From Candidatus Auribacterota bacterium (GTDB lineage: Bacteria; Auribacterota; Tritonobacteria; UBA1439): 37,394 bases of DNA. Position numbers and translations under genes: made by a program. This document shows, one piece after another, positions 1 through 37,394 of this stretch. Below the pieces are notes generated by a model, which had not been told where the DNA came from, did not search any database, and worked only from the letters and a program-made list of their open reading frames with translations. Location: positions 1 through 37,394 of the forward strand of contig JAPLCX010000053.1 in assembly GCA_026392035.1 (NCBI GenBank), given 5' to 3'. Position 1 is the stretch's first letter; each line of letters starts with the position of its first letter.

Positions 1-20
1 TCGATCTTTGGGACTGATTT

Positions 21-136
21 CTTGGACAGCATTTTCTGAGACCTCAAAATGAACCAGGCGCAAAATCGTCCAAAACGCCGTTTTAGCCCTTATATTTGAG
101 GGGGGTCCACCGAAAAGTCATTTATCTTGGACAGCA
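21..136. repeat. Pair of 11-bp direct repeats at the left edge
   Basis: The 11-mer CTTGGACAGCA occurs at 21-31 and again at 126-136. The second copy covers the stop-codon end of the neighbouring minus-strand gene. The roughly 95 bp between them carry no gene. Short repeated sequence at the edge of a defence island could be the worn end of an insertion element, but no transposase is visible and the window starts here, so this is only a possibility. Confidence 0.3.
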
Positions 137-748
137 GTGATCCCAAATATTTTCAATTCTATTATTAGGGATGCCAAGCAAATAATTTTTTAAAAATTTC
201 CAGTCACTTTGTATAGGATAGGTATTAAATTTATGAATAAATATCTGGCTAGGTTCACTTCTGATGTACATTTTAACTATTTCTTCAATAACCTGTGCTT
301 CATCTACAATATTCTGTGAATGTTTCGAGCGGCCATAATTTTTAATTGATAAACATATCTTAGATTTGTCGGGTAAATTTATAATTAAATCATATCCCGG
401 ATTGTTTATTGCGGGGAAACTGACTATTTGATTAGGTGGGTTATGTAACGCAGCAGCTATGATAACCTCAAGCATTGCTCCTTTCCTATTATTTGCGTCA
501 TCGGTCTTTATCTTTTCAATTGTTTTAATGACCCATTTGAGATCAATGTTTTTTATTTTTTTGATACTGCATCCTAAGAGTATTATTTCAGTGGATGCTA
601 AAAAATCGTTTCTTTTCCAAAGAATTTGAACAGGATTACTTCCATTTACCTTAAGCCATTCAAGAGTAAATGATAAAACTAACTCTTCAAGTGCTGTTTT
701 AAGCATTAATTCGCAACTACTCGAAACTGCTCTTCCGGAAGTGTACAT
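122..748 (-). CDS. Hypothetical protein, possible PD-(D/E)XK-like nuclease fold
   Basis: A 208-residue protein of unknown function, distal in the defence-island transcription unit. The start is the ATG preceded by GGAAG with 7-nt spacing; an in-frame TTG 36 nt upstream is less convincing. The middle of the protein has an acidic helix (E94 in GAMLEVII), then GYDLI (D120), then a strand with LSIKNYG (S134-x-K136). This order resembles the E...D...(D/E)xK core of restriction-endonuclease-like folds, with Ser where the usual acidic residue sits. The fold call is inferred from motif order only. The gene is clearly AT-richer than the genes to the right, suggesting transfer. The C-terminus ends inside a short repeat at the window edge and might be truncated. 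Confidence 0.6.
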   Translation of the reverse strand: MYTSGRAVSSSCELMLKTALEELVLSFTLEWLKVNGSNPVQILWKRNDFLASTEIILLGCSIKKIKNIDLKWVIKTIEKIKTDDANNRKGAMLEVIIAAALHNPPNQIVSFPAINNPGYDLIINLPDKSKICLSIKNYGRSKHSQNIVDEAQVIEEIVKMYIRSEPSQIFIHKFNTYPIQSDWKFLKNYLLGIPNNRIENIWDHCCPR

Positions 749-820
749 TTCTAGTCTTCCATTTATCCTCTGATTATTTCCCAATCCTATCTATAATTTC
801 CCATTAAAATAAAATACATG

Positions 821-1002
821 TCATCGAGTTATGTCGATTATTACGATTTCCCCCTCGGTGAGGCCATAAAGGTCATAGACGAGGCGGTCGATCTGGTGGT
901 CGAGGCCAGCGCACTTGTTCCGTAGTAGGTTTTATCTTTGTCGGTCTTTGCTTTGGCGAACTGTTTCTTCGCCCATAGGATCGTCTCCAACAACCGCACC
1001 AT
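821..1002 (-). pseudogene. Decayed second copy of the restriction-modification gene 3' end
   Basis: Reading the minus strand, this stretch encodes a relative of the last ~56 residues of the 970-aa restriction-modification protein encoded to the right (the sequence from MVRLVE to the stop). Bases 836-1002 align with 2021-2188 without gaps except one missing base near 921, which breaks the frame just after the KDKTYY segment. After restoring it, the remnant reads NKCAGLDHQIDRLVYDLYGL and continues to its own stop. It is therefore a fragment of the same gene or of a close homologue. Its right-hand part is also read, in a different frame, as the last ~24 codons of the neighbouring HEPN-like gene. 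See the finding on direct repeats. Confidence 0.85.
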
Positions 1003-1957
1003 TTTGATTTGATGTGCTTAGATTTTGGAACGCTTTAAAAATAGGAGAATTACCACTAATCCTCCAGTCATGCGATGCAAAAGGAATAGATATTTTGTAT
1101 CCGAGATAATAGAAAAAAAGAAGTCTGTTTAGTCTTAACCCAAGTTTATATAAAGCAAAAGCTTCCATATGCAAATCTGCAAGTAATCGCGAACTTCGAA
1201 AACTCCCATTTGCAAATTGTTTGCTAAAACCATCCCTTATATACCATTGCCGAAGTAACCGTATTAGATCTATCCTATCTTTCTGTATGTGGATAAAGGA
1301 ATGCGCTCCAACAATATTCCTTAATCTTCGCAAGAGTTCCAATTCCTTTATTACTTGGTTTTTTGCGTCTCGAGTAGAGGCTGCGAAATTAGGTCGTGCT
1401 GCTGGATTCAGTCTTTTATGAATCAGTCTATTAATGCCTCCCGTACCCAGGCTACAATCCTGATTCCTTTTATTAATATACATAGACTGCAGAATTTCTA
1501 TTGACGTCGCAAAAGAAACCATCGTTAAAGGAAAGAAATTAACTCCTAACTTCAAGGCGACCATATAGTGTAAGAGAGAAAGCTCGAATAATTCTTTTTT
1601 CCACAAAGGATATGAGTTAAATGGTGTTCGTTCGCATTTATGTAAGAATTGGATAAGATTGGCGTTATCGAGGGGAAATACTCCTCTTGTCCCATTCCAT
1701 CTTGTATCATGATCGTTAGAAGAAACGAAAAATCTTTCCCCGAAATAAACAGAAAGCCAATAAAACAGCCAAAGATCTTTAATTTTCGTGTCTTCCTGAT
1801 ATACGATCTTGATGGATGTAGCCGGTAATTTATTCTTTTGCAGCATACAAAGCTTAAAAGGAATGCCCTTCCAATCTAATGAAATACTTGACTGAGAGGA
1901 TTCAATACGTGCATATCTGAAATGAATAATACTGGCAACAGAATTCTCACTAATCAT
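932..1957 (-). CDS. Hypothetical protein with HEPN-like RX5H motif
   Basis: About 341 residues, probably soluble. The start is the ATG with GGAAAG seven bases upstream; an in-frame TTG five codons earlier is an alternative. A helix-rich central part contains LLRRLRNIVGAHSF, in which R213, N214 and H219 fit the R(N)X4-6H signature of HEPN ribonuclease-like domains, common in toxin-antitoxin and defence proteins. That is a motif match, not a proven family assignment. It follows the restriction-modification gene by 33 nt on the same strand. The last ~24 codons run in another frame through the decayed copy of that gene's 3' end, so the natural C-terminus may have been replaced. Base composition is AT-rich relative to the housekeeping genes. 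Confidence 0.65.
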   Translation of the reverse strand: MISENSVASIIHFRYARIESSQSSISLDWKGIPFKLCMLQKNKLPATSIKIVYQEDTKIKDLWLFYWLSVYFGERFFVSSNDHDTRWNGTRGVFPLDNANLIQFLHKCERTPFNSYPLWKKELFELSLLHYMVALKLGVNFFPLTMVSFATSIEILQSMYINKRNQDCSLGTGGINRLIHKRLNPAARPNFAASTRDAKNQVIKELELLRRLRNIVGAHSFIHIQKDRIDLIRLLRQWYIRDGFSKQFANGSFRSSRLLADLHMEAFALYKLGLRLNRLLFFYYLGYKISIPFASHDWRISGNSPIFKAFQNLSTSNQNGAVVGDDPMGEETVRQSKDRQR

Positions 1958-2005
1958 AATGCGTCTTTCCAATATATCCTATCGAAAAAATATATTCGCT
2001 GGTGA

Positions 2006-4918
2006 TCAACCATGCCCCTCGACTATAGCAATCTCCTTGTTGGTGAGGCCGTAGAGGTCATAGACAAGACGGTCGATCTGGTGGTCGAGGCCGGCGCACT
2101 TGTTCTCGTAGTAGGTTTTATCCTTATCGGTCTTCGCCTTTGCCAATTGCTTCTTTGCCTCCAGCAGCACCTCCACCAACCGCACCATCTGGTCGTGTCG
2201 CAATTTGTCGGCGGGGTCGGAAAGATTCAGCTTGGGAATGGGAAGCGCCTTTAATTGAGTAACTTTAATCTGGGGGAATGCTTGGTTTGATTCGTCGTAA
2301 TAGGAGCGAATAAAAAAAGCGATGAGCTGACTTCCAAGAATACCGGCGAGGAAAGTCGCGCTCAAAGAGCCCGGGGTAGGTTTTGTGATGTAGACTTGTT
2401 GGTCGGCGACCGAATCTGTAGTCTCAACGGTTACAACAAGGCGGTCGGCGAGAATTTTCCGTGAGTATACACGCTCACCGCAAAAGAACTCCGGGTTGCG
2501 CGGTTCTGCCAGCCAAGGTCCATATTTGACATACTCAGTTGCATGAGGCGGGGTAAACCGATGGAGGTCGCACCCATAAACGAATGGCCGGTATTCGGGT
2601 TTCTTTTTTGGGCTATGGTATGGACGTTCCGCCAAATCGCGTTTGGTCTGTGGTCCTGAACCAAAGGCTGATCTTCCGTAGCCACCGAGTCTGTATGAGT
2701 GAACGCCGCGCGTGATCTCGGCAATTCTACCAAGTTCAATATTCTGTTGCTTAATCTGCTCTGCCAAGTCCGCGCTCTGAGGTGTGATTGCGGTAGATAT
2801 AGGACGATGGCCGTCCAAATATTTCGCAGTTTCGTATGTTGAAATAGGTTCCAATGCTCCGTCCCTGATAGCCTTAACATCGAATGAGTCTCCCGATCTC
2901 TGTGCTTTCTCCAACGTATAGACAACCGTATCCACGGTAATGCCTGCGAAGACATCACTAGGGGGCACAGCGATACACAAATCATGCGCCCGTGAAAGAA
3001 TGAAGGCTCTGGTTGTCGAAGAATAAGTATTGGTCAACCAAACATTGGGCACAATTTGTCCAATTCTTCCTCCAAACTTCGTAAGGGAAGAAGCTCTCTC
3101 CATGAAGAGCGAAAACATATCGAGTTGGTAGGAAGATGCCGTGTACTTCCTGTTGAAGTAAGCTTTATGCTCATCATTGATGTTTAGCGCCTTCCAGTCA
3201 CGCCCGAAAACATACGGTGGATTACCCACAACAGCGTCGAACCCACCGCGCTTCATGACCTCGGGGAAGGCATCCTCGAAATTCATGGGATTCAGCTTGC
3301 GTTCTTCATCGCCGGGGAAGAGTTGCCCCTCCAGAATATCGGTGCCGATAAGGGAGTTGCCGCAGACGATGTTTTTATTGAGCGGCGGCAGGAGGGTTTC
3401 GTGGAATTCCATCTGATGTTCGTGGGCGCTGGCGGTGGTTTCGTCCTGGAGCAGCTTCAGATAGAGCGAGAGCTGGCAGACCTCGACGGCCTGGGCGTCA
3501 ATGTCAACGCCGTATATGTTATTGAGTAGGATTTCGCGTTTCTTGCGGAGCGAGAGGTATCGTTTGCCGTCGTGCTCGATACAGTCTCCTTTCCGGGCCT
3601 TTTTGGGGTGAGCGTTATAATAATTGCCGTGGTATCTCAGCAGCAGATCATAGATGCCAAGCAGGAACGAGCCGCTGCCGCAGGAGATGTCGGCAAATTT
3701 CATCTCCGCGATCTTATCGGGCGACTTGCCGGCGATGAGCTTGCCGACGGTGTTCTCGACGATGTAGCGGACGATATATTCCGGCGTGTAGTAGACGCCG
3801 CCCGCTTTGCGGACTTCTGGTTTGTCCTCGACACGCACCCGTTTGTCGGTGGCGACGATGACCTTGCCGAGGAATCGCTCATAAATTGATCCAAGTATAT
3901 GAATAGGGATGGCGTTGAAGTCGTAGGGCGAGTTGGTATGCGAAAGGCTATTGCAGACGCCGGCGAAGGCGTCAGCGTCCACATGAAAGTTTGGCGCGTC
4001 GAGGATGGCATGCTGCTTGAAAACAATGCCGTTGTAGATGCCGTCGAGCCGGCGCGAGGCGGTGATGAAATGCTCCCACGCCCCGCTTTTCTCGCAGAAC
4101 TTTTCCATGTGGCGGTGCGGTTCGATGCCCTTGTCTTCGAGGAAGCGCAGGAAGACAAGGCGGTCGAGGGTGCGCTGAGTGATCTCGGTCAGCGTCTCGC
4201 TGTCGAGGCGCGGATTCCTGTCCTTAAAGGCATGCGCCAGCGCGGTGCGGTGTTCGTCAAGTTCCTTGAGGAAGGATTCATCAATGCTCTGGGAACCGCC
4301 GGGGAACAGGCTGCGTTTAGCGGCTTTCCCACGGGGCTCGCGAAGTTCGGCGGCTCGCTTCTCCAACGATCCGGCGGCGACGGCCTCCCGGGAAAAGAGC
4401 CAGTAAATCCTGGCAAACTCGTCCCGGTTCGAATACTGTGAATAATGATACTTCGCCACGGCTCGGTCCAGCGCAGTCGAAATGTCGGGCTTGCAGCGGC
4501 AGTCGAGAATATGGAACTGCTCAAAATCGGTGAGTACCGCCAGGGGTGTTTTGCTGTTCCAGCCGTAGCGTATAACCTGGAAATGATTCTCTTTTGTCCC
4601 GATCTGGACCGCGGGCTTCTTTGCTTCCACGAAGAAACGCGCGTCGCGGAAATCGGGAGCGAGGAAGAAAGCGTAGTCGGCGCGGCGCTGTCCCCCGGCG
4701 CTCAATCCGCGCTCGACTTTGACTTCCTGCTCGTAGGGATTGGTTTGAACGTCGTGGTTCACGTCCCAGCCGAGCGCGATCCAGAACTTGTCGATGAAGT
4801 CCTTCCGTGCCTCCGCTTCCTGGTAGTCCGGGGAGAGATAGCGCGCCTCATTTGCCTTGAACGTGGCAACAAGATCCTTGACCTTACCAAAAGCGATATC
4901 GAAAGGGGTATAAGTCAT
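2006..4918 (-). CDS. Single-chain restriction-modification enzyme, Eco57I/type IIG-like
   Basis: A 970-residue fused endonuclease and N6-adenine DNA methyltransferase. The N-terminal 140 residues hold a PD-(D/E)XK nuclease-like core: RRADYAFF (D81) then FFVEAKKPA (E98, K100). The methyltransferase has motif X GGVYYTPEYIVRYIV at about 373-387, the AdoMet-binding motif DISCGSGSFL at 410-419, and catalytic motif IV NPPY at 566-569. The last ~300 residues should hold target recognition, ending in a helical segment (about 908-950). One chain with cutting and methylation activities is typical of type IIG enzymes, and no separate S or R subunit is present. It lies 89 bp downstream of higA and may be co-transcribed with higBA. 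Its 3' 168 bp is duplicated beyond the next gene. The recognition site cannot be read from sequence. Confidence 0.93.
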   Translation of the reverse strand: MTYTPFDIAFGKVKDLVATFKANEARYLSPDYQEAEARKDFIDKFWIALGWDVNHDVQTNPYEQEVKVERGLSAGGQRRADYAFFLAPDFRDARFFVEAKKPAVQIGTKENHFQVIRYGWNSKTPLAVLTDFEQFHILDCRCKPDISTALDRAVAKYHYSQYSNRDEFARIYWLFSREAVAAGSLEKRAAELREPRGKAAKRSLFPGGSQSIDESFLKELDEHRTALAHAFKDRNPRLDSETLTEITQRTLDRLVFLRFLEDKGIEPHRHMEKFCEKSGAWEHFITASRRLDGIYNGIVFKQHAILDAPNFHVDADAFAGVCNSLSHTNSPYDFNAIPIHILGSIYERFLGKVIVATDKRVRVEDKPEVRKAGGVYYTPEYIVRYIVENTVGKLIAGKSPDKIAEMKFADISCGSGSFLLGIYDLLLRYHGNYYNAHPKKARKGDCIEHDGKRYLSLRKKREILLNNIYGVDIDAQAVEVCQLSLYLKLLQDETTASAHEHQMEFHETLLPPLNKNIVCGNSLIGTDILEGQLFPGDEERKLNPMNFEDAFPEVMKRGGFDAVVGNPPYVFGRDWKALNINDEHKAYFNRKYTASSYQLDMFSLFMERASSLTKFGGRIGQIVPNVWLTNTYSSTTRAFILSRAHDLCIAVPPSDVFAGITVDTVVYTLEKAQRSGDSFDVKAIRDGALEPISTYETAKYLDGHRPISTAITPQSADLAEQIKQQNIELGRIAEITRGVHSYRLGGYGRSAFGSGPQTKRDLAERPYHSPKKKPEYRPFVYGCDLHRFTPPHATEYVKYGPWLAEPRNPEFFCGERVYSRKILADRLVVTVETTDSVADQQVYITKPTPGSLSATFLAGILGSQLIAFFIRSYYDESNQAFPQIKVTQLKALPIPKLNLSDPADKLRHDQMVRLVEVLLEAKKQLAKAKTDKDKTYYENKCAGLDHQIDRLVYDLYGLTNKEIAIVEGHG
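2021..2188. repeat. Intact copy of the 168-bp direct repeat (end of the R-M gene)
   Basis: This is the in-frame partner of the decayed copy at 836-1002. The two are in direct orientation, about 1.19 kb apart, roughly 80-85 percent identical by eye, and differ in length by a single base. Confidence 0.8.
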
Positions 4919-5007
4919 TGAATAAAAACCAACCTGATAATAGCAAAGGTAGACGTACAGTTCCTCACGATCCCTTTCTTAATCCAGCCAACATCAGGAA
5001 ACGCGCA

Positions 5008-6096
5008 TTATTCCGACCAAGTGAATCTGGTTCTCAGCTTATTCAGTGCTGAATTCTGTGGAACAAGTTTATCATATTGTAGCCTCCCGATTACGATACC
5101 TGCATGAACACCTGTCTTCTCCGCGATTCCTTGAATAGCTTGAGGATTAGAAAAAACCGATTTTCTGAGCTCATCATAGGCCTTCGGAGGAATTAATTGA
5201 TTGGCGGCAAAGCGGTCGGCTTCTTGTTCCTGTTCTTTAAGTTCAGGGTTTAAATTTCCTGCTTCAATAAATATCATTCGTTTATCATGCAGGAGGATAT
5301 GAGCCAATTCATGAAAAAAACTGAACCAGAAGATATCCGCCCAGCTTCCCCGAATGCTCATCAGAAGCACCACCTTCCCTGACGAAATCCAGAATGTCGC
5401 GCCATTAGCATACGTCTTCGAGAGATGCGGCAGCATTACCAATGCCACGCCGCACTCGGCAAGGAACTGTTTGAGCTCGGGTTCAAATTCATGCGGCGGC
5501 TTCAAGGAAAGCCCACGTATGACCGCGATCTTTGACTTCAGAGCTTCTTTCGCATAAGGTTTTGTTGCTATTTCGCGCCCTCGTATCTCCCCGCATTTGA
5601 GCCATGCGGCGAGCGCATAAGGCGATGCTTGCTTTTTCTGAGAAAAGCGAAAAGCAGGACTGTACGCTTTTACGTCTGGCATATTTTTGAGAGAGGAAAC
5701 GCCGAAGAAACGTTGCAGTTCGCGAACCTTTCCAATCTTGTCCTTTGCCATTTTGACAAGCTTCATTCTAGCGAGATCGGCGTATGGAATTTGAGCCAGT
5801 AATGGTAAGTCCTGTTTTAATTGTTTCTCTTCATCTTGTCGCGCCATAACTAGTTGATATTGCGCCTCTAGTCCTGTCCAGATATGCGCAGGCACATCCA
5901 AAGCGCGCTCTAGCTGAAGCGCCGTATCCGGCGTAATGGCCTTCTCTCCCTTTATGATCTCGTTAATCGCCTGCGCCGGTCGCCCCATCCGTCGCCCGAT
6001 CTCCGCCTGGCTGATTCTCTTAGCCTCTAACACCTCGGCCAGATACTCGCCCGGCGGTATTGCCAGATCAGAATGAATCATTCTTTCAGTCGTCAT
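5008..6096 (-). CDS. higA: HigA-type antitoxin fused to ImmA/IrrE-like metallopeptidase
   Basis: A 362-residue protein. Residues 10-75 form an XRE/HigA helix-turn-helix (PPGEYLAEVLEAKRISQ followed by GRRMGRPAQAINEIIKGEK), which should bind the operators upstream of higB and neutralise the toxin. Residues ~200-310 form a DUF955/ImmA-IrrE-type domain with the zinc motif FFHELAHILLH (H262, E263, H266) and a downstream EQEADRFA that supplies a third ligand (E292). Antitoxin-peptidase fusions of this kind are known; the peptidase part may sense stress or cleave the repressor. It overlaps the toxin gene by 11 nt, so translation is probably coupled. An ordinary HigA is about 100 residues, so more than two thirds of this protein is extra. 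Confidence 0.9.
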   Translation of the reverse strand: MTTERMIHSDLAIPPGEYLAEVLEAKRISQAEIGRRMGRPAQAINEIIKGEKAITPDTALQLERALDVPAHIWTGLEAQYQLVMARQDEEKQLKQDLPLLAQIPYADLARMKLVKMAKDKIGKVRELQRFFGVSSLKNMPDVKAYSPAFRFSQKKQASPYALAAWLKCGEIRGREIATKPYAKEALKSKIAVIRGLSLKPPHEFEPELKQFLAECGVALVMLPHLSKTYANGATFWISSGKVVLLMSIRGSWADIFWFSFFHELAHILLHDKRMIFIEAGNLNPELKEQEQEADRFAANQLIPPKAYDELRKSVFSNPQAIQGIAEKTGVHAGIVIGRLQYDKLVPQNSALNKLRTRFTWSE

Positions 6097-6388
6097 AGTG
6101 CTTGCTCACCTCCTCCACGCGTACAACCTCAAGATGCTCCCCGTGCACAGTGAAAATCAGGCGATAGAAACCCGTGAGTGAAATTGCATATTGCCCTTCT
6201 CTATCACCCTTCAACGGATGGCATTTTAATGCCGGCAGCTTGCGTAGTTCCTGTAAATCTGCTGCTGCCTGAACAACATTAATTCTTTCCACATACTTAC
6301 GGCCCGCCGCGTCACCCCAGGCCCGGATGGCGTGCTTATGTTTCACATAACATTTCTCCAGCTTCCTGTTCCTGAACGTTACCTGCAC
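6086..6388 (-). CDS. higB: HigB/RelE-type toxin
   Basis: A 100-residue, basic protein of the RelE/ParE superfamily, HigB branch. Recognisable features are the N-terminal strand with RNRKLEKCY, the central LPALKCHPLKGDREGQYAISL segment, and the C-terminal YRLIFTVHG...VEVVRVEEVSKHYDD strand pair. HigB toxins cleave mRNA in the ribosome, and the cognate HigA blocks this. The start is GTG with GGAG seven bases upstream. Toxin-before-antitoxin order and the 11-nt overlap with the next gene are typical of higBA. The promoter and paired dyad just upstream indicate autoregulation. Pairing with a HigA-peptidase fusion is the unusual part. Confidence 0.88.
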   Translation of the reverse strand: MQVTFRNRKLEKCYVKHKHAIRAWGDAAGRKYVERINVVQAAADLQELRKLPALKCHPLKGDREGQYAISLTGFYRLIFTVHGEHLEVVRVEEVSKHYDD

Positions 6389-6414
6389 GCTTTGTCTCCG
6401 CCACGATTAGACAA

Positions 6415-6435
6415 TATTCACCTTAAGGGTGAATA
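6415..6435. promoter_or_regulatory. Operator 1 of higBA (21-bp dyad)
   Basis: Dyad TATTCACC-N5-GGTGAATA with perfect 8-bp arms, lying over the expected transcription start of higB. It is matched by a second copy centred 60 bp away. HigA binding is inferred from position and symmetry. Confidence 0.7.
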
Positions 6436-6440
6436 ACAAT

Positions 6441-6469
6441 AACATACCCCACCCATGGAAAATTGTCAA
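6441..6469 (-). promoter_or_regulatory. higB promoter
   Basis: On the minus strand a consensus -35 TTGACA (6464-6469) is followed after exactly 17 bp by -10 TATGTT (6441-6446). The predicted start near 6434 falls inside operator 1, and operator 2 lies just upstream of the -35. The unit could serve higB, higA, the R-M gene and the two genes behind it. Confidence 0.75.
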
Positions 6470-6474
6470 GATAT

Positions 6475-6495
6475 TATTCGCCCCTGGGGTGAAGA
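6475..6495. promoter_or_regulatory. Operator 2 of higBA (21-bp dyad)
   Basis: Second dyad TATTCGCC-N5-GGTGAAGA, same arm and spacer lengths as operator 1 with one change in each arm. Joint pattern TATTCRCC-N5-GGTGAAKA. Two sites flanking a promoter suggest cooperative binding or looping. Confidence 0.6.
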
Positions 6496-6540
6496 CAATT
6501 TATTACCCAGGCCGATTAATACCCGCGGGTCGGATGAATC

Positions 6541-6556
6541 CCTGCCCGCCGGCAGG
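6541..6556. repeat. Short GC palindrome
   Basis: CCTGCC and GGCAGG arms around CGCC, a variant of the palindrome at 20056-20075 and of the core inside 26217-26322. It lies between higBA and the M28 gene. Confidence 0.45.
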
Positions 6557-6631
6557 CGACCCCTGCAAATCCGCCATTTAGGGTTATTCCCCCGATTTGA
6601 CATCATCTCCAGGACAGAGTACATTGGTAGT

Positions 6632-8455
6632 GTGAACACTCGTGTAGGAGGGTGGTGTATATACATATTGTGGCTTTCCTGTTCGGGCTCTCTCATTCCT
6701 GCCGGTGCGGCCACAATTCTCCAGGAAGGCGAAATCCTCTTTTTTATCGAGTCCCCGGGGCCAATCCCCTCTGATATCCAGGTGTGGACGAGCTTCTGGA
6801 TGGGGGATCGTGAGGTGGTTATCGTCAGCGCGGCGCCTGCGCGGGAAGAGGCAATTTCCGGTCTTGGCGAGCGGTATGGGAGGATTGAAACGCCGGGATC
6901 CGGGCAGAAGCTTTTTATCGTCTCGTCCCGCCGGGGAATAGATTCTTCTCTCCTCGACCGATGCTCAACTGTTTTGCTCTGTGATGCGCGTGTCGCACTG
7001 ATCATGGCCGATCAGGGAAGCGCTGATTTCCTTATCGGCGAGGGGATGGAGATCAGGGCCATAAGGCCGACGGTCAGATTCAAAGGCGTCACGCCCCCCC
7101 TGTCGCCGCGCCAGACCTCTGCTGCACAGGACCCTATCATCCAGCAGATAATAGATTTGGTGAATCAATCGGGCGTTTACAACTGGATAGGCAACCTCAG
7201 CGGGGAGAACAGCGTCACTATCGGAGGTTTGCCATACACAATTCTCACGCGGCATTCACGCATGACCGCATCGATAGAAAAGGCAACACAATACAGCTAT
7301 GAATATTTTCAGGGGCAGGGTCTGAACGTGACCTATCAAGACTTTGCGGGGAGCGGCTATACATGCCGTAATGTCGTGGCGGTACAAACTGGGGCTGTCA
7401 ATTCAGGGAATATCTACATTGTATGCGCACACGTCGATGATACTATCAACGGTGTCCTCTATCCCACTATTGCCCCTGGTGCTGATGACAATGCGAGCGG
7501 GTCGACAGCCGTCCTCATCGCGGCGTCCATCCTCAGTCGTTATGCCTTTGAGAATACGATACGTTATGTCCTTTTCACAGGAGAGGAACAGGGGCTGGAG
7601 GGGAGCTACGCTTATGTGCAGCAGTGCGCCGCGGCGGGAGACAACATTCTGGGAGCGCTCAACTTTGACATGATATCGTATGATGCTGATTTGGACGGCC
7701 GGGCCGAGATATATTGCGGCACACGTCCGGAGTCAGGGGCGCTCGGAGACCTTCTCTTAAACACAATTAACACGTACTCTCTTGCCCTTTCGCCGGTCAA
7801 GTTCACTTCAGGTTCCTCGGGTTGGAGCGACCATTCAAGCTTCTGGGACGCGGGATATCCTGCAATCCTTGGCATCGAGGATAATGGTAGTGATTTCAAT
7901 CCGGATTATCACTCATTGAATGACAAGAGAGTTCATTGCAACCTCCCCTACGCGACCAATTACGTAAAGGCGGCAGTGGGGACGATGGCGAGACTGGCAG
8001 TGCCGATTCCATCGATAACACCGATGCCAACGACGACGCCGGAACCAACGCCGGGCCCGACCCCGCCGCCCTCGCTGGTATTTGAAGCAAAGCCCGAGTC
8101 TCTCACTCCCGGCGAGCGCTTCACGTTAGGGCTCACCGTCCAGGGCAACATCCTGAGGCCATTCGATTTTTATATTGCGGCGGATACGCCGTACGGCGTG
8201 TATACGGTATCTTTAAACGGGAGTCACACGCATGGAGTAACGCCTCTTTACCGTGGCACGCCCGCCCTTCAGGGGCCGAAATCGGCGACCATTTATAATA
8301 ACGTCACCCTCCCCGCATTGCGTTCCGGTACCTACACTTTTTATTCCGCCGCCGTTGATGCGGGCAAGGTACCGCCTGTCTCCTCCCTCTCTGAGCTTAC
8401 CACCTCAACTCCTTACGTTATTGCCTTCGGCCGGGCGCCAATCATTCTCCACTGA
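6632..8455 (+). CDS. Secreted M28-family zinc metallopeptidase with C-terminal beta module
   Basis: About 607 residues from the chosen GTG. That start gives a signal peptide (Arg near the N-terminus, a hydrophobic stretch around CIYILWLSCSGSLIPA, and an AGAA-like cleavage site). The frame stays open 59 codons further upstream, but that part runs across the higBA regulatory region and looks non-coding. A ~120-residue N-terminal domain of unknown type is followed by an M28 aminopeptidase domain. Its metal and catalytic residues are CAHVDD (H267, D269), GADDNASGS (D285), FTGEEQG (E318, E319), NFDMISYD (D346) and PDYHSLND (H427). A Pro/Thr-rich linker (about 455-482) leads to a ~125-residue beta-rich domain also found at the end of the Kelch protein at 31920-33245. 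Likely periplasmic or extracellular; substrate unknown. Confidence 0.9.
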   Translation: MNTRVGGWCIYILWLSCSGSLIPAGAATILQEGEILFFIESPGPIPSDIQVWTSFWMGDREVVIVSAAPAREEAISGLGERYGRIETPGSGQKLFIVSSRRGIDSSLLDRCSTVLLCDARVALIMADQGSADFLIGEGMEIRAIRPTVRFKGVTPPLSPRQTSAAQDPIIQQIIDLVNQSGVYNWIGNLSGENSVTIGGLPYTILTRHSRMTASIEKATQYSYEYFQGQGLNVTYQDFAGSGYTCRNVVAVQTGAVNSGNIYIVCAHVDDTINGVLYPTIAPGADDNASGSTAVLIAASILSRYAFENTIRYVLFTGEEQGLEGSYAYVQQCAAAGDNILGALNFDMISYDADLDGRAEIYCGTRPESGALGDLLLNTINTYSLALSPVKFTSGSSGWSDHSSFWDAGYPAILGIEDNGSDFNPDYHSLNDKRVHCNLPYATNYVKAAVGTMARLAVPIPSITPMPTTTPEPTPGPTPPPSLVFEAKPESLTPGERFTLGLTVQGNILRPFDFYIAADTPYGVYTVSLNGSHTHGVTPLYRGTPALQGPKSATIYNNVTLPALRSGTYTFYSAAVDAGKVPPVSSLSELTTSTPYVIAFGRAPIILH

Positions 8456-8487
8456 GCACGCGCCACCACCCCAGTTCTAGGAAATGC

Positions 8488-8515
8488 TTGGTCTGCATGG
8501 TGGATGTGATACAAT
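8488..8515 (+). promoter_or_regulatory. Possible gatC promoter
   Basis: Extended -10 TGATACAAT (TACAAT at 8510-8515) with a weak -35 TTGGTC (8488-8493) 16 bp upstream, about 45 bp before the gatC start. It would drive the gatCAB-accD-folC genes. Confidence 0.35.
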
Positions 8516-8559
8516 GACGTTGCCCATCTCTATTCCTTAAATCAATTCGAGAGAAACGC

Positions 8560-8847
8560 ATGGCAATCACCAGAAAAGACGTGGAATATATTGCGCGGCT
8601 GGCCAGACTGAAGTTCTCCGAAGAGGAGAAGGAGAAGTTCGCTTCACAGCTGGCGAAGATTGTGGAGTATGTCGAGAAGCTGAATGAGCTGAAAACTGAA
8701 GGGGTGGACCCCACCGCTCACGTGTTGCCCGTTAAGAACGTGACGCGGCCGGACGAGGTACGACCGTCCCTGAAGAGGGAGGCAATCCTCAAACTGGCGC
8801 CCCGATCGGGAGAAGGCTTCGTCAAGGTGCCGCAGATTATCGAGTAA
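8560..8847 (+). CDS. gatC: Asp-tRNA(Asn)/Glu-tRNA(Gln) amidotransferase subunit C
   Basis: A 95-residue GatC, the small subunit that wraps around GatA and stabilises the GatCAB complex that turns mischarged Glu-tRNA(Gln) or Asp-tRNA(Asn) into the amide form. Typical features are the start MAITRKDVEYIARLARLKFSEEE, the helix ...FASQLAKIVEYVEKLNEL and the tail APRSGEGFVKVPQIIE. Length is normal for the family. The gene heads gatC-gatA-gatB in cis and lies 41 nt before gatA. Confidence 0.96.
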   Translation: MAITRKDVEYIARLARLKFSEEEKEKFASQLAKIVEYVEKLNELKTEGVDPTAHVLPVKNVTRPDEVRPSLKREAILKLAPRSGEGFVKVPQIIE

Positions 8848-8888
8848 ATGGTTGAGAGTTGAGGGACTTCTTGGCAGAGGCCCATAGT

Positions 8889-10349
8889 ATGGATCTCATT
8901 GAACTGACGGTGTGTGAAGCCGCGGCGGCAATTAAAAAGAAAGAACTGAGTTCCCGAGAGCTCGTCGCCGCTTGTCTGGAGCGGACGAAGCGGGTTGAGG
9001 GCTCGATCCACGCATTCGTGGAGGTCTATGAGGAGAAGGCCCTCGCCGAGGCGGAGGCTTCAGATGCGCGCATCGCGAGAGGCGACCATCCGGGCGCGCT
9101 GGAGGGGGTTCCGCTCGGGATCAAGGACAATCTCTGCGTCGAAGGCCGCCCGACGACCTGTTCATCGAGGATCCTCAAGGGGTTCGTATCTCCCTACAGC
9201 GCTACCGTGATCGAGCGCCTGCGCGCTGCCGGCGCGGTGTTCCTCGGCCGGACGAACATGGACGAGTTCGCCATGGGCTCGTCGACGGAGACATCATGCT
9301 ACGGCATCACGCGGAATCCATGGGACACCGAGAGAGTCCCCGGGGGGTCGAGCGGCGGATCGGCTGCCGCGGTCGCGGCGAGGGAGGTGCCCGCCGCGCT
9401 CGGTTCCGACACGGGGGGATCGATCCGGCAGCCGGCATCGCTGTGCGGTGTCGCGGGGCTCAAACCAACCTATGGATGCGTGTCGAGGTACGGACTGGTG
9501 GCGTTTGCATCCTCTCTCGACCAGATCGGGCCGATTGCGAGGAGCGTGTGCGATAGTGCCCTCCTCCTCGAAGTGATCGGGGGCCACGACCCGCGCGACT
9601 CGACCTCGGTCAACCGGGCGCTGAAAGGCATGGTGGGCGGCATAGAAGGGGGGATGTCCGGAATCCGTGTGGGCATCCCGAAGGAATATTTTGTCGAGGG
9701 GATTGACCGGGAGGTGAAATCGGCGGTTGAGAAAGCAGTCGCACAGATGCAGGCAGGCGGAGCGGAAATTGTTGACGTGAGCCTGCCGCACACGGAATAC
9801 GCGGTGGCGACCTACTACATCATTGCCACGGCGGAAGCGAGCTCGAACCTGGCGCGCTATGACGGCGTGCAGTACGGGTACCGGGCGCCAAAGCCGGCGG
9901 ACCTCCTCGATATGTACGAGCGCACGAGGTCAGAGGGATTTGGCGATGAGGTGAAGCGGAGAATCATGCTGGGAACCTACGTGCTCAGTTCCGGCTACTA
10001 TGAGGCCTACTACCTCAAGGCGCAAAAGGTGCGGACGCTTTTGAAAAGCGATTTTGACAAGGCATTCGCCGCGTGCGATCTGCTCGCCACCCCGGTATCC
10101 CCGACGGCGGCGTTCAAGGTGGGGGAGAAGCTCGCCGATCCGCTCCAGATGTACCTCTCGGACATTTTCACCATATCCATTAACCTCGCGGGTGTCCCGG
10201 CGATATCAATCCCCTGCGGCTTCACCTCCACGGGGCTCCCCGTCGGCCTTCAGCTCATCGGCCGCCATTTTGACGAGGGGACGCTCCTGCGGGTCGCCCA
10301 CGCGTACGAGAGCGCCACTGACTGGCACAGGAAGCGCCCGCCGCTGTAG
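8889..10349 (+). CDS. gatA: Asp-tRNA(Asn)/Glu-tRNA(Gln) amidotransferase subunit A
   Basis: A 486-residue glutamine-hydrolysing amidase subunit. The ATG with AGAGG eight bases upstream gives the family-typical start [11 protein letters not shown]; an upstream in-frame TTG is rejected. The amidase-signature Ser-cisSer-Lys triad is complete: K79 in GIKDN, S154 in PGGSSGGS and S178 in [10 protein letters not shown], the same numbering as known for the Staphylococcus aureus enzyme. It supplies ammonia from glutamine to GatB. Presence of GatCAB implies indirect synthesis of Gln-tRNA and/or Asn-tRNA in this organism. Confidence 0.98.
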
Positions 10350-10395
10350 TACTGTAAAGTTTCACCACGGAGTCAGAGTATAGATTATTGGGGAT

Positions 10396-10631
10396 AACCA
10401 CTGAGGGCACTGAATACACTGAAACAGAAAGGGAAGTTTTTCAGTGAATTACTAATGGGAACACTTGATTGTTTACTATCGACCAGAATTGTCATTGCGA
10501 GTCCCGCTGAGCGGGACGAAGCAATCTCTTGCTCTGCAAGGAGTTGAGATTGCCGTCCCGGCTCGCCGGGACTCCTCGCAATGACAATGTAACCTATTTT
10601 GTACTCTTAGTAATAAGTGTCTTCAGTGGTT
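10396..10631. repeat. Dispersed AACCACTGA...TCAGTGGTT repeat, copy 1 (interrupted)
   Basis: Starts AACCACTGAGGGCACTGAAT and ends TCTTCAGTGGTT, as does the uninterrupted 74-bp copy at 29501-29574. Here about 160 bp of extra sequence lies between the halves, flanked by TTACTAA (10449-10455) and its inverse TTAGTAA (10607-10613) and containing the 97-bp palindromic element. It occupies most of the ~360-bp gatA-gatB gap, which otherwise holds no gene. Confidence 0.65.
10490..10586. repeat. 97-bp palindromic (REP/MITE-like) element
   Basis: Long inverted repeat opening TGTCATTGCGAG and closing CTCGCAATGACA. Each half contains its own hairpin (GTCCCGCTGAGCGGGAC and GTCCCGGCTCGCCGGGAC) and a GCAATCTC or GAGATTGC block. 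Fully palindromic and non-coding, it resembles REP or MITE-type intergenic elements. Terminal TGTCAT...ATGACA is shared with the element at 26217-26322. Confidence 0.75.
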
Positions 10632-10650
10632 AAGAAGTGAAACAGGAGTT

Positions 10651-10690
10651 TTATCTGTGTTCATCCGTGTTTATCCGTGTTCATCTGTGG
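10651..10690. repeat. Tandem short repeat upstream of gatB
   Basis: Imperfect tandem units of the type TGTTCATCCGTGT/TTATCCGTGT/TCATCTGTGG just before the gatB start. This is intergenic dispersed-repeat sequence; the frame open through it is not part of gatB. Confidence 0.5.
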
Positions 10691-10709
10691 CTCACATAGA
10701 GCATTGACT

Positions 10710-12143
10710 ATGGCTGACTACGAAGCGGTGATCGGGCTCGAGGTTCATGTCCAGATGAAGACGCGCTCGAAGGTCTTCTGCGGATGCCCCACGACGTTCG
10801 GGGCCGAACCGAACACGTCGGTCTGCCCGGTGTGTATGGGGCTGCCCGGCGCGCTGCCGGTCCTCAATGAGACCGCCCTCCGCTACGCGGTGCTCACCGG
10901 CCTGATGCTCGGCGGCCGCATCGCGACGTTCAGCAAGTTTGACAGGAAGAACTATTTTTACCCGGATCTGCCGAAGAACTACCAGATATCACAGTACGAT
11001 TTGCCGCTCTGCGTCGGCGGGGGGCTCGAGGTGGATCTCGGCGGGAGGCGAAAGACGATTGGCATCACGCGCGTACACCTCGAAGAAGACGCGGGCAAGC
11101 TCGTCCACTCGGAGGTCGCGGGTGGCGAATCGGGGGTTGACTTCAACCGGACCGGCATCCCGCTGCTCGAGATCGTGAGCGAGCCCGACATCGCCGGGCC
11201 GGAGGAGGCGTTCGCCTACCTCAAGGCGCTCAAGCGCGTGCTCCAGTACCTCGGCGTCTCCGACTGCGATATGGAAAAGGGGAGCCTCCGGTGCGACGCG
11301 AACGTCTCAATCCGTCCGCCGGGGGCGAAAACGCTCGGCGTGAAGACGGAGGTGAAAAATATGAATTCCTTCCGCGCCGTGCAGAAGGCGCTCGCCTACG
11401 AGATCGAGCGTCAGGAGCGGGCTCTCGGCGATGGGGAGCGCATCGTGCAGGAGACACGGTTGTGGGAGGCGGACAGCGAGATGACGCACCCCATGCGCAG
11501 CAAGGAAGAGGCGCGCGACTATCGCTATTTCCCCGAGCCCGACCTGGTGCCGGTGGTGGTCGATGGTGCCTGGGTGGAAGAACTTAAAAACAGCCTGCCG
11601 GAATCCCCCCTGAAACGGCGCGATCGCTGTATCGCTGAATTTGGCATTCCCGAGTATGACGCCGAGGTGCTCACCGCGGAGAGGGAACTGGCGGACTACT
11701 TCGAGGCGTGCGTGAAGGCGGGCGCGGACGCGAAAGCGGCGAGCAACCTCATCATGGGAGAGATGTTGAGGATGGTGAAGGAGCGCGATCTGCCGCTCAG
11801 GGAATGCGGGGTGAGGCCGGAGGGGATCGTCGAGATCCTCAGGCTTGTCGATGCGGGGACCATCAGCGCCACAACCGGCAAGGAGGTCTTCGCAGAAATG
11901 TTCCGCACGGGCAGGGGAGCGGGGGAGATCGTCGCCTCCCGGGGCCTCACGCAGATCAGTGACGAGGGAGAGCTCGCGCGGATCGCCGGGGAGGTCATCA
12001 CGGCGAATCCAAAGTCAGTGGAGGACTACAGGGGCGGGAAAAAGCAGGCGATCGGTTTCCTCGTGGGGCAGGTCATGAAGGCGACCGGGGGGAAGGCGAA
12101 TCCCCAGGTGGTGAACCGGGTATTGCGGGAAAAACTGGGCTAG
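10710..12143 (+). CDS. gatB: Asp-tRNA(Asn)/Glu-tRNA(Gln) amidotransferase subunit B
   Basis: A 477-residue subunit that activates the mischarged aminoacyl-tRNA by ATP-dependent phosphorylation and transamidates it with ammonia from GatA. Clear signatures are MADYEAVIGLEVHVQ at the start, a cysteine-containing CGCP...CPVCMGLPGALPVLN zinc region, the GatB signature DFNRTGIPLLEIVSEPD, and the C-terminal YqeY-like tail domain. The ATG at MADYEAV is chosen because the open frame upstream is made of repeats. Unlike many gatCAB operons the gatA-gatB gap is ~360 bp of repeats, which may weaken coupling. Confidence 0.98.
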   Translation: MADYEAVIGLEVHVQMKTRSKVFCGCPTTFGAEPNTSVCPVCMGLPGALPVLNETALRYAVLTGLMLGGRIATFSKFDRKNYFYPDLPKNYQISQYDLPLCVGGGLEVDLGGRRKTIGITRVHLEEDAGKLVHSEVAGGESGVDFNRTGIPLLEIVSEPDIAGPEEAFAYLKALKRVLQYLGVSDCDMEKGSLRCDANVSIRPPGAKTLGVKTEVKNMNSFRAVQKALAYEIERQERALGDGERIVQETRLWEADSEMTHPMRSKEEARDYRYFPEPDLVPVVVDGAWVEELKNSLPESPLKRRDRCIAEFGIPEYDAEVLTAERELADYFEACVKAGADAKAASNLIMGEMLRMVKERDLPLRECGVRPEGIVEILRLVDAGTISATTGKEVFAEMFRTGRGAGEIVASRGLTQISDEGELARIAGEVITANPKSVEDYRGGKKQAIGFLVGQVMKATGGKANPQVVNRVLREKLG

Positions 12144-12196
12144 GAATCGGTTTTGGTGCATAATATCTTTACACTTTAAACCTTCTACTTTAGGCT

Positions 12197-13126
12197 GTGG
12201 TTACCGTGCGCTTATTCAGCAAGCATATCAAGGTAAAAAAGAGAGATATCCCCGCGGGGTTGTGGATGAAGTGTAAAAGCTGCGGGGAGCTGGTCACCCG
12301 GGGCGAAGTGGTGTCAAACCTTGAGACGTGCCCGAAGTGCGGCTACCTGTACCCGCTGCCGGCCTGGCAGAGGATCCGGACGCTCTTCGGCGAGGGGGAG
12401 TTCTTCGAGATTGATGCGGCGATGCGGCCCAGGGACCCGCTCAAGTTTGTCGATACGGTCCCGTATCCCAAGAGGCAGGTGATCGCGGAGAAGAAGGCGG
12501 GGATCCCCGAGGCGGTGGTGACGGGGATAGGATCGCTCGGCGGCTTCGCGGTGGCGCTCGCGGCGATGGATTTTACCTACATGGGGGGCAGCATGGGGTC
12601 GGTGGTCGGCGAGAAGATCACCAGGCTCATTGAACTGGCGCTCGAGAAGCGCATCCCGTTGATCATCATCTCTGCATCGGGTGGAGCCAGGATGCAGGAG
12701 GGGGCGCTCAGCCTCATGCAGCTGGCCAAGACGAGCGCGGCCCTCGCCCGATTCGACGCCGGGCACCTGCTCTACATCTCGGTGATGACAAACCCCACCA
12801 CCGGCGGCACCACGGCATCGTTCGCGTCGCTCGGCGATATCACTATTGCGGAACCAGGCGCCCTCATCGGGTTCGCCGGCCCACGGGTGATCAAGCAGAC
12901 GATACAGCAGGATCTCCCCCGGGGATTTCAGACGTCGGAATTCCTCTTCACGCACGGCATGATTGAACTCATCGCGGGGCGACGGGAACTCAAGGGCACG
13001 CTCATGAGAATCCTGAGTCTGTTCAATGCGCCGAAGTTCACGAGCGGAATGGTTCCGCCGCCGGGCCCGCGGAGAGGGGATTCGCATGCGGTCACCAATC
13101 CCTCATCACCAGATGCCGCACCGTGA
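12197..13126 (+). CDS. accD: Acetyl-CoA carboxylase carboxyltransferase subunit beta
   Basis: A 309-residue subunit of the carboxyltransferase that makes malonyl-CoA for fatty acid synthesis. The N-terminal four-cysteine zinc finger is visible (C26, C29, C45, C48), followed by a crotonase-type fold with GGSMGSVVGEKITR, SASGGARMQEGALSLMQ and GALIGFAGPRVI. A GTG start is used; a second GTG three codons on is equally possible and gives MRLFSKHIKVKK. It sits 53 nt after gatB and overlaps folC by 41 nt; the accD-folC pairing is common in bacteria. The alpha subunit gene accA is not in the window. Confidence 0.97.
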   Translation: MVTVRLFSKHIKVKKRDIPAGLWMKCKSCGELVTRGEVVSNLETCPKCGYLYPLPAWQRIRTLFGEGEFFEIDAAMRPRDPLKFVDTVPYPKRQVIAEKKAGIPEAVVTGIGSLGGFAVALAAMDFTYMGGSMGSVVGEKITRLIELALEKRIPLIIISASGGARMQEGALSLMQLAKTSAALARFDAGHLLYISVMTNPTTGGTTASFASLGDITIAEPGALIGFAGPRVIKQTIQQDLPRGFQTSEFLFTHGMIELIAGRRELKGTLMRILSLFNAPKFTSGMVPPPGPRRGDSHAVTNPSSPDAAP

Positions 13127-14459
13127 CGATGGTATCCCCGGAACGCTGACCCCCTGCGAAGCGTACCTCTCGAGCCTCGAGCGCTTCGGCATGAGGCCCG
13201 GCCTCGAGCGCATCGAGGCCCTCCTCGAACGGTGCGGCGCTCCGCACCGCTCGCTCACCTGCATCCACGTCGCGGGGACGAACGGCAAGGGGTCTGTCTG
13301 CGCGCTGGTCGAGTCGGTGCTGCGCGCGGCCGGCTATCGGACGGGCCTGTATACCTCGCCGCATCTGGTCTCATACCGGGAGAGGATCCGGGTGTGCGGG
13401 AGGGAAGTGGGCGAAGCGCAGGTGGAGCGGATCGCGGCGGAGCTCATCCCGCATGCGGAGCGGCTCGCGGCATCCCCCTGCGGTTCGCCCACCTATTTTG
13501 AGTTCATGACGGCGCTCGCGTTCTGCGTGTTTGCGCAGGAGGCGGTGGACTACGCCATACTGGAGACCGGTCTCGGCGGCAGACTGGATGCGACCAACGT
13601 TGTCTCCGCCCCTGTCGTCGCCATCACCTCTGTCGGGCTGGAGCACCAGGCGCAGTTAGGGCGCACGCTCTCGGCAATCGCGGCGGAGAAAGCGGCTATC
13701 ATTACGCGGGGGGCATTTGTGGTGTGCGGCGAGATGCGGCGGACCGCGCGGGAGGTGGTCGTGCGGCGCTGCCGGGAAAAAGGGGCTACCCTCGTGAAAA
13801 TTGGAGATGATATACTGTACTCATTGATCCGACAATCTCCCGAGGGGAGCGTCCTCCGCATGAGTGTGCCATGCGGTGCGTACGACGATATATTCCTGCC
13901 GCTCGCGGGACACTACCAGCTGTCGAACTGCGCGGTGGCCATCGGAGTCGTTGAAGGTCTGAAGAGGCGGGGGGCGGTACTATCCCAAGAATCTGTGCGC
14001 GAGGGGATTGCCGCGGTGCGGTGGCCGGGGAGGCTCGAGGCACTCTGCCGCGAGCCGTTGTTCATCGTGGACTGCGCGCACAATCCGGCCGCGGCGAGAG
14101 CGGTCGCGGCCGCCGTGAGGGAAATTTTCGCCGGGCGGCGATGGTGCCTGGTGCTCGGTATCCTGAGGGATAAGAACATCCCGAAGATATGCGAGGCCCT
14201 CGCCCCGCTCGCGACGGCGGTGGTCGCGACGAGGGTGCCGAGCGCAAGGTCGGCGGAGCCGGCGGAGGTCGCGCGGGCATGTCGCGCGCGGACACGGGCG
14301 GTGGTGCGTTCGGCGGGAGATCTTCGCGAGGCGCTCTCTCTCGCGCAGAGAATAGTTTCCCAAAATACGGCAGACGGTATTTTTCTCACCGGTTCAACCT
14401 ACCTTGTGGGCGAAGCGATGAGTATTAATACAGTCGAAAGCTTAAAGTGTAAAGCCTGA
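13086..14459 (+). CDS. folC: Folylpolyglutamate synthase / dihydrofolate synthase
   Basis: A 457-residue Mur-ligase-type enzyme that adds glutamate to dihydropteroate or tetrahydrofolates. It shows the P-loop HVAGTNGKGSV (GTNGKGS at 64-70), the folate-loop region YTSPHLVSYRERI, the LETGLGGRLDATNVV segment and the SVGLEHQAQLGRTLSAIAAEKAAII segment. The ATG at the end of accD has AGGGG six bases upstream; an in-frame ATG nine codons later is possible, and codons further upstream are only accD read in another frame. The C-terminal ligase domain (about 300-440) contains VDCAHNPAAARAV. Confidence 0.95.
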   Translation: MRSPIPHHQMPHRDDGIPGTLTPCEAYLSSLERFGMRPGLERIEALLERCGAPHRSLTCIHVAGTNGKGSVCALVESVLRAAGYRTGLYTSPHLVSYRERIRVCGREVGEAQVERIAAELIPHAERLAASPCGSPTYFEFMTALAFCVFAQEAVDYAILETGLGGRLDATNVVSAPVVAITSVGLEHQAQLGRTLSAIAAEKAAIITRGAFVVCGEMRRTAREVVVRRCREKGATLVKIGDDILYSLIRQSPEGSVLRMSVPCGAYDDIFLPLAGHYQLSNCAVAIGVVEGLKRRGAVLSQESVREGIAAVRWPGRLEALCREPLFIVDCAHNPAAARAVAAAVREIFAGRRWCLVLGILRDKNIPKICEALAPLATAVVATRVPSARSAEPAEVARACRARTRAVVRSAGDLREALSLAQRIVSQNTADGIFLTGSTYLVGEAMSINTVESLKCKA

Positions 14460-14537
14460 AGAACAATGTTTCTCATCAATGGTAATCAGCAGTAATCCGC
14501 TCGATCCACGGTTATACCATTGAATTAAAGGTCTCGC

Positions 14538-15725
14538 GTGACTGAGAAAGAAGATTCACTCACGATAGTCGGCGGAAGGCTCATCGCTGATCCGGGAATC
14601 ATTGAGAACGGAATGGTCATCCTCCGTGAGGGGCGGATCGCTCATGTCGGGCCACGGGAGGCAGTGCCCGCGCCGGAGGGAAAGCTGATCGATGCCCGGG
14701 GCAACTATGTGAGCCCGGGCTTCATTGATCTCCATGTGCATGGTGCTGCGGGCGGAAACTTCCTTGAGGGCGGACGGGAGAGGGTTACGCGGATCGCGGC
14801 GGCGCATGCCCGTTACGGCACCACCGGCCTCCTCGCGACGCTCGGCACGGCGCCGCTGGAATCCATCGGGAAAGGGATCACGTGTCTCCGGGAGTTGATC
14901 GCCGCCGGCGGGGGAGAGAACATCCTGGGGATCAACCTCGAGGGTCCATACCTCAACCCCGTGAGGCGCGGCGCGCATCCGGTGAACCATCTGAGGAGGC
15001 CCAACAGGGACGAGTTGAGCGCCCTGTTGGATCTCGCGGGCGGTTGCGTTAAAATTGTGACGCTGGCCCCCGAGCTTGAGGGCTGCAGGGAGCTCATCGA
15101 ACTCCTTAAAGAAAGGGCGATCGTGCCGGCTGTCGGGCATTCGAACGCCAGTCTGGAGGGCGCGGACGATGCGTTCGCGGCGGGGGTGTGCTACGCGACC
15201 CATCTTTTCAACGGGATGAGCGGGTTGCATCACAGGGATCCAGGCCTCGCGGCAGCCGTGCTGGTGGACGAGCGTGTCACCGCCGAGCTGATCGTGGATG
15301 GGATCCATGTCCACCCGCTCATGGTGAAGATGGCGCTGATGCTCAAGGGGACACGGGGGATCGTGCTCGTCACGGACTGTATGAACGCGCTCGATATGGA
15401 CGCGGGCGAGTTCGTGATCGGCGAGCGGAGGTCGTCGTTGCGCGATGGGGCTCCCCACCTGGACGATGGGACGCTCTGCGGCAGCATTCTCACCATGAAC
15501 AGAGCCATCATGAATATGCGGAGGTACACCGGCGCCCCCCTCGATGAAATCGTCAAGCTCGCCACGATCAATCCCGCCCGTGTTCTCGGGCTCGATGGGC
15601 AGAAGGGGAGGCTCGCGCGAGGAAACGATGCGGACGTGGTGATTTTTGACGACGATCTGGCAGTTAAGACGACTGTTATCAATGGCGCGATCGCATATAA
15701 CACACTGGAACTGGTTGATTGTTGA
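14538..15725 (+). CDS. nagA: N-acetylglucosamine-6-phosphate deacetylase
   Basis: A 395-residue amidohydrolase that removes acetate from GlcNAc-6-P, giving GlcN-6-P. Metal and catalytic residues are visible: DLHVHG (H66, H68), NLEGPYLNP (E135), AVGHSNA (H201), ATHLFNGMSGLHHR (H222) and LVTDCMNA (D280). The GTG start has AAAGG six bases upstream. The next gene is glmS, which runs the opposite step in amino-sugar flow, so the two may balance recycling against cell-wall synthesis. The 3' end runs into a GTTGAGAGTTGA-type intergenic repeat, so the last few residues may come from repeat sequence. Confidence 0.96.
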   Translation: MTEKEDSLTIVGGRLIADPGIIENGMVILREGRIAHVGPREAVPAPEGKLIDARGNYVSPGFIDLHVHGAAGGNFLEGGRERVTRIAAAHARYGTTGLLATLGTAPLESIGKGITCLRELIAAGGGENILGINLEGPYLNPVRRGAHPVNHLRRPNRDELSALLDLAGGCVKIVTLAPELEGCRELIELLKERAIVPAVGHSNASLEGADDAFAAGVCYATHLFNGMSGLHHRDPGLAAAVLVDERVTAELIVDGIHVHPLMVKMALMLKGTRGIVLVTDCMNALDMDAGEFVIGERRSSLRDGAPHLDDGTLCGSILTMNRAIMNMRRYTGAPLDEIVKLATINPARVLGLDGQKGRLARGNDADVVIFDDDLAVKTTVINGAIAYNTLELVDC

Positions 15726-15803
15726 GAGTTGAGTGTTGAGAGTTGGATGGTTTTACGTAGATGGTCCCTCAACCCTCAACCAATAACCTGATACGAGGTT
15801 GCC

Positions 15804-17633
15804 ATGTGCGGTATCGTGGGATATGTCGGAGAACGAGATGCTCAGGAGGTAATCCTCAAGGGTCTGTATCGGCTTGAGTACAGGGGCTACGACTCGGCCG
15901 GTATCGCGGTCATCGATGGCGGCAGGGTCAGGGTCTGTAAGAAGGAGGGCAGGCTCGATGGCCTGGCCGAGCTGTTGAAGCGCAGTCCCCTCGGGGGGCA
16001 TGTAGGGATCGGCCACACGCGCTGGGCCACACACGGGGGGCCCGATACGCCCAACTCCCATCCCCACGCCGATTGCACAGGCAGGCTTGCCCTGGTCCAC
16101 AATGGCATCATTGAGAACTATACCGGGCTGAGGACGATGCTGCGGGGCGAGGGCCACACGTTCACCTCGGAGACAGACAGCGAGGTTCTGGTGCACCTTG
16201 TGGAGAAGTATTACAGGGGCGATCTCCTCGACGCTGTACGGAGGGCCGTTTCAGAGGCGGAGGGAGCCTATGCGATCGCGGTGATAGCGGAGGCGAACCG
16301 CGATGAGATCGTGGTGGCGCGCAAGGCGAGCCCGCTGGTGGTAGGGATCGGCGACGGGGAACATTTCATCGCGTCTGATGTTCCGGCGATCCTCGAGTAT
16401 ACGAAGCGGGTCATTTACCTCGAGGACGATGAGGTCGCGCGGGTGACGAGGGGGAGTGTGGATATCTACGACCTCGGCATGAAAAAAATCACCCGTGCCC
16501 CCCTCACGATCAAGTGGACGCTGGAGCAGGCGGAAAAGGGCGGTTTTGAGACATTCATGCTCAAGGAGATTTACGAGCAGCCGACCGCGTTGAGAAACGT
16601 GCTCCTCGGGCGGATTTGTCCGGACAGGACGGGCGTGACGCTGGAGATGGTGAATATAGGCGAGGAGACCATCCGATCGCTCCACAAGGTGTTTATCATT
16701 TCCTGCGGCACGGCGTGCTATGCCGGCATGGGTGGGCGCTATTTCCTCGAGCACCACACCGATCTCGCGGTGGAGGTTGACTATTCGAGCGAATTCCGCT
16801 ATCGGAGCCCCAAGCTCAACCGGAATACGCTGGTGATGACGGTGAGCCAGTCGGGAGAGACGGCGGACACCCTCGCGAGCCTCCGCATGGCCAAGGAGGA
16901 GGGGTGCACGATCATCTCGGTCGTGAACGTGGTCGGCAGCAGCATTGACCGGGAGAGCGATGGGGTGATCTACACGCAGGCAGGGCCTGAGATAGGTGTT
17001 GCCTCCACCAAGGCGTATACGGCTCAGCTCGCCGCAATGGTGCTCTTCACTATCTATGTCGGGAGGCTGAGGGGCCAGATCAGTGCGGAGGAGGCGCGCC
17101 GGCTCATCACGGAGCTCGAAGCGCTCCCGGGGAAAGTCGAGCGCGCCCTCGGGACAGAATCCCAGATTAAAGCGCTCGCCCCGAAATATGCGGGAGCCCG
17201 GAGCGCGTTTTATCTCGGGCGCGGGTTCAACTATCCGAACGCCCTTGAGGGGGCGCTCAAGCTCAAGGAGATATCCTATCTGCACGCCGAGGGATATCCC
17301 GCGGGCGAGATGAAGCACGGACCCATTGCGCTGATTGACCGGGAGTTCCCCGTCGTCTGCCTGTGCACCAGGGGCGACAAGTATGATAAAATGATCTCAA
17401 ATATGAAGGAGGTAGAGGCACGGGGCGGGAGGATTATCGCGATCGCGACGGAAGGGGATAAGGATATTAAGGAAATAGCCGAGGATGTGATCTACGTGCC
17501 CGAAACGCTGGAAGAGCTCTCCCCGATTATTAACGTGGTGCCCCTGCAACTATTCGCCTATCATGTTGCTCGCCTGCGCGGCTGTGATATCGACAAGCCC
17601 AGGAACCTCGCAAAGAGCGTGACCGTCGAATAG
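15804..17633 (+). CDS. glmS: Glutamine--fructose-6-phosphate aminotransferase (isomerizing)
   Basis: A 609-residue enzyme making glucosamine-6-phosphate from fructose-6-P and glutamine, the entry to peptidoglycan and LPS amino sugars. It starts MCGIVGYVG, so Cys2 becomes the N-terminal nucleophile of the class II glutaminase domain (about 1-230). Two SIS sugar-isomerase domains follow, with SCGTACYAGMGG, TVSQSGETADTLASL and YLGRGFNYPNALEGALKLKEISYLHAEGYPAGEMKHGPIALI. The C-terminal DKPRNLAKSVTVE is a family hallmark. GAGG lies five bases before the ATG. No glmS ribozyme-like leader was recognised; the 78-bp gap to nagA holds short GTTGAGAGTTGA repeats. Confidence 0.98.
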   Translation: MCGIVGYVGERDAQEVILKGLYRLEYRGYDSAGIAVIDGGRVRVCKKEGRLDGLAELLKRSPLGGHVGIGHTRWATHGGPDTPNSHPHADCTGRLALVHNGIIENYTGLRTMLRGEGHTFTSETDSEVLVHLVEKYYRGDLLDAVRRAVSEAEGAYAIAVIAEANRDEIVVARKASPLVVGIGDGEHFIASDVPAILEYTKRVIYLEDDEVARVTRGSVDIYDLGMKKITRAPLTIKWTLEQAEKGGFETFMLKEIYEQPTALRNVLLGRICPDRTGVTLEMVNIGEETIRSLHKVFIISCGTACYAGMGGRYFLEHHTDLAVEVDYSSEFRYRSPKLNRNTLVMTVSQSGETADTLASLRMAKEEGCTIISVVNVVGSSIDRESDGVIYTQAGPEIGVASTKAYTAQLAAMVLFTIYVGRLRGQISAEEARRLITELEALPGKVERALGTESQIKALAPKYAGARSAFYLGRGFNYPNALEGALKLKEISYLHAEGYPAGEMKHGPIALIDREFPVVCLCTRGDKYDKMISNMKEVEARGGRIIAIATEGDKDIKEIAEDVIYVPETLEELSPIINVVPLQLFAYHVARLRGCDIDKPRNLAKSVTVE

Positions 17634-17681
17634 ATTCCCGCCGCGGGGGAGCACCCAGGTGATCGGGCCATAAAAAACTCG

Positions 17682-17900
17682 AAACACGAAACTCTAAAGT
17701 AAGCTAAAACAACTTTTTTAGCACCTGATTTCTCTGATTAACCCCGCCGGGCGGGGTCAATCAGGTGCTCACCTCAAACTTTATTGAAATTCTTAAACAT
17801 AAATCCGAAACAAACACAAAACTCAAATTCTCAAAACCAGGACGGCGCCATTTAATAAAGTTTGATTTTGTATTTTGGATTTGTATAGAGTTTCGTGTTT
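17682..17900. repeat. Large imperfect inverted repeat between glmS and the kinase gene
   Basis: Outer arms AAACACGAAACTCTA (17682-17696) and its exact inverse (17886-17900), inner arms CAAACTTTATT (17775-17785) and its inverse (17854-17864), plus further AAATCCGAAA-like partial matches. The whole 287-bp glmS-kinase gap is repeat sequence with no gene. Confidence 0.65.
17721..17768. repeat. GC hairpin nested in the larger inverted repeat
   Basis: Arms GCACCTGATT and AATCAGGTGC enclose a second stem, CCCCGCC and GGCGGGG. It is a strong hairpin but lacks a downstream T-run, so I do not call it a terminator of glmS with confidence. Confidence 0.6.
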
Positions 17901-17920
17901 AGGATTTAGGGTTTTTCCTT

Positions 17921-19990
17921 ATGAAGATGCGCATACGAACCAAGATGCTGCTCAGTTTCATGGCGATGGTTGCCCTCATTGTCGCGCTGATCGTCTTCGC
18001 GCTCGTTTCAATTCATATCATGAGCGAGAGCAACCGGCAGCTCGTCTGCGTGCAGGAGAAGGAGAGCCTTGTCGCCGATCTGCAGGCGACGATAGACAGG
18101 GCAGTGACCGCGCTGGGGGATTATCTGGTCTCCGGGAAGAGAGCCCGCCGTTCCACCTTTATTCAGCTCGTGGGCTTCTACAGGAGACAGGTTGAAGCGC
18201 TCGAACTCTTTTGTAAGAGCCCCCGCGGAGACGGAGGGACTGGCCTGGAGGCGAAGAAGATCAGCGAGCTCAAGGCCGAGCTGAAGACGATTGACGTGAG
18301 CTCCAGAGAAATTCTGGCGCTTGCGGATAAGATCGAAGGGGCACAGGGCCATAAGCTCATCCAGAATGTGGTCTCGACGGTGAAGGGCGCCATGGATAAG
18401 AAGGGCGCGCGCGCTGAAAAGGGGACCCCGGGGGGCGAATTGAATGCCCTCGAGGATCTCCTCGGGGTGAGCACGCGCGACGCGCAGGAGCGGCTCAAAG
18501 AGCTTGAGCTGTTGAGTGCGACAATATCCGAATCGGAATCTCGCCTGAGGGAGCTCTCGTTGCAGTTGATGAGGGCCAAGGAGCACGCGCTCGAGAAGAT
18601 CGGCGAGATACGGGAGATCGCTCAGCGAGAGGGGATGATGGCCGTTGAAATGGCGGCCCTGGCCGACCGCCAGGCGGGAAAGTTCATGCGGGTGGGGGCG
18701 GTGATCATCCTCACCTGTGGTCTCGTCCTGGCGCTGTATCTCTCCAGCTCTTTTTCACGGCCCATCCTGGATCTGGATCGGGGGGCGAGGCTTATCGGCG
18801 AGGGCAATTTTGACCACCGACTGAAACTGGAAACAGGCAACGAACTGGAGGAGCTTGCCTCACGGTTCAACACCATGGCCTCCAGGCTCAAGGCCTCATA
18901 CGGAGCCCTCGAGGAAAAGGTTCGTGACCGCACGCGGGAGTTGGAACAGTCCAATCAGCAGTTGAGGCGCCTTTTTGACGGTATCTCCGACGGCATTTCG
19001 ATAATTGACAGGGAGTACCGCATCGTCAACGCCAACACGGGCATTGCGGCGATGGTGAAACGGGGAGAGGGCGAGCTCATCGGCGGCGCCTGCTACCGGT
19101 CATACAACGGGAGCGATTCCCCCTGCCCGGGCTGCCCCGCTGAAAGCACCTTCAGGGACGGGAGGGCCTCCGTCGGGCAGCTCCGCTGGTGTGCTCCGGG
19201 TCAGAAGGTCAAAGATATGCAGCTATACATATTCCCCCTCCAGGAGGAAGAGGGGAGGGTGGTGCAGGTGATCGAGTACGCGAAGGATATCAGCGAGAAG
19301 GTCGCCCTGGAGCAAAAGCTGTTCCAGTCGGCGAAGCTTGCGGGCATTGGAACGCTCGCCGCGGGTGTCGCTCACGAGATACGCAACCCCCTCGGCATCA
19401 TGAAAACATCCGCGGATATGATCAAGCGGAGCTGCCAAGAGGGGGAGCAGAACTACGAGCTGGCCGGGTTCCTGATCGAGGAGGTTGACCGCCTCAACCG
19501 CGTGGTGACCCGCCTGCTCAACTTTGCGAAACCCTCCAAGCCGAATATCGAGCCGTGCGGAATCAACGATATCATGGACAGGGCGCTCGCACTGGTGGGC
19601 CCGCAGCATCGTCTCCAGGACATGGAGGTGGTCAGGGAATACACTCATGACCTCCCGGGGGTTCCGGGGGACCGTGAGCAGCTCTGCCAGGTCTTCCTCA
19701 ACCTCATCATCAACGCCATCCAGGCAATGCCGAAGCACGGGCGCCTCACGCTCGCCACGGGGATGGACGAGGGGGAGGCGGTGTGGGCGGGTGTGACCGA
19801 TACCGGCGAGGGGATTGATGCGCGTATAGTGGACAGCATTTTTGATCCCTTCTTCACCACCAAAGACGACGGTTCGGGGCTGGGGCTCGCGATCGCGTAC
19901 AGGATTGTTGAGAGCCATGGTGGGCGGTTGGAGGTAAAGAGCAATCCGGGGAAGGGGACCACCTTCGCTGTCGTGCTCCCCGTGGCATAG
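17921..19990 (+). CDS. Membrane sensor histidine kinase (HAMP-PAS-HisKA-HATPase)
   Basis: A 689-residue two-component kinase. TM1 lies at about 10-32, a ~215-residue predicted extracytoplasmic helical sensor follows, TM2 is at about 257-276 and HAMP at about 278-330. A PAS domain (about 345-455) contains CYRSYNGSDSPCPGCP (C391, C402, C405), a cysteine pattern that could bind metal or sense redox. The kinase core has phospho-acceptor H485 in AAGVAHEIRNPLG, N-box NLIINAIQAM, DTGEGID, an FDPFFTTK segment and GSGLGLAIAYRIVESHGG. This NtrB-like core matches the sigma-54 activator encoded next. The signal sensed is unknown. An ATG two codons downstream is an alternative start. Confidence 0.95.
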   Translation: MKMRIRTKMLLSFMAMVALIVALIVFALVSIHIMSESNRQLVCVQEKESLVADLQATIDRAVTALGDYLVSGKRARRSTFIQLVGFYRRQVEALELFCKSPRGDGGTGLEAKKISELKAELKTIDVSSREILALADKIEGAQGHKLIQNVVSTVKGAMDKKGARAEKGTPGGELNALEDLLGVSTRDAQERLKELELLSATISESESRLRELSLQLMRAKEHALEKIGEIREIAQREGMMAVEMAALADRQAGKFMRVGAVIILTCGLVLALYLSSSFSRPILDLDRGARLIGEGNFDHRLKLETGNELEELASRFNTMASRLKASYGALEEKVRDRTRELEQSNQQLRRLFDGISDGISIIDREYRIVNANTGIAAMVKRGEGELIGGACYRSYNGSDSPCPGCPAESTFRDGRASVGQLRWCAPGQKVKDMQLYIFPLQEEEGRVVQVIEYAKDISEKVALEQKLFQSAKLAGIGTLAAGVAHEIRNPLGIMKTSADMIKRSCQEGEQNYELAGFLIEEVDRLNRVVTRLLNFAKPSKPNIEPCGINDIMDRALALVGPQHRLQDMEVVREYTHDLPGVPGDREQLCQVFLNLIINAIQAMPKHGRLTLATGMDEGEAVWAGVTDTGEGIDARIVDSIFDPFFTTKDDGSGLGLAIAYRIVESHGGRLEVKSNPGKGTTFAVVLPVA

Positions 19991-20043
19991 GTGATATGCC
20001 GCGGATGTGCGCGGATGATTGCGAATTGATTGCAGATTACCAG

Positions 20044-20096
20044 TTTCACCACGGACCTGCCTGCCGGCAGGCAGGGGCGCGGAGAACACGGAGTTA
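20044..20096. repeat. CACGGAG-type dispersed repeat with inserted 20-bp palindrome
   Basis: A TTTCACCACGGA...GGCGCGGAGAACACGGAG repeat is split by a perfect 20-bp palindrome at 20056-20075 built of CCTG/CCGG/CAGG units. The same TTCACCACGGAG start is seen at 10363 and 27167. It lies in the 183-bp gap between the kinase and regulator genes. Confidence 0.65.
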
Positions 20097-20173
20097 GAGC
20101 ATGGGTGAAGTGAAATGAAACGCTGTTTCAATATCAGTATCGATCCGCGGTGGATGAATAGAGGATGTTGAAG

Positions 20174-21550
20174 ATGAAAAAACGAATACTGGTGGTTGAC
20201 GATGAACGCAACATGCTCCGGCTCGCGGAGATGATGCTCGATAAGATCGGCTACGAATCGCTCCAGACGGACAACGCCGAAGAGGCACTGAGGATCCTCG
20301 GCCACAAACGTGTAGACCTGGTGATCACGGACCTGAAGATGCCCACGGGGATGAGCGGGATTGACCTCCTCGTGGAGATGAGGCGGAGGGAGCTGAAGAT
20401 GCCCGTGGTGATCATGACCGCCTATGGGACTATCAAGAGCGCCGTGGAAGCGATGAAACAGGGCGCGAGCGATTATATCCTCAAACCCTTCGACATCGAC
20501 GGCATCGAGGTGGTGATTTCCAGGGTCTTTGAGTTTGAGAAGGTGCGGAGGGAAAATGTGTACCTCAGGGAGGAGCTGAAACAGCAGCGCGAGGCCCAGC
20601 AGATCATCGGCCGGAGCACCAAGATGCAGGAGATCCACGCGCTCATTGACCGGCTCGCCCCCACGGATGCGTCGGTGCTCCTGTACGGGGAGACAGGCAC
20701 CGGCAAAGAACTCCTTGCGCGCTCCATCCATGAGAAGAGCGTCCGCCGGGATAAGCTGTTTGTCGCCGTTAACTGCGCGGCGATCCCCACGACGCTCCTC
20801 GAGAGCGAACTATTCGGCCACGTGAGGGGAGCGTTCACGGGGGCTGAGGTCGAGCGGACGGGGAGGTTCGAGAAGGCCGACGGTGGCAGCATTTTCTTTG
20901 ACGAGATAGGGGATATGGAACCGGTGCTCCAGGCCAAGATCCTCCGCGTACTGCAGGAGAAGGAGTTCGAGAAGGTGGGGAGCACCGAGACGATCAGCGT
21001 GAACGTGCGCGTGATTGCCGCGACGAACAAGGATTTGAAGAGGATGATCCAGGAAAAGACCTTCCGCGAGGATCTCTACTACCGATTGAACGTGGTATGG
21101 ATAGTGGTCCCCCCGCTGCGGGAGAGGGCGGAGGACGTCCCGCCGCTGGCTGAGTATTTCACCAGGAAGTATTCGGGTGAGTGGGGGAAGGAAGTCGCGC
21201 CGCCCTCGGAGGACGCGCTGAGGGCCTTGGGCGGTTACGCCTGGCCGGGGAACGTGCGCGAGATGGAAAACGTGATCGAGCGGGCGGTGGCGCTCAACGC
21301 CACAGGCCGGATCGGCCTGGATGATCTGCCGCCGGAGATCGCCTACGGGGCGCCCGAGAGCCCCACGGGCGTTTCCGCTCCCCGGGCGGGATTGCGCGGC
21401 GATCTTGATGGGGCGGTTTCCTCGCTCGAGAGGGAGATGATCGGAAAGGCATTGAGGGAATCCGATGGCGTCAAGGCCCGCGCCGCGAAGCTCCTTGGGA
21501 TCAGCGAGCGGAACCTCTGGTACAAGCTGAAGAAGTATGGAATTGTGTAG
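20174..21550 (+). CDS. NtrC-family sigma-54-dependent response regulator
   Basis: A 458-residue transcription activator, probably the partner of the kinase upstream. The receiver domain (about 1-118) has DDE near residue 9 and phospho-acceptor D53 in LVITDLKMP. The AAA+ domain has Walker A GETGTGKE (172-179), the sigma-54-contacting loop GAFTGA (219-224), Walker B GGSIFFDEIGDM and an arginine-finger region REDLYYRLNV. A C-terminal Fis-type HTH (about 421-456) contains ARAAKLLGISERNLWYKLKKYG. The second of two in-frame ATGs is chosen because AGAGG lies nine bases before it but touches the first. The GAFTGA motif is intact, so activation of sigma-54 promoters is expected. Targets may include the following phosphodiesterase cluster. 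Confidence 0.96.
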   Translation: MKKRILVVDDERNMLRLAEMMLDKIGYESLQTDNAEEALRILGHKRVDLVITDLKMPTGMSGIDLLVEMRRRELKMPVVIMTAYGTIKSAVEAMKQGASDYILKPFDIDGIEVVISRVFEFEKVRRENVYLREELKQQREAQQIIGRSTKMQEIHALIDRLAPTDASVLLYGETGTGKELLARSIHEKSVRRDKLFVAVNCAAIPTTLLESELFGHVRGAFTGAEVERTGRFEKADGGSIFFDEIGDMEPVLQAKILRVLQEKEFEKVGSTETISVNVRVIAATNKDLKRMIQEKTFREDLYYRLNVVWIVVPPLRERAEDVPPLAEYFTRKYSGEWGKEVAPPSEDALRALGGYAWPGNVREMENVIERAVALNATGRIGLDDLPPEIAYGAPESPTGVSAPRAGLRGDLDGAVSSLEREMIGKALRESDGVKARAAKLLGISERNLWYKLKKYGIV

Positions 21551-21581
21551 TGGGGGCTCCGGAGGCTATGGTAGACTCCCC

Positions 21582-21620
21582 CGCACAATAGCATAGGGAT
21601 GAAAAAGAATTTATTGTGCG
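21582..21620. promoter_or_regulatory. Perfect 9-bp dyad downstream of the response regulator
   Basis: CGCACAATA (21582-21590) and TATTGTGCG (21612-21620), separated by 21 bases, about 130 bp upstream of the next gene. It could be an enhancer-type activator site or an mRNA hairpin; no T-run follows. Function is inferred from position only. Confidence 0.4.
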
Positions 21621-21747
21621 TGATGGCTGACTGCGTGCTGATGGGTAACGCCCCTCGCCTCATGGCGGAAGATGCCGCAGCTGTTCCTGCAAAAAATCCC
21701 GCTCGGCAATGGCGTTTCCAATCACGTACGGCGGAACCTTAGTCCTG

Positions 21748-23847
21748 ATGAGCGTATCCCGGAAGTGCTTCGCGCGTGTCGCAGCCGCGGTCGTCGCAGG
21801 CGTTCTCTCGATCCCCTCGCTCGCCTTCGGGTACATTGGCCCGGGGGCTGGATTCGCCTTTCTGAGTTCGTTCATCTTTATCCTCGGGGGAATCTTCCTT
21901 GCGATCATTGTCCTGCTCACCTTCCCGGTGAGGCTCCTCGTGAGAAAGCTGCGTTCGAAAAAGGCGCTCTCCTCCGCGCGCGTCGGCCGGCTGATCATCG
22001 TCGGCCTTGACGGCCTGGATCCCGAGCTCGCGGTCGCCTACATAGACGAGGGGAAACTGCCGAACCTCTCGCGACTGCGCCAGGAGGGTTCCTTCTCGCC
22101 CCTCCGGACGACGAATCCCCCCATATCGCCGGTCGCCTGGTCATCGTTCATGACGGGCGTCAACCCGGGGAAGCATAACATCTTTGATTTTCTCACCCGT
22201 GACACGAGAACATATCTTCCTTCCCTCTCCTCAGCAGCGATTACGGAAACAAACCGGGCGATCAGGCTGGGGAGGTACAGGCTCCCGCTCGGGAGGCCGA
22301 GGATCAAGATGCTGCGAAAGAGCGTCCCATTCTGGAAGATCCTCGGCGATCACGGTATCCCCGGCATCGTACTCAAGGTTCCGATTACCTTCCCGCCGGA
22401 GAAGTTCAAGGGGTTGCTCCTCTCGGGTCTGTGCGCCCCGGATATCAAGGGTTCTCAGGGGACCTTCGCGTTCTATACCAACCGGGCGCCGCGCGAAGCG
22501 ACGTACACGGGGGGCTTTCTCGTGAGGCTCGACGGGAGCGGCCCGGTGTTCGACACGTTCATCTCCGGCCCGAGAGATCCGTTCAGGGCGGGCCGTGATC
22601 TTCAGATCCCCCTGAAGATCGCCATTGACAGGCAGAGGAAATCCGCGAAACTCGGGATAGGGAGCGCGGTTTGCAATCTCCGTGAGGGTGAATTGTCGGA
22701 GTGGATTTCTCTGAGATTCAGGGCGGGGCTTGCGACGAAGATCATGGGGATTGCCCAGTTTTTCTTGAAACGCGCGGCGCCCGTTCTTGAGCTCTACCTT
22801 TCCCCCATACACATTGACCCTGAAAAGCCGTCCCTCCCCCTCTCTCACCCTCTGATATACTCCGTGTATCTGAGCAAGATTGTAGGGCCCTATGCGACGC
22901 TTGGTTTGCCGCAGGACACATGGGCCCTCAATGAGAAGGTGCTCACCGACGATGCGTTCCTCCAGCAGGCGTACCGCATGCACGACGAGCTCGAAGGAAT
23001 ATTTTTCCATTCCATGGGGCAGTTGAATCGGGGCGTGCTCTGCTGCGTGTTTGACGCCACCGACGCCATCCAGCACGAATTCTGGCGCTACCGCGACATG
23101 AATCATCCTGCCCTTCCGAAGGGCGAACCCCCGCGCCCCTCCATCATAGAAGATCTCTATAAGAGGATGGATGAACTCGTCGGCCGCGTGATGGGGGAGT
23201 TGAATCACGGTGATGCGCTGATCGTTCTCTCCGACCATGGCTTCAAATCGTTCCGCCGGGGCGTCAATCTCAACACATGGCTCTTCAAGAACGGCTACCT
23301 CAGCCTGAAAGAAGGCGCCACGACGCACGGGGAATGGTTCGCCGGCGTTGACTGGCGGAAGACGAGGGCGTACGCCCTCGGCCTCGCGGGCATCTACCTG
23401 AATCTCAATGGGAGGGAGGCGCAGGGTATCGTTGACGCGCGCGACGCCGGCGCAGTAAAAAAGGAGCTCACCCAGGAGCTTACTGGTCTCAGGGACGAGG
23501 CGACGGGCAGCGCCGCGATCGCCGCCCTCTATGATACGCGGGAGATCTATCGCGGGCCGTACGTGGAGAATGCCCCCGACCTGATCGTGGGCTACTATCC
23601 CGGCTACAGGGCGTCATGGGAGTCGGTGACCGGTCAGGTCACCCCTGAGATCATTGCGGACAATGAGCGGGCGTGGAGCGCGGATCACTGCATTGACCAC
23701 CGGTTCGTCCCCGGCGTGCTCTTCTGCAATCGGAAGATCAGATCACCCGAACCCCGCATACTGGATATCGCCCCCACGATCCTCGACCTCTTCGGGATAG
23801 CGCCCCCCGGATACATGGATGGGAAGGCTCTGGAGATAGAAGTGTGA
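21748..23847 (+). CDS. Membrane-anchored type I phosphodiesterase / alkaline phosphatase superfamily protein 1
   Basis: About 699 residues from the ATG that gives a good signal sequence (MSVSRKCFARVAAAVVAGVL...LAFG); an in-frame ATG 13 codons earlier is less likely. After the segment YIGPGAGF comes a second hydrophobic stretch (about 40-60) and a basic stop. The catalytic domain follows the superfamily order: IIVGLDGLDPE (D88), nucleophile S127 in ISPVAWSSFMTGVNPGKHNIFDF, FDATDAIQHEFWRY, LIVLSDHGF (D496, H497) and a late WSADHCIDH (H647). Such enzymes hydrolyse or transfer phosphate, phosphodiester or sulfate esters with two metals; the substrate cannot be read. Its stop overlaps the start of its paralogue by four bases (GTGA). 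Confidence 0.88.
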   Translation: MSVSRKCFARVAAAVVAGVLSIPSLAFGYIGPGAGFAFLSSFIFILGGIFLAIIVLLTFPVRLLVRKLRSKKALSSARVGRLIIVGLDGLDPELAVAYIDEGKLPNLSRLRQEGSFSPLRTTNPPISPVAWSSFMTGVNPGKHNIFDFLTRDTRTYLPSLSSAAITETNRAIRLGRYRLPLGRPRIKMLRKSVPFWKILGDHGIPGIVLKVPITFPPEKFKGLLLSGLCAPDIKGSQGTFAFYTNRAPREATYTGGFLVRLDGSGPVFDTFISGPRDPFRAGRDLQIPLKIAIDRQRKSAKLGIGSAVCNLREGELSEWISLRFRAGLATKIMGIAQFFLKRAAPVLELYLSPIHIDPEKPSLPLSHPLIYSVYLSKIVGPYATLGLPQDTWALNEKVLTDDAFLQQAYRMHDELEGIFFHSMGQLNRGVLCCVFDATDAIQHEFWRYRDMNHPALPKGEPPRPSIIEDLYKRMDELVGRVMGELNHGDALIVLSDHGFKSFRRGVNLNTWLFKNGYLSLKEGATTHGEWFAGVDWRKTRAYALGLAGIYLNLNGREAQGIVDARDAGAVKKELTQELTGLRDEATGSAAIAALYDTREIYRGPYVENAPDLIVGYYPGYRASWESVTGQVTPEIIADNERAWSADHCIDHRFVPGVLFCNRKIRSPEPRILDIAPTILDLFGIAPPGYMDGKALEIEV

Positions 23848-25883
23848 AAATGGGGAATGCAATCATCAAAAGGGTGTTTATCCTCGGCGCCGTCGCGCTT
23901 GCCTGCCTGGTCCAACCCGGCTGCGGCCATCGGAAGGAGTGGCCGGGGCAGAAGAAGGTGATCGTCCTCGGGTTTGATGGCATGGACCCGAGGATCGTGC
24001 GGGAGATGTTCGCGAAGGGCAAACTCACGAACTTTAAAAGGCTGAGCGAGATGGGGGATTTCAAAAACCTCTGGTCGAGCATACCGCCCCAGAGCCCCGT
24101 GGCGTGGTCAAACTTTATCACCGGGAAGAACCCCGGGGGGCACGCGGTATTCGATTTCATCCACAGGGACCCCGCCACGTACCTTCCCTACCTCTCGACA
24201 TCAGAGACGATTCCACCCAGGCGCACGCTGAAGCTCGGTGAGTATATCATGCCGATCTCCAGCGGCTCCGTGATATTGAAAAGAGAAGGCAGGGCGTTCT
24301 GGGAGTACCTGACTGAGGCGGGAATCCCCGCAATCGTGTTCAGGATTCCGTCGAATTTTCCGCCCGTCGAGTGCGGCGCGAAGAGCGTCTCGGGCATGGG
24401 AACTCCCGACCTGATGGGCACCTACGGCATTTACCAGTACTACACGACGAACGCCGGCGATATCCCAAAGGACCCATCAGGGGCGGAATTCACTCTGGTC
24501 CACATCGCTGATGGCGCCGTTCGCTCATCGATCGCCGGGCCGCGCAACACCTATAAGAAAGGATCGCCGAAGATTGAAATTGACTTCACCGCCTGGGTGG
24601 ACCAGGAACACCGAGTGGCGCGGATAGACCTCCCCGGTCAGCGCGTCCTCCTCTCGCAGGGTGAGTGGAGCGACTGGATCGTCCTGAGTTTTCCGCGGAT
24701 GCCGCTGGTCTCTCCCGTGAAGGGGATCTGCCGGATGTATCTGAAGGGGGTCTCTCCGCACTTCAGGCTCTACGTGACCCCCATCAATATAGACCCCACA
24801 TGTCCCGCCCTGCCCATTGACACGCCCACGGGGTATGCCAGGGGGATCGCCGATGACGTCGGCTATTTCTACACGCAGGGGATGCCGGAAAACACCAAGA
24901 CCCTGACCAATGGCACCTTCACCACGGACGAGTTCTACGCGCAGTTCCGGATGGTCCTCGATGAGAACCACAGGCTCTTTGACTGCCTGTTCTCGAAATT
25001 CAGGAAGGGTTTCTTTTTTTATTATTACTCGAGCACCGATCTCGGGACACACATCTTCTGGCATCTCCGGGACAAAAACCACCCCGTGTACGACGCCGCG
25101 GCGAGGGAGAGGCTCGGGGATGTCATCGAAAATACCTATGAGGAGATGGACCGGACAGTCGGCAAGGTCCTCGCGAGATTTGACGACCAGACGACGCTCA
25201 TCGTGATGTCGGACCACGGGTTCTCACCATACTACAAGGCGTTCAGCCTCAACACCTGGCTGCTGAGGAACGGGTATCTTGTCCTGAGGGATAATGCGAC
25301 GGCCGGGTCGCTTTTCAAGAATATCGACTGGGGGCGGACAAGGGCCTACGCCCTCGGCCTGAACTCGCTCTATATCAACCTCCGCGGGAGGGAAAAGTAC
25401 GGCATCGTCGAGCCGGGTGATGAGGCATCAGCCCTCCGCAAGGAGCTCAAGGAGAAACTTGAGAAGGCGACTGACCCGGAGAACGGAAAAAGGGTGGTCC
25501 GGCGAGCGCACCTCGCCACGGAGGTGTATTCCGGGCCGCATGTCGGCAGGGCCCCTGATATCCTGGTGGGGTACGACTGGGGATATCGCACCTCATGGGA
25601 GAGCGCGCTCGGAGACGTCACGGCTGACCTCCTCACGGTCAGCAGGGAAAAGTGGAGCGGGGACCACTGCGGCGCCACGGAGATAGTTCCAGGGATCCTT
25701 TTCGCGAGCAAAAAAATCAAGCTGGCGCAACCACACCTGTATGACATTGCGCCGGCGATATTGGCTGAGTTCGGGATCTCGAAACCGGCGGACATGGTCG
25801 GGACGAGTATTTTTGAGGGTGCCCCGGAAGCGGGGCGACGCGGGGGATCGAGGGAGGAATTGCGGGCGCTGCCATATCAGTAA
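23844..25883 (+). CDS. Type I phosphodiesterase / alkaline phosphatase superfamily protein 2, exported
   Basis: A 679-residue paralogue of the preceding protein. It begins with a signal sequence (KRVFILGAVALACLVQPGC); C21 or C27 could be lipidated although neither lipobox is canonical. Catalytic residues match: VIVLGFDGMD (D45), S84 in QSPVAWSNFITGKNPGGHAVFDF, YYYSSTDLGTHIFWH, LIVMSDHGF and WSGDHCGATEIVPG. GGAG lies eight bases before the GTG that overlaps the upstream stop; an ATG two codons later is an alternative. Both paralogues share a large insert (about residues 110-370) between the nucleophile and the later metal ligands, including a beta-rich part and SPIHIDP / TPINIDP motifs. This insert is missing from the third family member. 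Confidence 0.9.
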   Translation: MKMGNAIIKRVFILGAVALACLVQPGCGHRKEWPGQKKVIVLGFDGMDPRIVREMFAKGKLTNFKRLSEMGDFKNLWSSIPPQSPVAWSNFITGKNPGGHAVFDFIHRDPATYLPYLSTSETIPPRRTLKLGEYIMPISSGSVILKREGRAFWEYLTEAGIPAIVFRIPSNFPPVECGAKSVSGMGTPDLMGTYGIYQYYTTNAGDIPKDPSGAEFTLVHIADGAVRSSIAGPRNTYKKGSPKIEIDFTAWVDQEHRVARIDLPGQRVLLSQGEWSDWIVLSFPRMPLVSPVKGICRMYLKGVSPHFRLYVTPINIDPTCPALPIDTPTGYARGIADDVGYFYTQGMPENTKTLTNGTFTTDEFYAQFRMVLDENHRLFDCLFSKFRKGFFFYYYSSTDLGTHIFWHLRDKNHPVYDAAARERLGDVIENTYEEMDRTVGKVLARFDDQTTLIVMSDHGFSPYYKAFSLNTWLLRNGYLVLRDNATAGSLFKNIDWGRTRAYALGLNSLYINLRGREKYGIVEPGDEASALRKELKEKLEKATDPENGKRVVRRAHLATEVYSGPHVGRAPDILVGYDWGYRTSWESALGDVTADLLTVSREKWSGDHCGATEIVPGILFASKKIKLAQPHLYDIAPAILAEFGISKPADMVGTSIFEGAPEAGRRGGSREELRALPYQ

Positions 25884-25947
25884 TTCGAGAAGCAAGTAAC
25901 GGGAACGTGGGACGCGCGCCACATGACGATAGGTGGAGGGTGATACA

Positions 25948-26133
25948 GTGGTAAAAATCAAGGTAGATGACGACCTGTACGGCAAGCTGGAAAAGTGCGC
26001 CGCGACGGCAGGCTATTCCGGCACGGAGGAGTTCATCACGCATGTGCTCGAAAAAGCCGTCGCCGGCATCGGCGCGGGCGATGACGCTGAGAAGGTGAAG
26101 GAGAAGCTGCGCGGCCTCGGGTATCTTTCATAG
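25948..26133 (+). CDS. Small protein of 61 residues, possibly ribbon-helix-helix-like
   Basis: Starts at a GTG with GGAGG eight bases upstream, a strong ribosome site that supports a real gene. It opens VKIKVDDDLYGKLEKCAATAGYSGTEEFITHVLEKAV, a beta-strand then two helices, as in ribbon-helix-helix proteins. It ends with a charged helix and EKLRGLGYLS; the CysD-like protein three genes away ends similarly (KLRALGYM). It sits 64 bp after the second phosphodiesterase-family gene and is probably co-transcribed. DNA binding or a role as a partner peptide are both open. The function is not known. Confidence 0.7.
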   Translation: MVKIKVDDDLYGKLEKCAATAGYSGTEEFITHVLEKAVAGIGAGDDAEKVKEKLRGLGYLS

Positions 26134-26216
26134 GCGAGAGATGCGGATGTTTTTTATGTTTTGATCATCTGGTGCAGAATTTAGTCATTCTATGAAATAG
26201 GTATGGAAGGTGCATT

Positions 26217-26322
26217 TGTCATCCCCGCGAAAGCCTGCCTATGCCGGAGCGGCTTCGCGCAGGCAGGCGGGGATCCAGCGATAAAGCTTTTTTGCTGGAT
26301 TCCTGCCTGCGCAGGAATGACA
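26217..26322. repeat. 106-bp palindromic element with nested hairpin
   Basis: Opens TGTCATCCCCGC and closes GCAGGAATGACA, with internal GGGGATCCAGC/GCTGGATTCC halves. Within its left half a CCTGCC...GGCAGG palindrome-bearing segment (about 26233-26265) interrupts what would otherwise be a simple CCCCGCGAAAGC/GGGG hairpin. It fills the 211-bp gap before the three-TM gene. Confidence 0.7.
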
Positions 26323-26344
26323 TAGTACATGAACTCAAACTGTT

Positions 26345-27163
26345 ATGACTATGACATTTGATGCTCTGACGAAGGTATTCGATCTTGTCCTTTTCCCTTT
26401 CAGGCAAATGGCACCGGTATGGGGAGTGGCATTCCTGGCCCTGCTCACCGCGATTTTCATCCTCATGGTGTACAAGTGGGTATCAAACCAGAGGGCGATC
26501 GCGCGGCTCAAGAAGCAGGTCCAAGGGCATTTCCTGGGCATCTACCTGTTCAGGGATGACCCCGTCCAGGTGCTCAGGTCGCTGGGGAATGTCTGCGCGT
26601 GTTCCGTCCGGTACGTCGGTTGCTCGCTCATCCCGCTTGCGGTGGTGCTGGTGCCGATCGCGCTCGCCTGCGTCCAGATGCAGCTGAGATATGGATACGA
26701 AGCCCCGCGCACTGGAGAGAGTCTCATCGTATCATTAAAAACATCCAATGGTATGATGGCGGGGGGAGCGACGCTCACTGCATCGCCCGGACTGAGGGTG
26801 GAGACGCCCCCACTGCTGATCCCGGCGAGCGACGAGGTGGACTGGCGGGTCAGGGTCGAGGGGCATGGCGAGCAGCATCTTGAGTTCGGCATCGGAGGCC
26901 TCACCCTTGAGAAAGAGATCGTGATCGACAGCCGGGTGCGGGGGCGGTACCCCGTTACCGCACAGGAGTCGTTCATAAACAGTCTCATCAATCCGGGCGA
27001 GCAGCCGCTCCCCGCCGATTCTCCGGTGTATTCCGTGTCGGTGGGGTATCGGTCCGCCCGGGTAAATCTGTTCGGTATCAAGGTGCACTGGAGCATTGCC
27101 TATTTCCTGATGGCGGTCGTCTTTGGTATGCTTCTCAAACGTTTTATGGGAGTTGAATTTTAG
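26345..27163 (+). CDS. Three-TM membrane protein, Oxa1/EMC3/DUF106-like topology
   Basis: A 272-residue integral membrane protein of unknown function. TM1 lies at about 24-44, then comes a basic cytosolic helix (YKWVSNQRAIARLKKQVQG), a conserved-looking GIYLFRDDPVQVLRSLG segment, and TM2 at about 93-112. A ~130-residue predicted beta-rich extracytoplasmic domain (about 114-247) follows, then TM3 at about 249-266 and a short basic tail. N-out topology with a charged cytosolic helical loop between TM1 and TM2 is the plan of the YidC/Oxa1/EMC3/DUF106 insertase superfamily. That resemblance is inferred, since no diagnostic residue settles it. No clear ribosome site precedes the ATG; a second ATG two codons on is possible. 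Its position between phosphodiesterase-family genes and cysDN-like genes suggests a shared process. Confidence 0.8.
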   Translation: MTMTFDALTKVFDLVLFPFRQMAPVWGVAFLALLTAIFILMVYKWVSNQRAIARLKKQVQGHFLGIYLFRDDPVQVLRSLGNVCACSVRYVGCSLIPLAVVLVPIALACVQMQLRYGYEAPRTGESLIVSLKTSNGMMAGGATLTASPGLRVETPPLLIPASDEVDWRVRVEGHGEQHLEFGIGGLTLEKEIVIDSRVRGRYPVTAQESFINSLINPGEQPLPADSPVYSVSVGYRSARVNLFGIKVHWSIAYFLMAVVFGMLLKRFMGVEF

Positions 27164-27165
27164 TT

Positions 27166-27256
27166 GTTCACCACGGAGGACACAGAGCACGAGGCGACCG
27201 CGGCTTAAACGGTTTGAACTGCTTGAACGATTCAAACAGCTCACACGGTTCAAACC
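27166..27256. repeat. CACGGAG-type repeat and nested hairpin upstream of the cysD-like gene
   Basis: TTCACCACGGAGGACACAGAG is followed by GGTTTGAAC (27211-27219) paired with GTTCAAACC (27248-27256) and an inner TTGAA/TTCAA stem. This is dispersed-repeat sequence ending 21 bp before the start codon. Confidence 0.55.
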
Positions 27257-27277
27257 TCATGGTGTGAGGAGTAAAAA

Positions 27278-28081
27278 TTGGATTACATCACCGAACTCGA
27301 AAGCAGAACAATTTACATTGTCAGGGAAGCCTACAGCAGGTTCCCCCGCATCGGGATGCTCTGGTCGATCGGGAAAGACTCCACGTCGCTGCTCTGGATG
27401 ATACGGAAGGCGTTCTTTGGCGAGATACCGTTCCCGATCATTCATATAGACACGGGGTACAAGTTCAAGGAGATTTACGAGTTCCGTGACCGTTACGCGA
27501 AAGAGTGGGGTTTCACGCTGAAGGTCGCGAGGAACGAGAAGGCTCTCGGGGAGGGGATGGGGCCGAACAAGGGGTCCAAGCTCGACTGCTGCCACGCACT
27601 GAAGACGCGGGCGCTGAAGGATTTCATCGCGCGAGAAAAGCTCGACGCGATCCTCCTGGGCATCCGCAGGGACGAGCACGGGATACGCGCCAAGGAGCGC
27701 TACTTCTCCCCGCGGGACGAGCAGTTCCAGTGGAACTACCAGGACCAGCCCCCCGAGCTCTGGGACCAGTTCAAATCCAGCGCGGAGGGGCACCATCACC
27801 TGAGGGTCCACCCGATCCTGCACATGACCGAGCTCGACATCTGGCGCTACATCAAGCGCGAAAATATCCCCGTCGTGAGCCTCTACTTCGCGAAAAACGG
27901 CGCCCGGTACCGCTCCATCGGCTGCGCCTGTTGCTGCGCCACTGTCGCTTCTGATGCTGACACGCTCGACAAGATAATCCGCGAGATCGAGACGACAGAT
28001 GTCTCCGAGCGGTCGGGGAGGGCCCAGGACAAGGAAGACGCGTACACGATGCAGAAGCTGCGGGCGCTCGGCTACATGTGA
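27278..28081 (+). CDS. cysD: CysD-like sulfate adenylyltransferase small subunit with extra cysteine motif
   Basis: A 267-residue ATP-pyrophosphatase-fold protein. CysD with CysN makes APS from ATP and sulfate. The PP-loop is SIGKDS (30-35), and family-typical segments follow: PFPIIHIDTGYKFKEIYEFRD, GIRRDEHGIRAKERYFSPRD, PELWDQF, TELDIWRYIKRENIP and the tail SERSGRAQDKED...LRALGYM. It is shorter than the ~300-residue E. coli protein. Unusually it has C104-C105 (KLDCCHALKT) and C216, C218, C219, C220 (YRSIGCACCC), a CC...CxxC arrangement like the iron-sulfur ligands of APS reductases. E. coli CysD lacks these cysteines. The start is TTG with GAGGAG six bases upstream. Assignment to the CysD branch is firm; iron-sulfur binding is inference. 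Confidence 0.88.
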   Translation: MDYITELESRTIYIVREAYSRFPRIGMLWSIGKDSTSLLWMIRKAFFGEIPFPIIHIDTGYKFKEIYEFRDRYAKEWGFTLKVARNEKALGEGMGPNKGSKLDCCHALKTRALKDFIAREKLDAILLGIRRDEHGIRAKERYFSPRDEQFQWNYQDQPPELWDQFKSSAEGHHHLRVHPILHMTELDIWRYIKRENIPVVSLYFAKNGARYRSIGCACCCATVASDADTLDKIIREIETTDVSERSGRAQDKEDAYTMQKLRALGYM

Positions 28082-28099
28082 TGAAAGAGCAACACGTGT

Positions 28100-28195
28100 A
28101 TCGTATCTCGGATCTCGTATTTCGTAGCATCGAGCCCGCAGCACAGGCACAACCAGCTCGTTACGAGATACGAAATACGAGATACGTAATACGAT
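28100..28195. repeat. Inverted repeat between the cysD-like and cysN-like genes
   Basis: 27-bp arms at 28100-28126 and 28169-28195 that pair at about 22 positions, sharing ATCTCGTATTTCGTA exactly, with extra ATACGA-type units between. It would form a long hairpin in an mRNA spanning both genes. Confidence 0.65.
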
Positions 28196-28208
28196 CCGGA
28201 GTATCATT

Positions 28209-29444
28209 ATGTTAAAGCGCGAGAGTATGAAAATCGTCATCGTGGGGCACATGGACCATGGGAAGTCCACGCTCATCGGGCGGCTGATGTACGACACTGG
28301 ATCCATATCCCCTGACAGGATGGAGGTCATCAGGAAGACGTGCGAGGAGATGGGGAAGCCCGTCGAGTTCGCATTCGTAATGGACCACCTTCGCGAGGAG
28401 CGGGAGAGGGGAATGACCATCGACACCGCCCAGACGTTTTTCAGGACGCCGGGCAGGGACTACGTCATCATCGACGCGCCGGGGCACAAGGAGTTCATGA
28501 AGAACATGATTACCGGGGCGAGCCAGGCGGAGACGTCAATCCTGGTCATCGATGTGCGCGAGGGGGTGATGGAGCAGACCACGCGGCACGCGTATATCCT
28601 CGGCATGTTGAACCTGAGAAGGAATATCCTCGTCCTGAACAAGATGGACCTCGTCGGGTACAGCGAGGAGAAGTTTCAGGAAGTCCGCGGCGAGATCCAC
28701 GCCTTCCTCAAGAGGTTGGAAATTGTTCCCTCGTTCGTCATACCGGTTTCCGGCACCGGGGGCGACAACTTCGCCTCCCGTTCAGGGAAAATGCCCTGGT
28801 ACACCGGCCCGACCATCCTCCAGGCCCTCGATGCGCTGGAGAAAGACAAGGATATTCACGAGAGGCCGCTCCGGATGCCCGTCCAGGATGTCTATGAGCG
28901 TGAAGGTGGGAAGATAGTCGTGGGGAGGGTTGAGTCGGGCAGGCTCGCCGAGGGGGATGAGCTCCTGCTCCTCCCTGAAAAACGGAAGGTGACCGTGGCG
29001 CGAGTCCTGGAGTTCGGCAAGGAGCGGCATTCGGCGGAAGCGGGTGAGAGCATCGGTCTCGTCATCTCGGGGGACGGCGCAGTGAAGCGGGGGGATATGC
29101 TCAGTGCCTCCGGCAACGTGCCGATGTTGAGCCGCAGTCTCACGGCGAATATCTTTTGGATGTCTCCTGAAGGGTTCGACATCAGCGAGACGCTCGCGCT
29201 GAGGGCGAATACACAGGAGCGGCGGTGCGTGGTCAAGGAGATACGGAGGAGAATCAATTCCTCGACGCTCGATACCATCGAGGAGCGCGCGCGCGCCATC
29301 GGTGAAAACGAGGTCGGTGAAATACTCATCGAAACAGGGCGCCCGCTGGCATTTGAGCTCTTCTCGTTCATCCCGGAGCTCGGCCGTTTTGTCCTGGAGC
29401 GCGGGAATGACATCGTCGCGGGCGGAATCATCACGCACGGATAG
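28209..29444 (+). CDS. cysN: CysN-like sulfate adenylyltransferase GTPase subunit
   Basis: A 411-residue EF-Tu-type GTPase that should couple GTP hydrolysis to APS formation by its CysD partner. G1 is GHMDHGKST (13-21), G2 ERGMTIDTA, G3 DAPGH (89-93) and G4 NKMD (144-147). The stretch GDNFASRSGKMPWYTGPTILQAL is a CysN hallmark. Two beta-barrel domains follow. It ends without a C-terminal APS kinase domain, unlike NodQ/CysNC fusions. GGAG lies seven bases before the chosen ATG; an ATG six codons later is an alternative. The 127-bp gap from the CysD-like gene is filled by a hairpin repeat. Confidence 0.92.
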   Translation: MLKRESMKIVIVGHMDHGKSTLIGRLMYDTGSISPDRMEVIRKTCEEMGKPVEFAFVMDHLREERERGMTIDTAQTFFRTPGRDYVIIDAPGHKEFMKNMITGASQAETSILVIDVREGVMEQTTRHAYILGMLNLRRNILVLNKMDLVGYSEEKFQEVRGEIHAFLKRLEIVPSFVIPVSGTGGDNFASRSGKMPWYTGPTILQALDALEKDKDIHERPLRMPVQDVYEREGGKIVVGRVESGRLAEGDELLLLPEKRKVTVARVLEFGKERHSAEAGESIGLVISGDGAVKRGDMLSASGNVPMLSRSLTANIFWMSPEGFDISETLALRANTQERRCVVKEIRRRINSSTLDTIEERARAIGENEVGEILIETGRPLAFELFSFIPELGRFVLERGNDIVAGGIITHG

Positions 29445-29500
29445 CTTCCACGGTGTTTGATACCGCGGATTGGGCGGATTGAGCGGATTATTCGGGGAAT

Positions 29501-29574
29501 AACCACTGAGGGCACTGAATGCACTGAATTAAAAAATAGATGTTCTTTCAGTGACTTCAGCGTCTTCAGTGGTT
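29501..29574. repeat. Dispersed AACCACTGA...TCAGTGGTT repeat, copy 2 (intact)
   Basis: 74-bp imperfect palindrome with several matched sub-arms (AACCACTGA/TCAGTGGTT, CTGAA/TTCAG, CACTGAA/TTCTTTCAGTG). It is the uninterrupted form of the element at 10396-10631. Directly before it lie GCGGATT-type tandem units (29466-29489). Confidence 0.7.
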
Positions 29575-29615
29575 TAAAAGTAAAATAAGGAGAGGGGATA
29601 TCAGAGAGGGATGAC

Positions 29616-30908
29616 ATGGCGATGGGAAAGCGGGCTGTCGTCATCGGCATTGACGGCGTCCCCCACGAGCTGATCGTACGGTTCGCGGCAGACGGGACGA
29701 TGCCGAATATAGGAAGGATACTTCCATCCGGCACGATGAGGAGGATGGAATCCTCCATCCCGGATGTCTCGTGCGTGGCCTGGAGCACGGCGATCACGGG
29801 GAAGAACCCCGGTGAGCACGGCATTTATGGGTTCATGAATCTCTCGCCCGGGACCTATCGCTTTGCGTTTCCCACGTTCAATGATCTCAAGGCGGCGCCC
29901 CTCTGGGAAGAAAGCCCCAGGCGGCGATGCGTCATCGTGAACATCCCCGGAACGTATCCCGCCCGCCAGCTCAACGGGATAATGATTTCCGGTTTCGTCG
30001 CCATTGACATCGGGCGGGCGGTCTATCCCAACAGCCTCGTGCCGAAGCTGATGGAGCTCGGCTACCGGATAGACGTGGACGCGTTGAAGGGCCATGCGGA
30101 CATGGCCGCGTTTCTCCGCGATTGCGAGGAGACGCTCGAGGCGAGGATCAGGACCTTTCGCTACCTCTGGGAGAATGAGGAATGGGACCTCTTTTTCCTC
30201 GTCTTCACCAGCACCGACCGCCTCAGCCATTTTCTATTCGAGGCGTTTGAGAAGGAAGGTCACATCTATCACGAGGCATTCCGCAGCCACTTCCGGAGGA
30301 TAGATGAAGTTGTCGGTGAGATATACGGGCGGCTGCGGGATGACGATCTCTTCATGATGCTCTCCGATCACGGTTTTGGAGTAATTGAAAAAGAAATCAA
30401 CATAAACCATTTTTTGAAGGAGAGGGGATTCCTCAACATAGTGAATCCCTCTCCCGACTCGTTCGATGGGGTGGGGGAGGGATCAACGGCATTTGCCCTC
30501 GACCCGGCGCGGATCTACGTGCACATGGCAGGGAGCTATCCGAGAGGCTGCGTGAAGCGAGAGGACAGGGCCAGGGTCGTGGAGGATCTTGAAGCGGCGT
30601 TCAAAGGGCTCATCGTGGATGGCCGGCCCGTGGTGCGGCGAATATGCAGGGGTGAGGAGATCTTTTCGGGGCCGTGTGCCGACTGCGCACCTGACCTGGT
30701 CATTCTCCCCCAGCGGGGCTTTGACCTGAAAGCCCGACTGGTGGCGAATCAGCTCACCACAAGGGGTGTATTCACGGGGTCCCACACGCAGGATAACGCC
30801 TTTCTCTTTGTGCGGTCAGGCCAGTTGCGTGAATCAGAGATTCCCACTCAGCCATGGGTGGGTGACGTCCGCAGCCTCATAGAGAAGGGCATCGCCGAGA
30901 AGGAGTAA
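29616..30908 (+). CDS. Cytosolic type I phosphodiesterase / alkaline phosphatase superfamily protein 3
   Basis: 430 residues, starting MAMGKRAVVIGIDGVP with no signal peptide or membrane segment, so probably cytosolic, unlike its two relatives in the window. Catalytic positions are conserved: D13 in VIGIDG, S52 in DVSCVAWSTAITGKNPGEHGIYGF, VFTSTDRLSHFLFE, MMLSDHGFG and a late GSHTQDNAF. It lacks the large insert of the other two. GAGGG lies five bases before the ATG. A phosphoesterase or phosphomutase-type role on a soluble substrate is possible. The nearby cysDN-like genes make a sulfate or nucleotide substrate worth testing, but nothing in the sequence fixes it. Confidence 0.88.
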   Translation: MAMGKRAVVIGIDGVPHELIVRFAADGTMPNIGRILPSGTMRRMESSIPDVSCVAWSTAITGKNPGEHGIYGFMNLSPGTYRFAFPTFNDLKAAPLWEESPRRRCVIVNIPGTYPARQLNGIMISGFVAIDIGRAVYPNSLVPKLMELGYRIDVDALKGHADMAAFLRDCEETLEARIRTFRYLWENEEWDLFFLVFTSTDRLSHFLFEAFEKEGHIYHEAFRSHFRRIDEVVGEIYGRLRDDDLFMMLSDHGFGVIEKEININHFLKERGFLNIVNPSPDSFDGVGEGSTAFALDPARIYVHMAGSYPRGCVKREDRARVVEDLEAAFKGLIVDGRPVVRRICRGEEIFSGPCADCAPDLVILPQRGFDLKARLVANQLTTRGVFTGSHTQDNAFLFVRSGQLRESEIPTQPWVGDVRSLIEKGIAEKE

Positions 30909-30923
30909 ACAAACTACGCCTGC

Positions 30924-31871
30924 CTAGGGGAGAGGGGAGGGATGGTCGTGGGTGCTCCCGGCATCCTCGTGGCCGATCGCGCGGGCTGTAAATTGCGCAA
31001 GTGAATCGCAGACGAGTTCAACCACCTCGTCCGGCACGCCGTCCCACGCCTTTGATTTCAGTCTCATGTCGCACGGCTCGTTGATGTAATCCACGGATAT
31101 ATATTTCATTGTCTCCGTGAGAGCTATCTCCGTGGAGAAAAAATTCAATCTGGAAATATCATGGATTTTAGTGGCAATCCGGTCAATTTCCTGAAGCCCA
31201 TGCCTCGCCCAATCGTCCGGTGAGAGCCTTTCGGATACGTGCTTCTGAGGATCCCACCAGCACGAGATCACATTTCCCCCTGCGTAGTAGACCCGGAAGT
31301 AGGCCTTTTTCCCATCCAGGATGCAGGGCACGATATTTTCCTGAATGAGTATCTGATCATTGACGTAGTCCTTCCTCGCTGCCATCACTTCCGCGAGGGA
31401 TTTTACTCCGAGAAGCACCCCATCCCCGCCGCCGCCATGAGCGGGCTTTATGATAAAGGGGATGCCGACATTCTCCAGTTTAAGGATATCCTCGGTGGGG
31501 CCGTCGTGTTCAAACACGGGGAGAATGATCGTATAGGGTACGTTTATGCCGTGGGTGATAAACTGCAGGTGCATCGAGGCCTTGTTGCACGCTTCTTCCG
31601 AATCACGGGGGTAGTTGATAAAAGGGATACTATTTTTTATCAGGTGGTCAGCGAGCGGAGTGAACTCTTTGCGGATATCGGAAGCCCTGTCAAAAAAAGC
31701 AGAAAACATGAGCTCATTTGAAAAAACCTTGGGCGCGATGTCTGCGAGATTGGCAGGGTTGACGATGCAGGTTGAGATCTGGTGCTCCTGGCACTTCCGA
31801 ACCAGGACGGAAATGAAGTCACTATCGTGCTCCCACTCCCAGGCGATGCCAAGATCAAATCTCTGACTCAT
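30924..31871 (-). CDS. ATP-grasp domain protein
   Basis: A 315-residue protein of the ATP-grasp ligase fold (RimK/D-Ala-D-Ala ligase-like superfamily), which couples ATP to carboxylate-amine or similar bond formation through an acyl phosphate. Seen: FIIKPAHGGGGDGV (K142 and the glycine-rich ATP lid), the hinge ILIQENI (E178) and the Mg-binding end SVDYINEP (D261, N264). The N-terminal ~90 residues form the pre-ATP-grasp domain. GGGAAG lies four bases before the ATG. It follows the Kelch gene by 48 nt and runs convergent to the third phosphodiesterase-family gene. The substrate is unknown. Confidence 0.88.
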   Translation of the reverse strand: MSQRFDLGIAWEWEHDSDFISVLVRKCQEHQISTCIVNPANLADIAPKVFSNELMFSAFFDRASDIRKEFTPLADHLIKNSIPFINYPRDSEEACNKASMHLQFITHGINVPYTIILPVFEHDGPTEDILKLENVGIPFIIKPAHGGGGDGVLLGVKSLAEVMAARKDYVNDQILIQENIVPCILDGKKAYFRVYYAGGNVISCWWDPQKHVSERLSPDDWARHGLQEIDRIATKIHDISRLNFFSTEIALTETMKYISVDYINEPCDMRLKSKAWDGVPDEVVELVCDSLAQFTARAIGHEDAGSTHDHPSPLP

Positions 31872-31919
31872 GTCACTTCCCGCCGTTTAGAAGCGGATGC
31901 CGCAGTGGGCATGATGATT

Positions 31920-33245
31920 TCAGTGCACCGTCACCGTTTGCTCGGCGTGGTAGCTGCCGATGGGAATGAGCGGCACCCCGGCTGGCACGAGCTCCACGAT
32001 GACCGTGTACGTGTTGCCGGCAACGCCCGCGGGGATATTCACGGAACAGAGCGTTTTCGTGTAGACAGTCGTGAGCCCGTGGACATTGGTGGCCATCGCC
32101 CGTGCGCCGCTGTAGAGCGAGCCCGGATTACTGAGTCGGAACGAATAAGACGGTGTTCCGCCCTCTTTTATGATCATACCCCAGGCATCGAATGTCTCGA
32201 TAATCGGCTGCACCGTCACGTCAACGGTGAAGTGACTCCCCGCCGCCGGCGTGCTGCTGCTGAGCGTCATGCTGAGGCCGGGCGTCGGAGTGGAAGTGGG
32301 CTGAGCGATGGAGAGCTTCTCTGCCTTGTTTGTGACATCCACTGGCGCACCCCCTAATCCGCCGGCCTTGATCGCGAGCTGTTTCTCGACACTGTATGCA
32401 GCCCCTTCGCTCCGCGCGGCATTCAAAGTATCGGGCCCGGCTGTCCATGCCCCGTCGAGATAGTACTCCGTGCTGGCCAGGAACGTCGCCCCTTCGCCGT
32501 TCACCGCCCATATACGTTTACCGTCAAAGAAGCTTGCAGGACCGCTGCGTGCGGTCGTCAGCGGGGCGACGATATTCCAGGTATTCGTCGCTGGATTGTA
32601 TCGCTGCACGAAGTTGATTTTGTTATCCCCTGCATCTGTACCACCGATGACGTATACGTAGGTGCCGTCGCTCGCCCCGCCCACCCTACGCACCGCCGTC
32701 GGCAAGGCCGCCCCGCTTGTCCAGATGTTGGTGGTGATATCATAACAATAGTCAGTGGTGCCGGCAGTACCGGCGGTAGATGAGCCGCCGAGCACGTAGA
32801 TCTTGTTTCCGATCGCGGCGACTGCATGAGAATTGTTTGCTGCCGGCATAGACGCCAGAGTAACGACGAAATTTGAGGCAGGGTCAAACCTTTGCAGCAC
32901 AGCACTGGGCGCGCTGGCATCATCAAGACCGCCCGCGATATAGATATATGAGCCGACCGCCGCTGCGCCTGCGCTGGAAACGCCGGCAGCCAGATTGCAT
33001 TTGTTCGTCCACGTGTTGTTGGCGACATCGTACTCCTCAATCGGGATATTCGTTGTAGAACCGGAGGGATGATCCCTGCCGCCCAACGCGTAAAATTTTC
33101 CTGTCACAGCTGAATAGGCGACGCAGTTGCCTCCGCGGGCGGTATTCAGATTTGCAATTGCCTGCCATGTGCCTATCTCCTGCCCTCTCGCGTGACTTAC
33201 ACATATAAGACATGATAAAACCAGCAACAGTATGAAACTCTTCAT
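31920..33245 (-). CDS. Secreted Kelch-repeat beta-propeller protein with C-terminal module
   Basis: 441 residues from the ATG that follows an AAGGGGGTG ribosome site. The frame is open 66 codons further upstream, but that part crosses the promoter. The signal peptide is MKSFILLLVLSCLICVSHARG. About six Kelch blades follow, marked by KFYALGG, YIYIAGG, KIYVLGG, YVYVIGG, RIWAVNG and a degenerate AIKAGG, with Trp-rich strands (NNTWT, TNIWT, NTWN). A short PTSTPTPG linker (about 315-323) leads to a ~117-residue beta domain that matches the C-terminus of the M28 peptidase at 6632-8455. Kelch propellers usually bind proteins or sugars. Likely exported or surface-bound; ligand unknown. Confidence 0.9.
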   Translation of the reverse strand: MKSFILLLVLSCLICVSHARGQEIGTWQAIANLNTARGGNCVAYSAVTGKFYALGGRDHPSGSTTNIPIEEYDVANNTWTNKCNLAAGVSSAGAAAVGSYIYIAGGLDDASAPSAVLQRFDPASNFVVTLASMPAANNSHAVAAIGNKIYVLGGSSTAGTAGTTDYCYDITTNIWTSGAALPTAVRRVGGASDGTYVYVIGGTDAGDNKINFVQRYNPATNTWNIVAPLTTARSGPASFFDGKRIWAVNGEGATFLASTEYYLDGAWTAGPDTLNAARSEGAAYSVEKQLAIKAGGLGGAPVDVTNKAEKLSIAQPTSTPTPGLSMTLSSSTPAAGSHFTVDVTVQPIIETFDAWGMIIKEGGTPSYSFRLSNPGSLYSGARAMATNVHGLTTVYTKTLCSVNIPAGVAGNTYTVIVELVPAGVPLIPIGSYHAEQTVTVH

Positions 33246-33296
33246 GTTACACCCCCTTCGGCTATAGGTTGGAATCCCCCTGCAGACCACAGCGCA

Positions 33297-33325
33297 ATGA
33301 TAGCACCATCGCGACTCATGTGCAA
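33297..33325 (-). promoter_or_regulatory. Promoter of the Kelch gene
   Basis: On the minus strand, -35 TTGCAC (33320-33325), 17-bp spacer, -10 TATCAT (33297-33302), about 50 bp upstream of the chosen ATG. It lies inside the upstream open-frame extension, supporting the shorter Kelch protein. Confidence 0.5.
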
Positions 33326-33470
33326 TTTCTAACTGCTCCCCGGAGCGAGCCGAATACATAGATGAGCAGCATGAGGAGGGATAGTAATAACGCAGAATGC
33401 CCCATCGGAAGGCGGTGGTGACAAGGGGTGCGGGAGACCGCACCTTGACTGGCTACACGCTGTAAAGGGA

Positions 33471-34946
33471 TCAGAGTATTTTCAGCAGGCCTGTCCGCTC
33501 GTTGAACTCGGTGATGAGCTCGTCAATTTGATCCACCTGCGCGTGGACCTCCTCCCAGTATTCAGGGAACCGGTACCACTGGTCGTTGAGCTCGCTGAGC
33601 TCCCTGCCCTGCTGCTCGATCCAGGTGTAGTACTTGAGGTTGTGGACCCTCTTCCGGTCGTAGAAGGAGAGCTCGATCATCCTGTCAGTCGTGAGCGCCA
33701 TGAGGTAGCGGTGGTAATCCCTGGCGGCATCGAGTTCCGTGTACTCCCCGAACTGCTCTCGGAGCTCCATGATGCGGCTGCCGTAGAGCTCCATCGAGTC
33801 GGTGAGCACCGTGAGAACGATATCCCTCTCCGTGAGTTCGTAGTACTTGGCGAACTTGATCGAGCAGAGGATGTTCCCCACGCCGGAGATGCCGATCAGA
33901 TCCAGTTTGTCGGTCAGTTCTTTTGGCAATCCCTGCTTCTGGAGGTACTTTCTCCCGACGGGCTCATTGAAGAGGCGGATGATGTTCATGCAGTTCTCGT
34001 CATCCGCGGCGATCACCATGTCGGTATTGCGCACATTGTGTATCCACGGGACATGCTTGTCGCCGATCCCCTCGATCCGGTGGCCGCCGAAGCCGTTGAG
34101 CAGGAGCGTCGGGCACTGCCACGCCTCGCCCGCGGCGATCTTGCTCGTGGGAAATAACTTCTTCAAGTAATCGCCGCACCCGATGGTTCCCGCGCTTCCG
34201 GTGGTGAGGACGACGCCCGCGTACCGGTCGGCCTTCTTCATTTCCTTTCTCAGCACCTCTTCCATCGCGTGACCGGTAATCTCATAGTGCCAGAGGTGGT
34301 TGCCCATCTCGTCGAACTGGTTGAAGATGACAATGCTGTCCTTCCGGGTCTTGCGGAGCTCCCAGCACTTGTCATAGATCTCCTTCACGTTGGACTCGCA
34401 GCCGGGGGTGGCAATGACCTCGCCCGCCACCTGCTTCAGCCACTCGAACCGCTCCTTGCTCATCCCTTCGGGGAGGATGGCGATGGATTCGCAGCCGAGC
34501 AGGTGTGAGTCGTAGGCGCCTCCACGGCAGTAGTTACCGGTGGACGGCCAGACCGCTTTCTGTGATGTCGGGTCGAACTGCCCCGTGACGAGCCTTGGGA
34601 CGAGACAGCCGAAGCTCGCCCCCACCTTGTGCGCGCCGGTGGGGAACCACTTGCCGACGAGGCAGATAATTCTGGCGTCGGTGCCGGTGAGCTCTTTGGG
34701 GAGCTCCAGGTAGTTCACGCCATCGAAGAGCCCGCCCTTCGGGACTGGCTCGTTTTTCCAGGTGATCCTGAAGAGATTGGTCGATTCGAAATCCCAGAGA
34801 CCGATTTTCTTCAGCCGCTGTTTTATTCTGTCCGGTACAGATTCGGGGTTCCTCTGCTCCTTGAAGGTGGGAATGATGATGTTGCGCTCCTTGCACCTCT
34901 GAACTGACCGTTCGAGCTTCTTTTTGTCAATCGTCAGATCAATCAT
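33471..34946 (-). CDS. Fold-type II PLP-dependent enzyme (tryptophan synthase beta superfamily)
   Basis: A 491-residue cytosolic enzyme of the cysteine synthase / threonine synthase / tryptophan synthase beta group. The PLP lysine is K107 in WFPTGAHKVGASFG. The asparagine-containing substrate loop is WPSTGNYCRGGAYDS, and the phosphate-binding glycine loop is TTGSAGTIGCG (about 248-258). It is about 100-150 residues longer than cysteine synthases, with extra N- and C-terminal segments, so it is probably a less characterised branch; reaction unknown. GGAGG lies six bases before the ATG, and a promoter lies within the 142-bp divergent gap. Confidence 0.9.
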   Translation of the reverse strand: MIDLTIDKKKLERSVQRCKERNIIIPTFKEQRNPESVPDRIKQRLKKIGLWDFESTNLFRITWKNEPVPKGGLFDGVNYLELPKELTGTDARIICLVGKWFPTGAHKVGASFGCLVPRLVTGQFDPTSQKAVWPSTGNYCRGGAYDSHLLGCESIAILPEGMSKERFEWLKQVAGEVIATPGCESNVKEIYDKCWELRKTRKDSIVIFNQFDEMGNHLWHYEITGHAMEEVLRKEMKKADRYAGVVLTTGSAGTIGCGDYLKKLFPTSKIAAGEAWQCPTLLLNGFGGHRIEGIGDKHVPWIHNVRNTDMVIAADDENCMNIIRLFNEPVGRKYLQKQGLPKELTDKLDLIGISGVGNILCSIKFAKYYELTERDIVLTVLTDSMELYGSRIMELREQFGEYTELDAARDYHRYLMALTTDRMIELSFYDRKRVHNLKYYTWIEQQGRELSELNDQWYRFPEYWEEVHAQVDQIDELITEFNERTGLLKIL

Positions 34947-35003
34947 GTAACTCCTCCGTGTCTCTTGAGTATCCTCGTATAATCCAGGACGCCAAGGGGG
35001 ACT

Positions 35004-35032
35004 ACGCTAACACAGGGGGCTCTGCAAGTCAA
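35004..35032 (-). promoter_or_regulatory. Promoter of the PLP-enzyme gene
   Basis: Minus strand -35 TTGACT (35027-35032), 17-bp spacer, -10 TAGCGT (35004-35009), about 60 bp before the start codon. Confidence 0.45.
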
Positions 35033-35069
35033 AGGGTTTTACGGGTTGCGACGTCGGCCGTGAATTGTG

Positions 35070-35078
35070 TGCTATAAT
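35070..35078 (+). promoter_or_regulatory. Extended -10 promoter of the ureohydrolase-like gene
   Basis: TGCTATAAT, a perfect extended -10 with no good -35. The expected transcription start (about 35084-35086) is 3-5 nt from the ATG, and no ribosome site is present, so the mRNA would be nearly leaderless. Confidence 0.5.
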
Positions 35079-35088
35079 CTACTGAACC

Positions 35089-36042
35089 ATGACTTCACAA
35101 CCGGTGCGAATACTCAATTTTGACAACAGCGTGGTGGCGCAGCACCGCTTCATTGACCGGTTCCAGCCGGCCATCGTGGACCTGACGGACATCGGGCCCT
35201 CCGCTCGGGTATGGATGAGTAAAAATACGGCGGCGAGAATCAGTGAAATATTGGAACCGGAGATAAGAGGCGCGGTGACATTCCTTGGATCGGGCGATTT
35301 TCACCACGTCACAAAGCTCTTGGTTGACCAGTTCGAGGAGCCCCTCACCGTCATCGTATTTGACCATCACCCGGATTGGCATCTCGTTCCCCCCTGGCTT
35401 GGCTGCGGCTCATGGGTGACACACGTTTTAGAAAATAGTAATGTGGAGAGGGTTATAATCCTCGGAGTTGCATCCAGGGACATTTCCTCTGGCTGGATAC
35501 AGGCCGCGGATCTGAGTTCCCTGGAGAACAACAGGCTTGAGATTTATCCATACATACACGGTCCGACGAGAGTCGTATTCAGGCGCGTGGCGGGAAATGA
35601 TTCGGTGGGAGCGAGGAAGTGGGGATTCTGCACCAGGCTGTGCTGGAAGGAACTGAGGGGCCGTGACCTCTCGGGCTTCTTCAGCTCCGTGATAGCGCGG
35701 CTCCCCTCGCGGCGTGTGTACGTCAGCATCGACAAGGATTGCCTGAAGGCGGCGTACGCGTTGACGAATTGGGAGGAAGGGCATTTCGATCTCGACGAGG
35801 TGTGTGCGTTGCTCGACCTCATCAGGCAGGAGTGTGATATTGTGGGATGCGACGTGACGGGGGATTACTCGCCCGTGAAGGTGCGCGGGGCGGTGAGGTC
35901 GTTGTACGCCTGGCTTGACCATCCGCGACGATTCAGCGCATGGATGAAGACCGGAAATATCATCAGCGCGGTGAACGAGGCCACCAATATAGAGCTTGTC
36001 ACGCTTCTGGCGCGCCAGTCAGGACTTGTCCGTCCCCATTAG
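35089..36042 (+). CDS. Ureohydrolase (arginase/agmatinase)-like protein
   Basis: A 317-residue protein with the two-manganese core of the arginase fold. GSGDFHH (H72) stands in for the usual GGDH, FDHHPDWH (D92, H94, D96) for DAHxD, and VSIDKDC (D215, D217) for SxDxDxxDP. All metal-binding positions appear kept, but the sequence between them is far from known arginases (for example no DP after the last motif), so the substrate may differ. The C-terminus overlaps the convergent acyltransferase gene by 24 bp. It is transcribed divergently from the PLP enzyme, and its start seems leaderless. Relation to amino-acid or polyamine chemistry is inferred from fold only. Confidence 0.8.
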   Translation: MTSQPVRILNFDNSVVAQHRFIDRFQPAIVDLTDIGPSARVWMSKNTAARISEILEPEIRGAVTFLGSGDFHHVTKLLVDQFEEPLTVIVFDHHPDWHLVPPWLGCGSWVTHVLENSNVERVIILGVASRDISSGWIQAADLSSLENNRLEIYPYIHGPTRVVFRRVAGNDSVGARKWGFCTRLCWKELRGRDLSGFFSSVIARLPSRRVYVSIDKDCLKAAYALTNWEEGHFDLDEVCALLDLIRQECDIVGCDVTGDYSPVKVRGAVRSLYAWLDHPRRFSAWMKTGNIISAVNEATNIELVTLLARQSGLVRPH

Positions 36043-37179
36043 CTTTTTTATCATACGCCGCAGCACGGGGTCGAAGTTCTCCGGTTTGAGGAGTGCGCAT
36101 GCGAGGCCGATGAAAGAATTTAATACACAGTTAGCGTGTCGCACGTAGACAAAATCAGGAATGAAGGTAAAGTCGAGCCGCTTTTTGGGTTCATAACCTA
36201 ACTGGGGGCTTTCATACCGCCGGATCCCATGCGCGATACACCACCGCAGGATGTCACGGAAGGTGATGAAATACAGATGGTATTTGTAGGCGACGCTATA
36301 GTCCATTCCTATATATTTGTCTAAGAGGGTGTGTTCTGTCACGAGGCAGAAGACGAACGCGACGAGCCTCCCATCGAGGCGCCACAAGAAGCACTTTGCA
36401 TATTCAGGTATGTTTCGTGGTATTTCCCGGAAAAACTCTTTTGGTATTGTCTCAAATATCACATCGCTCTTTTTGAGTGTTTGAAGATAGAGCGCGTACA
36501 CCTCGTCCAGCAGGTCGTCAACCTCGTTCCGCACTTCCATTTCGATATGGACTTTCCCGTCAACTTTTTTGAATTTCCTTTTCAGGTCTTTGCGGGTGGC
36601 CCTGCTCAAGGAGCGGAGGTAGTTCTCAAACGACTCGAAACGGATATCGAGCTTGACAAAGGGGAAACTCCTTATTCTGTGAAAGCCGAGTCTCGCGAGC
36701 GGCTTCATCAGGTACGCGTCACGACCCCAGAAATCCTTGAAGGCGAGCATGCGAATATTTTCTTTCAGCGCGACGGCGTGCATCCCCCCTACAACTGCCC
36801 CGATGAGAGTCTCGCATCTGCTGAGGTCTGCGATCCCGATCCTCCCGTCGCTCGTCGGAGATCCGCATATCACGGCGCGGACGCTAAGCAGCCGTGGCAC
36901 GAAACAGCGGATGAGCGACAGGAAATGCTTGAGCGGGCCTGATATGGTGGTATCGAGCGAGTATTCCATTATAAAGCACGGAGCGAGGCACTGGAGAGTT
37001 GCTCCCTCGTAGATAAGTATATAGAGAAGTTTGAACTGCCGGGAAAGAGTCTGCTCGATTGTCCTATAGAAGTCGTAGCCCTCAGGCGTGGGGGGGAATA
37101 TGCGTGCCCATTCGGCCCTGTCTATTTCGCTGATGCGACGGACGATCCGCACGGACGTGTCAGATGGGATTGCCATCAT
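36019..37179 (-). CDS. GNAT/FemAB-like acyltransferase family protein
   Basis: About 386 residues with no signal peptide. The C-terminal half resembles the GNAT domain of the BioF2/FemAB-like type: VKLDIRFESFENYLRSLSRATRKDLKRKFKKV, then KCFLWRLDGRLVAFVFCLV, YIGMDYSVAYKYHLYF and GIRRYESPQLGYEPKKRLDF. Such proteins transfer acyl or aminoacyl groups, often to cell-envelope or lipid precursors. The third codon of the longest frame is taken as start, because an extended -10 (TGCTATACT) ends eight bases before it; the first ATG would fall inside the promoter. Acceptor and donor are unknown. Confidence 0.8.
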   Translation of the reverse strand: MMAIPSDTSVRIVRRISEIDRAEWARIFPPTPEGYDFYRTIEQTLSRQFKLLYILIYEGATLQCLAPCFIMEYSLDTTISGPLKHFLSLIRCFVPRLLSVRAVICGSPTSDGRIGIADLSRCETLIGAVVGGMHAVALKENIRMLAFKDFWGRDAYLMKPLARLGFHRIRSFPFVKLDIRFESFENYLRSLSRATRKDLKRKFKKVDGKVHIEMEVRNEVDDLLDEVYALYLQTLKKSDVIFETIPKEFFREIPRNIPEYAKCFLWRLDGRLVAFVFCLVTEHTLLDKYIGMDYSVAYKYHLYFITFRDILRWCIAHGIRRYESPQLGYEPKKRLDFTFIPDFVYVRHANCVLNSFIGLACALLKPENFDPVLRRMIKKLMGTDKS

Positions 37180-37187
37180 TTGCATTT

Positions 37188-37196
37188 AGTATAGCA
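37188..37196 (-). promoter_or_regulatory. Extended -10 promoter of the acyltransferase gene
   Basis: Minus-strand TGCTATACT placed eight bases before the chosen ATG, with no ribosome site. It matches the arrangement before the ureohydrolase-like gene. The remaining ~200 bp to the window end show no gene. Confidence 0.45.
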
Positions 37197-37394
37197 TAGC
37201 GAGGTGGATCTGTGGCGTAATCCACCAGGATAGAGCAGCGATTTTTGACAAGCAGTAATGGGTCACCCATCAAAGGCGCGGAGTCAATAGACATGATCTG
37301 GTCCCTCCCTCGCGCATGCGCGGGTTCAACTGCTTGCTCCGTTCACGCCAGCACTCGTGACTTGCCTGCTGCTCCATCCCGAGCCCGTTTCCTG

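What the first reader, a model, noticed from the sequence alone, without database searches (positions are those of the whole stretch)
821..2188. HEPN-like gene lies between direct repeats of its neighbour's 3' end
The last 168 bp of the intact restriction-modification gene (2021-2188) recurs at 836-1002 in the same orientation, with one base lost. Between the two copies is a single AT-rich gene with an RX5H motif. This resembles an insertion that restored the target gene's 3' end and left the displaced end to decay, as integrating elements do at gene ends, or a recombination that swaps cargo genes behind R-M genes. No integrase is present, so a cargo-swapping mechanism would be unusual.
Basis: partly seen in the sequence, partly recalled or inferred. 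Interest (0 to 1): 0.75.

Follow-up and report, generated by a model that had tools for sequence, protein, structure and literature searches.

The report
Defence cassettes behind restriction-gene end copies
Behind one kind of bacterial restriction-modification gene, toxin and defence genes are stacked one after another, each separated by a leftover copy of the restriction gene's tail, like an integron array with no integrase found; the window shows one short example of this.

Summary
The repeat is real: window 836-1002 is an 81% copy, one base lost, of the last 168 bp (2021-2188) of a Type IIG restriction-modification (RM) gene. Between the copies lies one AT-rich gene. It has the RX5H motif but no detectable relative, so "HEPN" is unproven.

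The pattern recurs widely. I mapped 71 displaced RM 3'-end copies. 69 are only 15-73 codons long, and all 35 neighbouring pairs point the same way. One Acidobacteria contig has five successive cassettes behind the RM gene. Cargo is mostly toxin-antitoxin or defence genes: PIN, HicA, YoeB, ParE, HEPN, TIR/SEFIR, RhuM. A genus-level relative has the same HigB-HTH/M78-RM module, 91% identical in the RM 5' half, with a different specificity domain and different cargo.

The window copies differ mainly at third codon positions. This suggests they are old alleles of the RM end, not a fresh duplication. The ends fold no hairpin and show no extra silent-site conservation. I therefore favour recombination anchored on the conserved RM tail over a site-specific integrase. 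I found no description of such arrays, within a limited open-access library.

The parts
6086..6388 (-). HigB-like toxin gene, first gene of the module
   Evidence: Pfam HigB-like_toxin 4e-6; window 6494-4970 is 83% identical to G001
5008..6096 (-). HTH_3 + Peptidase_M78 gene (HigA-like / ImmA-like partner)
   Evidence: Pfam HTH_3 3e-8, Peptidase_M78 3e-9
2006..4918 (-). Type IIG restriction-modification gene, 970 aa, intact
3212..4918 (-). conserved 5' half (nuclease + methylase up to about the NPPY motif), 91% identical to the RM gene of another genus; identity stops abruptly at 3212
2222..3211 (-). specificity (target recognition) domain, unrelated in G001 and mostly 20-30% identical elsewhere
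   Evidence: Pfam TaqI_C
2021..2188 (-). conserved 3' domain of the RM gene, current copy of the repeat
932..1972 (-). cargo gene with RNIVGAH (RX5H) motif, 36% G+C; its last ~23 codons are read from the repeat
836..1002 (-). displaced copy of an RM 3' end, 81% identical to 2021-2188, one base lost
122..784 (-). second cargo frame behind the displaced copy, 220 aa, 32% G+C; possible PD-(D/E)XK-like motif seen by eye only
   Evidence: no Pfam, PADLOC or NCBIfam match

Best explanation
This is one short cassette array anchored on the 3' end of a Type IIG RM gene. These genes have a conserved 5' half, a variable specificity domain and a conserved 3' domain of about 70 codons. Shown: specificity domains differ between near-identical genes that share both flanks, and cargo behind the gene differs. 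Inferred: incoming DNA carrying an RM 3' domain followed by a toxin-antitoxin or defence gene pairs with the resident RM 3' domain, as a circle by one crossover or as a linear fragment with one homologous and one illegitimate end. The RM gene keeps a complete 3' end, the new gene lands directly behind it, and the former 3' end stays attached to the former neighbour as a stub. Repeats of this event stack cassettes in one orientation, newest next to the RM gene. Neighbouring stubs could also recombine to excise a cassette. In the window the newest cassette is the RX5H gene and the next is the 220-aa frame.
For: Arrays: L042 has an RM gene followed by five cassettes (DUF6883+DUF4926; antitoxin+PIN; ParE+antitoxin; VapB-like+PIN; HicB-like+HicA), each followed by a stub; L129, L130, L136, L212 and L214 are similar. 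Displaced copies: 69 of 71 measure 15-73 codons, within the conserved 3' domain; 35 of 35 adjacent pairs share orientation. Control: a copy of the gene's own 3' end lies within 5 kb downstream for 10 of 36 RM genes (counting L081) and for none of 285 other genes (loci were picked for RM ends, so the RM rate is inflated). Different cargo behind near-identical RM 5' halves in window and G001 (RX5H gene versus a Dsr1-like gene). Two related loci share the downstream flank but have different cassettes behind the RM gene or its stub (L132, L135). The L045 stub is closer to another genome's RM end (83%) than to its own (79%), and the window stub is about as far from its own RM end as from G001's. 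Coding-type divergence of stubs in window, L042, L045, L133, L137. No att-like signal: hairpin z near 0, silent-site identity 56% in both the end and the methylase half. Also present in a genome rated 100% complete in 9 contigs: L207, stub 83% identical over 167 nt.
Against: No before-and-after pair of one strain was found, so the event itself is inferred. Recombination between 65-170 bp repeats at 80-95% identity should be rare. Some stubs (L132, L007/L090) have diverged without codon bias, which fits a local duplication. Many stubs are closest to their own RM end. Several loci that have lost the RM gene keep an N-terminal RM stub joined to a 3' stub, which this model does not explain. The cassette shared by G278 and G279 (92%) is only moderately more alike than a marker gene (85%), so transfer of cassette units is weakly shown.
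Confidence: 0.55

Rival explanations
1. Site-specific cassette system: an unknown recombinase acting in trans inserts circular cassettes at a site in the RM 3' end, as integron integrases do at attI, restoring the gene end and displacing the old one.
For: One orientation throughout, single-operon cassettes, stacking behind a fixed gene, repeated cargo types.
Against: No recombinase among scanned cargo; no unusual fold of the repeat; no excess silent-site conservation; variable 5' boundaries.
Confidence: 0.17
2. Insertion with long target duplication: a cassette inserts at the RM 3' end by an ordinary insertion that duplicates 50-200 bp of target, and the distal duplicate decays.
For: Architecture; L132 and L007/L090 stubs diverged without codon bias; many stubs are closest to their own RM end. 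The phenomenon is cited for RM loci (Nobusato 2000, cited in PMC3874152 and PMC3031569).
Against: Window, L042, L045, L133 and L137 copies show third-position bias; the L045 stub is closer to another genome's RM end.
Confidence: 0.15
3. Tandem or repeatedly acquired complete RM genes with their downstream genes, of which all but one were later deleted down to the 3' tip.
For: N-terminal RM stubs joined to 3' stubs exist in L085, L089, L094, L135 and L148, so internal deletion of RM genes does happen.
Against: 69 of 71 stubs are at most 73 codons and only one is clearly longer (126; the other, 93, lies at a contig end); a broad range of remnant lengths would be expected. Cargo differs between copies.
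Confidence: 0.1
4. The repeated tail is a functional element of each cassette, for example translation coupling for the next gene, kept by selection rather than left over.
For: The 3' side of the copies is nearly always complete up to the stop codon while the 5' side varies, and the next start codon often follows within tens of bases.
Against: Detection needs the conserved 3' side, which biases this pattern; silent sites are not constrained in RM ends.
Confidence: 0.03

Closest known systems
Integron gene-cassette arrays (including chromosomal integrons with toxin-antitoxin cassettes)
   Same: Single-operon cassettes in one orientation, separated by related repeats, stacked behind a fixed platform; rich in toxin-antitoxin genes (own knowledge for integrons).
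   Different: No integrase found, no attC-like fold, and the repeat is the coding 3' end of an RM gene with a variable 5' boundary.
Insertion with long target duplication of RM gene complexes (Nobusato, Uchiyama and Kobayashi 2000, as cited in PMC3874152 and PMC3031569)
   Same: Insertion linked to RM genes, flanked by long direct repeats, no transposase.
   Different: Here the RM gene is the target and the inserted matter is other cargo, in series; the copies in the window diverged as coding sequence.
Pneumococcal tvr locus of the SpnIV Type I RM system (PMC6265443)
   Same: RM locus, direct repeats, toxin-antitoxin homologues and recombination of specificity-domain DNA in one place.
   Different: tvr has a tyrosine recombinase TvrR and shuffles hsdS parts within a strain; here no recombinase was found and the variable matter is downstream cargo.
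Specificity-domain exchange and domain movement in RM genes of Helicobacter pylori (PMC3077401)
   Same: Conserved flanks around a variable specificity domain, as seen.
   Different: Domain movement concerns the specificity domain itself; stacking of downstream cargo with gene-tail copies is additional.
Homology-facilitated illegitimate recombination (own knowledge; the term appears in papers)
   Same: One homologous anchor plus one variable non-homologous junction fits the fixed and variable sides of the stubs.
   Different: Not demonstrated at these loci; no donor or recipient pair is available.

Membership tests
Type IIG restriction-modification enzyme | Single chain with N-terminal nuclease, N6-adenine methylase and C-terminal specificity domain | tested here: met
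   PADLOC REase_MTase_IIG 1e-162; Eco57I, N6_Mtase, TaqI_C matches; weak HSDR_N match at the N-terminus
Type IIG restriction-modification enzyme | Cleavage and methylation activity | not testable with these tools
   sequence only
Integron | Tyrosine recombinase IntI next to the array | tested here: inconclusive
   No recombinase in the cargo proteins scanned; whole genomes and the rest of the window were not scanned for IntI
Integron | attC recombination sites that fold as single strands | tested here: not met
   Fold energies of three repeats, both strands, equal to shuffles
Integron | Cassettes in one orientation separated by related repeats | tested here: met
   35 of 35 adjacent repeat pairs same strand
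Gene-end integrating element | Fixed crossover site in the target gene end with DNA-level conservation | tested here: not met
   Variable 5' boundaries; fourfold-site identity 56% in end and in methylase half
Gene-end integrating element | Element-borne integrase | tested here: not met
   The window interval holds only the 346-aa frame, which matches no family
Insertion with long target duplication | The two repeats were identical when formed and then drifted | tested here: not met
   Window: 20 of 31 differences at third positions, p=1e-5; this feature is met or undecided for L132 and L090
HEPN superfamily (window cargo) | Rx4-6H motif with a polar residue after R (PMC3710099) | tested here: met
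   RNIVGAH in the 346-aa frame
HEPN superfamily (window cargo) | Four-helix HEPN fold or profile similarity | tested here: inconclusive
   No profile match; fold prediction pLDDT 37

The most novel reading that the evidence does not exclude
RM-anchored cassette arrays are a distinct, widespread class of gene-capture platform, an integron without an integrase: the conserved tail of a Type IIG RM gene serves as the shared recombination site through which toxin-antitoxin and defence genes are collected and exchanged across phyla.
Probability: 0.35. Interest if true: 0.88.

Novelty: new variant of a known kind. Interest (0 to 1): 0.7.

Why it matters
How defence islands gather and exchange genes without obvious mobile elements is an open question. 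Here the capture point, the order of arrival and the leftover scar can be read from sequence: each stub of the RM tail marks one acquisition. The RM tail can be used as a search handle to find defence cassettes; several frames between copies, including the window's RX5H gene, match no family and are candidate new toxins or defence genes.

Tried and rejected
Chance similarity: rejected. A tRNA target or tRNA gene at the site: no tRNA in the window. Hairpin or attC-like site: rejected on three repeats. DNA-level conserved att core: rejected. The idea that the repeated tail is just a domain shared by several complete proteins: rejected for arrays such as L042 and L129, where the copies are short, in frames of their own and between unrelated genes, although other large RM proteins do end in the same motif. 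Assembly artefact: unlikely, since the copies are only about 80% alike and the pattern occurs in a genome rated 100% complete and in single-contig genomes. Coupling of the RX5H gene's arrival to the specificity-domain exchange: considered, not established, because the present RM tail is about as similar to G001 at silent sites (13/17) as the 5' half (193/244). Finding a donor by the specificity domain: best relative only 36%. Relatives of the RX5H protein in viral contigs, plasmids and 240 genomes: none. Fold of that protein: uninformative. Plasmids: four weak RM-tail matches; phages: none.

Full report
Observation. The window begins at the start of contig C53 of a 2.8-Mb draft genome. Its nearest relative with the same gene, G001, appears under the title Candidatus Auribacterota (L027 lies in G248, whose C130 coordinates equal G001's). 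On the minus strand the order is HigB-like toxin (6086-6388), HTH/M78 gene (5008-6096), Type IIG RM gene (2006-4918), a 346-aa frame with RNIVGAH (932-1972), a displaced copy of the RM tail (836-1002), and a 220-aa frame (122-784). The displaced copy aligns to the RM tail with score 178 against at most 28 for shuffles. The two small frames are 36% and 32% G+C, against 54% for the RM gene and 58% for the rest of the window.

Kind of divergence. Over 55 codons the two tails differ at 31 positions, 20 of them third positions; 58% of differences are synonymous against 22% expected without selection (p=1e-5). So much of the divergence arose while both were translated as RM tails. Pairwise distances to the RM tail of G001 (RM-G001 0.145, RM-stub 0.188, stub-G001 0.181) give a nearly star-like tree, with the stub about as old a lineage as the RM gene of another genus. 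The same bias holds for L042, L045, L133 and L137, but not for L132 and L090, so more than one history may be present.

Relatives of the locus. G001 has the HigB and HTH/M78 genes at 83% and the RM 5' half at 91% nucleotide identity. GatA of the two genomes is only 77% identical in protein. RM homology stops abruptly at window 3212, the specificity domain is unrelated, and the last 167 bp are 86% identical. Downstream everything differs: G001 has a 186-aa frame and a 1008-aa Dsr1-like protein (PADLOC 7e-24). The gat genes of G001, G002 and G003, next to which the window's module lies, have no such RM module beside them, so the module itself sits at different places.

Wider pattern. A profile of the RM tail (A1) found short copies far from or behind RM genes in many genomes: 28 of 119 genomes of one Acidobacteria order hold the tail, and 95 of 384 genomes sampled mostly one per genus, counting both intact RM genes and short copies. 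L042 carries five cassettes in series behind an RM gene; L129, L130, L136, L212, L214 and L207 are further examples. Across the mapped loci there are 71 displaced copies, 69 of them 15-73 codons long; all 35 adjacent pairs within 4 kb are in the same orientation, and ORF sequence between copies lies mostly on the same strand (20.5 kb against 4.4 kb). These counts include arrays with related repeats, so they are not independent events.

Cargo. Pfam and PADLOC matches between or directly behind copies: PIN in eight frames (seven at the curated cut-off, one in L209 just below it), ParE, YoeB, HicA, UPF0175, DUF6883 with DUF4926, HEPN_RiboL-PSP, HEPN_Cthe2314, Nmad3, DUF4041 with T5orf172, DUF3800, YhcG, RhuM, TIR/SEFIR, RmrA-like HTH/M78, DUF4411. 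One cassette holds a probable REP-associated tyrosine transposase (weak match). The DUF6883/DUF4926 cassette recurs in L042 and L129, its second gene in L045, and its first gene appears to start behind the RM gene of L034; a VapBC-like cassette recurs in L141 and L136 at 92%, though those two genomes are themselves about 85% alike at one marker gene.

Mechanism. The RM genes have a conserved 5' half, an exchangeable specificity domain and a conserved tail. Stubs are confined to the tail, with a constant 3' side and a variable 5' side. This is expected if each new cassette arrives attached behind an RM tail, pairs with the resident tail, and pushes the old tail away with its old neighbour; the new junction between cassette end and old tail then varies. 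A fixed recombination site is disfavoured by the absence of fold and of silent-site conservation (fourfold identity 0.561 in the tail, 0.560 in the methylase half). In the window the cargo frame runs about 23 codons into the stub in another reading frame, as if its own end had been cut. The step from pattern to event is inference; no before-and-after pair was found. Detection depends on the conserved 3' side of the tail, which exaggerates the one-sidedness.

Known systems. Insertion with long target duplication of RM genes (Nobusato 2000, cited in PMC3874152 and PMC3031569), the tvr locus with recombinase and toxin-antitoxin homologues (PMC6265443), and integrons are the nearest. Literature searches showed no description of serial cassettes separated by RM-tail copies. 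The library lacks most subscription papers and preprints, so absence there is weak evidence.

Limits. Most loci are from metagenome-assembled drafts, and many contigs end at the repeats. The claim of defence function for cargo is by family name only. The HEPN identity of the window gene is unproven.

Noticed in passing
L085, L087, L088, L089, L094, L135, L148: Loci that have lost the RM gene often keep an N-terminal RM stub of some 36-90 aa (longer in a few) joined to, or separated by cargo from, a 3' stub, as if both gene ends persist.
   Followed up: partly
window 6494-4970 and L102 689-2213: The HigB-HTH/M78 pair travels with this RM gene between genera (83% identity) and its homology ends sharply at window 6494.
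   Followed up: partly
L094 1-330, L093 3-254, L087 3089-3379: Probable REP-associated (RAYT) transposase fragments lie directly at RM-tail copies; in G246 one seems to be the cassette itself, split over two contigs.
   Followed up: no
L184 6161-9658 and L102 5348-8931: A long protein directly behind an RM gene in a viral-collection contig begins like the 186-aa frame of G001, suggesting the same defence cargo (Dsr1-like) behind two different RM families.
   Followed up: no
L187 6118-10301: A Gabija-like pair (ATPase plus UvrD-type helicase, judged by eye) directly behind an RM gene end in a viral-collection contig.
   Followed up: no
L081/L099 3743-3787 and L012 2831-2875: In G083 two different RM genes each have a 42-49 bp second copy of their tail only about 25-50 bp behind the stop codon, with no gene between.
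   Followed up: no
window 1-140: The contig starts with sequence in which CTTGGACAGCA/G occurs twice about 105 bp apart, possibly the edge of another mobile element.
   Followed up: no
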